DNA of 56,987 nucleotides from Elusimicrobiota bacterium (GTDB lineage: Bacteria > Elusimicrobiota > Elusimicrobia > JACQPE01), in NCBI GenBank assembly GCA_016180815.1, contig JACPAN010000028.1:1-56987 (forward strand), written 5' to 3'. The notes under the pieces were generated by a model that had not been told where the DNA came from, ran no database searches, and was given only the letters and a program-made list of their open reading frames with translations. Positions within the stretch are counted from its first letter, which is position 1; the number at the start of each line of letters is the position of its first letter. The translations under genes were made by a program, and so were the position numbers. Shown piece after piece: positions 1 through 56,987 of this stretch.

Positions 1-1575
1 GAAATCCAGATCGTCTTCGCGGCCGGTGAATGTAATTTCGATTTTAAAACGCTTGATCGAGCGCACGGCTTCGTTCAATTTCTCAGCCATGAAACCCTTC
101 AGATTGGTTTTGGGTTGAAGTTGTGCTCCCTCAACCATGACATCCGCTTTCCCTTGCCATTGCTCCCCTTCTTTCCTGACCTTAAAATCCAAATTCGCCT
201 GACCCCGGGTCAAGGTAACGCCCAACTCGTCGGGACTGCCCAGCTCAAGGCCTTCGACCGGGTATCCTTTATAGACGACCATCAATTCATCCCGGCCCTC
301 GGCGCTGCGATGATCCGCCAGAACATTCAGCCTCAGGCTTTGCGCACCCTGCTCGCCTTTGATCTGCGCGGTCAGCGGCTTTCCCCATTGTTTCGGTTCG
401 GTGGTTAAATCCTTCAACTCCCCGGAAAAACCCAAAGCGCCCGCGCCCATGGTCGCTGTCCCGGACAACAACGAATGTTTCCAGAGAAATGCGGGAAACG
501 ACGCTTGCTTGGGAAACCCCACAAAAACCCCGCGCCGCTTGGGCGGCTCCGGAGGCGCCTTTGCCTGATCCGTGGCGCCGGACGCGCCCGAGGACCCTTC
601 ACCCGTTTTTTTAGAACCCAAATGCTTCTTGGCTAAATCAATCCAGCGCATGGCCGGGCCCATTTTGGCTTTAACCGCCGGGCCCAAAAGAAAAAGAGAA
701 ATGCTTTCGGCGTCGAGCGAAGGGATGCCGGCTAAATTTTTCAAGGCGGCCAAATCCCCGGCCTTGGCCTTCTTGGCTTCGTCCAGAAGCTTCCTCGCCT
801 GACCGAAATCATTTTCCGCCTTATCCTTGGTTTCTTTGAGGTTTTTCTGCGCCGCTTTGATGCGCTCCTGAATTTCTTTGGCCTTTTTGATTTTCCGGGC
901 GATGGCCTCGATATCCGAACCCTCGGCTTTTAACTCGGCCAAATCTTTTTTGATCGCCTCCATTTCCGATTCGGTTGTCAACGCGGCAATCCGGTTATCC
1001 CAATCCTGACTCAACGACTCAATTTTGACTTTTCCCTCATCCAACACTTTCAGAGAGGCCAGATTTTCCGGTTTAACCGCATCCACTTTGGAGGCCCCGG
1101 CGCCTTTGATTGCATCCATGCGCGCCAAACCCAAATCCTTGGTTTGGGCCGTCATGGCATCCAATTTTTTCTCGACCGCGGACGGTTTTTCTTCTTTTTG
1201 CTCTTTAGCCTCCTTTTTTGAAAGTTCTCCGGATGTTTTACGCTGCGTGCCCCAAGCCACCCCCTGCAACGAAGCGTCTTCGATCACGACTTTCTTTTCC
1301 AGGAGCAACGCGGGCAAAAGCTGGAAGCCGGCTTCCTTGAACTCGATCAAATTTTTCCAGGGATCGCTTTTGTCCGCGGCCTGAAAACCCCGGACACTGA
1401 TTTTGCCCTTAAAAATTTGGGTTTGAACCGACGCAACGTCGACCTTGGCGCCCAAAGCCGCCTCTCCGGCCTTGACGATGCCGCGCTTGATCAACGGATC
1501 CATGAAAAAAAACCCGAACGCGGCGATGGCGCCGGTCAAAACAAGAGTAAAAATTAAATTGCCTTTTTTAACCAT
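1..1575 (-). CDS. TIGR03545 family envelope protein (3' end beyond window)
   Basis: An open frame of 525 codons runs off the left edge, so the C-terminus is missing. It begins at the ATG at 1575 (MVKKGNLIFTLVL) with one hydrophobic N-terminal segment (about residues 6-25), which suggests a membrane-anchored protein facing the periplasm. The middle (about residues 125-330) is rich in Lys, Glu and Ala and looks coiled-coil. A segment with a PPEPPKRRG stretch follows, then a beta-rich C-terminal part. The sequence and the partner gene match TIGR03545, an uncharacterised family of outer-membrane-bearing bacteria usually found paired with TIGR03546. The start lies 4 nt after the stop of the TIGR03546 gene, so the two are co-transcribed. 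The AsmA-like flavour of the N-terminus is an impression only; function is unknown. Confidence 0.8.
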   Translation of the reverse strand, partial: MVKKGNLIFTLVLTGAIAAFGFFFMDPLIKRGIVKAGEAALGAKVDVASVQTQIFKGKISVRGFQAADKSDPWKNLIEFKEAGFQLLPALLLEKKVVIEDASLQGVAWGTQRKTSGELSKKEAKEQKEEKPSAVEKKLDAMTAQTKDLGLARMDAIKGAGASKVDAVKPENLASLKVLDEGKVKIESLSQDWDNRIAALTTESEMEAIKKDLAELKAEGSDIEAIARKIKKAKEIQERIKAAQKNLKETKDKAENDFGQARKLLDEAKKAKAGDLAALKNLAGIPSLDAESISLFLLGPAVKAKMGPAMRWIDLAKKHLGSKKTGEGSSGASGATDQAKAPPEPPKRRGVFVGFPKQASFPAFLWKHSLLSGTATMGAGALGFSGELKDLTTEPKQWGKPLTAQIKGEQGAQSLRLNVLADHRSAEGRDELMVVYKGYPVEGLELGSPDELGVTLTRGQANLDFKVRKEGEQWQGKADVMVEGAQLQPKTNLKGFMAEKLNEAVRSIKRFKIEITFTGREDDLDF

Positions 1576-1579
1576 GGGC

Positions 1580-2089
1580 TTATTCGCTCATGCTCTCATA
1601 CCATTGATACCAGCGCATAGCTTTCAAGGCCTGGATGACTTTTAATTTGTCGACTTTGGGTTTTAAGTTTTGCTGATAGTAAGCAACCGCTTTTTTCATC
1701 GCCAAATAATTAGGCAAGAAAAGCGCCAACCCGATGATCAATTGCCCGATCACAACCGTATTGTTGAAATGCGTCCAAGGCACGATGGGCGTGTTATAAA
1801 GCGCCGTCCATAAAGGCCCGAGCGCCTCCAGCGATAAGACGGCGTAGCCGATTTGATGCGCCAAGGAATCAACCAAGAGGCCGACCGGCGTCCACAGCAA
1901 GGAGGCTAAAATTGCGGCGGGTTTATCGACGGTGGTCAAGAAAAAAAGAAGGAAGAAAAAAATACCCAGCAGATTGCCCTTGGGCAACAAACCCAGGATC
2001 GCGCCCACGGCAAAGCCGGCGGCCGTAGCCGCAGGGCTTTTTTGCCCGCGCAAAATTGCGATGACGCCCTTCAAAAATCCAATTCCCAT
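1580..2089 (-). CDS. TIGR03546 family membrane protein
   Basis: A 169-residue protein with several hydrophobic segments: about residues 20-50 with a Gly/Pro hairpin (AILGLLPKGNL), 57-75, and 110-128. The amphipathic C-terminus is rich in Lys and Tyr. The N-terminal glycine/proline-rich hydrophobic hairpin resembles DUF2062-type membrane proteins. Together with its downstream partner at 1-1575 this is the TIGR03545/TIGR03546 pair; the role of the family is unknown. The ATG at 2089 has no Shine-Dalgarno sequence, but a TAAAAT box lies 9 nt upstream (minus strand, 2104-2099). Leaderless initiation is therefore plausible and this would be the first gene of the pair's operon. Confidence 0.8.
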   Translation of the reverse strand: MGIGFLKGVIAILRGQKSPAATAAGFAVGAILGLLPKGNLLGIFFFLLFFLTTVDKPAAILASLLWTPVGLLVDSLAHQIGYAVLSLEALGPLWTALYNTPIVPWTHFNNTVVIGQLIIGLALFLPNYLAMKKAVAYYQQNLKPKVDKLKVIQALKAMRWYQWYESMSE

Positions 2090-2144
2090 GCGTTTAGGAT
2101 TTTAGATTTTTTTGATTCGAGGCTTGGCTGCGCGCCGGCGGCGG

Positions 2145-2522
2145 CTATTGCTTGCGGGATTTTTGACGGCGCTCCGGCTCGCGCCGGTAGCCTGAGGCCA
2201 GACGGGAAAGATCGCTGGCGACCTTGTAGATAAAACGCTGCCGATCCGCCGGCTGCTCTCGCACCAAATGCGCTATTTTTTCTTCCAATCCAGCATCATC
2301 GCGCACCGGTTGTTCATCTAAAAGCTCGGCCTTTGTCGCTCGGAGCGCATGGGCCAGTTTGGCAAGCGTGACCAGGCTGATCTTCTTGGTCCCCCTCTCC
2401 ACCTGGCCCACGAAGCTCGGGTGAAGCTCAGAGCGCGCGCCCAGCTCTTCCTGCGTCCAGCCGCGCTTCAAACGCACCATGCGCACCCTCTGACCAACGA
2501 TTCGATAGATATCCTTTTCCAT
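2145..2522 (-). CDS. XRE-family helix-turn-helix transcriptional regulator
   Basis: A 125-residue protein with an N-terminal Cro/C1-type helix-turn-helix (about residues 5-62): IVGQRVRMVRLKRGWTQEEL, then SELHPSFVGQVERG, the typical recognition-helix region. The C-terminal part (about 75-125) is charged and may dimerise. I start it at the ATG at 2522 because an AAGGTGG Shine-Dalgarno-like sequence sits 6 nt upstream; an in-frame start 21 nt further up is possible. It is divergent from the RusA-like gene at 2634, and the shared spacer holds a perfect inverted repeat (2571-2593) that is the obvious candidate operator. It probably represses itself and/or the neighbour. Small solo XRE genes can be relics of mobile elements. 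Confidence 0.85.
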   Translation of the reverse strand: MEKDIYRIVGQRVRMVRLKRGWTQEELGARSELHPSFVGQVERGTKKISLVTLAKLAHALRATKAELLDEQPVRDDAGLEEKIAHLVREQPADRQRFIYKVASDLSRLASGYRREPERRQKSRKQ

Positions 2523-2570
2523 GGAGCCACCTTCATTCTGCAAGGGCAGCCCGTATTTCAGCCAGAGCCA

Positions 2571-2593
2571 ATAAGGTTTTTATAAAACCTTAT
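2571..2593. promoter_or_regulatory. Perfect palindromic operator candidate
   Basis: Two 10-bp arms (ATAAGGTTTT and its exact reverse complement AAAACCTTAT) are separated by TAT. The site lies in the spacer between the divergent XRE regulator and the RusA-like gene, 5 bp upstream of a consensus TTGACA box at 2598-2603. A 23-bp dyad of this size is typical of a dimeric XRE repressor site. Binding is inferred. Confidence 0.65.
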
Positions 2594-2597
2594 AGTA

Positions 2598-2626
2598 TTG
2601 ACAAACTAAAAATCTGGGGATAACCT
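2598..2626 (+). promoter_or_regulatory. Promoter of the RusA-like gene
   Basis: TTGACA at 2598-2603, a 17-nt spacer, and TAACCT at 2621-2626 as a weaker -10. The start codon at 2634 is only 7 nt beyond the -10, so the transcript would begin at or very near the ATG (leaderless). Confidence 0.5.
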
Positions 2627-2633
2627 TACACCG

Positions 2634-3038
2634 ATGAAACAAAAATCCATCACTCTCGATATTAAAGGAATTCCCTACCGACGAAATAAATCAGGGTGGA
2701 ACAAGCCGGGCCCCCTCCCGTGGATAAGCGCTATCAAAAAACAGACTCAAGGCTTGCATCTGGACACCCGCGCCTGTCTTCTTCGAGCAACGTTTATGCT
2801 GCCGCCCGGCCAACGCCCGTCCCGTCTTGCTGTCTGGCCCAATCTTGACAATCTCCTAAAACCGCTTCTAAATGCCCTCAAGAAAACCTTATTTTGCAAA
2901 GCCAAGGGGCAAAACCCCTGCGTTATTTATTTAAACGCAACAAAGGTAATGGTTAACTCCGATGAAGAGGCGGGCACCCGGATTGAATTGCTGCCGATCC
3001 CGAAAGGCTTGATGTCCGAACATCATCTGACCGTATGA
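2634..3038 (+). CDS. RusA-like Holliday-junction resolvase-fold protein
   Basis: A 134-residue protein. The middle contains WPNLDNLLKPLLNALKK (about residues 78-95), which resembles the LDNLLKxLLDAL motif of RusA-family crossover-junction endonucleases; its Asp would bind catalytic metal. Further acidic residues (NSDEEAG, about 114-120) lie where RusA proteins have a second acidic cluster, and a beta-strand ending RIELLP follows. The length fits RusA (about 120-140 residues). The usual DD(S/A)xV motif is not clear, so the activity may be lost or altered. The gene is divergent from the XRE regulator, a pairing that recalls phage or integrative-element modules. RusA enzymes resolve four-way junctions in recombination; that this one does so is inference. 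Confidence 0.45.
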   Translation: MKQKSITLDIKGIPYRRNKSGWNKPGPLPWISAIKKQTQGLHLDTRACLLRATFMLPPGQRPSRLAVWPNLDNLLKPLLNALKKTLFCKAKGQNPCVIYLNATKVMVNSDEEAGTRIELLPIPKGLMSEHHLTV

Positions 3039-3139
3039 CCCCAACTCTGCTTGACACCGGGCAGGGCGTCGGTAAATTTTATTCTTCAAACAAGTTTAAT
3101 TTATCCAATGCCGGACATGACCCCATTTTTTGGACTAAA

Positions 3140-3592
3140 TTAAACGCGTAATTTGACCTGTTCGGAAGGACTCTTGCTGCAACAAGCGACCCAACGCAAA
3201 CCCAGACGCGCGCCCCAATAAAGGAAAAAGGGCTGCACCAGCCAGCCGATCGCAGCCAAGACATTCATCAACGGATACCGGTAGGTGGGAATCATGGATT
3301 CCGGCACTACGCGCAAACCCATTAAATAGCCGTTCCACATAAAATCATTGCCGAGCCCCTGCTTGGCGAAAAAGGGATGATCGAAATACATCATGGGCCC
3401 GAAAATCCAAAACGACAACTGGAACAAAACGCAGGCCCAAAACAAAAATTTCTTGTTGCCTTTCAAAAACTTGACCGCGACCAACGCGGCCCCGATGCCG
3501 AACGCCAACATGGTCGGCGGATCAACTACGAACGTCTGAAACGTGGCCCGCCCTAAAAAAAGGGGGTAATGGTGTCTGTCACTATTTTTCAT
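3140..3592 (-). CDS. Small integral membrane protein of unknown function
   Basis: A 150-residue hydrophobic protein with about four membrane segments: residues 26-44 (MLAFGIGAALVAVKF region), 49-68 (FLFWACVLFQLSFWIFG), 100-125 and 112-132. The C-terminus is basic (SPSEQVKLRV). Its start overlaps the stop of the aldehyde dehydrogenase gene by 4 nt (ATGA), so the two are translationally coupled. The first residues (MKNSDRHHYPLFLG) look unlike a normal signal and may be a recent extension; Met27 is an alternative start. No family is recognised. The operon with an aldehyde dehydrogenase and an epimerase hints at lipid or aldehyde metabolism at the membrane, but this is weak. Confidence 0.6.
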   Translation of the reverse strand: MKNSDRHHYPLFLGRATFQTFVVDPPTMLAFGIGAALVAVKFLKGNKKFLFWACVLFQLSFWIFGPMMYFDHPFFAKQGLGNDFMWNGYLMGLRVVPESMIPTYRYPLMNVLAAIGWLVQPFFLYWGARLGLRWVACCSKSPSEQVKLRV

Positions 3593-5037
3593 GTCAAATA
3601 TTTTAAAGCCAGCTCAACCAATTTACGCACCTTGGGCGTATAAGGCGGATAAAAGAAATTCAGCGGATCATTCAGAGCCCCTTGATAAAGAACCGAGCGC
3701 GCATGGGAAAACGTCTTGAATCCGTAATACCCATGGTAATGGCCCATGCCGCTGGCTCCTACCCCGCCGAAAGGCAGATTGGGATTGGCCAAATGGATAA
3801 TCGCATGATTGACGCAGCTGCCGCCGGCCGTCGTGCCTGAGAGCACGCGCTCGACATTGTCCTTGCTGCGGCTGAACAAATAAAGGGCCAAGGGCTTGGC
3901 CCGCTCGCGAATGATGCGCAGCGGCTCTTCAAGAGACCGCCACGTCAGCACGGGCAGCACGGGTCCGAAAATTTCATCGCGCATCAAGGCCGAATCCTTA
4001 TCGACGCCGGTCACGATGGTCGGCGACAAATAGCGCTCATTCTCCGACGCTTGGCCGCCCATGACAACTTTGGCGCCCTGGCGCACGGATTCCTCGACCA
4101 TGGAGGCCAGGGACCGGCAGGATTCCTTGGAAATAATGCGGCAGTAATCGGAGCTGGCGCGGCGTTCTTCTTCGCCGGCCCCATAGCGGGCGGCAACGAC
4201 TTTTTTCGACTCCTCGATGAACTCTTCTGCCTTGCTCTCATGAACAAGCACATAATCCGGAGCCACGCAGGTCTGGCCCGCGTTTAAAAACTTAGCCCAC
4301 ATGATACGTTTGGCGGCTGTTGGGATATCCGCGGTTTCATCAATAACTACCGGAGATTTTCCGCCTAATTCCAACGTGACCGTGGCCAAATGCTTGGCCG
4401 CGGCCGCCATCACCCGCTTGCCGATATTCGTGCTGCCCGTAAAGAAAATATGATCAAAGGGCATTTGCAGCAAAGCGTCCGACACCTCGTGCCCGCCTTC
4501 CACCACAGCCACTTCATCGGGACTGAAAACTTCCGCAAGCAGGCTTTTAATAAAACGCGCGGTCGCCGGAACTTTGCCCGAAGGACGCAGCGTCACGCAA
4601 TTGCCCGCGGCCACGGCCGCCACCAGCGGGGACAACGCCAATGAAAACGGATAATTCCAAGGCGCTAAAATCAACACCTGGCCCTTGGGCTCGTGGCGGA
4701 TTTCGCTTTTGGTGCCGAAGAGCGCCATCGGGGTTTTAACGCGCACCGGCCGCATCCACTCCTCAAGATGGCGCACCGTGTGATTGATTTCCGAAAGAAC
4801 CGTAAAAATTTCGGTAATATCCGTCTCGGCCGGATTTTTGTGAAAATCGGAAACCAAGGCCTGATGCAGCTCGGCGCGCCGCCGCTCAATGGCTTTACCC
4901 AGCCTGGAGAGTTTGCCGGCGCGTTCCCAAGCCGTTGTCCGGGCCACATTCCAGCGATTGGCCCTCTGTTTCTCAAAAAGCGCGCTTAAATCATCCGCCA
5001 CAACGGCCTCCTGCTTGCGTTCCATCACTGCCTGCAT
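3589..5037 (-). CDS. NAD(P)-dependent aldehyde dehydrogenase, class 3-like
   Basis: A 482-residue enzyme oxidising an aldehyde to the acid. The landmarks of the family are visible: the Asn of APWNYP (N127), TGSTNIGK in the Rossmann part (about 200-207), the general-base Glu in LELGGKSP (E223), the catalytic Cys in NAGQTCVAPDY (C257), and EIFGPVLP (about 355). The length (about 450-490) and the hydrophobic C-terminus after the catalytic domain are those of the class 3 / fatty and coniferyl aldehyde dehydrogenase branch. A perfect AGGAGG lies 6 nt before the start. It follows the epimerase gene by 36 nt and overlaps the small membrane protein by 4 nt, so the three form an operon. The substrate cannot be read from sequence; a hydrophobic aldehyde is likely. 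Confidence 0.9.
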   Translation of the reverse strand: MQAVMERKQEAVVADDLSALFEKQRANRWNVARTTAWERAGKLSRLGKAIERRRAELHQALVSDFHKNPAETDITEIFTVLSEINHTVRHLEEWMRPVRVKTPMALFGTKSEIRHEPKGQVLILAPWNYPFSLALSPLVAAVAAGNCVTLRPSGKVPATARFIKSLLAEVFSPDEVAVVEGGHEVSDALLQMPFDHIFFTGSTNIGKRVMAAAAKHLATVTLELGGKSPVVIDETADIPTAAKRIMWAKFLNAGQTCVAPDYVLVHESKAEEFIEESKKVVAARYGAGEEERRASSDYCRIISKESCRSLASMVEESVRQGAKVVMGGQASENERYLSPTIVTGVDKDSALMRDEIFGPVLPVLTWRSLEEPLRIIRERAKPLALYLFSRSKDNVERVLSGTTAGGSCVNHAIIHLANPNLPFGGVGASGMGHYHGYYGFKTFSHARSVLYQGALNDPLNFFYPPYTPKVRKLVELALKYLT

Positions 5038-5073
5038 CGCTTGCCTCCTGTTTGCCCTTGAAGCGCCCGGCCA

Positions 5074-6120
5074 CTAGCCTTTGAGCACCGCCCATTTCGT
5101 CTTTTCATAGTAATCGACGACATGCGGCAGAGCCTCGCGCGTATCCGGCCAGCGCAAACGATAGCCCGTGGCCAAGAGTTTCTTGTTGCTTAAAATATGA
5201 TTCTTCACCATGAATAAAGCGCTGTTTCGATCGTAACGCGGGAACGTTTTTTTCATTTTCGCCCGCCATTCTTCGACGATGCCTGAAACTTTTAAAATAG
5301 CGGGGTGCGTGTGAAAAATCGGAATGCCGAATGTTTTTTTCATCGAAGGAAGAGCCCAGGCGTTAAAAATTTTAGCCGCCAAATCAAAAGTTTCGATATT
5401 GGAAAGAGGGTAATTGTCCGCCAAATTGTAAATCTGACCCGAAGCTTCGGACAACCGGGCCAAATGAATCGCGGCCAAGGCCACGTCGTCGACATGAACA
5501 TGAGAGATGAAGACTTCCTTGAAACCAGGGACCGAGCGCATCAGCCCGATTTTAAACATGTACAAGGGAAGGGTAATGCCGTTGGGCGTGCCCGGGCCGT
5601 AAATATCACCGGGCCGGATCGTCACCACATCCAACAAGCCTTTTTTCTGGAACTCCTCCCCCACTTTTTCCTGCTGGCGCTTGCTCCAAGCGTAATTTTC
5701 AACCAATTCCTCTTCATTGACCGGGAACGTTTCTTCTTTGACGAGGCCGGGATTGTCCCAAAAACCGTAAACGGTGGAAGAGCCCCAATTGATCAGGCGG
5801 CGCACGCCTTTTTCAACCAAGACCTCGCATAAATTCCGGGTTCCTCCGGCATTGACCCGATGGAACAGGTCGCGCGGAGCGCCGTATTTAAATAAAGCCG
5901 CCGTATGAAAAACGCATTCGATGGATGAATCAACGGCCCGGCGCAAACTTTCCTTATCGCCGATATCCGCGCCGATGAAACGAGACTTGCCCTTGAACGC
6001 GAAACGCGCCTCGAGATTGGGCAAATCAAGCGCCGCCACTTCGACGCCTTGATCCAAGAGCTCCCGAATCAGCGTGGAGCCGACAAAACCGCAGCCGCCG
6101 GTAACCAAGACTTTCTTCAT
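5074..6120 (-). CDS. NAD(P)-dependent epimerase/dehydratase (extended SDR)
   Basis: A 348-residue extended short-chain dehydrogenase. The N-terminal Rossmann motif TGGCGFVGSTLI binds the dinucleotide. The acidic residue after the second strand (ALDLPN) favours NAD. SSTVYG and YAWSK supply the Ser and Tyr-x-x-x-Lys of the active site, and RPGDIYGPG follows. The pattern fits the 3-beta-hydroxysteroid dehydrogenase-like / UDP-sugar epimerase group; the substrate is unknown. I start it at the ATG at 6120 because a perfect TATAAT on the minus strand (6134-6129) ends 8 nt before it, leaving no room for a Shine-Dalgarno; an upstream in-frame start would overlap that box. It is first gene of the operon with the aldehyde dehydrogenase, which could oxidise an aldehyde made in the same pathway. 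Confidence 0.87.
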   Translation of the reverse strand: MKKVLVTGGCGFVGSTLIRELLDQGVEVAALDLPNLEARFAFKGKSRFIGADIGDKESLRRAVDSSIECVFHTAALFKYGAPRDLFHRVNAGGTRNLCEVLVEKGVRRLINWGSSTVYGFWDNPGLVKEETFPVNEEELVENYAWSKRQQEKVGEEFQKKGLLDVVTIRPGDIYGPGTPNGITLPLYMFKIGLMRSVPGFKEVFISHVHVDDVALAAIHLARLSEASGQIYNLADNYPLSNIETFDLAAKIFNAWALPSMKKTFGIPIFHTHPAILKVSGIVEEWRAKMKKTFPRYDRNSALFMVKNHILSNKKLLATGYRLRWPDTREALPHVVDYYEKTKWAVLKG

Positions 6121-6128
6121 GACCATCA

Positions 6129-6170
6129 ATTATAGTAGTTCATGGACTCTCCCCGCTCCCATCGTATAAT
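6129..6170. promoter_or_regulatory. Divergent promoter pair with two TATAAT boxes
   Basis: A perfect TATAAT on the minus strand (6134-6129) faces the epimerase and a perfect TATAAT on the plus strand (6165-6170) faces the EEP hydrolase. Each ends 8 nt before its start codon. A TGGACT (4 of 6 to TTGACA) lies 16 nt before the plus box. The symmetry strongly suggests two real, leaderless transcripts. Confidence 0.6.
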
Positions 6171-6178
6171 GAAACCCC

Positions 6179-6958
6179 ATGTTTCTTCCGGCAGCCGCCC
6201 TGGCCCTTCTGCTGACCGCTGAGATCCAAGCCGCCGGTCTCACCATCTTCAACGCCAATATCCTTTACTGCAACCCGATTGTTGAACGCGAACCCCATGC
6301 AGCCTACATGATCAGGCTCGACAAGCTGATCGCAAAAATCAACGCCATTAAGCCCGATGTCATCGCCTTTCAAGAAATGGCCAATTGCGAATTCGATTGG
6401 GGCGCCCGATGGATCGAGCCTCCCAAAATCATCGCCCAACGCACAGGATTCCCTTACATTCATTGGATTTCCGAAGGTTTCCCTAAAATATGGGAGGAGG
6501 GCCTGGCCTTCTATTGGAATCCGGCGACGGTCGCCATGGAAAACATCCGCTGCCGCCATTTAAAGGCCACCAAACGCGGGGCGTTCAACGGCACGATCAA
6601 AAAATCGCTTTGCCGAGGCGATATCCGCCGCAAAGACGGCCGCTTGCTGCGCCTTTACAACACTCATTTAAGCGGCGGCGACCTCGGCCTTCGCCAGCTT
6701 TATGAAATTTTAACCCTCGTGGCCCGCGAACGCCCGGAAATCGATGCCGCTGTTTTTACCGGGGATTTCAATTTCAAGCCGGATTCAGCAGGCGCCGCCT
6801 GGTTGAAAAATCTGGGTTTCCGGCAGGACGCCTACAATCATGTGGATTACGTATTCACCTGGAATCTTGAAGAGCCGCAGGCAATACGGATTATTGATTT
6901 AAAAAGCGACCACACTTCGGATCATGACGGCCTTTGGCTCGAAATCGCCGACCAGTAG
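6179..6958 (+). CDS. Endonuclease/exonuclease/phosphatase (EEP) family hydrolase, exported
   Basis: A 259-residue protein with a short signal peptide (MFLPAAALALLLTAEIQAAG) followed by a complete EEP (DNase I-like) fold. Visible motifs are FNANIL at the first strand, FQEMAN with the metal-binding Glu (about residue 65), NTHLSGG (about 160), TGDFNF with the catalytic Asp/Asn (about 197), and SDHDGLWLEI near the C-terminus (about 247). The family cleaves phosphodiesters in DNA, phosphoinositides or sphingolipids; the substrate here is open. With the signal peptide it would act in the envelope or outside the cell. Starts at the ATG 8 nt after TATAAT. It lies alone between a divergent epimerase and a tRNA gene. 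Confidence 0.85.
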   Translation: MFLPAAALALLLTAEIQAAGLTIFNANILYCNPIVEREPHAAYMIRLDKLIAKINAIKPDVIAFQEMANCEFDWGARWIEPPKIIAQRTGFPYIHWISEGFPKIWEEGLAFYWNPATVAMENIRCRHLKATKRGAFNGTIKKSLCRGDIRRKDGRLLRLYNTHLSGGDLGLRQLYEILTLVARERPEIDAAVFTGDFNFKPDSAGAAWLKNLGFRQDAYNHVDYVFTWNLEEPQAIRIIDLKSDHTSDHDGLWLEIADQ

Positions 6959-6999
6959 TAGCAAAGGCGAAGCTCTGTATAATACGACTCGTCGTTAGC

Positions 7000-7071
7000 G
7001 CTGGGGTAGCTCAGGGGTAGAGCATCTCCATGGTAAGGAGAGGGCCGAGGGTTCAAGTCCCTCCCCCAGCT
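7000..7071 (+). tRNA. tRNA-Thr (GGT anticodon)
   Basis: The acceptor stem GCTGGGG pairs fully with CCCCAGC. There is a D arm with GCTC/GAGC, an anticodon stem TCTCC/GGAGA with loop ATGGTAA (anticodon GGT reading ACC), and a T arm GAGGG/CCCTC with TTCAAGT. CCA is not encoded. A TATAAT box at 6978-6983 lies 16 nt upstream. Confidence 0.95.
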
Positions 7072-7116
7072 TATTTAGGCTGTCCTATCCGAAAAATCTG
7101 ATAAAATAAAAATCCT

Positions 7117-7275
7117 ATGGCCGAACGAATCGTGATCGCCCTTGAATGTCCGGACTGCAAACGGCGCAATTATCATTTCTTCCGGGGCAAGAAAAAAGAA
7201 TACAAGCTCGAACTCAATAAGTTTTGCCCGCAGTGCCGTAAGTATTCAAAACACAAAGAAACCAAAGCGAACTAA
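7117..7275 (+). CDS. rpmG: 50S ribosomal protein L33
   Basis: A 52-residue basic protein with the L33 pattern: a short strand (RIVIALEC), CPDCKRRNY, a KKKEYKLELNKFCPQC segment, and a basic tail. Two CxxC pairs make it a zinc-binding (C+) L33 paralogue. It is part of the large ribosomal subunit near the E site. Its place between tRNA-Thr and tRNA-Trp just before secE-nusG is the conserved bacterial order. There is no Shine-Dalgarno; TAAAAT at 7102-7107 ends 9 nt before the ATG. Confidence 0.95.
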   Translation: MAERIVIALECPDCKRRNYHFFRGKKKEYKLELNKFCPQCRKYSKHKETKAN

Positions 7276-7396
7276 ACGCGCTCTATATTTTTCTTAAAAC
7301 AGCGCGCGCCGGCGCCCCTAGGCCCAACGGAGCCGAAATATCAATCCATTGATTCACCGTGGCCATTCTATAACTTGATAAAATTTACTTTTCAAC

Positions 7397-7468
7397 GGGG
7401 GCTTAAGCTAATGGCTAAACTGGCGGTCTCCAAAACCGCACTTGAAGGTTCGACTCCTTCAGCCCCCG
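7397..7468 (+). tRNA. tRNA-Trp (CCA anticodon)
   Basis: The acceptor stem GGGGGCT pairs with AGCCCCC and the discriminator base is G, as expected for tRNA-Trp. The anticodon stem GCGGT/ACCGC carries the loop CTCCAAA (anticodon CCA). The T arm is GAAGG/CCTTC with TTCGACT. The D stem AGCT/AACT has one mismatch (C12 with A23). CCA is not encoded. TAAAAT at 7379-7384 is a likely -10. It sits upstream of secE as in many bacteria. Confidence 0.93.
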
Positions 7469-7497
7469 AGCGTTTTTACCAACGCAAAAGCTTATTG

Positions 7498-8211
7498 ATG
7501 AACGTTCAAAGAATAACCGCGATTCTTGCGATGACGGGGCTTCTGTTCGCCTGCGCCGGTATTAAACCCATTTATCTGGCCACGGATTTGCGTTTCCCTC
7601 AAAACGCCGCGGTCCTGCCCCTGGGCAATCAAACGAACGACATGAAGGCCCCGGAAATGATCCGCCCCTTAATCGAACAAGCCCTGCGACAGAAAGGCTA
7701 CGCCATCTTTACCCAGGCGGAAACGGATGAACGCCTGAGAAAACTTTTGGGCGTCACGGACGGCGGTCAATTGCGCGTTCTCTTTGAGGGGTTAAACGCC
7801 CAGAACCCTTCGGCAGCCATGGACGAGGGCTCAAGAGGCAGCATTTCCATGAAAAAATTGTCCGATGCCCTGCCCGTGGACACCGTGTTTTACGGCGAGG
7901 TTGTGGATTTCGGGATCACCAATCTGGGATTTTACCGGGAAAAACGGGTGCATTTGGCCTTTAAAATGGTGGATTTGAAAACCGGCAACCTTTTATGGAT
8001 CGATCAGGCCAAAATAAAGGAGCGCAATGTCGCCACATCCGTCGATGAAGCCAAAAGCTCTTTCAAAAAGGGGCTCCTGGAAAAAGCCGCCTATTCCACC
8101 GGGGTCAATGAAAAGACCAAAGGGCTGAGCGCGGCTTGGCTGCGCAACCCCCTTAAGGAACTCTCGGAAAAAGCCGTCCGCCGCGTCATGGCCACCCTGC
8201 CCAGAACTTAG
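7498..8211 (+). CDS. DUF799/GNA1162-like lipoprotein
   Basis: A 237-residue lipoprotein. The signal peptide MNVQRITAILAMTGLLFAC ends in a lipobox (LFAC), so Cys19 would be lipidated. The mature part has strands such as AAVLPLGNQTND, a helix EMIRPLIEQALRQKGY, and TVFYGEVVDFG, LAFKMVDLKTGNLLWID, which match the TolB/CsgG-like fold of the DUF799 / GNA1162 group of periplasmic lipoproteins. I start at the ATG at 7498 because upstream codons lie inside tRNA-Trp. The gene is wedged between tRNA-Trp and secE, an unusual place. The family is linked to surface-polysaccharide or curli-like export in other bacteria; the role here is unknown. Confidence 0.8.
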   Translation: MNVQRITAILAMTGLLFACAGIKPIYLATDLRFPQNAAVLPLGNQTNDMKAPEMIRPLIEQALRQKGYAIFTQAETDERLRKLLGVTDGGQLRVLFEGLNAQNPSAAMDEGSRGSISMKKLSDALPVDTVFYGEVVDFGITNLGFYREKRVHLAFKMVDLKTGNLLWIDQAKIKERNVATSVDEAKSSFKKGLLEKAAYSTGVNEKTKGLSAAWLRNPLKELSEKAVRRVMATLPRT

Positions 8212-8228
8212 CTATACTTCCCTCCGAC

Positions 8229-8414
8229 ATGTTTAATCCGGTCCAATTCGGAAAAGATGCCTATGGGGAGTTGCAAAAAGTCACTTGGATCCCCAGAAAA
8301 CAAATGATCGCCTCCACCATTATGATCATCATCCTGGTGTCTTTGGTGTCGGGCTTCATCGCCTTTGTGGATTTTCTGATTGCGCAATTTTTCTCAATAT
8401 TTATTAGAATATAG
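8229..8414 (+). CDS. secE: Preprotein translocase subunit SecE
   Basis: A 61-residue single-span SecE of the short bacterial type. The amphipathic helix with the conserved YGELQKVTWIPRKQ (residues 11-25) lies on the cytoplasmic face, followed by one membrane helix (about 30-58). SecE clamps SecY in the Sec channel. It is followed by nusG in the universal order. TATACT at 8213-8218 lies 10 nt before the ATG and no Shine-Dalgarno is visible, so a separate leaderless start is possible in addition to read-through from the lipoprotein gene. Confidence 0.95.
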   Translation: MFNPVQFGKDAYGELQKVTWIPRKQMIASTIMIIILVSLVSGFIAFVDFLIAQFFSIFIRI

Positions 8415-8484
8415 CCGATTCCCTCCGGCAATCCCGCCGGGGTTGACGACAAAATTAAGATAAAGGAGTTTTTTTGTCTTATTT

Positions 8485-9030
8485 ATGACTATGACTACCG
8501 GACAACGAGCATGGTACATCGTCCAAACAACGACCGGCCGTGAGGACCGCGTCCGCACCGCCATCAACAAAGCGAAGGAAACTTCCGTCGTCGGCGAGCG
8601 CATCCATCAAGTGCTCATCCCCACCGAAGACGTAGTCCAAATCCAAAAAAACAAAAAGGTCGTCAGAAAAAGAAAATTTTTTCCGGGTTACGTGCTGATT
8701 GACATGATCGTGGACAATGAGACTTACTGGCTGGTGCGCTCAATCACCGGAGTTTCCGGCTTCCTGGGCGGCGCCAATCCCGTGCCCCTTCCGGAGAGCG
8801 AAGTCAAAGGCATCCTGGAATTGACCGAAGCCGTACCCGGCAACCGTCCCAGACCCGCGGTCATGTTCGACAAAGGTGAAAGCATCCGCATCAACGATGG
8901 TCCCTTCAAGCATTTCGTGGGTGTGGTCGAAGAAATCAACGAGGAGCGCGCCCGCTTGAAAGCCATGGTCACCATTTTCGGCCGTGCAACCCCCGTGGAA
9001 CTCGATTTCCTTCAAGTCGAAAAGATTTAA
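8485..9030 (+). CDS. nusG: Transcription termination/antitermination factor NusG
   Basis: A 181-residue NusG. The NGN domain (about residues 8-115) begins [11 protein letters not shown] and contains [14 protein letters not shown] and the [10 protein letters not shown] stretch that contact the RNA polymerase clamp. The C-terminal KOW domain (about 128-181) starts [11 protein letters not shown] and ends [10 protein letters not shown]. It ties polymerase to Rho and to the ribosome. An AAAGGAG at 8462-8468 is rather far (16 nt) from the ATG at 8485; a second ATG at 8491 is equally possible. Confidence 0.97.
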
Positions 9031-9044
9031 CCAAGGAGAATCCG

Positions 9045-9491
<447 letters not shown>

Positions 9492-9509
9492 TAATAATAG
9501 AGGTTGAAT

Positions 9510-10217
9510 ATGCCAGCCACATTATCCAAACGACAAAAAACCTGGACCAGCGCCTACGATAAAACCAAAACCTACGATCTCGCCGCGGCCGTCGACATTT
9601 TAAAGAAAACGGCCAAGGCCAAGTTCGACGAGTCCATCGAGCTTCATTTCAACCTGGGCATCAACCCCAAGCAAAACGACCAGCAAGTCCGCGCCACCGT
9701 GGTCCTGCCCCACGGCTCGGGCAAAGCCAAAAAAGTGGCGGTCATCGCCAAAGGCGAAAAAACCAGGGAAGCCCAGGCCGCCGGCGCCGACGAGGTCGGC
9801 GAGAATGACTTGATCGAAAAAATCGCGAAAGGCTGGATGGATTTCGACGTTTTAGTCGCTACGCCGGATGTGATGAAAGACGTGGCCAAATTGGGCAAAA
9901 CACTCGGCCCCAAGGGCCTGATGCCCAACCCTAAAACCGGCACCGTCACCTTCGATCTGGGTAAAATCGTCAAAGAAATCAAAGGCGGACGCATCGAATT
10001 CCGCGCGGATCAGACGGGCAATGTGCACACCGCGATCGGCAAAATGTCGTTCGACCCGCAGAAAATCAAAGAAAACGCCCAAGCCATGATTCAGGCGGTA
10101 GTGGGCGCCAGACCCTCGAGCGTCAAGGGAACATATTTAAAAAGCGTGACGCTGACGTCCACTATGGGGCCCGGCATCCGCGTGACCCCGCCGCAAAAAT
10201 CAAAAGAGGACGAATAG
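9510..10217 (+). CDS. rplA: 50S ribosomal protein L1
   Basis: A 235-residue L1 with the two-domain pattern: [27 protein letters not shown] split across the first domain, then [18 protein letters not shown] in the second, and a C-terminal [17 protein letters not shown]. It forms the mobile L1 stalk and usually represses its own operon by binding the L11-L1 mRNA. I choose the ATG at 9510 over a TTG two codons upstream because AGAGG ends 6 nt before it. The usual next gene, rplJ, is absent here. Confidence 0.98.
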
Positions 10218-10244
10218 TCATCGACTCACTCTAGGAGGATTATC

Positions 10245-12545
10245 GTGGAAGGAAAAATTGTATTGCCCCCGTTCGGGGACACGGAATGGAAAATTTTATG
10301 GGGCGTGCTCGCCTCCTCTGTTTTAGCGCTCATTTACGGCGTCTATCTGGTGCGCCGCGTGATGGCCATTCCGGTCGGCAATAAGAAAATGTTGGAAGTG
10401 GCCCAGGCCATCGAGGAAGGCGCCAACGCCTACCTGGCCCGCCAAGTTAAAGCCATGAGCCCCTTTGTGGGTCTTTTGGCGGCCGTCCTTTGGGGCGTTT
10501 ACTACCCCGCTTTCGGATCGCGTTTGGCCGGGGGCGTCGCCCTGGCTTTTCTAATGGGCGTAGCCGCTTCCTACGGCGCCGGCGCCATCGGCATGTGGCT
10601 GGCCGTCAAAGGCAATGTCAGAAGCGCGTTCTCGGCTTTGACCAGCTTTAAACGCGCATTGGAATTATCTTTTGACGCCGGCGCCGTGGCCGGCATGTTC
10701 ACCGTGGGCTTCGGGCTTTTGGGCGCAACCGTTATTTTCATGATTTTCAAACAAGACGCGATGAAGGTTTTGGTCGGCTTCGGTTTCGGCGGCGCTCTCG
10801 CCGCTCTTTTCATGCGCATGGGCGGCGGCATTTACACCAAAGCGGCCGACGTGGGCGCGGACTTAGTCGGCAAAGTCGAAGTCGGCATCCCTGAAGACGA
10901 CCCACGCAACGCCGCCACCATTGCGGACAACGTGGGCGACAACGTGGGCGATTGCGCCGGCATGGTGGCCGACGTATTTGAGTCCTACGAGGTCACGCTC
11001 GTGGCCGCGATTATTTTGGCGGCCAGTTGCTTGGCGGACAGCGCGTTTGTCAGCCAACACGGCGACGGAGCTCAGGCATTCGCCCTTAAATTAATTTTGT
11101 TTCCCCTCTTGATCCGAGCGCTGGGCGTTTTCGCCAGCATCATCGGTATTTGGGCCGTACGCGTCAAAGGCGAAGGCATGGTTGATCCGATGAAGCCCAT
11201 TGAACGCGGCTATCTGTTAAGCTCATTGGCCAGCGTTGTGGGCTTCTTTATCATCAACGCCCTGTTCCTGAAAGATGCCTCAACCGGAGCCGTGGATTGG
11301 CGCTACGGCATCGCAGCCACTATCGGCATCCTGCTGGCTGTGGCCACGTTATTTATCACCAACTATTTCACGCATCCGGGCAAACGGCCGGCTACGGAAA
11401 CAGCGCTCTCTTCCCGAACCGGGCCCGCAACCGTGATTTTGACCGGCACATCAATAGGCTTGGAGTCTTCGGTTTGGGCTGTATTGACCATTGCCGTCAC
11501 CATCCTCTCCTCCATGTGGATTTTTCCGGAAAGCATGGCCTTGGCCGCCTATGGCGTCAGCTTGGTCGGCCTCGGGCTCTTGACCACCACGGGATTCATC
11601 CTGGCCATGGACACTTACGGCCCCATCACGGACAATGCCCATGGGATTTTCGAAATGTCCGGAGTTAAAGATGAACGGGCGGAGAAAACGCTCTCCTGGA
11701 TGGACGCCATCGGCAACACCACCAAAGCCCTGACCAAGGGCTTGGCCATTGCCACGGCCGTGATCGCAGCGGTCAGCTTGTTCCGCTCCTTCATCGAAGA
11801 GGCCCACCTGTTCGACGTCGGCATCCAGATCAATATGCCCGATGTTTTCGTCGGCTTGTTAATCGGCGGCTGCGTGCCCTTTTTATTCTCCTCATTCGCG
11901 ATTAAAGCCGTGGGCCGCGCCGCCTACATGATCGTCGAAGAAGTCCGGCGCCAATTCAGGGAAAAACCGGGCATTATGGATTACCGGGAAAAGCCGGATT
12001 ATGCCCGCTGCGTGGCGATTGTGACCACCGCGGCCCAGAGGGAACTGATCGCTCCCGCGATTCTGGCTGTTTTCGCGCCGATTTTGGTCGGCTTTGGACT
12101 CGGCGTCGGCGGCTTGGGCGGATTTTTAGGCGGCGCGATTTTAACGGGCCAGCTCTTGGCCGTGTATATGTCCAATGCCGGGGCTGTTTGGGATAACGCC
12201 AAAAAGAAAATCGAAGACGGGTTCCTGGGCGGCAAAGGCACCGACTGTCACAAAGCCGCGGTTATCGGCGATACGGTCGGCGACCCATTTAAAGACACCG
12301 CAGGCCCGGCTTTAAATCCCTTGATCAAAGTCATGAATTTGGTGTCCATTATGATCGCCCCATTCATCATCAGCGGCATTTCCATGGGCCTGAGATTCGC
12401 TATTGTGGCCGTATCCTTGATCACGCTGACCGTGGCGATTACGCTCTCCAAGAAAGGCTCCGGCTTCAGCGCATCGGAAACCAACGATCATTCGGACCGG
12501 CGCCCCAAACCCCTCGGCGAAGCTAAAAAACTCAGCCTGACCTAA
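10245..12545 (+). CDS. hppA: Membrane-bound proton-pumping inorganic pyrophosphatase
   Basis: A 766-residue, roughly 16-helix integral membrane enzyme that couples pyrophosphate hydrolysis to ion pumping. Family signatures are intact: the [11 protein letters not shown](V)GIPEDDPRN substrate-binding stretch (around residue 200), [26 protein letters not shown], and [17 protein letters not shown] near the C-terminus. The ion-specificity position reads GNTTKA with Lys, which in characterised enzymes marks the K+-independent H+-pumping class (K+-dependent ones have Ala). A GTG start at 10245 follows a perfect AGGAGG at 7-nt spacing. It lies 27 nt after rplA and 14 nt before mdh, so all may be co-transcribed. 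Confidence 0.97.
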
Positions 12546-12559
12546 CGCCCGGCCATTCC

Positions 12560-13510
12560 ATGCGGCATAAAGTCAGCATCGTCGGCGCGGGCAATGTCGG
12601 CGCCACATTAGCCGAACGCCTCCATGCCGCGGGCTTAGCCGACGTCGTTCTGCTCGATATCCCGGAAACCGGCGGCATGCCCAAAGGCAAAGGCATCGAC
12701 ATGGAGCAAGCCGGCTCCGTCTTAAGATCGGACTGCCGCATCACCGGAACCACGGAATACGGCCCGACCAACAACTCGGATGTGGCCGTCATTACCGCCG
12801 GGCTGCCCCGCAAGCCGGGTATGACCCGCGAACAGCTTCTGGAAATCAACGCCAAAATCGTCTCAAGCGCGGCCAAACAATTGGCCCAAACCTCGCCCAA
12901 TGCCGTCTTGATCGTGGTCACCAATCCCCTGGATGCCATGTGCTACGCCGCTTATAAAGCCAGCGGATTCCCCAGGGAGCGCGTTCTAGGCATGGCCGGG
13001 GTGCTCGACGCTTCGCGCATGGAACGATTAATCGCGCGCCAATTGAATGTCTCCATCGAAAACGTTTTTGCCTGCGTTTTGGGCACGCACGGAGAAACCA
13101 TGGTGCCGGTTCCCTCGTATTCCACGGTGTTCGGTGTGCCCATCACCAAACTTTTTTCAACGGAAGACATTAAAAATATCGTTCATAAAACCATCCAAGG
13201 CGGCGCGGAAATCGTGGAGCTGCTTAAAACAGGCAGCGCTTATTACGCGCCTTCGGCCAGCGTTCTTGAAATGATTTCAGCGATCTTGAAAGACAAAAAG
13301 AAAATCCTCACCTGCTCGGTTTACTTAAACGGAGAATACGGATTAAAAGACGTGTATTTAGGCGTCCCGGCCGTGCTGGGAGCCAAAGGTTTAGAACGCG
13401 TTCTTGAAATTCCCTTATCGCCGGAAGAAAAAACCGCGTTAGGCGACGCCGCCAAAGCCGTTGGGGAAATGGTCGGGCATATCAAGAAAGCGCCCGCCCC
13501 AGCCGCTTAA
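12560..13510 (+). CDS. mdh: Malate dehydrogenase (LDH-like type)
   Basis: A 316-residue NAD-dependent dehydrogenase. IVGAGNVGATLAE is the dinucleotide-binding loop. ITAGLPRKPGMTRE carries the Arg pair that selects malate/oxaloacetate over lactate (LDH has Gln at this position). VTNPLDAM, and GTHGETMVP with the catalytic His (about residue 175), follow. The family is the tetrameric LDH-like MDH found in many anaerobes, interconverting malate and oxaloacetate in the cytoplasm. There is no clear Shine-Dalgarno; it follows hppA by 14 nt. Its stop overlaps the stop of the convergent response-regulator gene (both read from the same TTAA). Confidence 0.95.
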   Translation: MRHKVSIVGAGNVGATLAERLHAAGLADVVLLDIPETGGMPKGKGIDMEQAGSVLRSDCRITGTTEYGPTNNSDVAVITAGLPRKPGMTREQLLEINAKIVSSAAKQLAQTSPNAVLIVVTNPLDAMCYAAYKASGFPRERVLGMAGVLDASRMERLIARQLNVSIENVFACVLGTHGETMVPVPSYSTVFGVPITKLFSTEDIKNIVHKTIQGGAEIVELLKTGSAYYAPSASVLEMISAILKDKKKILTCSVYLNGEYGLKDVYLGVPAVLGAKGLERVLEIPLSPEEKTALGDAAKAVGEMVGHIKKAPAPAA

Positions 13511-13893
13511 AACCCTTTCTCAACGCTCAAAACATCGCGTACCGCGGTCACCACCTTGGCCATAGAGCAAGGTTTAACCAAATAACGCACTGCGCCCAAG
13601 CTGAGCCCCTTGGCGATATCCGCCTTCTGATCCAAAGCGGAATGAATGACCACCGGAATCGTTTTTGTTTTGGCATCGCTTTTTAAATACTGAAGCACGG
13701 CCCAACCGTCTTTTTTGGGAAGGTTAATATCCAAAATAACGGCTAAGGGTCCCCCCAAACAAGCTTTTTCAATGGCTTCCTCGCCGTCGAAAGCCGCCAT
13801 GACCTTGAATCCATCTTTCTTGAACGCCTCCTGAAGAAGCGTGTTGATATGAAAATCATCCTCAACGATCAAAATCATCGCCATACCCGGCAA
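13507..13893 (-). CDS. Receiver-only response regulator
   Basis: A 128-residue stand-alone receiver domain. The acidic pair is E11/D12 (IVEDD), the phospho-acceptor is D55 (AVILDINLP) and the conserved Lys is K107 (YLVKP). There is no output domain, so it must act by protein contacts, like CheY or a Spo0F-type relay protein. It is last gene of a three-gene unit with a second receiver (13907) and a histidine kinase (14301). Confidence 0.92.
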   Translation of the reverse strand: MPGMAMILIVEDDFHINTLLQEAFKKDGFKVMAAFDGEEAIEKACLGGPLAVILDINLPKKDGWAVLQYLKSDAKTKTIPVVIHSALDQKADIAKGLSLGAVRYLVKPCSMAKVVTAVRDVLSVEKGF

Positions 13894-13906
13894 GCAGCCG
13901 CCGTTC

Positions 13907-14281
13907 TCAAGCGGCGTGCTTTTTCACCTCCTGAACCAGCACATTTAAGTCGAACGGCTTGCAGACGTAGCCGATCACGCTGGGATTTTCCTTGCCCATC
14001 TCCGTATCCTCCGGAGATAAAATAGAAATGACCACGATGGGGATGCTTTTTGTTTTTGGATTCTTCTTCAATTCTTCGGCCAATTTCCACCCCCGCATGC
14101 CCGGCAGCAGAAGATCGAGAAGAATCAGATCGACCGACGTTGTTTCCAAAAGCGCGAGGGCTTCTTCTCCGGAACCGACTTGAACCACCTCGTAACCCTC
14201 CAGCTTCAATGTCTCCGATACCAAGTCATTGGTATGCGTGTCATCATCAACAACCAGAACTTTTTTACTCACTGCTCTCAC
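13907..14281 (-). CDS. Receiver-only response regulator
   Basis: A 124-residue receiver domain. The acidic residues are in VVDDD, the phospho-acceptor is D56 (LILLDLLLPG) and the switch Lys is K108 (YVCKPF). It has no output domain. It lies 13 nt upstream of the other receiver and 19 nt downstream of the histidine kinase gene, so the kinase probably phosphorylates one or both. Two receivers with one kinase suggest a relay or a phosphate sink. Confidence 0.92.
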   Translation of the reverse strand: MRAVSKKVLVVDDDTHTNDLVSETLKLEGYEVVQVGSGEEALALLETTSVDLILLDLLLPGMRGWKLAEELKKNPKTKSIPIVVISILSPEDTEMGKENPSVIGYVCKPFDLNVLVQEVKKHAA

Positions 14282-14300
14282 CTCCTCGCCTCTTCATTCG

Positions 14301-15902
14301 CTACCCGTGAGCCGCGGGCGCCGCGGCTTCCTTCTGCGGCGTTTGCGCCGGACTTAAATCCATGCCCCTAGGCAGCACCACCGTGAACTGAGCCCCTGTT
14401 TTTAAATTTTCAGCGCGAATTTTCCCGCCCATGGTTTCAACCAAGGACTTCGTGATGGCCAACCCCAAGCCCGTGCCCGTCATTTTTCGCGTTTTCTCAT
14501 CCGTGGCGCGCGCAAAAGGACGGAATAAACGGGACCAAAGCTCTTTGGGGATTCCGGAGCCCTCGTCGCGGATGTTGATGACCAATGTTCTCTCATTGAC
14601 CAAAGAAAGCTCGATATACACGAATTTTTCCACGGGCGTATATTTGGCTGAATTGCCGGTGATATTAATCAAAATCTGCTTTGTTTTATCCTCATCCAGC
14701 ATCGCGAACAATTGCTGGGTTTCGCAAAGAACCTTGTAATGAGGCTGATCCGGCCGCATCCGAAGCTCATTCGCCACTTTTTCAGCCAAGGCTTTGACAT
14801 CGACGCGGGTAACGTGCAACTCGATTTTTCCGCTTTGAATTTTCTTTAAATCCAACACCTCATTGACCATGCGGCCTAAACGCGCGGTTTCAGCGACGAT
14901 GGCGTTTAAATAATTAGTCATTTGCTCTTTGGTCAAACGCTCTGCGTACTTGAGCATCAAAGTAGTGAATCCCGAAATCGAGGTCAGGGGCGTGCGCAAT
15001 TCATGGGAGGCCATGGACACGAAATTCGATTCCAATTCCTGAAGCCTTTTAAGCTCCATGTTGGTTTCAAGCAACGTTTCATTCGCATCCTTAATCGCCT
15101 TGGTTTTCTGCTCGACGATGGATTCCAGCTGATTCTTGGAAATCGTTGTTTCCCTTAACCGTTTGGTCATTTTGTTGAAGGAGGTGGCCAATTGCCCAAC
15201 CTCATCCTCGCTGGCTACTTTGACCTGGGCGTTTAAATTGCCGCCGGCCAATTCCTGCGTGGCGCGGTTTAAGTCATGGAGCGGACGCACGATTCTCTTG
15301 GTAAAGAGCGCCACGATCACCGAGGCGCCCAGCACAATGGCGCCCAAAGAGGCCGCCACGAATAGAATCGTCTGATTGATATGCTCTCTGATTTTGGCCT
15401 CGGAGAGGCCCACGTAAATGGCGCCCAAGCTGATCGCAGATTGCCCGGTGGGCAGCATCAATTCAATGTCGCCCTCGCGGAAGGAGCGCGGACCCTGGAT
15501 GGCCATGCCGATGATATAACGCGCGTTGCTTTTATCATGACGGATCATGGGCACGGCGCTTTTCATCACATCCTGATCCCACAGCGACAAGAACAGCTTG
15601 CTGCCTTTCTTTTTCTCATCCGAGTGAGCCAAAATATTGCCTTCCGAATCAACGACAATGGCGATGTCCACATCCGGGTCGAGCTTCAAGGAACGCACCA
15701 CGCCTTCCAAACCCGCGCCGAAATCCCCGTGCCGGATGGCCTCCATGGCCTGCTTGGCTACGGCCTGAAGCAAAATGCGGCCCCGGTGCTCGATTTGCTC
15801 CTGAATGATTTCTCCGGCATGACGCACGAACAGCCCGGCCACCACCGAACCGGCCACACCCACCATCACGATCGCCAACGCGATAAAACGCCGGCCGATC
15901 AT
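14301..15902 (-). CDS. Membrane sensor histidine kinase (HAMP-HisKA-HATPase)
   Basis: A 533-residue sensor kinase. Membrane helix 1 is about residues 6-26, an extracytoplasmic sensor covers 27-175, and helix 2 is 177-201. The sensor resembles a double-Cache/PAS-like fold (VDIAIVVDSEGNILAHS). A HAMP domain (about 202-255), a coiled coil (255-292), HisKA with the phospho-acceptor H300 in MASHELRTP, and a HATPase domain follow. In the HATPase domain the N box is NITGNSAKYTP, G1 is RDEGSGIP and G2 is TGTGLGLAI. All catalytic boxes are present. Its ligand is unknown. It begins the minus-strand operon with the two receiver-only regulators. Confidence 0.95.
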   Translation of the reverse strand: MIGRRFIALAIVMVGVAGSVVAGLFVRHAGEIIQEQIEHRGRILLQAVAKQAMEAIRHGDFGAGLEGVVRSLKLDPDVDIAIVVDSEGNILAHSDEKKKGSKLFLSLWDQDVMKSAVPMIRHDKSNARYIIGMAIQGPRSFREGDIELMLPTGQSAISLGAIYVGLSEAKIREHINQTILFVAASLGAIVLGASVIVALFTKRIVRPLHDLNRATQELAGGNLNAQVKVASEDEVGQLATSFNKMTKRLRETTISKNQLESIVEQKTKAIKDANETLLETNMELKRLQELESNFVSMASHELRTPLTSISGFTTLMLKYAERLTKEQMTNYLNAIVAETARLGRMVNEVLDLKKIQSGKIELHVTRVDVKALAEKVANELRMRPDQPHYKVLCETQQLFAMLDEDKTKQILINITGNSAKYTPVEKFVYIELSLVNERTLVINIRDEGSGIPKELWSRLFRPFARATDEKTRKMTGTGLGLAITKSLVETMGGKIRAENLKTGAQFTVVLPRGMDLSPAQTPQKEAAAPAAHG

Positions 15903-16025
15903 AAATGAATCATCACGCGATCAACCATCGCTTCAACATTAAACAAGAAGGGTTCTCCCTCCTATTCAAATTTAGTCTAATAATCGCCGGATCGCCATAA
16001 CGAATTGATTTTTTCGGAGGGGTTC

Positions 16026-16754
16026 ATGATCAGCCGGTTTTTAATCGCCTTCGCCGCTTTCGCCACTGCAACGGCTCCCCTATTTGCTGATCCGTTTGAT
16101 GATTTCAAAAAAAACGTGGCGCAGGAATTCCTCAAGCCCTTCGCCAAAGATATCGGGGCGGTCATGGGCGGAGGCAGTTTCCACACCGGACGCTCGCTGG
16201 GATTCCCGGGCGTTGATATCGGCGGCCATGTCACCGTTCAAAACAAGCCGTCCGAAGACAATAAAATTTTAAAAAACGCCAAGGTGGATGCCTTCGGTTT
16301 GCCGTTCCTTCAAGGGGAAGTCGGCCTTCCCTTCAACGTCGATGTGATTCTGCGCGGCATCAGCCTCCAAGACATCACGGTTGTCGGCGGCGGGCTGCGC
16401 TACGGACTTTTTAAACTGAGGATGGTTCCTCTCTCTCCCGGCCTCGCGGTTTCCGTATTCGGCCATGCGTTAAACCACACCGCGTTCTCCGTAGCCCATC
16501 AATCCGCCAATATCGCGCTGGACTTGTCCGTGCCCATCGTCAGCCCTTATATCGGCTTTGGCATGGACCGCACGCGCGTCAAAGTCAATCAAGCGGATGT
16601 CGCGGGCGTAGTGGGTTTGGACGCCAAAGCCACGGGCACGCGTTTCGCCGCGGGCGTCAATTTAAAACCTCTGCCCCTTGTTTACCTGCACGGCGCCGTG
16701 CTCTCGGCCAACAGCAAAACAGGATTTGAAGCGGGCTTAGGCGTCAAGTTCTAA
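16026..16754 (+). CDS. Predicted outer-membrane beta-barrel protein
   Basis: A 242-residue protein with a clear signal peptide (MISRFLIAFAAFATATAPLFA). The mature part is a series of short alternating amphipathic strands (GLPFLQGEVGLPFNVDVIL, VVGGGLRYGLFKL, LSVPIVSPYIGFGMDRTRV) and ends in a phenylalanine (AGLGVKF), the usual C-terminal signature of an outer-membrane barrel. The family resembles the DUF6588-like secreted proteins, but that is tentative. The start at 16026 is supported by GGAGG ending 5 nt upstream. The upstream spacer separates it from the divergent histidine kinase, so the kinase could control it. Confidence 0.65.
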   Translation: MISRFLIAFAAFATATAPLFADPFDDFKKNVAQEFLKPFAKDIGAVMGGGSFHTGRSLGFPGVDIGGHVTVQNKPSEDNKILKNAKVDAFGLPFLQGEVGLPFNVDVILRGISLQDITVVGGGLRYGLFKLRMVPLSPGLAVSVFGHALNHTAFSVAHQSANIALDLSVPIVSPYIGFGMDRTRVKVNQADVAGVVGLDAKATGTRFAAGVNLKPLPLVYLHGAVLSANSKTGFEAGLGVKF

Positions 16755-16846
16755 CCCGCGCTTAAAAAAACCGGCGGCTCCGTCTCACCTTTTCCTTTAT
16801 AGAGACCCCTCTTGCCTGTTTTTCCTTCGGGGGTCATACTATTGAC

Positions 16847-18346
16847 ATGCGCGCCGCAACACCGGTTTTGATTTTGCTGCTGACGGCATCCGGGGCTCAA
16901 AAAATTTCAGCCCAAGGACAGCAATGTTTTTTCCCCGACGGCCCCAGCTCAAATTTTGCGGCCGATGACTATATCGACCAATTAAAAAGCGACATGGAGA
17001 ATCCTGATTATTTACAGGACATCGGCGGCGAAGAGGCGGTGCGCCAAAAAATAAGAAGCGGCGAATGGAACGTTTTCATGACTTTTGATGATGAGGCGGG
17101 ACGCTGGCAACTAGGTGTCGCCAATATCGCCGGCGGTTCCTGGGTGCCGATGGAAGAACAAGCCTGCCCAGCAGCCTGGTGCGCGCGCGTCAATCAAACG
17201 GACCCGGACGTGGCTTGCGTCCTGCCGAACGGAACCCTGGAATTTCTCGATTGCAATGATCCGCCGAGCAATGTTGAGTTATGCAAACTAGCCGGACAGC
17301 AAGTCGCTGATTTTTGTTCGCCGGGTTCAACATACCCGGCCTGCCAACCCCAAACGCCCCCGCAAACCGGCGAATGCGCCCCCGACACATCCTATGATCC
17401 GAGCACGGATTTGACTTGTTTCTGCCAAGTCACGGCCCCCGACGACCCGCGCTGCAAAACCCAATCGCAACCGTCGCCCACGCGCGCTTGCCGCATGCTG
17501 TCTGGTCCGGCGCTGACGCAAGCTCAGGCTGTTTTTGGGGAAGGGGCTCAGGTGGCTGTCTGCGATCCCCTGCCCGGTGAAGATGAGGCGGACGCGCCCA
17601 TAACAACCTGCCCGATGGATGCAGCGGCGATTGCGGCGGAAGGCGGTGATCTTTGCGCATTGGCCGGATACCGCCCCGGAGAGCAACAACCGGGAACCCA
17701 AACCTGCACCCAACTAGCCGGCCCTGCGCTGGCTGCGGCACGCCGAGATCACGGCAGTCCGACCGGTAATTTTGCCCAATGTCCCAATGGCTCCATTGTC
17801 AGTTGCGACGCTGGGTTGCCCGGTATCACCTGTGCGCCGGCTGGAACGCCGGTTCCCGGAGACGGGACAACAGCTTTGGCAGCCACGGGAGACGGCGCTC
17901 CTCCTGTCTTAACGCCGGGAGCGGGCGATGATCCGATTTCAGCTCCTCAATTAGGCTCCTCACGCCGGCGGCGCAATCAACTCGGCGGCTTTAACGCAGG
18001 GGATCCGGCTAATGCCGACTTCGACGGCAGCGGACGCCGGGGCACGCTTCAGCTGGCGGCGCACAACTTACCGGCTGATGGCGCGGATTCTTCCGATATG
18101 GCCAGGGTGGTACAACAGGCCGCGATCCTGGACGACCAACAACGCACAGAGGTGCGGCGCGGTCAACTGCCCCTCGCACCGCCGAGAAGCCTTCATCATC
18201 ATGGCGGCGTTTATGATGAGCTGGCCTTAGACACCACGAGCATGGAAGATTGCACCAGAGGGCTCATGCCCCGATGGGCTCGCGACGCCACCCATGCCTT
18301 GGACACTCTCTACGAATGCATCGGGCGAGTAGAGATGCTTCGATAA
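16847..18346 (+). CDS. Secreted cysteine-rich protein of unknown function
   Basis: A 499-residue protein with a signal peptide (MRAATPVLILLLTASGAQKISAQ). The first 340 mature residues hold many Cys, often in small Pro/Asp-rich loops (CQVTAPDDPRC, TCPMDAAAI), with repeated C-(K/R/T)-x-L-(A/S)-G motifs at roughly residues 145, 213 and 286, so it contains degenerate repeats. Next is a Gly/Asp/Pro-rich linker with an SSRRRRN basic stretch (about 375), then a His/Leu-rich tail with two more Cys (DCTRGL, YECIGR). Disulfide-stabilised surface protein is the best guess; no family is recognised. Upstream, TTGCCT and CATACT with a 17-nt spacer end 6 nt before the ATG. Confidence 0.6.
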   Translation: MRAATPVLILLLTASGAQKISAQGQQCFFPDGPSSNFAADDYIDQLKSDMENPDYLQDIGGEEAVRQKIRSGEWNVFMTFDDEAGRWQLGVANIAGGSWVPMEEQACPAAWCARVNQTDPDVACVLPNGTLEFLDCNDPPSNVELCKLAGQQVADFCSPGSTYPACQPQTPPQTGECAPDTSYDPSTDLTCFCQVTAPDDPRCKTQSQPSPTRACRMLSGPALTQAQAVFGEGAQVAVCDPLPGEDEADAPITTCPMDAAAIAAEGGDLCALAGYRPGEQQPGTQTCTQLAGPALAAARRDHGSPTGNFAQCPNGSIVSCDAGLPGITCAPAGTPVPGDGTTALAATGDGAPPVLTPGAGDDPISAPQLGSSRRRRNQLGGFNAGDPANADFDGSGRRGTLQLAAHNLPADGADSSDMARVVQQAAILDDQQRTEVRRGQLPLAPPRSLHHHGGVYDELALDTTSMEDCTRGLMPRWARDATHALDTLYECIGRVEMLR

Positions 18347-18379
18347 CCCGGCAAAACAAAATTCTGTATCCTTCCCTCA

Positions 18380-19351
18380 GTGTCCACCTTCGATATTCAC
18401 GTTCATATCGGCGGCATTGATCGCCGGACGACCGGCTGCTTCATGTCGCACCCGCAAAAAATCAAGCTCAAAAAAGAAATGCCGGGCTCGCTGCGTTGGC
18501 GCTTTCAAATCGCAGAATGGCTGGGACTTTTAGATAGCCAGGTTAAAAAACGCCTGTTTTCTTTTCTTAATGAAGGGCCTGTTGATTATGCGGTTGTTTT
18601 AGCCATGGACGGGGTTTATAACCGGGACGGATACTTGGATGAACAACGCACCAATTTTTATGTGCCCAATGAATATGTAATCGGCTTGGCCAAAGAGTGC
18701 AAAAAAGTGATCCCCGGAGCCAGCATTCATCCATTAAGGAAGGAATGGGAGGAAGAGTTTGAGCGCGTCGTTGCCTCCGGGGCGCGCCTGATCAAATGGC
18801 TGCCCTCATCACAAGGCTTTGATCCGGCTGATTCGCGCATTCTCCCCTTCTATAGAAAACTAGCAGCTAAAAAAATTCCTCTGCTGGTGCACACGGGCTT
18901 TGAGCATATTATCGTGGCCCCATCAGAGCAGCAGGTCTTCGGCGAACCGAAACGCTTGAACAACGCGCTCGAGGCCGGGGTGACGGTTATTATGGCCCAC
19001 TCAGGAACATCCGGAGGGCCGGGGGAGCCCGAATACTGGAATGATTTTATTGAACTGGCCAGGCGTTACCCGCATTGTTACGGAGATATGGCCGCGTTCA
19101 CGCATTGGACGCGCGTGGGCATTTTGCCCAAAATCATTCATCATGATTGGGTTCATGAGCGCCTAATTCACGGCAGCGACGCCACGCTTCAGCCCAGCCT
19201 CGATCAAATAAGCGGTTTGGTCGGCCGGGATTTAGCGGAGCGGCTAAAATCAAGCCAAAATCCTATCTACAAAGATTGGAAACTTAAAAAAGCCTTAGGT
19301 TTTCCAAATGAAATTTTTACCCGCGCCGGGCGCTTGTTGAGGCTGGACTGA
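18380..19351 (+). CDS. Amidohydrolase-type metal-dependent hydrolase (TIM barrel)
   Basis: A 323-residue enzyme of the amidohydrolase_2 type. The N-terminal strand FDIHVHIGG provides the first metal-binding H-x-H, VHTGFEH (about residue 178) the next His, IMAHSG (about 211) another, and IHGSDATL (about 272) the catalytic Asp after the last strands. Enzymes of this group hydrolyse or decarboxylate small molecules; the substrate is unknown. The start is a GTG at 18380. A TATCCT 7 nt upstream and the absence of a Shine-Dalgarno suggest a leaderless mRNA. Its 3' end almost touches that of the convergent HD-GYP gene (1-nt gap). Confidence 0.8.
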   Translation: MSTFDIHVHIGGIDRRTTGCFMSHPQKIKLKKEMPGSLRWRFQIAEWLGLLDSQVKKRLFSFLNEGPVDYAVVLAMDGVYNRDGYLDEQRTNFYVPNEYVIGLAKECKKVIPGASIHPLRKEWEEEFERVVASGARLIKWLPSSQGFDPADSRILPFYRKLAAKKIPLLVHTGFEHIIVAPSEQQVFGEPKRLNNALEAGVTVIMAHSGTSGGPGEPEYWNDFIELARRYPHCYGDMAAFTHWTRVGILPKIIHHDWVHERLIHGSDATLQPSLDQISGLVGRDLAERLKSSQNPIYKDWKLKKALGFPNEIFTRAGRLLRLD

Positions 19352-19352
19352 A

Positions 19353-20510
19353 TTATTCCCGGACCGGGCTCTTCATCACGGCTTCGATTTTTGACAAAGC
19401 GCCTTTAAATGCTTCGACGACCGCAGGGTCGAAATGTTTGCCCGCTTCCCCTTCGATATATTCCACGACCCGCTCAAAAGGCCACGGCGGCTTGTAAATG
19501 CGCTCCGTGGATAAGGCGTCGAACACATCGGCCATGGAAACGATGCGCGCCGCCAACGGGATTTGCTCGCCCTTTAATTTCCTGGGGTAGCCGGCGCCGT
19601 CATAACGCTCATGATGGGTCAAGGCCACTTCCCTGGCCAACTGCAGCATCGGTGATTGGGCGTCTTTTAAAATCTCATAGCCCAACAGAGTATGCCGCTT
19701 CATTTCATCATGTTCTTCCGGAGTAAAACGCCCCGGTTTTCTTAAAATCGAGTCGCGGATCGCTATTTTTCCGATATCGTGAAGCGGGCTTGCGAAGCGG
19801 ATCATCTCCACCGTTTGATCATCCAAGGCCATGGCCTTGGCCAGAACCGCCGAATAATCGCTAATTCTTTTTAGATGACGGGCCGTATCCTCCTGGTCCC
19901 GGTACTCGGCGGCCTGGGCCAAAATATAAATGGCCTCCAGATTCGAACGGCGCAGTTGATCGAGAAGCTGGGAAATTTCAAACGAACCGGATAATTGTCC
20001 GGACACCAGCTCCAAAAGCCCCTCGTCTTCCTTGCTGAATTTTGAGCCGCCTTTTTTATTGAACACTTCCAGCACACCGATGATTTCACTCGTCGAATTT
20101 TTCAAGGGGACAGCCAGGACCGACCCCGTCTTAAAACCGGAGAGCTCATCAAAGCGCGGATCAAAACGCTTATCGCGATAAGCGTTTTTGACATTGGCCG
20201 AGCGTCCCGTCCTGACCACATAGCCCGCGATGCCTTGGCTTACCGGGAAACGCAAGCTCGCCGTCATTCGGGTGTCCAGGCCGGTCGCGGAGCGGGCGAA
20301 CAGCTCTTCTTTTTTGGGATCGAGCAAAAAAATCGTCACGCGTTCGGCCGACAGCAGCTGTTTAATCTCTTTGCTTAAAAGACTTAACATTTCCACGGTG
20401 TTATGAAGAAGCAGAGAACGGCGATGGAAAGAAATCAACAAATGAAGCTTCTTTTTTTCCTCAAGAAGCTCTTTGATTCGTCCCAGACTTTTTTTGGCCG
20501 TCACGGGCAT
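19353..20510 (-). CDS. GAF and HD-GYP domain cyclic-di-GMP phosphodiesterase
   Basis: A 385-residue cytoplasmic protein. A basic coiled-coil start (about 1-45) leads into a GAF domain (about 35-185; ERVTIFLLDPKKEELFARSATG, PLKNSTSEIIGVLEVFNKKGG). The HD-GYP domain follows (about 195-375) with HDIGKIAI and HHERYDGAGYPRKLKGEQIPL, the metal-binding and signature residues all present. It should hydrolyse cyclic-di-GMP, controlled by a ligand of the GAF domain. The ATG at 20510 gives a normal N-terminus; a GTG at 20585 would overlap cutA by 37 nt. It lies downstream of tRNA-Arg and cutA on the same strand. Confidence 0.9.
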   Translation of the reverse strand: MPVTAKKSLGRIKELLEEKKKLHLLISFHRRSLLLHNTVEMLSLLSKEIKQLLSAERVTIFLLDPKKEELFARSATGLDTRMTASLRFPVSQGIAGYVVRTGRSANVKNAYRDKRFDPRFDELSGFKTGSVLAVPLKNSTSEIIGVLEVFNKKGGSKFSKEDEGLLELVSGQLSGSFEISQLLDQLRRSNLEAIYILAQAAEYRDQEDTARHLKRISDYSAVLAKAMALDDQTVEMIRFASPLHDIGKIAIRDSILRKPGRFTPEEHDEMKRHTLLGYEILKDAQSPMLQLAREVALTHHERYDGAGYPRKLKGEQIPLAARIVSMADVFDALSTERIYKPPWPFERVVEYIEGEAGKHFDPAVVEAFKGALSKIEAVMKSPVRE

Positions 20511-20548
20511 AGGATACGATTTTGAGGGGATGCTCGGATGTCCAACGA

Positions 20549-20875
20549 TCAGCGGCGTTCGCGGCTGACGGATCGGCGAACCCACTCAAGATAAGGCTTG
20601 TGGCCCGACGTCACCGGCAAGGCGATGATTTCCGGAATCGAATAGGGATGGATTTTGATAACGGCCTTTTTTAAACCCGGAAAACCGGCAACCGTGGTTT
20701 TTATGATCAACAAATGCTCCGCCGCCTGATCGACTTTCCCCTCCCAGAAAAAATGACTCGACACCGGTCCTATCACGTTGACGCAAGCCGCGACACCCAT
20801 GTCAACGAGCTTCCGGGCCATGGGCTTGGCCTTCGCTTTAGGAACCGTAACAAAACAAACAAGGATGTTAGTCAT
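20549..20875 (-). CDS. cutA: Divalent-cation tolerance protein CutA
   Basis: A 108-residue CutA1 with the ferredoxin-like fold motifs of the family: ILVCFVTVPKAKAKPMARKL, AACVNVIGPVSSHFFWEGKV, LLIIKTT, KIHPYSIPEIIALPV, YLEWV. The length is typical (about 105-115). The protein forms very stable trimers; its link to copper tolerance is historical and its real role is uncertain. The ATG at 20875 begins the conserved part, while longer in-frame starts would reach toward the tRNA. Confidence 0.95.
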   Translation of the reverse strand: MTNILVCFVTVPKAKAKPMARKLVDMGVAACVNVIGPVSSHFFWEGKVDQAAEHLLIIKTTVAGFPGLKKAVIKIHPYSIPEIIALPVTSGHKPYLEWVRRSVSRERR

Positions 20876-20913
20876 GGTTTCCGGTCTGCCGACCTCCAAC
20901 CATTTCCGCACAG

Positions 20914-20928
20914 ACCCGCTTCGCGGGT
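20914..20928 (-). terminator. Short hairpin between tRNA-Arg and cutA
   Basis: ACCCGC and GCGGGT pair around a TTC loop, a 6-bp GC-rich stem in the tRNA-Arg to cutA spacer. There is no T-run on the minus strand, so it is more likely a tRNA 3' processing or pausing element than a strong terminator. Confidence 0.3.
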
Positions 20929-20953
20929 ACCCCTGTTTGGTCACAAATCAATT

Positions 20954-21025
20954 TGTCCCCAGGTGGAATTGAACCACCATCTCTGCCTTCGGAGGGCAAC
21001 ACTCTATCCATTGAGCTATGGGGAC
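20954..21025 (-). tRNA. tRNA-Arg (CCG anticodon)
   Basis: On the minus strand the acceptor stem GTCCCCA pairs with TGGGGAC, with A as discriminator. The D arm is GCTC/GAGT. The anticodon stem TTGCC/GGCAG holds the loop CTCCGAA (anticodon CCG reading CGG). The T arm is GTGGT/ACCAC-like with TTCAATT. CCA is not encoded. The first 10 nt of the tRNA overlap the 3' end of the integrase gene, marking this as the element's attachment locus. Confidence 0.93.
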
Positions 21026-22089
21026 AATTGCCTGACTTTCAGGGAGTTTTGAACGTTCGGCAAGGCCGGTATCTGCCTTGGTGTCCAAAAAGTGTCCATC
21101 CCGGAGTCAAATTTGGCCATATTCACCGCCAAATGCCCGGTCGCCAAATGAGCATAACGCTGGGTCATCATGGGCGAGGCATGGCCTAAAATCTTCTGCA
21201 AGGCGGGCAAATCCTGGGTTTTCATGATGAAATGGCTGGCAAATGTGTGCCGCAAATCATGAAACCTGAAATCCCTGATACCCGCCCTCGTTAAAGCCTG
21301 ATCGAAATACCGTGCAATCATAATAATGGGAACATGAAATACCGGCCCCATGGTTTTAGGACCCATTGACACGAATACCCTGGCTAAGGTAGGGGCTATG
21401 GGAATTTCTCTGGCTTTTCCGCTCTTTGATTCCAAAACATAAAGCAGACGCCTCTCCAAATCCACGTTTTCCCATTTCAAATCCAAAATTTCTCCCCGTC
21501 TCATGCCGGTCCAAAGAGCGCAAGCCAGTAAAGGGAAAAGCCGGGGGTGGCACGATTCCAACAGCCGCGGAATTTCCTCTTTAGAAAGATATCTGAGCCG
21601 TTTATTGTTCTCCTGAAGTTTTTTAATTTTGACCGCAGGATTCGGCCCCATAAACTTGCCCCATTCAATGGCGCGGTTGAACACGCTTTTAATAATCGCC
21701 AAATGGCGGTTAAACGTAGCCGGCGAATTATGCTCCCTGAGCTTGGTCAGATAAGACAAAACATCCGTTGTTTTGACGGCGTCCAGCTTCTTATCACCAA
21801 AGGCTACTGTTATTCTTTGGATATAGTGCCTGGCATTACGTAGGCTTCTTGAATTAATGGCTCCGCGTTTATGTTTGGCGTAAAGCTCCCAATAAAGGCC
21901 GCACATTTCCGCAAAGCTGATGGTTTCCTTTTGCCGCTGCGGAAAAAATTTTCCTTCGGCGATTTCTGTTTTTCTTTTGGCCAAGGCCTCTTTGGCGAAG
22001 GACTTGCTGGGCCCGGCGCTTTCCCTAATGCGGCGGCCGTGGAAGTAATAATCAATGAACCAATTTCCGCCTTTTTTATAAATAGCCAT
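21016..22089 (-). CDS. Tyrosine recombinase / integrase
   Basis: A 357-residue phage-type integrase. An N-terminal arm-binding AP2-like region (about 1-45; YYFHGRRIRES) comes first, then a SAM-like core-binding domain (about 57-150), then the catalytic domain. The pentad is complete: R197 (TGMRRGE), Lys near 222-225 (SKSGKAR), H277-x-x-R280 (FHDLRHTFA), H303 (ILGHASP) and nucleophile Y312 (TQRYAHL). The reading frame ends inside tRNA-Arg, so the last three codons are made from the 5' end of the tRNA gene. It is followed on the same strand by an excisionase-like gene and a large element gene. This is the best marker of an integrative element lying to the right. Confidence 0.95.
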   Translation of the reverse strand: MAIYKKGGNWFIDYYFHGRRIRESAGPSKSFAKEALAKRKTEIAEGKFFPQRQKETISFAEMCGLYWELYAKHKRGAINSRSLRNARHYIQRITVAFGDKKLDAVKTTDVLSYLTKLREHNSPATFNRHLAIIKSVFNRAIEWGKFMGPNPAVKIKKLQENNKRLRYLSKEEIPRLLESCHPRLFPLLACALWTGMRRGEILDLKWENVDLERRLLYVLESKSGKAREIPIAPTLARVFVSMGPKTMGPVFHVPIIMIARYFDQALTRAGIRDFRFHDLRHTFASHFIMKTQDLPALQKILGHASPMMTQRYAHLATGHLAVNMAKFDSGMDTFWTPRQIPALPNVQNSLKVRQLSP

Positions 22090-22126
22090 GAAAAAGCCCC
22101 CTCATTATATAGCGATTGCCCGCAAT

Positions 22127-22333
22127 TCAGACGGCTGGCGCTCCGGCCTTTCTCTGCCCATCCACCCACCGGTCAATCTCCGTTTTGTCGAATCTCAGCG
22201 CCTTGCCCAGCTTAACGCAGGGTATCTTTCTAAAGAACACCCATTTGTAGACGGTTTTCTGGGAAACAGCCAGATATTGGGCTGTTTCTTTTGGAGTCAA
22301 GAGTCTTTTTGATTCTTCAATTTGCGTGTTCAT
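22127..22333 (-). CDS. AlpA/excisionase-like helix-turn-helix protein
   Basis: A 68-residue DNA-binding protein with a winged helix of the MerR/AlpA type (HTH_17): LLTPKETAQYLAVSQKTVYKWV, then the wing strand KIPCVKLGKALRFDKTEIDRWV. Such proteins act as excisionases or as regulators of integrase genes. It overlaps the upstream gene by 4 nt (ATGA) and lies 37 nt before the integrase, which supports a recombination-directionality role. The nearby 10-bp-phased repeats (23931-24488) are candidate binding sites; this is inference. Confidence 0.85.
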   Translation of the reverse strand: MNTQIEESKRLLTPKETAQYLAVSQKTVYKWVFFRKIPCVKLGKALRFDKTEIDRWVDGQRKAGAPAV

Positions 22334-23727
22334 CGAAATGATCCTCCTTTAGATACCTGATGATTTTTATCGCCGCAGTTATTAGACGGCACAACTAAAC
22401 CTGTTTTTTGACCGGCGCAGGCAAGTACAGCCCCCCACCACACAGCCTTAGCCGTGGCTTCATCGCGCCGAATCAAATAAAAATGATAAACAGAACGGAC
22501 GTTTTGATAAATAACCCCGCTTTTAAATCCAACGATGCTCAGGGCCCATATGCCGATCACAGCCATACACGCCTGCCCCCAGAGAAACCAAAAAAATACG
22601 TGAAGTCCTTCTTCAATGTAAGGCCGCTGTGCCTGTTCAAAAAAATAACGAGGGTCTTCGATCCGGACAGGGGCCTGAACCCGGCTTGGTTCGTATTTCT
22701 TCCAGACCCGATCTAAAAAATCCACATGGTCGGCCGCGTCGTCTTTTTTAACCTGTGGCTGGGAAACCGCTATTTTTTGCGTTAAATCGGCAGCGGCCGA
22801 TTCTTCATGAGCGCTGGGGCCGGTTTCTTCACCGGCCAGCGGCTCTTGCGGGGAATCCTTCTTTTCCGGCTCCGGCGGCCAAGTTCTGTTATCCAGCCCA
22901 AAGGAATAGCTCCCTCCCCGCGCATCCCAAAGCAGCCATTTGCTGTTTTCAATAATGTCCAGGGTCGTAAAATAGAAAAAAGGCGCATCTGGAAAAGGGC
23001 CTTCAAGTCCATCCATTAAAAAGCCCCTCAAAGAATTAACCAGGTTCTGATCCTTGCAGATATACCAGGCGGCCTTGATGCCGCGCCAATTCGTCAGTTC
23101 TCCAAAGGCTTCTTTGAGTTTGTCCCTGTTCTTTAGGGTTAATTCGACTTCAATGGCTACTTGAAAGCCGCCCTCTTCCTTGGAGCGCTTGAATCGGATC
23201 ATCCCGTCCGGGATTTTCTTATCGTTAGGGAATCGCTCCCGGATCATGCTTTCAGGCATATAGTCCGTGATCAAGGGATTCTTGGACAGGATTAAGCGGA
23301 CCCTGGCGCAAGCGATGCTGTGGTTGAAGACAACAGACTTATATTGGCCTGGATCGAAGCGGGAACGGACCCTTAGTTTTCCCTGGCCTTCCAAAAGCTT
23401 GTATCCGGCCGGCGTCAAACAATAGGCTTGTTTGGGCTTGCCGTAACTCTCAAAGGCGCGGATAATGCCTTCGTCTTTAAGTTGGGCTAAGACCTTGTAG
23501 GCATGACTCTCATTGGAATAAATCAGCTTGGCTTCATGAATCGTTAAAAAGTCATGTTCCGCCATCACCCCCATCAAATCCAGCATCTTGGGGGTTATGG
23601 TTAATCGTTCTTTTTCCTTTTCCGGTTTTAAATTGCCGTTTTCTTTTAATTCATCATTCCTATAAATCCCATTCCCCAAAGATTCCTCTTTCTTCCCTAT
23701 CTCAATCATCCCTTCCTCAACCCCCAT
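22330..23727 (-). CDS. Winged-helix / nuclease-like element protein with C-terminal membrane segments
   Basis: A 465-residue protein. Residues about 40-110 form a winged helix (LDLMGVMAEHDFLTIHEAKLIYS, VLAQLKDEGIIRAF). Residues 130-235 carry IPDGMIRF followed by QVAIEVELTLKNRDKL, a D...ExE pattern like a PD-(D/E)xK nuclease core, as in replication-relaxation-type plasmid proteins. Next comes a Pro/Glu-rich linker (about 290-335), then hydrophobic segments (FFWFLWGQACMAVIGIWAL; AVWWGAVLACAG). The membrane part is unexpected for a DNA-processing protein. GGAGG lies 8 nt before the start. It heads the operon excisionase-integrase and faces the inverted-repeat structure at 23776. Assignment to Replic_Relax is tentative; initiation or mobilisation of the element is a reasonable guess. 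Confidence 0.55.
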   Translation of the reverse strand: MGVEEGMIEIGKKEESLGNGIYRNDELKENGNLKPEKEKERLTITPKMLDLMGVMAEHDFLTIHEAKLIYSNESHAYKVLAQLKDEGIIRAFESYGKPKQAYCLTPAGYKLLEGQGKLRVRSRFDPGQYKSVVFNHSIACARVRLILSKNPLITDYMPESMIRERFPNDKKIPDGMIRFKRSKEEGGFQVAIEVELTLKNRDKLKEAFGELTNWRGIKAAWYICKDQNLVNSLRGFLMDGLEGPFPDAPFFYFTTLDIIENSKWLLWDARGGSYSFGLDNRTWPPEPEKKDSPQEPLAGEETGPSAHEESAAADLTQKIAVSQPQVKKDDAADHVDFLDRVWKKYEPSRVQAPVRIEDPRYFFEQAQRPYIEEGLHVFFWFLWGQACMAVIGIWALSIVGFKSGVIYQNVRSVYHFYLIRRDEATAKAVWWGAVLACAGQKTGLVVPSNNCGDKNHQVSKGGSFR

Positions 23728-23775
23728 TCCTTAGACCTCCAATCCTTCCCAACCGAGAGTCTTACCAATTGCCTC

Positions 23776-23925
23776 GCCCCCTGCCGTTTGGGAGACATTC
23801 ACCACCTAAACACCAGCTCACAGCATTGTTGTGCTTAGCTGGTGGGTGGAGGGTGGTCAGGGTTCGCGCCAGCGAAGACTGACCACCCTCCACCGCGAAA
23901 CAAAAGCCTCCAAACGGCAGGGGGC
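23776..23925. repeat. Nested inverted-repeat (cruciform-capable) structure
   Basis: An outer perfect 16-bp inverted repeat (23776-23791 with 23910-23925, arm GCCCCCTGCCGTTTGG) encloses two adjacent hairpins. The first has arms CACCAGCT (23811-23818) and AGCTGGTG (23837-23844). The second has a perfect 16-bp stem (23845-23860 with 23879-23894, arm GGTGGAGGGTGGTCAG) topped by TTCGC/GCGAA with loop GCCA. Together they can fold as a four-way junction in single-stranded DNA or RNA. It lies just upstream of the winged-helix/nuclease-like gene. A replication or transfer origin of the element, or a structured RNA, are both possible. Confidence 0.75.
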
Positions 23926-23930
23926 GGGAC

Positions 23931-24488
23931 ATTAACGCAATAAAACGAACAATTTCAAGAACGCCAGTGGCGGAAACCAAGGAAAGGGGGTACAAACCAA
24001 TACACCAGCCCCGTAGCTCAAGTTTACGCCAATGAAGCCGGTGGTGTATTCGTCGTGCATATGGCTTTTTCTTTGACCCCTCAAACTTCATAACCAGACT
24101 ATATAGCCCCTTGGGGCCAAAACATGAATTTGGCAAAACAAAGAATTAAGGAATAACGACTTATAACGAATCATAACGACCTCTCTGGTTCGGTAGGCTG
24201 TTTTCCGAGGGAGAGGAAAAGGCTGATCCAAAAGTTAGACATTAACGAGTTGTAACGTTGTTGAGGAGTATTGAGGCAAAGTGCGGAAAAAACAGGCTCC
24301 CCAAGCGCGACATCCGCATAAAGCCAAATTACGTCTGATCTCATGCCTCGCCATTAAAACCCAATAAGGGGACCGACAAAAAAGAAGGGAGCGGCGATGT
24401 TTACGATAATTTACGGTTGTTTACGGTTAACCGCAGGATTTCGTCGGGCTATTTTTCTTTAATTTTGTTTACGCTTGTTTACGAATTG
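23931..24488 (+). repeat. Ten-bp-phased direct repeats (iteron or arm-site candidates)
   Basis: This is gene-free DNA in which the pentamer TAACG or TTACG recurs in the same orientation at exact 10-nt steps. TAACG/AAACG at 23933 and 23943; TAACG at 24154, 24164, 24174; TAACG at 24243 and 24253; TTACG at 24401, 24411, 24421; TTACG at 24469 and 24479. A small inverted repeat AATACACC/GGTGTATT (23999-24006, 24043-24050) lies among them. One step per helical turn puts every site on the same DNA face, as in cooperative protein arrays. No other gene or RNA is evident from 23926 to 24645. Confidence 0.7.
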
Positions 24489-24645
24489 GTTTTGGGGTGC
24501 GGAAAAATCGAAGTTTAAGCATGCTTGATTCTTAGTCTATGTTCGCCGGTTTTTGCCCTTGAAAAAATCCCTGGGCAGCGTTAGGCTTGAACAGGATCGC
24601 AAAGAACGATCTTTTAAATTTCCAACTACAATAGCCGGGGGGGTC

Positions 24646-24723
24646 ATGAGCGAAAAAATTTTGATCGGAAACCATTGTCAAAGCCGCTCAATGCGACGAT
24701 TCTCTTCAATTTTTCCACCTTGA
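24646..24723 (+). pseudogene. Truncated start of a response-regulator gene
   Basis: A G-rich Shine-Dalgarno-like run precedes ATG and seven codons reading MSEKILI. The 22 nt from ATGAGCG to TTGATCG nearly repeat the start of the receiver gene remnant at 27007 (MSGKILIVEDD). After ATC the similarity stops and the frame ends at 24723, out of frame with the glycosyltransferase. A TACAAT box is at 24627-24632. It looks like the 5' scar of a deleted receiver gene. Confidence 0.45.
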
Positions 24724-26882
24724 CCAATAAACAAAAGTTACCTTCTCAAGAGCCGGTGTCAATAAAAAACATAAATCTTCATCGTTGGGTAATTTGGACA
24801 CTGTCATCGCTGTGTCTGTTTGGCTTGGCCCTTCAGGGCGGCCGGGCGATTCTTAATCATTCGGCCACTTACGACGAACCTTATTTTATTACCGCAGGAT
24901 ACAGTCTTTGGAATACAGGAGATTTCAGGCTAAGAAAAGATAAGGGCATTTTGCCTATGTCCTTGGTTAGCTTGCCCTTGATTTTTACAAATGTGCGCAT
25001 GAGAACGGATACACAACTTTGGAAAGATGCTATTTATGCCAGATCGCCCGAACCCAGCGAATGGAGCAGGGCTGTTCCGTTTGTGCAGGATTTTATTTTC
25101 AACAATTTTGTTTCTACCGAAGGCATGCTAATGCCTGGCCGTTTCATCATTCTTGCCGCATCCCTTTTGTTGGCGCTGGCAATCTTTATCTGGGCTAGGC
25201 AACTCTATGGGATTAAAGGCGGATTGCTGGCCCTGGCTCTGTATTCATTTTGTCCGAACATCTTAGCCCACTCGTCTTTAGCTACCGAGGATCTTCTGAT
25301 CACGGCCTTTTTTTTCATGGCTACGTATAGTTGCTGGCTTTATTACGAGAAACCTGTCGCCGTCAGAGCCATAGGTTTAGGCGTTTGCGCGGCCCTGGCG
25401 CTGCTATCCAAGCACAGCGCTATTATTCTGTTACCGGCCTTGATCGGTGCCGTTTGGTGTTCAATGCGCTTTAGCAGTGAAAAACCCGGACCAAGGCTGT
25501 CCCGACATCTTCCCTTGGCAGCACTTTCGCTGATCATAACCATCCTTCTTTTCTATCGCTTCATCCATGTTGATGAATACTTCAAGGGTGTCTTGGGTGC
25601 TTATAGGTATATCAGCCGTGGGCAGATGAGTTATATGGCCGGTCAGTATTCTTCAACCGGATTTTGGCACTATTTCTTTTTTACCTTTATTGCCAAAACA
25701 ACGATCCCGGTGTTGCTGCTTGGAACCATTGGGCTTTGGCTGGAATTTCGCGATCGTATCCGCACCCGCACCGTTTTCTTTCTTCTTTTGCCGGCTGTTA
25801 TTCTGCTTACAGCCAGCATGTTTACCCCGCTTAAAATAGGCCACCGGCACATCTTGCCTATTTATCCGCTGTTGTATGTGTTGTGCGCTAAGATTACGCA
25901 AAGCCCAAGGCTTAAACTTGCGGCCTTGTTTCTGCTGCCATGGCATATTCTTTCGGCAGTAAGCATCGGTCCCCATCATCTGGAATACTTCAATGAAATG
26001 TTCGGCGGGGCTAAAAAAGGGTGGCATTATTTAGTGGACTCAAACATCGATTGGGGCCAGGATTTGTCGTATCTGCGTCGTTACCTCAAGCAGCATCCTG
26101 ATACGGAAGTCGTTCTCAGTTATTTTGGACCCATGCCTCCAAAATCAATCGGCTTCACGTTTCAGGATTTTCTATCGGAATTTTCCGAACAGCATCCGCA
26201 CATTAATACGCCAAATCCCCAACGGGAGATTTTGGCCATCAGCGTCACGAAACTACAAGGGGTCTATTTTTCGCCTCAATTGGGCGCCGACCCCTTTTAT
26301 TGGCTTAAAATGTTTCAACCCATTGACCGGGCCGGCTATTCCATTTTGATCTATGACATTACAAACAACGCGAAAGCTCATGAAATGTTGGCCCATTACT
26401 ATTATCTATATGGCCAAAAACGCCACGCGCTTAGAGAAGCCCAACGAGCTTTGGCTTTAGATAAAAGCATGGCATGGGCGAAACGCCTTGCCGCGATGGT
26501 TCTGTTGGATGAAAAACGGCCTCGCGAAGCATTGAATTATTTGATCCCTGCCATGAAAGACGATCAGCATTCAGGATTGACCCAGCGAATGGCCATTACG
26601 CCGCAGGTTAAAGAATTCTATGCCACGGCCCTAATGAATTTGGGGATTCTTTGCATGGAGGAAAAAAACTATGCCGAAGCCGTGAGGTTGAACTTTTTGG
26701 CCAATCAGCTTGATCCTGGCAATCACAAGGCATTGGTCAACCTTGGCATTGCTTATTTAAAAAACGGTCAACCCAGGCTGGCTCTTAATGCCTTTGAACG
26801 AATTTCAAAACTCGGTATTGCCGACCCCGTCTTATCGCGCTACAGGACCCTGGCGTTAAAAGCCCTGGGCTATCTTAAGTAA
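24675..26882 (+). CDS. PMT/ArnT-like membrane glycosyltransferase with C-terminal TPR repeats
   Basis: A protein of about 735 residues. About 9-11 hydrophobic helices lie between residues 37 and 440. The first periplasmic loop carries the acidic ATYDEPYFITAGY motif typical of lipid-carrier-dependent (GT-C fold, PMT_2-like) glycosyltransferases. A soluble segment follows with DSNIDWGQDLSYLRRYL (about 455). Residues about 565-735 form four or more tetratricopeptide repeats (HEMLAHYYYLYGQKRHALREA, AEAVRLNFLANQLDPGNHKALVNLG). It would move a sugar from a polyprenyl carrier onto lipid or protein in the periplasm. The start is uncertain: TTG at 24675 overlaps the receiver remnant, and GTG at 24756 is the next option. 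Surface proteins downstream are possible acceptors, which is speculation. Confidence 0.85.
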   Translation: MSKPLNATILFNFSTLTNKQKLPSQEPVSIKNINLHRWVIWTLSSLCLFGLALQGGRAILNHSATYDEPYFITAGYSLWNTGDFRLRKDKGILPMSLVSLPLIFTNVRMRTDTQLWKDAIYARSPEPSEWSRAVPFVQDFIFNNFVSTEGMLMPGRFIILAASLLLALAIFIWARQLYGIKGGLLALALYSFCPNILAHSSLATEDLLITAFFFMATYSCWLYYEKPVAVRAIGLGVCAALALLSKHSAIILLPALIGAVWCSMRFSSEKPGPRLSRHLPLAALSLIITILLFYRFIHVDEYFKGVLGAYRYISRGQMSYMAGQYSSTGFWHYFFFTFIAKTTIPVLLLGTIGLWLEFRDRIRTRTVFFLLLPAVILLTASMFTPLKIGHRHILPIYPLLYVLCAKITQSPRLKLAALFLLPWHILSAVSIGPHHLEYFNEMFGGAKKGWHYLVDSNIDWGQDLSYLRRYLKQHPDTEVVLSYFGPMPPKSIGFTFQDFLSEFSEQHPHINTPNPQREILAISVTKLQGVYFSPQLGADPFYWLKMFQPIDRAGYSILIYDITNNAKAHEMLAHYYYLYGQKRHALREAQRALALDKSMAWAKRLAAMVLLDEKRPREALNYLIPAMKDDQHSGLTQRMAITPQVKEFYATALMNLGILCMEEKNYAEAVRLNFLANQLDPGNHKALVNLGIAYLKNGQPRLALNAFERISKLGIADPVLSRYRTLALKALGYLK

Positions 26883-27003
26883 CCCCCGTCGCCGCAGATG
26901 CACTCGGTTTAGCCGACGAGCCTAATTTTTCTTCTTGCCTTTCTTGAGATTATGGGCCAAACTTTACCAGGAGCCTGGTGGTTTAAAATTCTACGCAGGG
27001 GGG

Positions 27004-27156
27004 ATGATGAGCGGGAAAATTTTGATCGTTGAGGACGACTGGTCTATTGCGGACGGCTTGCGTAGATACCTGGAAAAAAAACTCAAAGACCATGCCCGCG
27101 GGCTTATTCGTTCGGAAGGCGAAAATTTAGATAAGTTATGCGGCCAGCTTTCCTGA
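27004..27156 (+). pseudogene. Truncated receiver-domain gene
   Basis: A G-run ribosome site leads to MMSGKILIVEDDWSIADGLRRYLEKK, the first strand, acidic pair and first helix of a receiver domain. From there the sequence departs (HARGLIRSEGENLDKLCGQLS) and stops after about 50 residues, before the phospho-acceptor strand. It cannot be a working receiver. The tail could be the end of another gene joined by deletion. Confidence 0.6.
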
Positions 27157-27206
27157 AGAAATCTCAATTTCTTTTTTTAGCGTGGATTCATTCCTGAGGG
27201 TTCCTT

Positions 27207-28617
27207 GTGGGGAAAAAAAGATGGTCTATTCAAGACATGCAAAGGCTGGCCCAAAAGCGAGGGGGCGTCTGTTTGTCTGAAAGCTATGGCAACCGGAGGA
27301 CTCCTCTGGAGTGGCGCTGCGTAAAAGGTCATATCTGGAGTACGGCCCCGGCCCATGTTCTTCGGGGTCATTGGTGCCATCAATGCAACTGGAAACCCAA
27401 ACTTACCATTGATGAGATGCGCAGAATAGCTCAATCGCGCGGAGGGGATTGTCTTTCTGAGAATTACATGGTGCCCGCAATGTGTTTACAATGCCAAATA
27501 CACCCTTTCCAGGGTCCAGGCGATCGCCCAGGCCAAAGGCGGCGTGTTGTTGTCGCAACAGTATGTTCATGTCAAGAAACCGTTACAATGGCGATGCGCC
27601 CAGGGACACCGCTGGCGCATGACGCTGGATCTTGTCGTCAATGCCGGGTTCTGGTGTTCCCGGTGCGCCTACGAGAAGCGTTGCCGCCCCGCCTTTGATC
27701 AGGTTGTCCGTCTGATTAAATCCAAGGGCGGCGCCTGTCTCACGCGCGGACCGGTAACCATGACCACCCGTATAAAGGTTCGCTGCGGCAACGGCCATTG
27801 TTGGCATGCCAAGGGCGCCATGTTACGACTGGGCAGATGGTGCCCCCGCTGTCAAGGCTTGGGAAAGACCATCGAGGATATGCGTTCCTTGGCCCGGCAA
27901 CACCGCGCTTTATGCCTTTCTCAATCCTATAAAGGCGCCGAGACCCCTCTTCTTTGGGAGTGCGCCGAAGGGCACCAGTTTCGGGCCTTGCCTTGGCTGA
28001 TGCAGCGGCGTTTTCAATGCCCCCGGTGCGATCCCGTCAGGGGAACTCCGTACAGTTTTGAGGAGATGTGGGAAACGATAACGGCCAAGGGCGGTCGGTG
28101 CCTGAGCAGAGCCTATGAATTTGAAAACGGCTCTACGCGCCTTAGGGTTGAATGCGCCAAAGGACATCAATGGCAACCATTGGCATCTAACATAAGGAAG
28201 GGCAACTGGTGTCCCCAATGCCTGTCGGAACGATACCTTAATGGTGATACCCCTCTTCGCTGGCGATGCCGACAAGGTCATGAATGGGTCGCTTGCTATG
28301 GTGGCGGGATCGGCCGGGGAACCTGGTGTCCCGAGTGCGCCGGCGTCAAAGAAAGGACGATTGGCGACATGTGCAAGCTGGCGCGATCAAAAGGAGGCCG
28401 TTGTCTTTCCAAAATCTATCTCAATATGCTGAGACCTTTAAAATGGCAATGCGCCAAAGGGCATATGTTTTCTCGCAGGCCCAGCGATATTGCTCATTAT
28501 GACCTTTGGTGCCCGGTCTGTTCACAGTCAAAGCGCTTGTTCCAAGCAGCCTCCCTGTCGTTCACCAAAAGTGAAGACTTGGCTCTTGAAAAAAGCTTCC
28601 ATCAGGGGTTAGGCTAA
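27207..28617 (+). pseudogene. Tandem zinc-ribbon (DUF4379-like) repeat gene with frameshift
   Basis: About eight repeats of roughly 60 residues, each reading TIxDMRxLAxxRGGxCLSxxY, then PLxWxCxxGHxW, then GxWCPxC. The Cys-x-x-Gly-His and Cys-x-x-Cys pairs are a treble-clef/zinc-ribbon like the probable zinc-ribbon domain DUF4379. The frame opens at GTG 27207. Repeat 2 breaks after CLSENY at about 27466, and the coding sense continues one frame over with WCPQCVYNAKYTLS. Dropping one base there restores a single frame to 28617, with repeat 2 missing its middle. A second, in-frame loss joins repeat 6 to repeat 7 (WCPQCLSERY, about 28220). The protein probably bound nucleic acid; its partner functions are unknown. 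It may be a true pseudogene or an assembly indel. Confidence 0.7.
27544..28617 (+). CDS. Intact downstream part of the zinc-ribbon repeat gene
   Basis: The longest uninterrupted frame of the broken gene: 357 residues carrying about six zinc-ribbon repeats, from LLSQQYVHVKKPLQWRCAQGHRW to WCPVCSQSKRLFQ, plus a short tail. The coding signal extends upstream to about 27470 without a start codon, so any start at 27544 is internal to repeat 3. It might still be translated on its own, but no Shine-Dalgarno is seen. Confidence 0.5.
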   Translation: MLLSQQYVHVKKPLQWRCAQGHRWRMTLDLVVNAGFWCSRCAYEKRCRPAFDQVVRLIKSKGGACLTRGPVTMTTRIKVRCGNGHCWHAKGAMLRLGRWCPRCQGLGKTIEDMRSLARQHRALCLSQSYKGAETPLLWECAEGHQFRALPWLMQRRFQCPRCDPVRGTPYSFEEMWETITAKGGRCLSRAYEFENGSTRLRVECAKGHQWQPLASNIRKGNWCPQCLSERYLNGDTPLRWRCRQGHEWVACYGGGIGRGTWCPECAGVKERTIGDMCKLARSKGGRCLSKIYLNMLRPLKWQCAKGHMFSRRPSDIAHYDLWCPVCSQSKRLFQAASLSFTKSEDLALEKSFHQGLG

Positions 28618-28668
28618 TACCAGATGGCTCTGGGCTAAGGATAAATTTCAATCAGGGGTGGGGGTGTT

Positions 28669-28803
28669 ATGGTTCCAAAAATTTTAGTGGTGGATGACGA
28701 TCCGGATATCATCAACATTCTCAGCCGCGCCTTCCGCAAAAAAGGCTGGGACGTCCGCTCGGCCTCAAGCGTGGACTTGACCCCTGTTTCCTTCTTTGGG
28801 TGA
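28669..28803 (+). pseudogene. Truncated receiver-domain gene
   Basis: After a GGGGTGGGGG run, an ATG opens a 44-codon frame reading MVPKILVVDDDPDIINILSR, AFRKKGWDVRSASS, a perfect first third of a receiver domain. It then passes into unrelated sequence (VDLTPVSFFG) and stops. The phospho-acceptor half is missing. The sequence after the break (from about 28775 to 28950) holds no gene and may contain the joint of a deletion or a lost insertion. Confidence 0.65.
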
Positions 28804-28967
28804 GGGAAGGTCGAGGTGTAAAGCGCCACTTTAGCTGAAATGATAGTTTAGAGAAAAATCTCCCTTGAAAAATTTCACGCCGGTGTTAACCTAATAGAAA
28901 GCACAACACCCGAGGCAATGACGGCTTCGCGTTATTATTTTTATATTTGGGTTTGAGGGGGGCATCG

Positions 28968-29789
28968 ATGGCAGGTCGCAATGGTGAAACAAAAAAAAGA
29001 ATTCTTGTTATTGACGACGAAGAAGGTATCCGGGAATTGCTTGTAGATGCCTTGGAACTCCAGGGTTATCACGTGTTGACAGCCTCAAATGGGAAAACAG
29101 GCCTTATTATTGCCCAGGAAGATTTACCTGATTTAATTCTGCTCGATTATTATCTTTTTGATATCAACGGCGGTACGCTTCACATCAAGCTCAAGGAGGA
29201 CCCAAGAACTCAAGACATTCCCGTCATCACCATGAGCGCTAAGGAAAAAAAGGATGATAATGTCCTTCAGACATTTACGGAACACTTGGGTGGCCTCCAT
29301 ATTAAAAAGGATTCCGATATTACCAAACCCTTTGATATGCCCCTTCTCTTTAGACGTATTCGGGAAAAACTGGATTCAGCCTGCATCGCAAAGCAGCCTT
29401 GCATCTCGAATGGCAAATCAGGGGCTTTTTTAAAAACCAACGGGTTCCCTTCCAATGACACAGCGCGTATTATCGAAGAAGGAATTTTTAAGCTCGACAC
29501 CGAGTTGCGGGTCTTGACGATCAGTGGAAAAATCAAGGAAGAAATCAACTTCACCCAAAAGCCTTGCCAATTTAAGATTTTTCGAAGCCTTATGCAGAAA
29601 GCTCATCAGGCGGTATCCTTTCCCACTCTCGCCCATGAAACGATTGAAGATCCTAATGATATTCCAAACCCTAGGTCTACTCAAAGGCAAGTTGAACGGC
29701 TTAGGGAAACCCTGGGTCCATGGGGAGCCTATATTACCACGATTGAGGGAGCAGGCGTCGTATTGAAACCGCCCAAACGGCCTAGATAA
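28968..29789 (+). CDS. OmpR/PhoB-type response regulator
   Basis: A 273-residue regulator. The receiver domain (about 10-130) has acidic residues in VIDDEE, phospho-acceptor D60 (LILLDYYLF) and K120 (DITKPFD). A linker (130-170) leads to a winged-helix output domain (about 172-268) of the OmpR type: a beta start (LDTELRVLTISG), helices with QKPCQFKIFRSLMQKAHQAV and RSTQRQVERLRETLG, and a C-terminal wing (YITTIEGAGVVLKPP). The start at 28968 is backed by a GAGGGGGG site 5 nt upstream. No kinase is adjacent. Tandem 10/11-bp direct repeats, the kind this class binds, lie upstream of the giant gene (32231-32267), so that is a candidate target. Confidence 0.9.
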   Translation: MAGRNGETKKRILVIDDEEGIRELLVDALELQGYHVLTASNGKTGLIIAQEDLPDLILLDYYLFDINGGTLHIKLKEDPRTQDIPVITMSAKEKKDDNVLQTFTEHLGGLHIKKDSDITKPFDMPLLFRRIREKLDSACIAKQPCISNGKSGAFLKTNGFPSNDTARIIEEGIFKLDTELRVLTISGKIKEEINFTQKPCQFKIFRSLMQKAHQAVSFPTLAHETIEDPNDIPNPRSTQRQVERLRETLGPWGAYITTIEGAGVVLKPPKRPR

Positions 29790-29868
29790 CCGTAGATCAT
29801 TTTGGGAAGCTTAAGTTTCATCTTTTCTGCTGGAAGAGCCGGCCTTTTGGCTTTACACTTCTGATGAT

Positions 29869-31065
29869 ATGCATCACAAGATAGTATTGTGGTGGGGGTT
29901 GCTTGTTTGCCCTCTTTGGGCAGGGGCGGAGACGGTTTACGTGGGGGATTTTTCCGCCGCCCTCGGCCAGAGCTTTTTCCAAAGGAAACTCTCCTCTTTT
30001 AACGGCAATGCGTCCGGCAATCTGGCTTTGGCCACCCGGCTGAATGAGGCGCGTTCCATTATGGCGAGCTACTCCGGCCAGTACGGCAACTTCGTCAATA
30101 CAGAGCAATTAGTGGGAGGAGGCTATCTCTTCCAGCAATCTATGACGCATCAGGTGAATATCAGCGGTGTAATGCCGATTAAGACCAAAATTAATCTTGA
30201 GCCCCGCCTCGGCATAAAACGCGGTTTCTTCAACGAAACCAAGGATGAACCCTGGAGCAAGGGGCTTTTTGATTACCGCAGAATCAATCTCGGCACGGAT
30301 TTATTTTTTGGCGACCAGGAATCCAATGAATACATGTCCTTGGGTTACGATTTCTTCCAGAATACATACCCTAACTTTAAGGACAATCTCGGAGCTCGCT
30401 TCGGCCAGGAATTAGCCCAGGAAGAGTTTAATCCAGGCTCAAAGCTCCTAGATTCCGTAGACCACCAGCTTTCCTTGGGTTCCGCTTTTTCCGAGCCCTC
30501 TGAAGACAAGACCGGACGCTATGATCTGTTTCTAATCCAAAGGCTTTATGAGGATCAAAAGATTATCAACCAAGACGGCACCTATGCGGCCAAAAAGAGG
30601 CGCGATTTGACGTTTACTCTATCAAAAACCAGGTTTTTTACAGATAGGCGCAAGAAAGAGTCGGAAATCTCCCTAACTTACCTCGATTCCAATCAGAATC
30701 ATTTGGATGCCAATCTAGATCGTCTTAAATTTATTCCAGATTATTATGATTACGCAGAACTTACCTGGAAACCACTTTGGGGATTCCGTAAGCAGCCGCC
30801 TTATCTACAATTAAGCAATGAAGTGATACTTAGAGGCTACCTGGGGCGCGATGCCCAAAAAAGCGGAGGAGAATATAGCGAGAATAAAACCGTTACCTTA
30901 AGCGATAACTTAGAACTTAGGCTGGGGGCACCTATAGGAGGAGGTTGGGCGTGGCAAATAGCAATGAATATTGGGTTTGGTTTGTCTAATAACTTTTATA
31001 AAGCACCTTACACCTACAATTACTTTCTGCTTAATTATTTTGGAGGGTTAGCTTGGCGATTTTGA
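29869..31065 (+). CDS. Predicted outer-membrane beta-barrel protein
   Basis: A 398-residue protein with a signal peptide (MHHKIVLWWGLLVCPLWAGA). The mature part is a run of about sixteen amphipathic strands with aromatic girdles (YRRINLGTDLFFG, YMSLGYDFFQNTYP, YAELTWKPLWGF, NIGFGLSNNFY) and it ends FGGLAWRF. The C-terminal aromatic is the typical recognition signal for barrel assembly. The length and strand number would fit a porin-like or assembly barrel. No family is recognised. It sits between the OmpR-type regulator and the giant secreted protein and meets the next gene tail to tail with a 4-nt gap. A TACACT box lies 9 nt before the ATG. Confidence 0.65.
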   Translation: MHHKIVLWWGLLVCPLWAGAETVYVGDFSAALGQSFFQRKLSSFNGNASGNLALATRLNEARSIMASYSGQYGNFVNTEQLVGGGYLFQQSMTHQVNISGVMPIKTKINLEPRLGIKRGFFNETKDEPWSKGLFDYRRINLGTDLFFGDQESNEYMSLGYDFFQNTYPNFKDNLGARFGQELAQEEFNPGSKLLDSVDHQLSLGSAFSEPSEDKTGRYDLFLIQRLYEDQKIINQDGTYAAKKRRDLTFTLSKTRFFTDRRKKESEISLTYLDSNQNHLDANLDRLKFIPDYYDYAELTWKPLWGFRKQPPYLQLSNEVILRGYLGRDAQKSGGEYSENKTVTLSDNLELRLGAPIGGGWAWQIAMNIGFGLSNNFYKAPYTYNYFLLNYFGGLAWRF

Positions 31066-31069
31066 CGAT

Positions 31070-32146
31070 TTATTTGGCAATTTGAGTAAGGGCTACACTG
31101 GCAACCGGAATAACACCCACTCCGCCGCCAGGCATTGTGCCTTGGTAGACAAGGTCTATATCTCTTCCTTGGAACTCTTTGGCTCTAAAAACTATCTCGG
31201 CATAAAATCCTTGATTCCAGGCATCCCGAGATGAGCCAATCGAAGGAATCTCGCTTTTATTGGCAACGCGACCATTTTTAAGGATCATAGAATCAGCCTC
31301 GATCCAAGAGCCATCCTTATAATCGACCCTTGTTATTTCCAATGTTGAGTCTTTGAATGGTGCAGACTTGATTCTGGTGGTATACAGGGGAACATCTGAT
31401 GCTGCCAGATTGCCAGCTTGGTTCACAGCCTGTTTTTCATAGGAGTTTGAGTACCATACGTTGCTATATGGGCCACTGGGTGCTATCGTCCAATTATAAA
31501 TCTCCTTTTCTTTAATAACATCGTAACCTGGACCAACGAGTCGTAATGTGTATTCTTTGGTCTGATGCGCCCAGACCAAAGTTCCAGGTTCGATACAATT
31601 TGAATCAACACATGATTTAAAGTCCTGGATAGCCGCGACCGGATCAGTATATGTGCCTTTTAACTGAATGATATCAATACTGTTTGAAAATGCCATTTCA
31701 CTGGAAGTAATCCAGTTGTTAGGAGCACTGGTCCACCACTTTTTTTCCTTAAGAATGTTTTTTGCCATTTCCAAGTTTTTTGAAAGGCCATATTTCGTTG
31801 TCGTAGTCTCGTAGTAATAGTGGAGTGATCCCTCCCTAAAATTAAGAAGAATGTGTTTGAATTGATTATCCGCCGGCCATATCAACCGTTCCTCGATTCT
31901 GACCCTTCTTCCCCTGGAATCGATGGCAATTTTGGTATTAGGAATGCCCTCCCTTTTAGCTTCCTGGTTTATTTTTTCTATATGGTTTTCCCGGATGCGA
32001 TCACGGGTCAATTTATCTCTAAGTTGTCTTTTTAGGTCCTCCCGTAATTGCTGACGCACTGAATTTCTTGCAACGTTGGGGGATTGCCCCCATAATGGGG
32101 TAGTTAGAAGAAAGAAGCTAAAGAAAAGGACATTTTTTGGTCCCAT
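31070..32146 (-). CDS. Secreted protein of unknown function
   Basis: A 358-residue protein. I start it at the ATG at 32146 because this places a proper signal peptide at the N-terminus (MGPKNVLFFSFFLLTTPLWG); a longer frame would put 66 odd residues before it. Residues about 25-60 are a highly charged helix (QQLREDLKRQLRDKLTRDRI). The rest is beta-rich with two nearby Cys (SCVDSNC, about residue 180). No family is recognised. It is divergent from the giant gene and shares its control region, so both may answer to the same regulator; the preceding barrel gene converges on it. Confidence 0.6.
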   Translation of the reverse strand: MGPKNVLFFSFFLLTTPLWGQSPNVARNSVRQQLREDLKRQLRDKLTRDRIRENHIEKINQEAKREGIPNTKIAIDSRGRRVRIEERLIWPADNQFKHILLNFREGSLHYYYETTTTKYGLSKNLEMAKNILKEKKWWTSAPNNWITSSEMAFSNSIDIIQLKGTYTDPVAAIQDFKSCVDSNCIEPGTLVWAHQTKEYTLRLVGPGYDVIKEKEIYNWTIAPSGPYSNVWYSNSYEKQAVNQAGNLAASDVPLYTTRIKSAPFKDSTLEITRVDYKDGSWIEADSMILKNGRVANKSEIPSIGSSRDAWNQGFYAEIVFRAKEFQGRDIDLVYQGTMPGGGVGVIPVASVALTQIAK

Positions 32147-32179
32147 GAGGCCACCATTGCTTATAAGGTGTTTTTGCTT

Positions 32180-32223
32180 TTGTTGCAAGGGGGGTCCCTT
32201 TCCCTTTTGGGGGACCCAGGTTC
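32180..32223. repeat. Inverted repeat in the divergent control region
   Basis: GGGTCCC and GGGACCC arms flank a pyrimidine-rich spacer (TTTCCCTTTT and G's). The hairpin lies in the spacer between the divergent secreted-protein gene and the giant gene, between the former's start and the GTCGC boxes. It may insulate the two transcripts or serve as a regulator site. Confidence 0.4.
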
Positions 32224-32230
32224 CTGGCCC

Positions 32231-32267
32231 TGTCGCACGATGTCGCCTGATGTCGCTCTGAAGTCGC
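32231..32267 (+). promoter_or_regulatory. Four phased GTCGC boxes upstream of the giant gene
   Basis: GTCGC occurs at 32232, 32242, 32252 and 32263, i.e. at steps of 10, 10 and 11 nt, three of them as TGTCGC. A CTTAAT at 32283-32288 is a possible -10, and no good -35 is present because the boxes occupy that place. This is the arrangement of OmpR/PhoB-class activator sites (PhoB boxes have TGTCA at 11-bp steps). The OmpR-type regulator at 28968 is the natural candidate. Binding is inferred. Confidence 0.55.
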
Positions 32268-32294
32268 AGGTCTTCTGTTAGGCTTAATGTGCTT

Positions 32295-35200
32295 ATGAGT
32301 AGGGGGAGAGATAGTTTCGTTTTTGCCTTTGTCTTGTCGGGCATTTCTGTCTCCTTGTGGAGCCAACCTCAGCCGGTAACCGACCTTTATGCCAGACCAA
32401 CAGCCACTGATACCATCGCCCTTGACTGGACAGCCGTTGCCGGCGCTGACTCTTACTTGATCCAAAGATCAACGCTTTCTTTTGAATACCAGGCCACGGT
32501 TACGGGGGATGTGGGGCAGGGGTTTGGATATTCGGTCCAGATAGTTACGGAAGCAAAAACAATCGCTCATCCAGAAAACCCTCTCTCAGTTACAAACGAA
32601 GATTTGTTCAAGGCAGATGAAAAATTTGCAACTCTTTGTGCCAATGCCAACGCGGGCTTCATGCTTGTATCCGCAAGATTTGACGTGACTGGCCAGCTCG
32701 GTAACGCTCATTTTGAAGAACTTAGAAAAGACCTTAACGCCCTTGGCGGCTGCTACCAGGTTAAACTTCGGGCCGAGCCTATTACTGAATTGCAATTGAT
32801 AAAGGGAGAAAAAAACAGTATTTCAGGCAACATGATCATAGAAACAGAAAAACGCATCACCGTCACCGGCAGCAGCCGGACCTACGCCAATGAAACGACC
32901 ACCATCCCCGTGTCCGGCCTACGGATTGTTTCGCTCGAACAGACCTTTCCTCAAAACACTGCCGTCATCCTTTCCATTGACGGCGCCAATGTTTTTGCCC
33001 GCACGACGCAGCAGAACATTCAATCCGTAAGCCGGTCCTTCCGGGATGTGGGTTTTAATGTGGTTAGGGAGATTGATTTGACAATGCTTATCCCGCCGGT
33101 GGCTCCCGACCCTCTTCGCGGTGGAACCCCGGCTCCCATGAAAGGCTTCGTTTACCAGGTCACGCAGCCGGACCCGCGCATTGAATTCGTTCAGGATGGA
33201 CCCAATAAGGAAAAGCTGCGTTTCTTCGCCATTCCCGGTTTAGACCCCGCCGCCTTTACCGACTTTACTTATACGGCCACTATTACAGGGGATGCGGGGC
33301 AAACCTTCACGGACACCATTTTGGTCGCTTCGTTTTCCGTTCGGACGGTAAATTTCATTAAGTCAGAAAACAGGAGTTCTGATTCGGAAGAAAGGCACAC
33401 GTTTATCATGTGCGCTGATCCAGATAAAGTTCTTGTAGGAGCCTTTTTGTCTGATATCAACAAGGAAGGTGGGGGCGGCACTCACGTGGAACATAGAAGG
33501 GAGATGTTTCAACGAGGGGGTTGCTATGAAGTAGAGCTCGTGGCTTTTCCTGTATTTTTTCTTGGGAGAAGTGAAATCAACGCTAATATGGTTATTGTGC
33601 AAGAAAAGGAAGAATGGGTCACGGTCAACGGACGCGTTTTTAGAGGAGAGAACCTGTCCGTTTCCTTCCCGGGGATCAGGCTTGTCTTTGCCCACTCGCT
33701 CTTTGATTTTCTCGGTTTTTCAGCCACGGGCAATTCCGCCGTTTTTATGAAATCGGATGAGCCGGACCCGGCTCCTGTCGTCACAGTTGAGGGCAACAAT
33801 ACCATCACCAGACCCAGCGGCGGAGGAAAAGCGGTGTATTTCACCAATATGCCGAGCATGCAAAGCTTTTCAAATTCGGCATCAACCACGGCGTTTTCAG
33901 AATTCCAAAACGTTGATCTTGCGGCCATAAGATCGCCAACTTTTCCCGATTTTACTTTACGGGATTTTAACTATGGCGTGTCCGTAGGCGATCCCAACGT
34001 CGACTTCTTTCTCACCGGCGCCAATAACAGGGAATTCCGGTTTCGCACCCTGGCTGGAGGGAAATTTATTCTGACTACGAGCCCGCCGGCGTTTGACAAG
34101 GGAACCGCCCTAGGCCCGCTGGAAGATGGAAGGGTTTACCATTACGGCGTTTTCAGCCGGGCAGCCAACGCAGTGCAAAAACTGCCCGCGGTGGCGGCAA
34201 CAAAGGCTATTGCCGCTCCATTGCAAATACCAAACGAACAAATGGCGCAATCCCAGAATTTATTCTGCGGAACAGTCCAGCCGAATTTTGACGATCCTTT
34301 TTATATCAATCCTTCTTCCAATTCCAGCATTCAAAACCTAGAGGTCCGGTTTAACAAGAATAGGCCGATACGCGGCAAGGCAAGAATCCTTTTAGATCCC
34401 AATTTTATCGTAAGGGAGATGGCGGCCAATGATGTCATTGATAATTTTGACAATCGTAGCGCGGCGGGGTGGGGAGGGTTTGGCGATTCCGATTTTGTGA
34501 CCAACGTAAGTACCGGCAATTTTATGTTAAGGCTCTCCACGACAGCATTCTCAGGCCGCCTGGTGAGAACCGATTCTTTTGGCGCAGGAGTCGAGGGAGA
34601 GGGCAGCGTTTCCGTTCTTATGAAGGCCTCAAGAGGTTTTGGCGGCATTTACCTCGAAAGCACTGATACGTCTGTTCCCGGTCCAGGGGGTGTCGCCGCT
34701 TCATTGGGTATTGGAGAAGAGAGTCCAGGCTGGCACCATCTGGAGATTCGGTTCCAAGGAGGGGTAGCTAAAAGCTATTTGGACGGCAGGTTTGTGGCCG
34801 AAGTAACAATCCCTAAATTTAGCGGCAGGGCCGGACTATTTGCGCAGGGCAGGTCCGCAACCATTCTGGAACCCGCGCCTTCAAATCCGATTGTCTTTTT
34901 TGATGATTTCCAAGCATTTCGGACGCGGTCCCAAATCAGTTGGGATGGGCGGGATGCCAATAGTCAGCTTGTCTTCGATCCGGCCGTCTCAGCCAGGAGA
35001 AACTTGATTTTTGTGCTTCAGGCTTTTGATGTTTTTGGTTCAACGATAACTATTCAGCGGGATCTTCAATGGGAAACCGGAGCCCCCGTTATTGGCACAG
35101 ACCATAGGGCCAAGCCCCATTTGGTCAATTCTCAGCTTCAGAAGCGTATTCTTTATCCATTTACTTCCGACTCCGTGGTCCGACTGGTAAGCGGCGATCT

Positions 35201-38200
35201 TTTTTTGAGGAGGATTTCCGGGGGGGAGACCAGCGTTTCGCTTTCCGCGCAGGGTCTTAGCGTCAATGACTCCAGCAGCCTTCTTCGATTGACGCTTCCT
35301 TCTAATATCACGGACGGCCAATGGCGGTTAGGGGCGTTTCCCAACAGCACCTTCTTTTATAACAGGGGCTGCATTCAATCCAATTCAATCGTTCCGCCGT
35401 TTGAGTCGCAGCCTTTTAGCGTCTTTGTTGATTCCTTCGTCTCTGTGGACAGCCGGCATCCCGCTTTGGTGCCGGAAACTGGCGAGACGTTTCATGACGC
35501 CAATAGTTTTACCGCGCCTTTTGTCTTGCGTTTTAAGACATTCCGCAGAGCAGACCGGGGACTCCATGTCAATTTAAAGATAAGGGATAGCGCAGGCAGC
35601 ATCATTCATGACAACACCATAACCTTGTCATCGGTTACGGTGGACACGATCAGCAGCTCTTCCATGACTTGGAGCGGCGTGGCGGGAAGCACCGTGGCGC
35701 TCTTTCGCTACAGCCTGGAGGCCATAGAATGGCACAGCGCCGGCGGTTTTGATTTTTTAGTTACCGGCCTTAATGTCCTGCAGGAAGGAACCTTGGTCCA
35801 GTATCCTAATGCCGGGACCCAACTCGCCGCAGCCGGTGATTTAAGCCGGGCACAACTAATTTTTCCTTCCTCTTTGAACATGACGATTGCTCAATCCACG
35901 GGTGTGCCCACGGGTTTGAGTTTGGTTGGGGCAAAATTCGCAGGAACTTCATTTGCTCCCTTGCGGACGAGCGCCTTTTTTGACGTTAATCCGGATGGAA
36001 CCGTTTTTAGTCCTTTGGTAGCGGTCCTTCGGATAAAGCCTTCCCCCAAGAGCGGGGATGATCCGAGCCAAATGAGCATCTTTCGATACGATACCGCAAC
36101 CAACATTTGGGAGCCTTTGCCAACGACTTTTGATCTGACTTCCGGGGAACTTATCGCCACCACCGAGAAAGCCTCCTTGTTTGCCGCTTTTCATTTTCGG
36201 GGCAAGGAAACCAGCCCCCCGATATCTACTTTGGCTACCGGGGAGCCCAAGTTCATTGGCCCTGATCAGCGGCTCTTTGTCGCTTCCAAGACTTCCTTAA
36301 GAATTGAGGCGGGAGACGCCAGCGGTATCGAAAAATCGTTGTTTCGGGTACGCAAAGAAAGCCTGCCGCCATTGGAAACATTTTCCCAGCCGTTCACCAT
36401 CGCCGGGGAAGATGGTCTGCGTTTCGTGGATTTCTTGAGTATTGACAGACTGGGAAATAGGGAGGCGCAAAAAACACAGGTTATCGCGCTGGATAATACT
36501 GCGCCGGACGCTGACCTTATTGCCGACGATCCCGGCCTTGCTTTTTCATCGGGAACGGTTCTTTATGTCACTTCCCGAACCCCTCTTAAAATTAATTCTG
36601 TTGATCCTTTGGTTAACGGTGTAGCTTCGGGCGGGGCCGGCGGTTCGTTTAAGGATAGAACGGCTGGAGGTTCTTTTGCGGTTACTGGGGGAACTTTCAG
36701 CATGGTGGGCAATGATGGAAGCCGCATCATTGACTTTTTTGGCGTAGACAACCTTGGAAACCAAGGAAGCATCAAGAGCCGGTTGCTTGCGTTGGATAAC
36801 ACTGCGCCTGAAATCACGGTAACACCAAACCGGGCTCTTTTTCAGGAAAGCGGCGCTTTTTACGCAACAAGTTCGGATACATTCCATGTTGCGGTCAGGG
36901 ACGGGCTCTCCGGTGTCAAATCTATCAGTCTGAGTATCAACAGCGAACCGTTTCAAAGCATTGCCTCCGGCCATGCTCTTTCCTTGAAACAAGAAGGCAA
37001 TTTCTTTATTACCATCCGCGCCCTGGACCAAGTGGGCAATTTATCGCAAAAGCAGCAAAGCATTGTCATTGATAATACGCCGCCCGACTTTTCCGGGGTA
37101 TCTACGGTTAAAGTCGACGCTGAGGATCCGGCGAACCTTATTGTTCCTTTAGAGGCGGTTGAGATCGCCAATGGCTCTATCCGGTTGACGGAAAACGCCT
37201 TGGTGCCGCCCAACGGCTTTAACATCCATTGGGAGGCGGATGTGCTTCCGGATCAAAACACGGAGCCTGGACGCTTTGACAAAACCCTCTCAAGAGGCAC
37301 AGAAACCCTTCTGGGGGACAGTATTTATCGCATAAACTTAGATGCCTGCCCAGCTTCCACTAATCCGCTGCAATCTTTTGGTCTTGTAGTGTTAATACTC
37401 CGGCCTAACGCAACCCTTCCGGACCGAAGCTACGTTTTGGAAACCAGGTTTAAGACGTCGGGAAGCGCGTTGGGTAGCGTCTTGGTCAGTGGTCCGGGCT
37501 CTTTCGAATCCCTTAATACTTCAGCCGTTGAGGCTACGTTGTTTGGCGCAGCGCCGGTTGCGCTTGCCGCCGGCCAATTCCATACCTTTCAAATTAAAAA
37601 GCAACCAGGTGGCGCGACAGATTTATTGGTAGACGGTAATCTGGTAAGTAAAAGACCCCCCTCAGCGTCCCCTGATCTTTTAAGCAATGTTGTTCTTGCT
37701 ATTAGCTGCAAAGGGTCGGGCCAGCCGGCAAGCGCGGAAATTGATTATTTTCGGTTAACCACGGAGCCAACGGTGGTTGGAACATCCGCCACCATTGAAA
37801 CGCCGTTTATTGATGCTGATTTTGTGAGCAACTTCCGGCAGGCCGGCAGTTTGGGGCAGGGCACCATAGCACACGCCTTTTCTTTAGATGGGGCTGTTTT
37901 CCAGCCTATTGAGCAATTGCCCAAAACAGTGCTGCCGGAAAGAAAAATAAAGTTCCGCAGCATCCTTGCGAGAGATTCGATTTTAAAGCAAGCCCCCTCC
38001 TTGGATGCCGTCTTTGTAGATGCCGAGCGCGGTATTGTGGTTACTCCTACCTTGCTTGAGCCCCTTAGGCAGGATCAACCTCTTCTTATTGAGTTCACAT
38101 CTTCGGAAAGGCTCGCATCATCCCCAACGGTAACCGTTGGAGGCGAGCCAGCATTTGATGGCAATAAACCGCCCAGTCTTTCTTGGAGATTCAACTTTAC

Positions 38201-41200
38201 TCTTCCCGCAAACACCGCTGGGCCGCTGCCGGTTGTCATTGAGGGGGTAGACTTGGCCGGCAATAAGGGCCGCGATCAAACGGCTCGCATCGGAGTCGGC
38301 GATTTTTTCCCAACGCGGACCTCCCTTTCCATCGGGCAGCCCCAATCCGGGGTAGAGCCTGTATTCGTGACTCCGGTTACCCCTCTTGAGTTTCGCCTGG
38401 AAGATGATTTAAACAGGATTGGAGATAAGCTGGGAACCGGGGTTCAGAGTTTACATTTGGCCTTAGAAGGCATTTCCTCAACCACGATAAACAATCCTGA
38501 TCCTATGGCTGCCGTTTTTACGGCAACGATAACCTTATTGGGCATTGCGGATGGAATTTATGACCTGCGCTTTTTTGGAAAAGACAGAATAGGAAATACC
38601 GAGCAAGTAAAGACTAAAAGAATCGGTCTCGATTCTTTGCCTCCGGGCAGTGCTTTTAGCGGCTCCCGTAATTTTTTCCGGGAAAATGACACGGTTTATG
38701 CCGCCACAAGGGATACTTTTGGATTTGTGGCCACGGATGCGGGTTCCGGGGTTCGGGAAACCTTCTTTAGCATTAATGACGCGCCGCTCACTCGATTCAC
38801 TCAGGCTTTCAGTTTTTCCCAGGAGGGAAAGGTAAAAATTCAGTTCCGGTCCGTGGATAATTTGGGACATGAGGAGCCCCTTCAAACCATCCAGCTTGTT
38901 CTGGAGAATACTCCTCCCACGTTTTCGGAGGCGGCCCGGATCAGCGTAGAGGCGGAGGATCTCTCCAATGCTATGCAGGGTTTGGATTTGGCGGACGGCG
39001 CTTTAAGGCTCAAGACCGATACCGTCAGTTTCTTTCCGGATGACCAATGGGATATCCGCTATGAAGGGGAGGTATTGCCGGATAATAACAGCCCGGCGTT
39101 TATGGTGGATCGTTCCTTTATTCGGCCAGAAGCTCCCATCAAAGAAAAGATTGAAGACGGGGTCTACCGCATTCTTTTTGGGACTTCGCCGGCTTCCGGT
39201 TCCGGCGGCCAGTTGAGTTTTAGCCTGCCGGCCACGCTTAATGACCAGCAAGGCTTCACCTCGGAATGGAGAATACGCATGCTGCCCAATGCCATCATGA
39301 ATATGAGCCTGCGAAGCCAAAACTTCAATAGTTTTATCAGGCTTTTCAATAATACGGTGGAGGTTCCCGTTTTTGAAGGGGGCCAATTCGTGAGGTTGGC
39401 CACTATGGAGGTGTCTCCCAACGCATTCCACACGTACCGCATCACATCTCAGGGAGGCTCCTTTTCTTTGTTCGTGGATCACCAGTTGTTCGTTATGGGG
39501 CAAGCCACCGCCCTTTCCCAGGTTTTGCTTGGATCGGTTAATAGCGTTGCCATCCGGTTGAGTTTTGACCCAGGCGGGGGAGGGATTGATGTGGATTATA
39601 TCCGCGCCAACACCCAAAAGACGCAGCCTCCGGGAATAAACCCCGTAACCCAGGTGACGGGAAAACTGGAAGGGTCTGTTGAGACGCCGTTCCTTGTTTT
39701 TTCTACGGTTACCAAGCTGGATAATTTTGCGGCAATACAAACTCTGGGGGAGGGTGAAATCCTTCATGAATTTACGACGGATGAAGCCGCTTTCCTGCCG
39801 GTCGCCCAACTTGCGAACGTCAACCTTACAACGAGGCAAATCAAATTTCGTTCTACTTTAAGGAGAGCAAGCCTGGAAAATGCCTCGCCTAGTTTAAACT
39901 CTATTGCATTTGACGTTATCGCCCGGTTGGTGGAAGCGAACCCTGCCATGATCGGGCCGCATTCATTCGGCCCATCCTTGATTACCTTTACCGCCTCGGA
40001 GAGGCTTTCCCAAGCGCCCAACGTGACTATTGATAAGGGCCAAGCCGAGGATGGAAATATTCCGCCAAGCCTATCCTGGACGTTCCGGTTTAGGCCGCCA
40101 CAAGATCAATCCAGTGGTGTATTCCCCATTAAAATCGAGGGGTTTGATTTCGCGGGCAATCTGGGAACGGATGCTTCCGGCCGAATCACGATAGACAGCT
40201 TAGCGCCTCAATCCGTCCTGACCATAGGAGAGCCCAAACTTGAAACCGATCCCATTCTTGTTGGTCCCAGAACTATTTTTAGCTTTTTATCCGAGGATGG
40301 CTTGATTACGATTGGGGATAAAAAAGGCGCAGGAGTTAAGTCCTTGGAAGTGTTTATAGATAATGCGTTAGTCAAGAGCTTTAACAACGCGGATTTTAGC
40401 GCCCCCTTGGCAAGCTCGATGAGTTTATTGGGGGTAAGCGGCGGCGCTCATATTCTTTCTTTTACCGCGAAGGATGCGTTGGAAAACCCGGAAAGCGCTC
40501 AAACCGTCGCGATTATAGTGGACGATGTTCCTCCTGTCACTGTTCTCGTCCCTTCGCGGAACTTGTTTCAGGAAAATAACACTTTATATGCCACGACCCT
40601 GGACACCTTTTCTTTGGCGACTCAGGATGCGGCCTCCGGTGTAAGGGAAACCCTGTTTAGAATTGAGGAAGGGACGCAAACGCAATTTACGCAGCCGATT
40701 CGATTCGAGAGGGAGGGGGAGTTTAAACTGCGTTTCCATTCGATTGATAATTTTGACAATGTGGAGCCGGAACAAACCTTCACCATTGTTGTGGATACTA
40801 CTGCGCCCACCTTCTCCGGCGAAGCGCCGGTAATGGTGGAGGCCGAAGATCCTCGAAATACCATCAGAGAACTGGCGTTATCCAATGGCTCCTTGGTTTT
40901 GCCGACAACGACGTTTTTTGGGCAACCCACGGAAAATTGGACATTCCGTTTTGAAGGGGATGGTTTGCCCATGAATAACGATCCGCCTTTTGGTTTGTTT
41001 CGTTCTCCATTTATGGACCCATCCATAAAAGAGAGTACAGAGGGAGGCATCTATAAAATTTTATTTGAGGGCCAGGCACAGACTTTTCGCGCGGGAGGCT
41101 TGAGGCCGCAGAATCTTAATTTAAGTTCAGCCACAGGCTACACCGTGGAATGGCAGATGCGCATGTCGGTCAATCCGGCATTTATGGGCTCCGGCGCTTT

Positions 41201-44200
41201 TGTCAATTTTCGCATCGCGGATCACAACGTCTTTTTTATGAGAGTTTTCCAGAGCGGCCTTCTGGAGGTGAGCCTTCCTCAGTCTCCTTTCATTGAAAGG
41301 TTTTTTGTGGGCTCCATGGATACATTCCATACTTTCCGGGTAATCTCCCAAAACGGCATATTCATCCTGTTTGTGGATCAACAGAGAATAATAGAAGTTG
41401 CTTCCATCGCCTTCGGTTTTGGAGAAATGGATTTAGCCTTTAACTACCAGGCCGGAGTCGGGGGGCAGGCGGAATTGGGCTATTGGAGGGTTAATAACCA
41501 GGGCAGTTTTCCTCCAACAACTCATCCCCAGTTGGTATTTGAGGGGCCAACTGAGGGTAGCGTGGAAACACCGTTTATTCCTTTGCCGGAGGTTAGCCGG
41601 ATCAATGGCTTTAAGGCGGCCCAGGACCTTGGGGAAGGGGAAATTATCCATGAATTCACCACGGATGGGACAACCTTTCTACCTGTCACGCAGTTGATTC
41701 AAGCCGATGTATTCGCAAGACAGATCAAATTCCGCTCCAGTCTCAAGAGAGCCTTGGCGGAAAAGAGGTCTCCTTCCTTGGATTCCATTTCCTTTGGTTT
41801 AAAACGTTTGGTCCAAAGCAATCCTTCGGTTCTTGGCCCAAAGATCACGGCATCCACCATCACCTTTATCGTTTCCGAGCGGCTGACGCATACCCCATCC
41901 GTAACGGCGGCAGGACTTCATGCTTTTGACGGCAATCTGCCACCCAGTTTTTTATGGAACTTTAAATTTAACTTGGACTCCAACTTGGCTGGCGGATCTT
42001 ATCCCATTGAGATTACCGGCGCCGATCTGGCGGGAAATTCCGGGTTCGATGGGACAGGAAGGATTATTGTGGATCGCTTGCCGCCCAGAACCACCATGTT
42101 TTTTGAGCCTGGATTTGTTGCGGCATCGGCCGGCGACTTAAGGCAAAGCGTTCTAAATACCCAGGGACTTTCTTTCCCATTGGAGTTTGCCGGGATGGGA
42201 ACATTATTTTCTTTAAGCTCTATAGACGACTTGCTTCAAGTTGACGACAGCTCCGGCCCCGGAATTGCCCTTCAAAGGGCAACGTTGGGCGATATGGCGG
42301 CGCTTGCTTTTGTCAACCCCAAGCCCGGCAAAGGCATGCCTTTTGTCAGCACCTTTACTTTATTCGGGCTTCCAGACGGAGTTTACCCTTTGGGTTTTAC
42401 GGCCCAGGATGCGGTTGGCGTTGAAGAATCCACTATAACCAGAACCGTAGTTTTGGATACCTTGCCTCCGGCAACGGCTTTATCTGCCGGACGGCCTCTT
42501 TTTAGGGAAAACAACACCATTTACGCCATGAGCAGGGATACTTTCGGATTCGTGGCCCAGGATAATCTCTCTGGCGTAAGGGAAACCCTTTTGAGCATCA
42601 ATGGCGGTTCCTTCGCTGTCTTTAATCCCTTAATGCCGCTATCTTTTAATTCCGAAGGAAAATTTCTTATCGCCTTTAAATCCGTGGATCAGTTGGGCAA
42701 CCAAGAGCCGGAGAATGTTTTATCCATTGTTATCGACAACACCCCGCCCAATTTTTCCGGCACAACAGGAGTGCGGATTGAAGTTGAGGACGCGGATAAC
42801 ATATTTTCCCGAGCGTTGTTTCAAGAAATCAACGGTTCTTTGGTTTTAGGGACATTAACGGCAGACCCGGGCTCAGGCAGCGTGGCGCGTTTTGAAGGGG
42901 ACGTCCTTCCCAGTCAGAATGATCCTGTTTTCCAAAGGGAAATCGGCACTCAACCGAATGAACAATTTTTCATAGAAGAGATTAAGAACGGTATTTTCGA
43001 TTTAACTATTACTCAGGCGGCCCCGCCAGGCGACACATTCGCGGCATATTCGCTCAACACGCTCTCGCTTGATCCCCAGAAAGGCTACAGCATGGAGGTA
43101 CGCGCCCGGGTTAAGGATAACAGTCAATGGGGTTTTAATTCCCGAGATTTAGCAGGCCAGACCATCGGCGTCAGCATCTTTAGGATTTCGCAAAGCGGTA
43201 TAAACCGGGCCTTTTTCTTCGGAGGCAGCACGGTCCGTCTGGATGACCTTAATCTTACGCAGTTTCACACATATTTGGTTAAGGTATCACAAAATCAGGT
43301 CAATTACTTTATGGATGGCGCTCTGGTTAGCCAAACGACTCCGGTCAGCTTCAATGTTTCGCCTTTCAGGTTTTTTGCTCAAAAGAGCGTGATGACGATC
43401 GCGGGAGGCATCGAAATAGATTACATCCGGATCAATACGGCCGGTTCCGAAGCCCCGCTTCCCCCGGACACGGTCAAACCGGTTTTAGAGGCCGCGATTG
43501 AGACTCCCTTTATTGAGGTGCCGGAGATACAAAATATCAACCACTTTGCCGCCTTCCAGGACGTTGGAGAAGGGGAGATCGTTCATGAGTTTTCCACGGA
43601 TGGGAATACCTTTCTATCCGTGGGCCGTTTAGCCGAGGCGGATCTAAGCGCCAAAAAAATAAAATTCCGTTCTACTCTCAAGAGAGTCTCCGGGGAAAAG
43701 AAGTCGCCGTCGCTCGACGCCCTTGCCTTTGAACTTAAAAGAGATGTGCTGGTCAGCACATCGGCGGCGGGGCTTGCCTCCCCGGTGTTTATTTCCTTCA
43801 TCGTCTCGGAAAGACTGATCAGCAGCCCGACGGTTACTATTGACGGCGGCCAAGCGTTTGATGGAAATGCGCCGCCAAGTCTGTCCTGGAAATTTAGGTT
43901 TCAAGCGAAGGAAGACAATCCCCCTGGCCTTCACCCGATCGTTATTTCCGGCAATGATTTAGCCGGAAATTTTGGAATTGACGACACCGGCCGTTTGACC
44001 ATTGACTCCTTTGCACCTCAAGTCAATAACATTTCTCCGAGGGGTGGCGATGTTTTTGTTGCGGAAGTTTCCACAATAAACGTTAACGTGAGTATCCAGG
44101 ATAATTTAGACCCAAAGCCCGCCGCTGCTATTAAGTTATTTCAGGTTCAAAACAAGGGCTTGTTGCGCGGGCCGACGGTGTTTTTTGCCAAAGACGACGA

Positions 44201-47200
44201 TCAAATCAGCCCTAGGGCTCTGGATGACGGCTCTTGGAATATGGAGGTGGAAGGCCGGGACTGGGTTGCTAACTCAACCAAGGTATTATCCGGCATCTTT
44301 GAAGTGGTCCATGACACCCTGACCCCAAGGTCAAATCTGGCAATCGGGACACCGGCTTTTATAGCAGCCTCTCCAAACGATCTTAAATTAAGCCGCCTAG
44401 ACTCAGCAGCCGTTTCTTTTCCCTTAACCTTTGTCCGCTCAGAAACATTGTTGACCCTAAATTCCATAGATGACGCATTGCGGCCGCTGGATCAAAAGGG
44501 TGTTGGTGTTTTAAGTCATTCAGTTTCTTTAAACGGTCTATTTAATCGGCTTTTTCAAAACCCTAATCCCCAAGAAGGCCAGGTGTTTGTTTCCAGCTTT
44601 ACTCTATCGGATATCTTGGATGGGGTATTTCAACTAAGCTTTCTGGCCCGCGATGCCCTGGATCAAGCAGAGTCCACCCAAACCATTGCCGTTGCTTTGG
44701 ATAATACGGCTCCATTTACGGAGTTTGCCGGTTCCCGGCCGCTCTTTAAAGAAAACAATACGGTTTACGCCACCAGCCGCGATACGTTTGGGTTTGTGAC
44801 AAGAGATAACCTCTCCGGAGTCAAAGAAACTTTATTTAGGATCGACGCTGCACCATTTGAGTCGTTTAATCCCAGTAATCCCTTGACATTTCCCCAGGAG
44901 GGAAGGGTTGAGATCACATTTAAATCACGGGATCAGTTGGGCAATGAGGAGGCAGAACGCACCGTTGCCCTCATCATTGATAATACCCCGCCTACCTTCT
45001 CTGGTGTCAACGCCGTGACTATTCAGGCCGAAGACCCGCTTAATACCATCGTCAAATTGGAAACATTCGATGGGGCCTTGCGGCTCCCCACGCAAGTCAG
45101 TGCTGCAACGGGGGAGGAAACCTGGACCTTCCGATGGGAAGGAGACCGGCTCGCTTCCCAAACCAGCCCTCCTTTTAGCGTTTCCAGATTTATTTTTGGC
45201 AGCGGTACTATTGATGAGTCGCTGGAACAGGACAATTACGTGGTTAATTTTTCTTTTGTCCCGGGGGGGAGTTTCAGAATTCTCCAGTTAAAGCAGAACG
45301 ATGCCGGCATGAGCTTTGCTGTCGGCCACACCGCAGCGTGGCGGGTTAAGGTAGCCCCCAGCGTTCCTTTCTTATTAGCTTATCGTGACGGAAATTATAA
45401 CCACCGTATCTCCATTACTGCTGGCGATGTTTCGCTTTCTTTTGAGGGAGAAATTCCGGAAATCATAGCGCACGTTCCCAATGTTACGATAGAGGTAGGC
45501 CGCTTCAGCTCTTTTGCCCGTTTGGGCCTGGATGCGGCCATTTTCCACGATTACCGGGTAACCTCGAAGGTTGGGCAGATTTCTTTTTATATAGACGGCA
45601 AGCTGATTGTGGAGGGCCGAGCCCAGTCCTTGGGTTCCATTGCAGGCAGAGCTCTGGAGATGCAAATCGGCAATGGCTCGGAAAAGGGGCGGGTGGAGCT
45701 TGATTATTTTCGAGTCAATAACCAGGGAGTTTTCCCGCCGCCGGTTCAATTGGTTGGAGAGCTTGAGGGAACGGTGGAAACGCCTTTTATAAACCTTCCG
45801 GAGATTAATGCCGTCAATGGCTTCAAAACCATTCAAAGCGTCAACGAGGGAGATATAACTCATGAGTTTTCTACGGATGGAACAGTGTTTAAGCCAGTTG
45901 TCCAGCTTTCCGAGGCAAATATTAGCGCAGGAAGAATTAAATTTCGTTCCACTATAAAAAGGGCCTCGCTGGATAAGACTTCTCCAATGCTCGACGCCGT
46001 TTCCTTTGACCTAAAAAGACATGTTATGGTCAGCACGGCAGTTGCCGGTCCTCAAGGAGGGATCGCTCGGATCACCTTCATCACATCGGAGCAGCTTCAG
46101 AGCCCCCCAACGGTAACTGTTGCCGGATTCCCTGCATTTGACGGCAACAACCCACCCAGTTTTCTCTGGAATTTTAGATTTACGCCGGATTCTGCAATGG
46201 TCGATGGAAGTCATTCTATTCATATTGTTGGAGCCGATCTGGCGGGCAATACCGGGGAGGATAATACCGGAAGGTTGAACATAGACACCAAAGCGCCGCA
46301 GATTGTCATTGCTTCCCCTGTTGGCGGAGAAAGGTTTTTGGCAACTATTCATACCATACCCATTAGCGTAAACATCCAAGATAATCTGGATACTAACCCC
46401 AGGATTACGCGTTTGGAACTGGTGCAAAGAGAGAATACCGGGCTGCTTCAAGGCCCGACTGTATTTGCGGTTGCCAGCGGCCAGTTCCTGGAACCCGGCT
46501 CCTTGGATGATGGCCGGTGGGTTCTGGAGGCCGAGGGAAAAGATTGGGTGGAAAACTCTACCCGCATTGCCTCCGGTATTTTTGAAATCCTCCATGATAC
46601 CCAGCCGCCCCGCAGCTTGCTCTCTATGGGGGAACCAAGATTTGGGGCAGGGGATGTAGATTTTGTAAGCCTTCAAACCATGCTTGCATTAAGTTCGACA
46701 GATGACCGTTTCCAGGTGTTTGATTCTACAGGGCTAGGGGTGGCGCGCCAACGGCTTGCCCTAGATGACGTTCTGGCGAGGAAATTTATAAACCCTGCGC
46801 CAAGGCCGGGAGAGGCTTTCCAATCGGAGTTCAGCTTGGCCGGCGCTCCGGACGGGGTTTATAGCCTTCGTTTTTCCGCAGTGGATCAAGGGGGTATTGA
46901 GGAGTCAAGTCAAACAGTAAAAATTGCGCTGGATTCCGAGGCGCCAAAGACAACGCTGGCTGCTTCTCGGCCGCTTTTTAGGGAGAACGGCACGTTTTAC
47001 GCAACCAGCAGGGATACTTTCGGGTTTGTAGCAACAGACAATTTATCCGGCGTCCGGCAGACTTTATTTAGTATTGATGATGGCACGCTAAACTCCTTTG
47101 ATCCCACCCTTCCCATTTCCTTCAGTTCCGAAGGCAGGTTTGTTTTAAGATTCAAGTCTATAGACCAGGTGGCCAATGAGGAAGCAATGCAGACGGTAAC

Positions 47201-50200
47201 GATCGTAATTGACAATACGAGCCCCTCCTTTAGCGGAGCACAGGCGGTGCGTCTGGAAGCGGAGGATTCTAAGAACGTTGTAGATGGTTTAGAGAGCGCC
47301 AATGGCTCCCTGCGCCTGATTACCCGCGTTATAGCCGCTGATACTCCGGATGATTTCTGGACCATCCGTTATGAGGGGGACGTTCTTCCTAAAAACAACC
47401 AGCCTCCAATGAATGTCTTATTGCAAACAGGAAGAATTGGGGAGTCGTTGGAGAACGGAATTTACAGCTTATTAATCAATGATCCCTTTGTGCACAGCGA
47501 CGACACCAACGAATTATCTTGGTTTAACATAGGGCTTGACGAAATAGCCGGTTTTACCGTCGAAATTCGAACTAAACTGAAACTGGTCCCACATCCCGGC
47601 TCATCTTTTTTTGAAACGTCCCTCTTTGTAACGGGAGGCAGATCCAGGGTTAATTTAATTCTAAAACCAAATCAGGCTTGTTTCCGCATAGGTAATACCT
47701 TCCCCTGTGTTCCCGTAGATGTCCGGGAGTTCCACGTTTATCGAATAGTTTTAAAAGAAGGTCAGGTGGCGCTATATGTGGACGGGTCCAAGGCCTTGGA
47801 GGGGCCGGCACGCCTGGGAAGCCAGACCACTTCCAAGTTGCTATTAAATCTTTTTGCTTTTAACGCCAAGGATAACGGTTTAGAGATCGATTATCTGCGG
47901 ATGAATCCCACCACGCCCCTTGACCCGACCCCGAAGCTAGAGGGCAATTTAGCCGGAAGCGTGGAAACATCCTTTGTGTTCTTGCCGGAGGTTACAAAGA
48001 TCAATGGTTTTAAGGCGTTCGAGGACGTGAAGGAAGGGGAAATCCTACATGAGTTCTCCATGGACAGTTTAACTTTTCTGCCGGTTGCCCAGCTTTCCCA
48101 AGCGGATATAACTTCGGGAAAGATCAAGTTCCGCTCCACATTAAAGAGAAGCTCGCTGGAACAGGCCTCGCCTCTTTTGGACGGCGTTTCCTTCGAGCTT
48201 AAACGCGAGGTTTTGGTAAGCACCGCGGTAGTTGGACCCAAGCGCCCCTTGGCGGATATATTCTTTATCGGCTCGGAGCGGGTGATTAGCAGCCCCACCG
48301 TCACGATTGGAGGCTCTCCGGCGTTTGACGGTAATCTTCCGCCCAGCATGTCCTGGAAATTCCGTTTTACGGCAAAAGAGGAGAGTGTCTCCGGCCTTCA
48401 TCCTGTTGTTATTGAAGGTCTTGATTTAGCGGGCAACGTCGGGGAGGATCAAACCGGCAGACTTACGGTGGATACATTGCCGCCGGTGATTCAATTTGTT
48501 TCTCCGCGAGCCGGGGAGAAATTCGCGGCCACCGTTTCTTCGGTCGCAATACAGGTAACGCTCAACGATAATCTCGATCCTTCCCCTCAGTTGGCGCAGG
48601 ACATTCTATTGCGCCAAGTAGCCAATAAAGGGCTTAAACAAGGAGCCACGGTTTTTGTGGCTGCCAATGGAACCGGCATCGATCCTTTTGTCTTGGATGA
48701 CGGGCTTTGGGTAGCCGAGGCCAGCGCCCAGGATTGGGTATTTAATTCTACATTCGCAACTTCAGGAGTTTTTGAGGTGGTACATGATACTCTTGCCCCC
48801 AGAAGCATGGTGGAAGTAGGCGAGCCAAAAGTTGCCAAAGATGATTTGGTTTTTGTGAGCAAACGGTCCCGCAACTTTCTGACTTCCATTGATGATTTGG
48901 TTAAAGTAGGGGATGCTAGGGGTTTTGGGGTGGCTTTGCAGAAGTTTTCTCTTAATGGCCGAGCGCCAAAAGAGTTTATAAATCCGAACCCTGTGTCGGG
49001 GAGCTTATTTTCCAATCCCATTGCCTTGGAGGAGGAGGCGGATGGAGTCAAACTCATTTCTTTTACCGCCAGCGACCTGGTATCCAATCTGGAAGAAGAG
49101 AAATCCAAGAAATTAGCCTTGGATAATACGCCGCCCATGACGAAGCTCGAGGTTTCTACACCCGCCGTAACGGTTGATAGTATCACCGTGGTCAGCGCCA
49201 TAACCCCGATAGAATTTTTAGCCGATGATCCGGTTATTAATCAAGTGGCCGTAGGAATTGGAAGCACCAGCTTTAGGGTTGTCCTCGCAACAGAAACCAC
49301 GCCGGAGGAAATCCCCCTTGCTTTATTTAGCGCTGGCTTTACTTTGGCAGAGGGCCGTTACGCGATCCAGTTTAAATCCACAGATCTTTTGGAAAACGAA
49401 GAGCCAATCAATAAAGCAGAGATTCTCTCTGACGGTAGGCCGCCGGCAATCACCATAACTTCCCCAAAAGAAGGGGATAAATTTATTGCCACCATCAGTT
49501 CCATTCCCATTAATGTAATTGTAACGGATAACCTTGATCCCAATCCTCGGTTCACAAGATTGGAACTGACAGAACTGGAAAACAGGGGCCTTCTGCGGGG
49601 CGCAACCTCGCTCATCGTTCATTCCGGGGAATTCATCGATCCTTTTTCCATTGATGATGGATTGTGGGTTTTGAAGGCCCAGGCCAAGGATTGGGTGGAT
49701 AATTCGACGAAAGTGGTTTCCGGCGTTTTTGAGGTGATCCACGACATCCAACCGCCAAGAACAGCCATAAAAATGGGTGATCCCAAGGTTGAGGTTACAA
49801 CGGCAATACCTGGCACAACACCGGCCGATCCTGGCCTTATCTTTTTCACCAAGAACACGCCTTTGGTATTAGATTCTATTGATGATTTGATTTCAGTGGG
49901 GGATGAAATTGGACTTGGGGTGGCCTTGCAAAAGCTCCTGGTCAATGGCGTGGAGCGTTCCACTTTTGTTAATCCCAATCCCGGCCAAGGGGCAACGTTC
50001 ATCTCAAGCTTTACGCTGGCCGCAGACGAGGACGGGCTTTATACTTTAGGCTTTTTTGCCGATGACATCATCGGCAACAGGGAAGGCATTAAAATCGCCA
50101 CAGTCGCAGTGGACAACACCACGCCTCAAACTGTCATTGCCATTGGTACGCCCACGTTTGTCCTTGATTCCGTGAGATTCATCAATGCCGGTACCTTGAT

Positions 50201-53200
50201 CGGGTTCAACGCTGATGATCCCTTGGTCAATTCCGTGGCTGTGGGCGTCTCAACAACGGAGTTTAGGGTAGACGGCGCCCCTTTTGGTGTGTTTGCCTCA
50301 AGCTTTACCTTGTCTGAAGGAATAAGAACAGTTGACTTTAAAAGTACAGACAGGCTGGGCAATGAAGAAGCAATTAAAACCCAGCGGCTCCATGTGGACG
50401 CGACGCCCCCAATCACCAGCCTTAGAGCCAGTGCTCCCTTCTTTGAGAACGGCTTTGGCGGCTCTTTCCCTGATCAAGTCCCTGGGATCAAGCAATATGC
50501 CTTGCCCGGTTTTCTCTATCAACTGCCCTCTGTTGATCCCGTGGCAGAGGAAGTCGCCTCCGGGGTCTTGGTCACGCGCTACCGCAGCGTGCCGCTCGGC
50601 GCTCCCTTAGGTTCTTTGATCGAGCCCTCAGCCCAAGAAAAGGCCGCGATTGACTTTATCGCGGTTGATCCCTTGGACCCCAATGCCCCCTTTGGCACGG
50701 GGTTTTCCTTTGGTTTAGCCGAAGGCATACACAGAGTGGAGTTTAAGAGTTTTGACAATGTTTTGAATCTCGAGGTCCTTAAAGGGGTTACGGTTTATGT
50801 GGATGCCACGCCTCCCCAAAGCCAATTAATCATTTCTTCCCCCTGCGTTAGATCAGATGGGACCGTCATCAGCTCCAAGACCCCTCTAACCATCAACGCC
50901 AACGATCCCATTGTCAAGGACCTGGCCTCGGGCTTGGCCAAGAGCTTTTTTAAAGATTTCAATAATGCCGACTTTTTATCCCGCGACACCCGCTCCAACA
51001 CGGAAACGCCATTTTTTGTTTCCGCTTCCACCCCGGATGGCTTTGTTGATGTGAGGTTTTATTCCGTGGACAATGTGGGCAATAACGAGCAAGTCAAATC
51101 CAAAACCGTGGTTCTAGACAACACCCCGCCTATCATTGAGTTCATATCCCCAGTAACATCAACAGAAAACCCGGGACTCTGCAAGCTGGTGGGAGGGGAC
51201 CAAATCAGGGTTATCGGCACAGTCAAGGACAAGGGAACCCACTTAAACAATCAAATCTTCGATCATTTTGAGTCCTACAGGGTGGAGTTCGGCTTAGGGA
51301 GCGACCCCGTGAGCTTCACCACGATTATTGATACCGTTACACAAGTAAGTCTGGAAAACGCGGTCTTGGCAAGCTGGGACACTTCCAGTCTTCCGGAAGG
51401 CGTCTATACTTTAAAGATAACAGCCAAAGACTGCGTGGGCAATGAATCGGAGCAAAGAGTCCAGGTCATTGTTTCAAAACCCAAACTTTTATTATCTCTG
51501 GGCCGGCATGGACAAGGCTTAGGAGAGTTCAATCAGCCCAGCTACATTGCCGTGGACCCAAGAAACGGGGATTTCTGGGTTTCCGATCAAAACAATGACA
51601 GAATCCAGAAGTTTAACAGCTCGGGAACATTTTTACTTGCCATCGGCCCCAGTCCCTATCAGATCACAATAGGCACAAGCAGCAACAGCCCCCAGCTCTT
51701 TGACAACAGCGCAGGGATAACCGTTTCCAACTCCGCAGATAGCGCAAGCGCCTCAACAGCCTTAGGTTACCAAACCCTATCCCATAACCCCAACCATAAT
51801 CCTCCGGGGCAAGAGAACAATACAAATTCCAATGCCGGGGGAAACGACAACGGAAATGGGCAGGCAAATTCAAATGCAGGCGGTAATTCCAACGGCAACT
51901 CTCAAACAAATAACGGCAATGCCGGGGAAAATGGAAATGCCAACGGTCAAGGCAACGCGAACAGCAACTCCGGCGGCAATGGAAATACCCAGGGAGGCGG
52001 CAACAATCTCGCCGGCAACATGAATAAACCCACCGGAGTGGCGGTGGAGGCTTCCGGGGACCTCTATGCGGCGGACAGGAACAAGGACCGGGTTTTAGTC
52101 TTTAGCTCTACCGGAAGCATTATTAGGGAGCTGTCCGGAAACCCCTATAACTTTAACAAGCCTCATGGATTGGCTTTGGATTCCCAAGGCAATCTTTATG
52201 TTGCCGATAGAAACAATGACCGGATCGTTAAGATCAGCACGACTACAGGGGAAATCCTCCAGGCCGTCACAACAGCCATAGAGCAAGACTTTAATAAGCC
52301 CCAGGGGGTATTGGCCGTAGATTCCCAGAGCCAGCTCTATATCACGGACAGGAACAATGACCGGGTTTTAATTTTCTCTTCCACCGGAGGCTTTAAAAGG
52401 CAGCTTGGCAATGGTTCCGGATTATCCGCAGGGCAATTTAATAAGCCGGACGGTATAGCTATCAATGGCAAGGGTTTTGTTTATGTCAGCGATCAAAACA
52501 ACTCAAGAATCCAGAAGTTTGATCCCCAGGGGAATCCCCTTCTTGTTTTCTCCGTTCCCAAGAACGATCCAGAATCTTTAAATCACCCGGGGGGCCTGGC
52601 AGTCACCAAAGAAGGAGACTTGCTCGTTGCGGACTCTAATAACGCAAAGGTCAAGAAGTTTGGGGTTGAGGGAGAGTTGGTGGTAATTGCCAGCCAGGGG
52701 GAATCCGATCCCTCCCGGTCGGGACTGACAAAAGACGGTTCTCTAACAACCAAGGTATCTAAAACCGTTACCAAGACCTCCGGCGGCATTGTGGTTCACC
52801 CCCAGGGAGCCAAGGTGGAGATTCCGGCTAATGCCGTAGGCTCGGAAACCATTACGATTACGGTGGAGCCAAAAACAAAAGCGCCATCTGCCAAGGTTTC
52901 CATTGCGGGCAATGCAGCGCCCGCTGCCTCTGATAGTTCCTCTGGTCCATATTACCAAATCATTGGACAAGCCATAGAGTTCCAACCGGAAGGGACAACC
53001 TTTAATCAGCCGGTGACCCTAACCCTGCCGTACAATGCCGATGAACTGGCAGGAGCCAAGGAATCCGATCTTATAGTCGCCTATTACAATCCCCAGACCC
53101 AGCAATGGGAACCCTTGTCCGGCATCGCCATAGATACCGGTCTTAAACTGGCAAAAGCGCAAACGAATCACTTTAGCCTCTATGCGGTATTGGCTCCTAT

Positions 53201-54458
53201 GGTTCCCTCAAACTCAGCTTTTGCCTGGGGAGAGGTCTTTGTGTTCCCTAATCCTGCCAGGGGAGGCAAGAAGCCGGTGTTCCATATTGAAGCGGGAATC
53301 GCGGATGAGATAGCTATACGCGTCTATGACATGAGCGGGGAACAGGTTGTTGAGACTGCGATAGGAGGCGTCCCCCAAGTAGTGGATCGAGGAGGCGCAG
53401 GGCCTAAATACGCCTATGAATACACCCTGGATCAGGATTTACCCAGCGACGTTTACCTTTATGTGATCCAGGCCAGAAGAAACGGGCAGACGCTTAAGAA
53501 GACGGGGAAGAAAAGATTAAAAAGGAAAAAGACCATGATAGTAGGGAGAAAAGAAAAACGCGCGGTGGAGGTGGCCCTCTGGATCGTCCTGGCAGTTGCT
53601 TTGGTAGGCGTTGTATTTGCGGAGAACCAAAGCGGGTTCTCTTTCCTAAAGATCGGGGTAGGAGCCAGACCCATTGGATTAGGCTCCGCTTACACTGCCA
53701 TTGCCAATGATGCCACCAGCCTGTACTGGAACCCGGCGGGATTGGCCAGCCTTCACAAAAAAGAGTTCTCCGCCATGCACGGAGAGTGGTTATTAGGTTC
53801 CACTTACGATTTCCTTGGCATGGGGGTTCCTTCAAGAATCGGAACCCTTGGCTTTGGGGTTTCCATGTTGTCTTATCCAGATCAGCAGGGCAGAGATGAG
53901 CAGGGTAGATTAACCTCTAGCTTTACCCCAAGAAGCAGCGCTTTTAATCTGGCTTTAAGCAGAAGGGTTGTTGTGGGAACACAATTGGGATTAGGGGTTA
54001 AACTGATCCAAAGTCAGATATCGAGCGATAAGGCGCAAGGGGTTGCTCTAGACCTGGGAGCTATTCGTTACATGAACCAGGCGCCGGTTTCTATCGGTTT
54101 TGCTCTCCAGAATATAGGGCCAGGGATTCAATTTATCAATGAGCAGACAAAACTGCCATTAACAGCGGCAGGCGGCGTTGGGGTGCATGTCCTGGGCGCG
54201 TTGACCCTGGCTGCCGATATCAAGCACCGCATCTATGACAGAAAAACTACTTGGGCTGTTGGGACGGAATATAGTTTGATCCCATCCTTCAGCCTGAGAA
54301 CAGGCTATGCCCTAAGCAGTAGGCTGAACAGCGAAGCCCTTTCCGGGCTGGGGGCAGGGTTTGGAATGCGGATGATGGGCTATAGGTTAGATTACGCGAT
54401 TACTCCTTTTGGGGAGTTGGGGAATGCGCACAGGGTGAGTTTGACGGCCCGTTTTTAA
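32295..54458 (+). CDS. Giant secreted surface protein (reads through into a PorV-like protein)
   Basis: One uninterrupted frame of about 7,387 codons. A signal peptide (about 1-24) is followed by a fibronectin-III-like start, two tandem roughly 300-residue copies each with a GGCY motif (33.2 and 34.0 kb ends), a LamG-like module (about 34.4-34.9 kb), and OmpL47/Ig-like units marked DNTAP. Six cassettes of about 610-750 residues follow; each begins with RENNTVYATSRDTFGF-type text (near 36837, 38665, 40556, 42489, 44735, 46970). Each then has a carbohydrate-binding-like module (EAEDxxN, YEGDVLP), a VETPF...IKFRSTLKR module and an Ig-like SPTVTI...DLAGN module. Shorter Ig units run to 51.48 kb, then an NHL propeller (to about 52.69 kb), a ZU5-like domain (52.77-53.19 kb) and a FlgD/type 9-like C-terminal domain (FPNPARGG, to about 53.52 kb). 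Probably a surface adhesin. The true end may be near 53520; see the PorV-like entry. A GTG at 32289 is an alternative start. Confidence 0.8.
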   Translation: MSRGRDSFVFAFVLSGISVSLWSQPQPVTDLYARPTATDTIALDWTAVAGADSYLIQRSTLSFEYQATVTGDVGQGFGYSVQIVTEAKTIAHPENPLSVTNEDLFKADEKFATLCANANAGFMLVSARFDVTGQLGNAHFEELRKDLNALGGCYQVKLRAEPITELQLIKGEKNSISGNMIIETEKRITVTGSSRTYANETTTIPVSGLRIVSLEQTFPQNTAVILSIDGANVFARTTQQNIQSVSRSFRDVGFNVVREIDLTMLIPPVAPDPLRGGTPAPMKGFVYQVTQPDPRIEFVQDGPNKEKLRFFAIPGLDPAAFTDFTYTATITGDAGQTFTDTILVASFSVRTVNFIKSENRSSDSEERHTFIMCADPDKVLVGAFLSDINKEGGGGTHVEHRREMFQRGGCYEVELVAFPVFFLGRSEINANMVIVQEKEEWVTVNGRVFRGENLSVSFPGIRLVFAHSLFDFLGFSATGNSAVFMKSDEPDPAPVVTVEGNNTITRPSGGGKAVYFTNMPSMQSFSNSASTTAFSEFQNVDLAAIRSPTFPDFTLRDFNYGVSVGDPNVDFFLTGANNREFRFRTLAGGKFILTTSPPAFDKGTALGPLEDGRVYHYGVFSRAANAVQKLPAVAATKAIAAPLQIPNEQMAQSQNLFCGTVQPNFDDPFYINPSSNSSIQNLEVRFNKNRPIRGKARILLDPNFIVREMAANDVIDNFDNRSAAGWGGFGDSDFVTNVSTGNFMLRLSTTAFSGRLVRTDSFGAGVEGEGSVSVLMKASRGFGGIYLESTDTSVPGPGGVAASLGIGEESPGWHHLEIRFQGGVAKSYLDGRFVAEVTIPKFSGRAGLFAQGRSATILEPAPSNPIVFFDDFQAFRTRSQISWDGRDANSQLVFDPAVSARRNLIFVLQAFDVFGSTITIQRDLQWETGAPVIGTDHRAKPHLVNSQLQKRILYPFTSDSVVRLVSGDLFLRRISGGETSVSLSAQGLSVNDSSSLLRLTLPSNITDGQWRLGAFPNSTFFYNRGCIQSNSIVPPFESQPFSVFVDSFVSVDSRHPALVPETGETFHDANSFTAPFVLRFKTFRRADRGLHVNLKIRDSAGSIIHDNTITLSSVTVDTISSSSMTWSGVAGSTVALFRYSLEAIEWHSAGGFDFLVTGLNVLQEGTLVQYPNAGTQLAAAGDLSRAQLIFPSSLNMTIAQSTGVPTGLSLVGAKFAGTSFAPLRTSAFFDVNPDGTVFSPLVAVLRIKPSPKSGDDPSQMSIFRYDTATNIWEPLPTTFDLTSGELIATTEKASLFAAFHFRGKETSPPISTLATGEPKFIGPDQRLFVASKTSLRIEAGDASGIEKSLFRVRKESLPPLETFSQPFTIAGEDGLRFVDFLSIDRLGNREAQKTQVIALDNTAPDADLIADDPGLAFSSGTVLYVTSRTPLKINSVDPLVNGVASGGAGGSFKDRTAGGSFAVTGGTFSMVGNDGSRIIDFFGVDNLGNQGSIKSRLLALDNTAPEITVTPNRALFQESGAFYATSSDTFHVAVRDGLSGVKSISLSINSEPFQSIASGHALSLKQEGNFFITIRALDQVGNLSQKQQSIVIDNTPPDFSGVSTVKVDAEDPANLIVPLEAVEIANGSIRLTENALVPPNGFNIHWEADVLPDQNTEPGRFDKTLSRGTETLLGDSIYRINLDACPASTNPLQSFGLVVLILRPNATLPDRSYVLETRFKTSGSALGSVLVSGPGSFESLNTSAVEATLFGAAPVALAAGQFHTFQIKKQPGGATDLLVDGNLVSKRPPSASPDLLSNVVLAISCKGSGQPASAEIDYFRLTTEPTVVGTSATIETPFIDADFVSNFRQAGSLGQGTIAHAFSLDGAVFQPIEQLPKTVLPERKIKFRSILARDSILKQAPSLDAVFVDAERGIVVTPTLLEPLRQDQPLLIEFTSSERLASSPTVTVGGEPAFDGNKPPSLSWRFNFTLPANTAGPLPVVIEGVDLAGNKGRDQTARIGVGDFFPTRTSLSIGQPQSGVEPVFVTPVTPLEFRLEDDLNRIGDKLGTGVQSLHLALEGISSTTINNPDPMAAVFTATITLLGIADGIYDLRFFGKDRIGNTEQVKTKRIGLDSLPPGSAFSGSRNFFRENDTVYAATRDTFGFVATDAGSGVRETFFSINDAPLTRFTQAFSFSQEGKVKIQFRSVDNLGHEEPLQTIQLVLENTPPTFSEAARISVEAEDLSNAMQGLDLADGALRLKTDTVSFFPDDQWDIRYEGEVLPDNNSPAFMVDRSFIRPEAPIKEKIEDGVYRILFGTSPASGSGGQLSFSLPATLNDQQGFTSEWRIRMLPNAIMNMSLRSQNFNSFIRLFNNTVEVPVFEGGQFVRLATMEVSPNAFHTYRITSQGGSFSLFVDHQLFVMGQATALSQVLLGSVNSVAIRLSFDPGGGGIDVDYIRANTQKTQPPGINPVTQVTGKLEGSVETPFLVFSTVTKLDNFAAIQTLGEGEILHEFTTDEAAFLPVAQLANVNLTTRQIKFRSTLRRASLENASPSLNSIAFDVIARLVEANPAMIGPHSFGPSLITFTASERLSQAPNVTIDKGQAEDGNIPPSLSWTFRFRPPQDQSSGVFPIKIEGFDFAGNLGTDASGRITIDSLAPQSVLTIGEPKLETDPILVGPRTIFSFLSEDGLITIGDKKGAGVKSLEVFIDNALVKSFNNADFSAPLASSMSLLGVSGGAHILSFTAKDALENPESAQTVAIIVDDVPPVTVLVPSRNLFQENNTLYATTLDTFSLATQDAASGVRETLFRIEEGTQTQFTQPIRFEREGEFKLRFHSIDNFDNVEPEQTFTIVVDTTAPTFSGEAPVMVEAEDPRNTIRELALSNGSLVLPTTTFFGQPTENWTFRFEGDGLPMNNDPPFGLFRSPFMDPSIKESTEGGIYKILFEGQAQTFRAGGLRPQNLNLSSATGYTVEWQMRMSVNPAFMGSGAFVNFRIADHNVFFMRVFQSGLLEVSLPQSPFIERFFVGSMDTFHTFRVISQNGIFILFVDQQRIIEVASIAFGFGEMDLAFNYQAGVGGQAELGYWRVNNQGSFPPTTHPQLVFEGPTEGSVETPFIPLPEVSRINGFKAAQDLGEGEIIHEFTTDGTTFLPVTQLIQADVFARQIKFRSSLKRALAEKRSPSLDSISFGLKRLVQSNPSVLGPKITASTITFIVSERLTHTPSVTAAGLHAFDGNLPPSFLWNFKFNLDSNLAGGSYPIEITGADLAGNSGFDGTGRIIVDRLPPRTTMFFEPGFVAASAGDLRQSVLNTQGLSFPLEFAGMGTLFSLSSIDDLLQVDDSSGPGIALQRATLGDMAALAFVNPKPGKGMPFVSTFTLFGLPDGVYPLGFTAQDAVGVEESTITRTVVLDTLPPATALSAGRPLFRENNTIYAMSRDTFGFVAQDNLSGVRETLLSINGGSFAVFNPLMPLSFNSEGKFLIAFKSVDQLGNQEPENVLSIVIDNTPPNFSGTTGVRIEVEDADNIFSRALFQEINGSLVLGTLTADPGSGSVARFEGDVLPSQNDPVFQREIGTQPNEQFFIEEIKNGIFDLTITQAAPPGDTFAAYSLNTLSLDPQKGYSMEVRARVKDNSQWGFNSRDLAGQTIGVSIFRISQSGINRAFFFGGSTVRLDDLNLTQFHTYLVKVSQNQVNYFMDGALVSQTTPVSFNVSPFRFFAQKSVMTIAGGIEIDYIRINTAGSEAPLPPDTVKPVLEAAIETPFIEVPEIQNINHFAAFQDVGEGEIVHEFSTDGNTFLSVGRLAEADLSAKKIKFRSTLKRVSGEKKSPSLDALAFELKRDVLVSTSAAGLASPVFISFIVSERLISSPTVTIDGGQAFDGNAPPSLSWKFRFQAKEDNPPGLHPIVISGNDLAGNFGIDDTGRLTIDSFAPQVNNISPRGGDVFVAEVSTINVNVSIQDNLDPKPAAAIKLFQVQNKGLLRGPTVFFAKDDDQISPRALDDGSWNMEVEGRDWVANSTKVLSGIFEVVHDTLTPRSNLAIGTPAFIAASPNDLKLSRLDSAAVSFPLTFVRSETLLTLNSIDDALRPLDQKGVGVLSHSVSLNGLFNRLFQNPNPQEGQVFVSSFTLSDILDGVFQLSFLARDALDQAESTQTIAVALDNTAPFTEFAGSRPLFKENNTVYATSRDTFGFVTRDNLSGVKETLFRIDAAPFESFNPSNPLTFPQEGRVEITFKSRDQLGNEEAERTVALIIDNTPPTFSGVNAVTIQAEDPLNTIVKLETFDGALRLPTQVSAATGEETWTFRWEGDRLASQTSPPFSVSRFIFGSGTIDESLEQDNYVVNFSFVPGGSFRILQLKQNDAGMSFAVGHTAAWRVKVAPSVPFLLAYRDGNYNHRISITAGDVSLSFEGEIPEIIAHVPNVTIEVGRFSSFARLGLDAAIFHDYRVTSKVGQISFYIDGKLIVEGRAQSLGSIAGRALEMQIGNGSEKGRVELDYFRVNNQGVFPPPVQLVGELEGTVETPFINLPEINAVNGFKTIQSVNEGDITHEFSTDGTVFKPVVQLSEANISAGRIKFRSTIKRASLDKTSPMLDAVSFDLKRHVMVSTAVAGPQGGIARITFITSEQLQSPPTVTVAGFPAFDGNNPPSFLWNFRFTPDSAMVDGSHSIHIVGADLAGNTGEDNTGRLNIDTKAPQIVIASPVGGERFLATIHTIPISVNIQDNLDTNPRITRLELVQRENTGLLQGPTVFAVASGQFLEPGSLDDGRWVLEAEGKDWVENSTRIASGIFEILHDTQPPRSLLSMGEPRFGAGDVDFVSLQTMLALSSTDDRFQVFDSTGLGVARQRLALDDVLARKFINPAPRPGEAFQSEFSLAGAPDGVYSLRFSAVDQGGIEESSQTVKIALDSEAPKTTLAASRPLFRENGTFYATSRDTFGFVATDNLSGVRQTLFSIDDGTLNSFDPTLPISFSSEGRFVLRFKSIDQVANEEAMQTVTIVIDNTSPSFSGAQAVRLEAEDSKNVVDGLESANGSLRLITRVIAADTPDDFWTIRYEGDVLPKNNQPPMNVLLQTGRIGESLENGIYSLLINDPFVHSDDTNELSWFNIGLDEIAGFTVEIRTKLKLVPHPGSSFFETSLFVTGGRSRVNLILKPNQACFRIGNTFPCVPVDVREFHVYRIVLKEGQVALYVDGSKALEGPARLGSQTTSKLLLNLFAFNAKDNGLEIDYLRMNPTTPLDPTPKLEGNLAGSVETSFVFLPEVTKINGFKAFEDVKEGEILHEFSMDSLTFLPVAQLSQADITSGKIKFRSTLKRSSLEQASPLLDGVSFELKREVLVSTAVVGPKRPLADIFFIGSERVISSPTVTIGGSPAFDGNLPPSMSWKFRFTAKEESVSGLHPVVIEGLDLAGNVGEDQTGRLTVDTLPPVIQFVSPRAGEKFAATVSSVAIQVTLNDNLDPSPQLAQDILLRQVANKGLKQGATVFVAANGTGIDPFVLDDGLWVAEASAQDWVFNSTFATSGVFEVVHDTLAPRSMVEVGEPKVAKDDLVFVSKRSRNFLTSIDDLVKVGDARGFGVALQKFSLNGRAPKEFINPNPVSGSLFSNPIALEEEADGVKLISFTASDLVSNLEEEKSKKLALDNTPPMTKLEVSTPAVTVDSITVVSAITPIEFLADDPVINQVAVGIGSTSFRVVLATETTPEEIPLALFSAGFTLAEGRYAIQFKSTDLLENEEPINKAEILSDGRPPAITITSPKEGDKFIATISSIPINVIVTDNLDPNPRFTRLELTELENRGLLRGATSLIVHSGEFIDPFSIDDGLWVLKAQAKDWVDNSTKVVSGVFEVIHDIQPPRTAIKMGDPKVEVTTAIPGTTPADPGLIFFTKNTPLVLDSIDDLISVGDEIGLGVALQKLLVNGVERSTFVNPNPGQGATFISSFTLAADEDGLYTLGFFADDIIGNREGIKIATVAVDNTTPQTVIAIGTPTFVLDSVRFINAGTLIGFNADDPLVNSVAVGVSTTEFRVDGAPFGVFASSFTLSEGIRTVDFKSTDRLGNEEAIKTQRLHVDATPPITSLRASAPFFENGFGGSFPDQVPGIKQYALPGFLYQLPSVDPVAEEVASGVLVTRYRSVPLGAPLGSLIEPSAQEKAAIDFIAVDPLDPNAPFGTGFSFGLAEGIHRVEFKSFDNVLNLEVLKGVTVYVDATPPQSQLIISSPCVRSDGTVISSKTPLTINANDPIVKDLASGLAKSFFKDFNNADFLSRDTRSNTETPFFVSASTPDGFVDVRFYSVDNVGNNEQVKSKTVVLDNTPPIIEFISPVTSTENPGLCKLVGGDQIRVIGTVKDKGTHLNNQIFDHFESYRVEFGLGSDPVSFTTIIDTVTQVSLENAVLASWDTSSLPEGVYTLKITAKDCVGNESEQRVQVIVSKPKLLLSLGRHGQGLGEFNQPSYIAVDPRNGDFWVSDQNNDRIQKFNSSGTFLLAIGPSPYQITIGTSSNSPQLFDNSAGITVSNSADSASASTALGYQTLSHNPNHNPPGQENNTNSNAGGNDNGNGQANSNAGGNSNGNSQTNNGNAGENGNANGQGNANSNSGGNGNTQGGGNNLAGNMNKPTGVAVEASGDLYAADRNKDRVLVFSSTGSIIRELSGNPYNFNKPHGLALDSQGNLYVADRNNDRIVKISTTTGEILQAVTTAIEQDFNKPQGVLAVDSQSQLYITDRNNDRVLIFSSTGGFKRQLGNGSGLSAGQFNKPDGIAINGKGFVYVSDQNNSRIQKFDPQGNPLLVFSVPKNDPESLNHPGGLAVTKEGDLLVADSNNAKVKKFGVEGELVVIASQGESDPSRSGLTKDGSLTTKVSKTVTKTSGGIVVHPQGAKVEIPANAVGSETITITVEPKTKAPSAKVSIAGNAAPAASDSSSGPYYQIIGQAIEFQPEGTTFNQPVTLTLPYNADELAGAKESDLIVAYYNPQTQQWEPLSGIAIDTGLKLAKAQTNHFSLYAVLAPMVPSNSAFAWGEVFVFPNPARGGKKPVFHIEAGIADEIAIRVYDMSGEQVVETAIGGVPQVVDRGGAGPKYAYEYTLDQDLPSDVYLYVIQARRNGQTLKKTGKKRLKRKKTMIVGRKEKRAVEVALWIVLAVALVGVVFAENQSGFSFLKIGVGARPIGLGSAYTAIANDATSLYWNPAGLASLHKKEFSAMHGEWLLGSTYDFLGMGVPSRIGTLGFGVSMLSYPDQQGRDEQGRLTSSFTPRSSAFNLALSRRVVVGTQLGLGVKLIQSQISSDKAQGVALDLGAIRYMNQAPVSIGFALQNIGPGIQFINEQTKLPLTAAGGVGVHVLGALTLAADIKHRIYDRKTTWAVGTEYSLIPSFSLRTGYALSSRLNSEALSGLGAGFGMRMMGYRLDYAITPFGELGNAHRVSLTARF
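51800..52020 (+). repeat. Asn/Gly-rich low-complexity repeat inside the giant gene
   Basis: About 70 codons of degenerate AAT/AAC-GGN repeats encode tracts such as NGNAGENGNANGQGNANSN. The tract sits between the first NHL blade (VSDQNNDRIQKF, about 51580) and the next (NKPTGVAVEASGDLYAADRNKDRV, about 52025). It reads as a flexible loop inserted in the propeller and as a likely site of replication slippage. Confidence 0.75.
53535..54458 (+). CDS. PorV/UPF0164-like outer-membrane protein (internal start in the giant frame)
   Basis: The last 307 codons of the giant frame look like an independent gene. An AAAGGA Shine-Dalgarno (53521-53526) sits 8 nt before ATG 53535. The protein then has its own signal peptide (basic MIVGRKEKRAVE, hydrophobic ALWIVLAVALVGVVFA). 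The mature part matches PorV/PorQ-type barrels: FLKIGVGARPIGLGSAYTAI, then DATSLYWNPAGLA, and a C-terminal VSLTARF. PorV proteins shuttle type 9 secretion cargo at the outer membrane. Just before the ATG, the +1 frame has TAA at 53518-53520, so removing one base from the A-run at 53511 would end the giant protein normally (TGKKD). An indel, real or in the assembly, is therefore likely. Confidence 0.75.
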   Translation: MIVGRKEKRAVEVALWIVLAVALVGVVFAENQSGFSFLKIGVGARPIGLGSAYTAIANDATSLYWNPAGLASLHKKEFSAMHGEWLLGSTYDFLGMGVPSRIGTLGFGVSMLSYPDQQGRDEQGRLTSSFTPRSSAFNLALSRRVVVGTQLGLGVKLIQSQISSDKAQGVALDLGAIRYMNQAPVSIGFALQNIGPGIQFINEQTKLPLTAAGGVGVHVLGALTLAADIKHRIYDRKTTWAVGTEYSLIPSFSLRTGYALSSRLNSEALSGLGAGFGMRMMGYRLDYAITPFGELGNAHRVSLTARF

Positions 54459-54471
54459 GCGAGGTATTTTG

Positions 54472-55629
54472 ATGTGTGAACAATGCGATGAGTTAGTGAC
54501 GGAAAAACTGCAAGATACTTTGGAGGGACTGGACCCAGAAACAATCAGCGTTAAAGGATTTCTTTCACATTGCTCCATCCTTCGCCATAGTCGCAATAAG
54601 AAGATCGCTTCTTTGCATCAGAGGATTTGGCACCAAGCGCTTCACACAAAAGACGGTCAGGATTTGATCCGATGCCTAAACGGGAAGGAAATAGACAAGC
54701 TTTTAGATCAATTTCCGGAGGACCCCAGATTTGGGCTTCGCTGGCTGGCCTGCCTCATTTTCCTTGCTCAAAACGACTGGAAGGATGCTTTGTTAAAACA
54801 AGAGGATTTCCGGACATTGATTTTGGATACGGGGATTGATTTGGGGGTACAAAGAGGCAAACTAAAGGGAATACACGCGACAGCAGGGGAAACAAACAAA
54901 AAGACAGATGCCGGCTTTGCGCCTCCCAAACACAATAACCCTAGGCGGCCATACCGCAGGCCTGGACCCTTGGATCCCAGCCAAATTTCCGTTGAATTTC
55001 TTCCTTTAAGTAACAGGGCGCGCAATATTTTGATGGTGGCCAGGGTTAAAACTCTGGGGGGTTTGGCAAAACTCTTAAAAAATGACCGATTGATCTGGAT
55101 CAGGGGCTGTGGGGATATATGTTTTGAGGAAATAACGAGCGTTGCCAAGCCCTATCTGGAACTCCTTTCAGGACCCTCTTGCAGCGCAATCCAATCCCTT
55201 AATGAGATCAATGATATCCCCACGATTCTTTCCACCCTTACTTCCCGCGAGGCTCTGTTCCTTGCCTTAAGAAGCGGTGTATTGGATGGAGACTACCGCA
55301 CCTTAGATAGGCTGGCCGGTATGTTTGGATGTTCCCGGGAGAATGTCCGGCGCATCGAAAATAAAGCGATCTTTAAGCTCTCCAGACTTCCCTGGCTCAA
55401 GGAGTCTATGGAACGCGGGCTCAATCTCCATCAAGCCCTGGGAGCGATCGCCTTAAACCGCAAAATAGAGGTCAACGGCGACGAACCGTCCGACCCGATC
55501 AGTCTGCTTGCCCAGGCGCTGCATAAGCTCCGGGAAGCCGAAGAAACCATTTTGATCAGGAAGGAAACCGAGGGGGAACGGATTCGGGGCAACCTCCTGG
55601 TAACCTCTAAAGGCGAAGAGTCATGCTAA
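54472..55629 (+). CDS. Regulator fusing an RNA polymerase alphaCTD-like and a sigma-70 region 4-like domain
   Basis: A 385-residue cytoplasmic protein. Residues 1-150 are helical and not recognised (two Cys at MCEQC). Residues about 172-232 (VEFLPLSNRARNILMVARV, then TLGGLAKLL, LIWIRGCGDICFEEI) match the helix-hairpin-helix fold of the RNA polymerase alpha C-terminal domain. Residues about 253-305 (LTSREALFLALRSGVLDG, RTLDRLAGMFGCSRENVRRI, ENKAIFKLSRL) match sigma-70 region 4, the -35-binding helix-turn-helix. No sigma region 2 is visible, so it cannot melt promoters itself. GAGG lies 7 nt before the ATG. It follows the PorV-like gene by 13 nt and overlaps the lipoprotein gene by 7 nt. Confidence 0.75.
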   Translation: MCEQCDELVTEKLQDTLEGLDPETISVKGFLSHCSILRHSRNKKIASLHQRIWHQALHTKDGQDLIRCLNGKEIDKLLDQFPEDPRFGLRWLACLIFLAQNDWKDALLKQEDFRTLILDTGIDLGVQRGKLKGIHATAGETNKKTDAGFAPPKHNNPRRPYRRPGPLDPSQISVEFLPLSNRARNILMVARVKTLGGLAKLLKNDRLIWIRGCGDICFEEITSVAKPYLELLSGPSCSAIQSLNEINDIPTILSTLTSREALFLALRSGVLDGDYRTLDRLAGMFGCSRENVRRIENKAIFKLSRLPWLKESMERGLNLHQALGAIALNRKIEVNGDEPSDPISLLAQALHKLREAEETILIRKETEGERIRGNLLVTSKGEESC

Positions 55630-56486
55630 AGACATTGGGGGTTGTCTTTTTTTGTTTCTTGTTGTCGTTTGCAACAGGGTGCTCTACGATTCCCAAAAAT
55701 AAACAGACCTCTGTTATTAGAGCTCAAGTGGAAGCTTCCGCACCGGAGCCAAATCCAGAACTCTTGGCTCGCCTGCAGTATTGGCACTCCCAGCAGAAAT
55801 ACCGGCGTCTACCTTTTACACCCGCTTTCCCTTTGCAGGCCTTGCACAAAGTCGCGATTAACCAGCCTTCCTCAATCCATGACCTGAGTGCCATTGATGG
55901 CGTGGGACGCCAGCATGCCAAAAAATACGGTTTTGAAATTTTGGAAATAATCGAAGGATTTAAAAAAAATGAAATACCACCTTGGTTAAAACCCGCAGGG
56001 GAAAAACCCCATTGGACCAAAGGGTTCCGGCTGGCAACGGACGCCCTGCCTTATCCCTCTGCCAAGATGCCGCACCCGTCGGTCAATAAAATCAATCTGG
56101 GCATTGCTGATTTGCAAAGAGTAGACGTTCAAGAGAAGGAATCTTTGATGGTGCTTGATTTTCTGCGGGCGGCCTTTGTCAATACGGGGCTTTTCCGCGT
56201 CACTGACCGAGCCAGCATGAGCAGGGTTCTTGCCGAACAGAAGTTCCAGATCGCCGTCTGCACCACGGACGATTGCGCCGTCAACCTGGGAAGGTTGTTA
56301 AAGATGGATAAAATGGCTTACGGAACAGTGTCCAAAATAAAGAATACGTATCATCTCGCCGTCAATGTAGTTGATATAGAGACGGCCGAAATCCAAGCTT
56401 CCCGCAGCGTGCAAGCCGGCTCTATGGACGAACTTGGCGCTGCCACTGTCTACCTTGCCGATATGATTTCCGGAGAGTTTAAATAG
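55623..56486 (+). CDS. Lipoprotein with HRDC-like and CsgG-like domains
   Basis: A 287-residue protein with a lipoprotein signal peptide and lipobox ATGC (Cys20). Residues about 44-114 resemble an HRDC domain: PELLARLQYWHSQQKYRRLP, then LHKVAINQPSSIHDLSAIDGVG, then HAKKYGFEILEIIEGF. HRDC domains bind nucleic acids in RecQ and RNase D and are normally cytoplasmic. Residues about 155-285 resemble the CsgG/TolB-like lipoprotein fold: INLGIADLQR, GLFRVTDRASMSRVLAEQ, LGRLLKMDKMAYGTVSK, VNVVDIETAEI. It overlaps the regulator gene by 7 nt. An outer-membrane role in export or in holding extracellular DNA is speculative. Confidence 0.75.
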   Translation: MLKTLGVVFFCFLLSFATGCSTIPKNKQTSVIRAQVEASAPEPNPELLARLQYWHSQQKYRRLPFTPAFPLQALHKVAINQPSSIHDLSAIDGVGRQHAKKYGFEILEIIEGFKKNEIPPWLKPAGEKPHWTKGFRLATDALPYPSAKMPHPSVNKINLGIADLQRVDVQEKESLMVLDFLRAAFVNTGLFRVTDRASMSRVLAEQKFQIAVCTTDDCAVNLGRLLKMDKMAYGTVSKIKNTYHLAVNVVDIETAEIQASRSVQAGSMDELGAATVYLADMISGEFK

Positions 56487-56586
56487 TTCTTCCAGTAGAT
56501 TTGATGCGGATGATGACGTTAAGCGTGTAGGGCCGTGGAAAATACAAGCAAAACAAATTTTAGGTTGTTGGTCTGTGCCTGTGCGC

Positions 56587-56592
56587 TATAAT
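56587..56592 (+). promoter_or_regulatory. Perfect TATAAT box close to a start codon
   Basis: TATAAT ends 8 nt before the ATG at 56601. The match to a -35 is poor (TTGTTG, 16-nt spacing). It marks a new transcription unit after the lipoprotein gene, and the mRNA would be nearly leaderless. Confidence 0.45.
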
Positions 56593-56600
56593 TTCAAGCG

Positions 56601-56987
56601 ATGTTCGGCCTTAGGCTCGGCTCTCCCAAAAAAAGCCTCCAAACGCTCTTAAGTTGCGGCCTGGATGTTCCTGAGGAATTGCCCCAAAACATCCTTTCCT
56701 TCGGTAAGAAGGCTTTAAAGCCATTGGCTGCCATCATGCTGGATAAAAAGTTGCATAACGCCGAATGGCCCAAAGGTTGGGCCCCTATCCATGCCATGTA
56801 CCTTTTGGGCGCCCTGGGAGAGCCCGATGCCTTACCTTACTTCGAGAAGCTCTTTAGTCTCGATCTTGATGATGGGTTTTCGGACTTTATCACGGAAGAC
56901 GGCCCGGCGATTTTAGCCGGCCTTGGTCCAGGCGCCATTTCCGGCATCAAGAGGCTGGCCCGTCTAAAAAGTCTTGATCCCTTTAAC
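56601..56987 (+). CDS. HEAT-like helical repeat protein (3' end beyond window)
   Basis: An open frame of 129 codons runs off the right edge. The N-terminus is cytoplasmic (MFGLRLGSPKKSLQTLL). From about residue 58 there are paired helices of HEAT/PBS-lyase-like repeats: APIHAMYLLGALGEPDALPYFEKLF, then DFITEDGPAILAGLGPGAISGIKRLA. The pattern recalls DUF1186/SEC-C-associated proteins, but the truncated sequence cannot settle it. There is no Shine-Dalgarno; TATAAT is 8 nt upstream. Confidence 0.6.
   Translation, partial: MFGLRLGSPKKSLQTLLSCGLDVPEELPQNILSFGKKALKPLAAIMLDKKLHNAEWPKGWAPIHAMYLLGALGEPDALPYFEKLFSLDLDDGFSDFITEDGPAILAGLGPGAISGIKRLARLKSLDPFN

Follow-up and report, generated by a model that had tools for sequence, protein, structure and literature searches.

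An uncultured Elusimicrobiota bacterium (assembly GCA_016180815.1) was found to encode a 287-residue putative lipoprotein in which an HRDC domain lies between the lipid anchor and a C-terminal domain of the LpoB/TolB_N-like type. HRDC domains are normally carried by cytoplasmic enzymes that process DNA or RNA, such as RecQ helicases and RNase D. The combination of HRDC, lipid anchor and LpoB-like domain looks new; every part of it is already known, and the combination is known from one genome. The chances are about even that the protein is lipid-anchored in the outer membrane, probably on the periplasmic side, that it acts as an adaptor of the cargo/PorV locus encoded upstream, and that its HRDC domain has been exapted as a binding module. 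An HRDC domain in an envelope lipoprotein would show this fold used outside the cytoplasm, and would offer a clean test of protein versus nucleic-acid binding by HRDC alone.

The window, i.e. the whole stretch of 56,987 nucleotides that was analysed (contig JACPAN010000028.1), carries the following features.

32289 to 54458, plus strand: giant ORF of 7389 aa (ORF and profiles), with Ig-like repeats, NHL repeats, a T9SS type A sorting tail (about 53241-53366) and then a PorV-family barrel
53547 to 54458, plus strand: PorV/PorQ-family outer-membrane barrel, sharing the frame of the giant ORF (NF033709 169 bits, above 90; UPF0164 39.1, above 21.4)
54469 to 55629, plus strand: alphaCTD-sigma4 regulator-like protein, 386 aa (Sigma70_r4 34.8 bits; RNA_pol_A_CTD 20.8, under the cut-off of 23.8)
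55623 to 56486, plus strand: HRDC lipoprotein gene, 287 aa (ORF)
55623 to 55682, plus strand: type II signal peptide with lipobox A-T-G-Cys20, the Cys codon at 55680-55682 (read from the sequence)
55752 to 55964, plus strand: HRDC domain, residues 44-114 (Pfam PF00570, shuffles, AF2 and Foldseek)
55965 to 56078, plus strand: linker, residues 115-152, without family match
56079 to 56483, plus strand: CsgG/LpoB/TolB_N/DUF3280-like domain, residues 153-287 (profile matches)
56259 to 56276, plus strand: Cys213 and Cys218 codons, a probable disulfide (paired conservation in alignment A1)

The protein starts with MLKTLGVVFFCFLLSFATGC, a hydrophobic signal peptide that ends in A-T-G-Cys20, as an earlier note on this DNA had read it; Cys20 is the lipobox residue by which the product would qualify as a bacterial lipoprotein. 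The HRDC domain, the linker and the C-terminal domain follow in this order. Envelope localisation is well supported, both by the protein's own lipobox and by secretion signals in its relatives.

The HRDC pattern noticed earlier in the sequence was confirmed by profile searches and by structure prediction. Pfam PF00570, which has a gathering cut-off of 23.8 bits, matched the whole protein with 30.5 bits and the excised segment of residues 44-114 with 34.4 bits (E 2.2e-8), and the NCBIfam RecQ model also matched these residues with its HRDC end (E 1.5e-4). Against a local profile of 20 HRDC domains from relatives the segment scored 30.3 bits, and the best of 20,000 shuffles, which permute the segment's own residues, reached 11.6. 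An AF2 model of residues 37-127 had a mean pLDDT of 81; its input, 17 aligned HRDC domains of relatives, biases it towards HRDC, and the sequence statistics, unlike the model, are independent of that HRDC-rich alignment. In Foldseek searches the model matched the E. coli RecQ HRDC with a TM-score by target length of 0.87 and an rmsd of 1.4-1.5 A, and D. radiodurans RecQ HRDC3 with a TM-score of 0.79. Its top PDB matches were the HRDC domains of RecQ and WRN (rmsd 1.4-1.8 A, E 0.01-0.11, probability 1.00), with Rrp6 and RNase D next. Single-sequence AF2 of the whole protein gave a pLDDT of 40 and was unusable, and a mixed alignment of HRDC and C-domain rows was discarded because MAFFT put the HRDC rows onto the C-domain. 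Among the homologues surveyed, none had a known periplasmic domain at the HRDC position. Since the profile score exceeds the cut-off and lies far above the shuffles, and the fold agrees, the homology is regarded as real and residues 44-114 are, on these statistics, a genuine HRDC homologue.

The genome is a draft in 39 contigs and the gene lies 0.5 kb from a contig end, which leaves room for an artefact, either an assembly chimera or a chance resemblance to HRDC. Such an origin is very improbable, since profile, shuffles and fold concur on HRDC, and the gene is a single uninterrupted frame; a chimera is unlikely to have joined three parts that fit each other and also kept the frame. Third-position G+C also remains between 0.51 and 0.58 from the signal peptide through HRDC and linker to the C-domain, and the neighbouring genes are alike (0.53-0.55).

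The C-terminal domain had been described in the earlier note as CsgG/TolB-like, which stands as far as a CsgG match is concerned (25.8 bits; Pfam cut-off 20.8), accompanied by a match to DUF3280 (31.5; cut-off 30.1), but the domain starts at about residue 153 and is intermediate between CsgG, LpoB and TolB_N, not CsgG itself. Because the CsgG match spans only positions 40-99 of the 210 in the profile and the domain has about 135 aa, a CsgG-type channel is unlikely; a CsgG secretion channel, with a full-length domain and barrel-forming hairpins, was rejected as a candidate. The window protein itself matches CsgG and DUF3280, and its relation to the LpoB/TolB_N-like superfamily comes through members of its 27-sequence family. 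Matched singly, 26 of these 27 hit CsgG, 26 DUF3280, 22 LpoB, 22 TolB_N and 14 FlgO, and LpoB is the nearest solved structure for the family profile (E 0.005). In alignment A1, Cys213 and Cys218 are both present in 24/27 sequences and both absent in 3/27, with no sequence having a single Cys. As the two cysteines are kept or lost together, they probably form a disulfide outside the cytoplasm.

The C-domain belongs to a family of secreted proteins that is large in Elusimicrobiota. The named loci with this family come mostly from Elusimicrobia, and most homologues with a readable N-terminus have a signal peptide or lipobox. Other modules found with the domain in relatives are the PorV/UPF0164 barrel, TPR, RCC1 and PEGA, and 36 of the 83 distinct members read contain a PorV-family outer-membrane barrel in the same protein. 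In barrel/C-domain fusions such as L006, L088 and L095 the C-domain is 38-46% identical to that of the window protein and the Cys pair is present. Directly downstream of a barrel/C-domain fusion lies the gene of L116, a short sister lipoprotein (lipobox LLSSC) with the C-domain and without HRDC, 45% identical over 119 residues, which comes closest to the window protein stripped of its HRDC. Another lipoprotein, L011, combines RCC1 repeats with the same LpoB-like domain in C-terminal position.

No other protein joining HRDC to the C-domain was found among 147 relatives, elsewhere in 341 genomes of the phylum, or in 38 named loci that were collected with C-domain alignment A2 and then scanned with the HRDC profile; a scan of genome contigs with the whole protein found no relative. 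Among the matches listed, each HRDC domain of a relative sits in RecQ, in RNase D or in a small HRDC protein that lacks a signal peptide, and a diverged second HRDC lipoprotein could lie among the weaker matches beyond those listed. In the literature searched, no description was found of an HRDC protein on a lipoprotein, in the periplasm or in the outer membrane. The small Elusimicrobiota HRDC proteins (L076, L077, L078, L079, L080 and L081) were rejected as instances of the same architecture, having an N-terminus of MKLKVFTLR type and no signal peptide; this N-terminus is conserved among them as MKLKVFTLR...EFQ.GKD..E.SEHF.

As the fusion is found in one genome only, selection on the arrangement cannot be demonstrated. 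This single occurrence fits a neutral or recent accretion, in which an insertion placed HRDC behind the lipobox and ahead of the C-domain as a mere spacer without a specific partner. In line with this, the window domain has a branch length of 10 in the HRDC tree and cannot be grouped with RecQ, RNase D or the small HRDC proteins (it is at most 30% identical to the relatives' HRDC domains compared), and relatives carry RCC1, TPR or nothing at the same position. Accretion is nevertheless considered unlikely: an unselected segment should have decayed, and here the HRDC core pattern is intact despite the divergence, the score is far above shuffles and the fold is confident.

The overlap of the lipoprotein gene with the alphaCTD-sigma4 gene is real, the stop codon of the latter ending at 55629 and the ATG of the former lying at 55623, which gives a 7-base overlap; a gap of 10 bases separates the barrel frame from alphaCTD-sigma4. 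In the regulator-like protein the sigma4 part is above the Pfam cut-off and the alphaCTD below it (20.8 vs 23.8 bits). Among 147 genomes none encodes a full-length relative of this protein; its relatives among the matches listed cover mainly the sigma part and are mostly RpoD-sized ORFs. Promoter and terminator scans of the locus gave sites no more numerous than in shuffles, and no terminator stood out between genes. The giant ORF/barrel, alphaCTD-sigma4 and lipoprotein genes look like one operon. The earlier proposal that the overlapping genes serve the same surface system is partly supported, by the overlap itself, by the barrel two genes upstream and by the C-domain/barrel fusions of relatives.

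The sorting tail of the giant ORF scored 29 bits (cut-off 23). At 53500-53620 of the window the PorV-family barrel continues the frame of the T9SS-type tail (...KKTGKKRLKRKKTMIVGRKEKRAVEVALWIVLAVALVGVVFA), whereas elsewhere in the genome the two are mostly separate genes; either the fusion is genuine, or a stop codon has been lost or an indel has occurred within an A/G-rich stretch. The genome has 28 PorV-family matches and 19 matches to the T9SS type A sorting tail. In 14 of these 19, the window pair at 53241-54455 included, a PorV-family gene follows the tail on the same strand at a distance of 93-273 bp, which suggests that each large cargo has a dedicated PorV-family barrel. To our knowledge, Elusimicrobiota are not usually listed among the T9SS phyla. 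At C2:111988-115131 a 1796-aa frame gave a three-piece match to the model of the T9SS translocon SprA (67, 48 and 43 bits; cut-off 200); it is a putative distant SprA-like protein, and a PorV-family gene is close to it. The HRDC lipoprotein has no second copy in the genome despite 13 further tail/PorV pairs; such loci do not generally include it, which is a point against the adaptor reading. In Elusimicrobiota, the link between LpoB-like domains and PorV-family barrels points to an envelope system that accompanies T9SS-type cargo and has been little described.

The HRDC domain might also act as a nucleic-acid catcher on the periplasmic side or at the surface, where its targets would be DNA to be taken up, DNA of biofilms or nucleic acid set free in the envelope. 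It retains the GVG hairpin of residues 93-95 within the helix-hairpin-helix-like IDGVGRQHAKKYG, and its net charge is +3 and its pI 9.5, values ordinary for HRDC domains; hairpin and charge are compatible with DNA binding and count against the adaptor reading. The genome encodes the DNA-uptake channel ComEC (164 bits) and no ComEA-type HHH_3 domain that exceeds the cut-off, the only match being one of 25 bits within a 1195-aa frame, so that another DNA receptor can be imagined. But comEC is located on contig 15 and the lipoprotein locus on contig 28, and the neighbours of the lipoprotein gene indicate a cargo/PorV barrel locus. Isolated HRDC domains of WRN and BLM moreover show weak DNA binding or none, undetectable or at about 100 uM (PMC4212688, PMC4446433), and nucleic-acid binding is not universal among HRDC domains (PMC4212688). 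Nucleic-acid capture is on balance doubtful, and its more specific form, a periplasmic or surface receptor in which HRDC replaces the ComEA-type helix-hairpin-helix and which is attached to a PorV-type envelope machine, is less probable still.

Three points favour a protein partner: the weak or absent DNA binding of the WRN and BLM domains, the packing of the BLM HRDC against protein (PMC4212688, PMC4446433), and neighbouring genes for exported cargo and a barrel; by this analogy, protein binding by the HRDC domain seems more likely than DNA binding. As an adaptor, the lipoprotein would be exported by Sec and lipidated at Cys20, as read from its sequence, and would fold outside the cytoplasm with a Cys213-Cys218 disulfide in the LpoB/TolB_N-like domain, as the paired conservation of the cysteines suggests. 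The C-domain may then engage the PorV-family barrel or its neighbours, in trans here and in cis in the fused relatives. The HRDC domain, derived from a cytoplasmic protein of RecQ/RNase D type, would keep its fold and bind a protein partner, e.g. the exported cargo or another envelope protein. Expression might be set by the alphaCTD-sigma4 protein of the apparent operon, as gene overlap alone suggests. We infer the partner contacts from fusions and gene order only. The adaptor reading is supported by the HRDC and C-domain profiles, the HRDC fold, the barrel fusions in 36/83 members, the barrel two genes upstream, L116 and the Cys pair.

HRDC domains are already known outside RecQ and RNase D. 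In Treponema denticola an HRDC accessory protein of diversity-generating retroelements occurs as a separate protein beside the reverse transcriptase (PMC4891356), likewise in genomes with surface lipoproteins; a link to such elements was rejected here, the genome having no RVT_1 match. Compared with the HRDC domains of RecQ and RNase D (PF00570), the domain described here shares a profile score over the cut-off, a helical bundle and a Foldseek fold match, but it is found on a lipoprotein without helicase or nuclease and on a long branch. LpoB is the activator of PBP1b, i.e. it binds and activates a class A PBP. With LpoB and the envelope proteins of the CsgG, TolB_N and FlgO types the protein shares its C-domain matches and the lipid anchor; it differs in having an HRDC domain between anchor and C-domain, and a CsgG-type channel is unlikely in its case. 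The PorV-barrel/C-domain fusions of other Elusimicrobiota have the same C-domain and Cys pair, whereas in the window the barrel and the domain are encoded by separate genes of one apparent operon.
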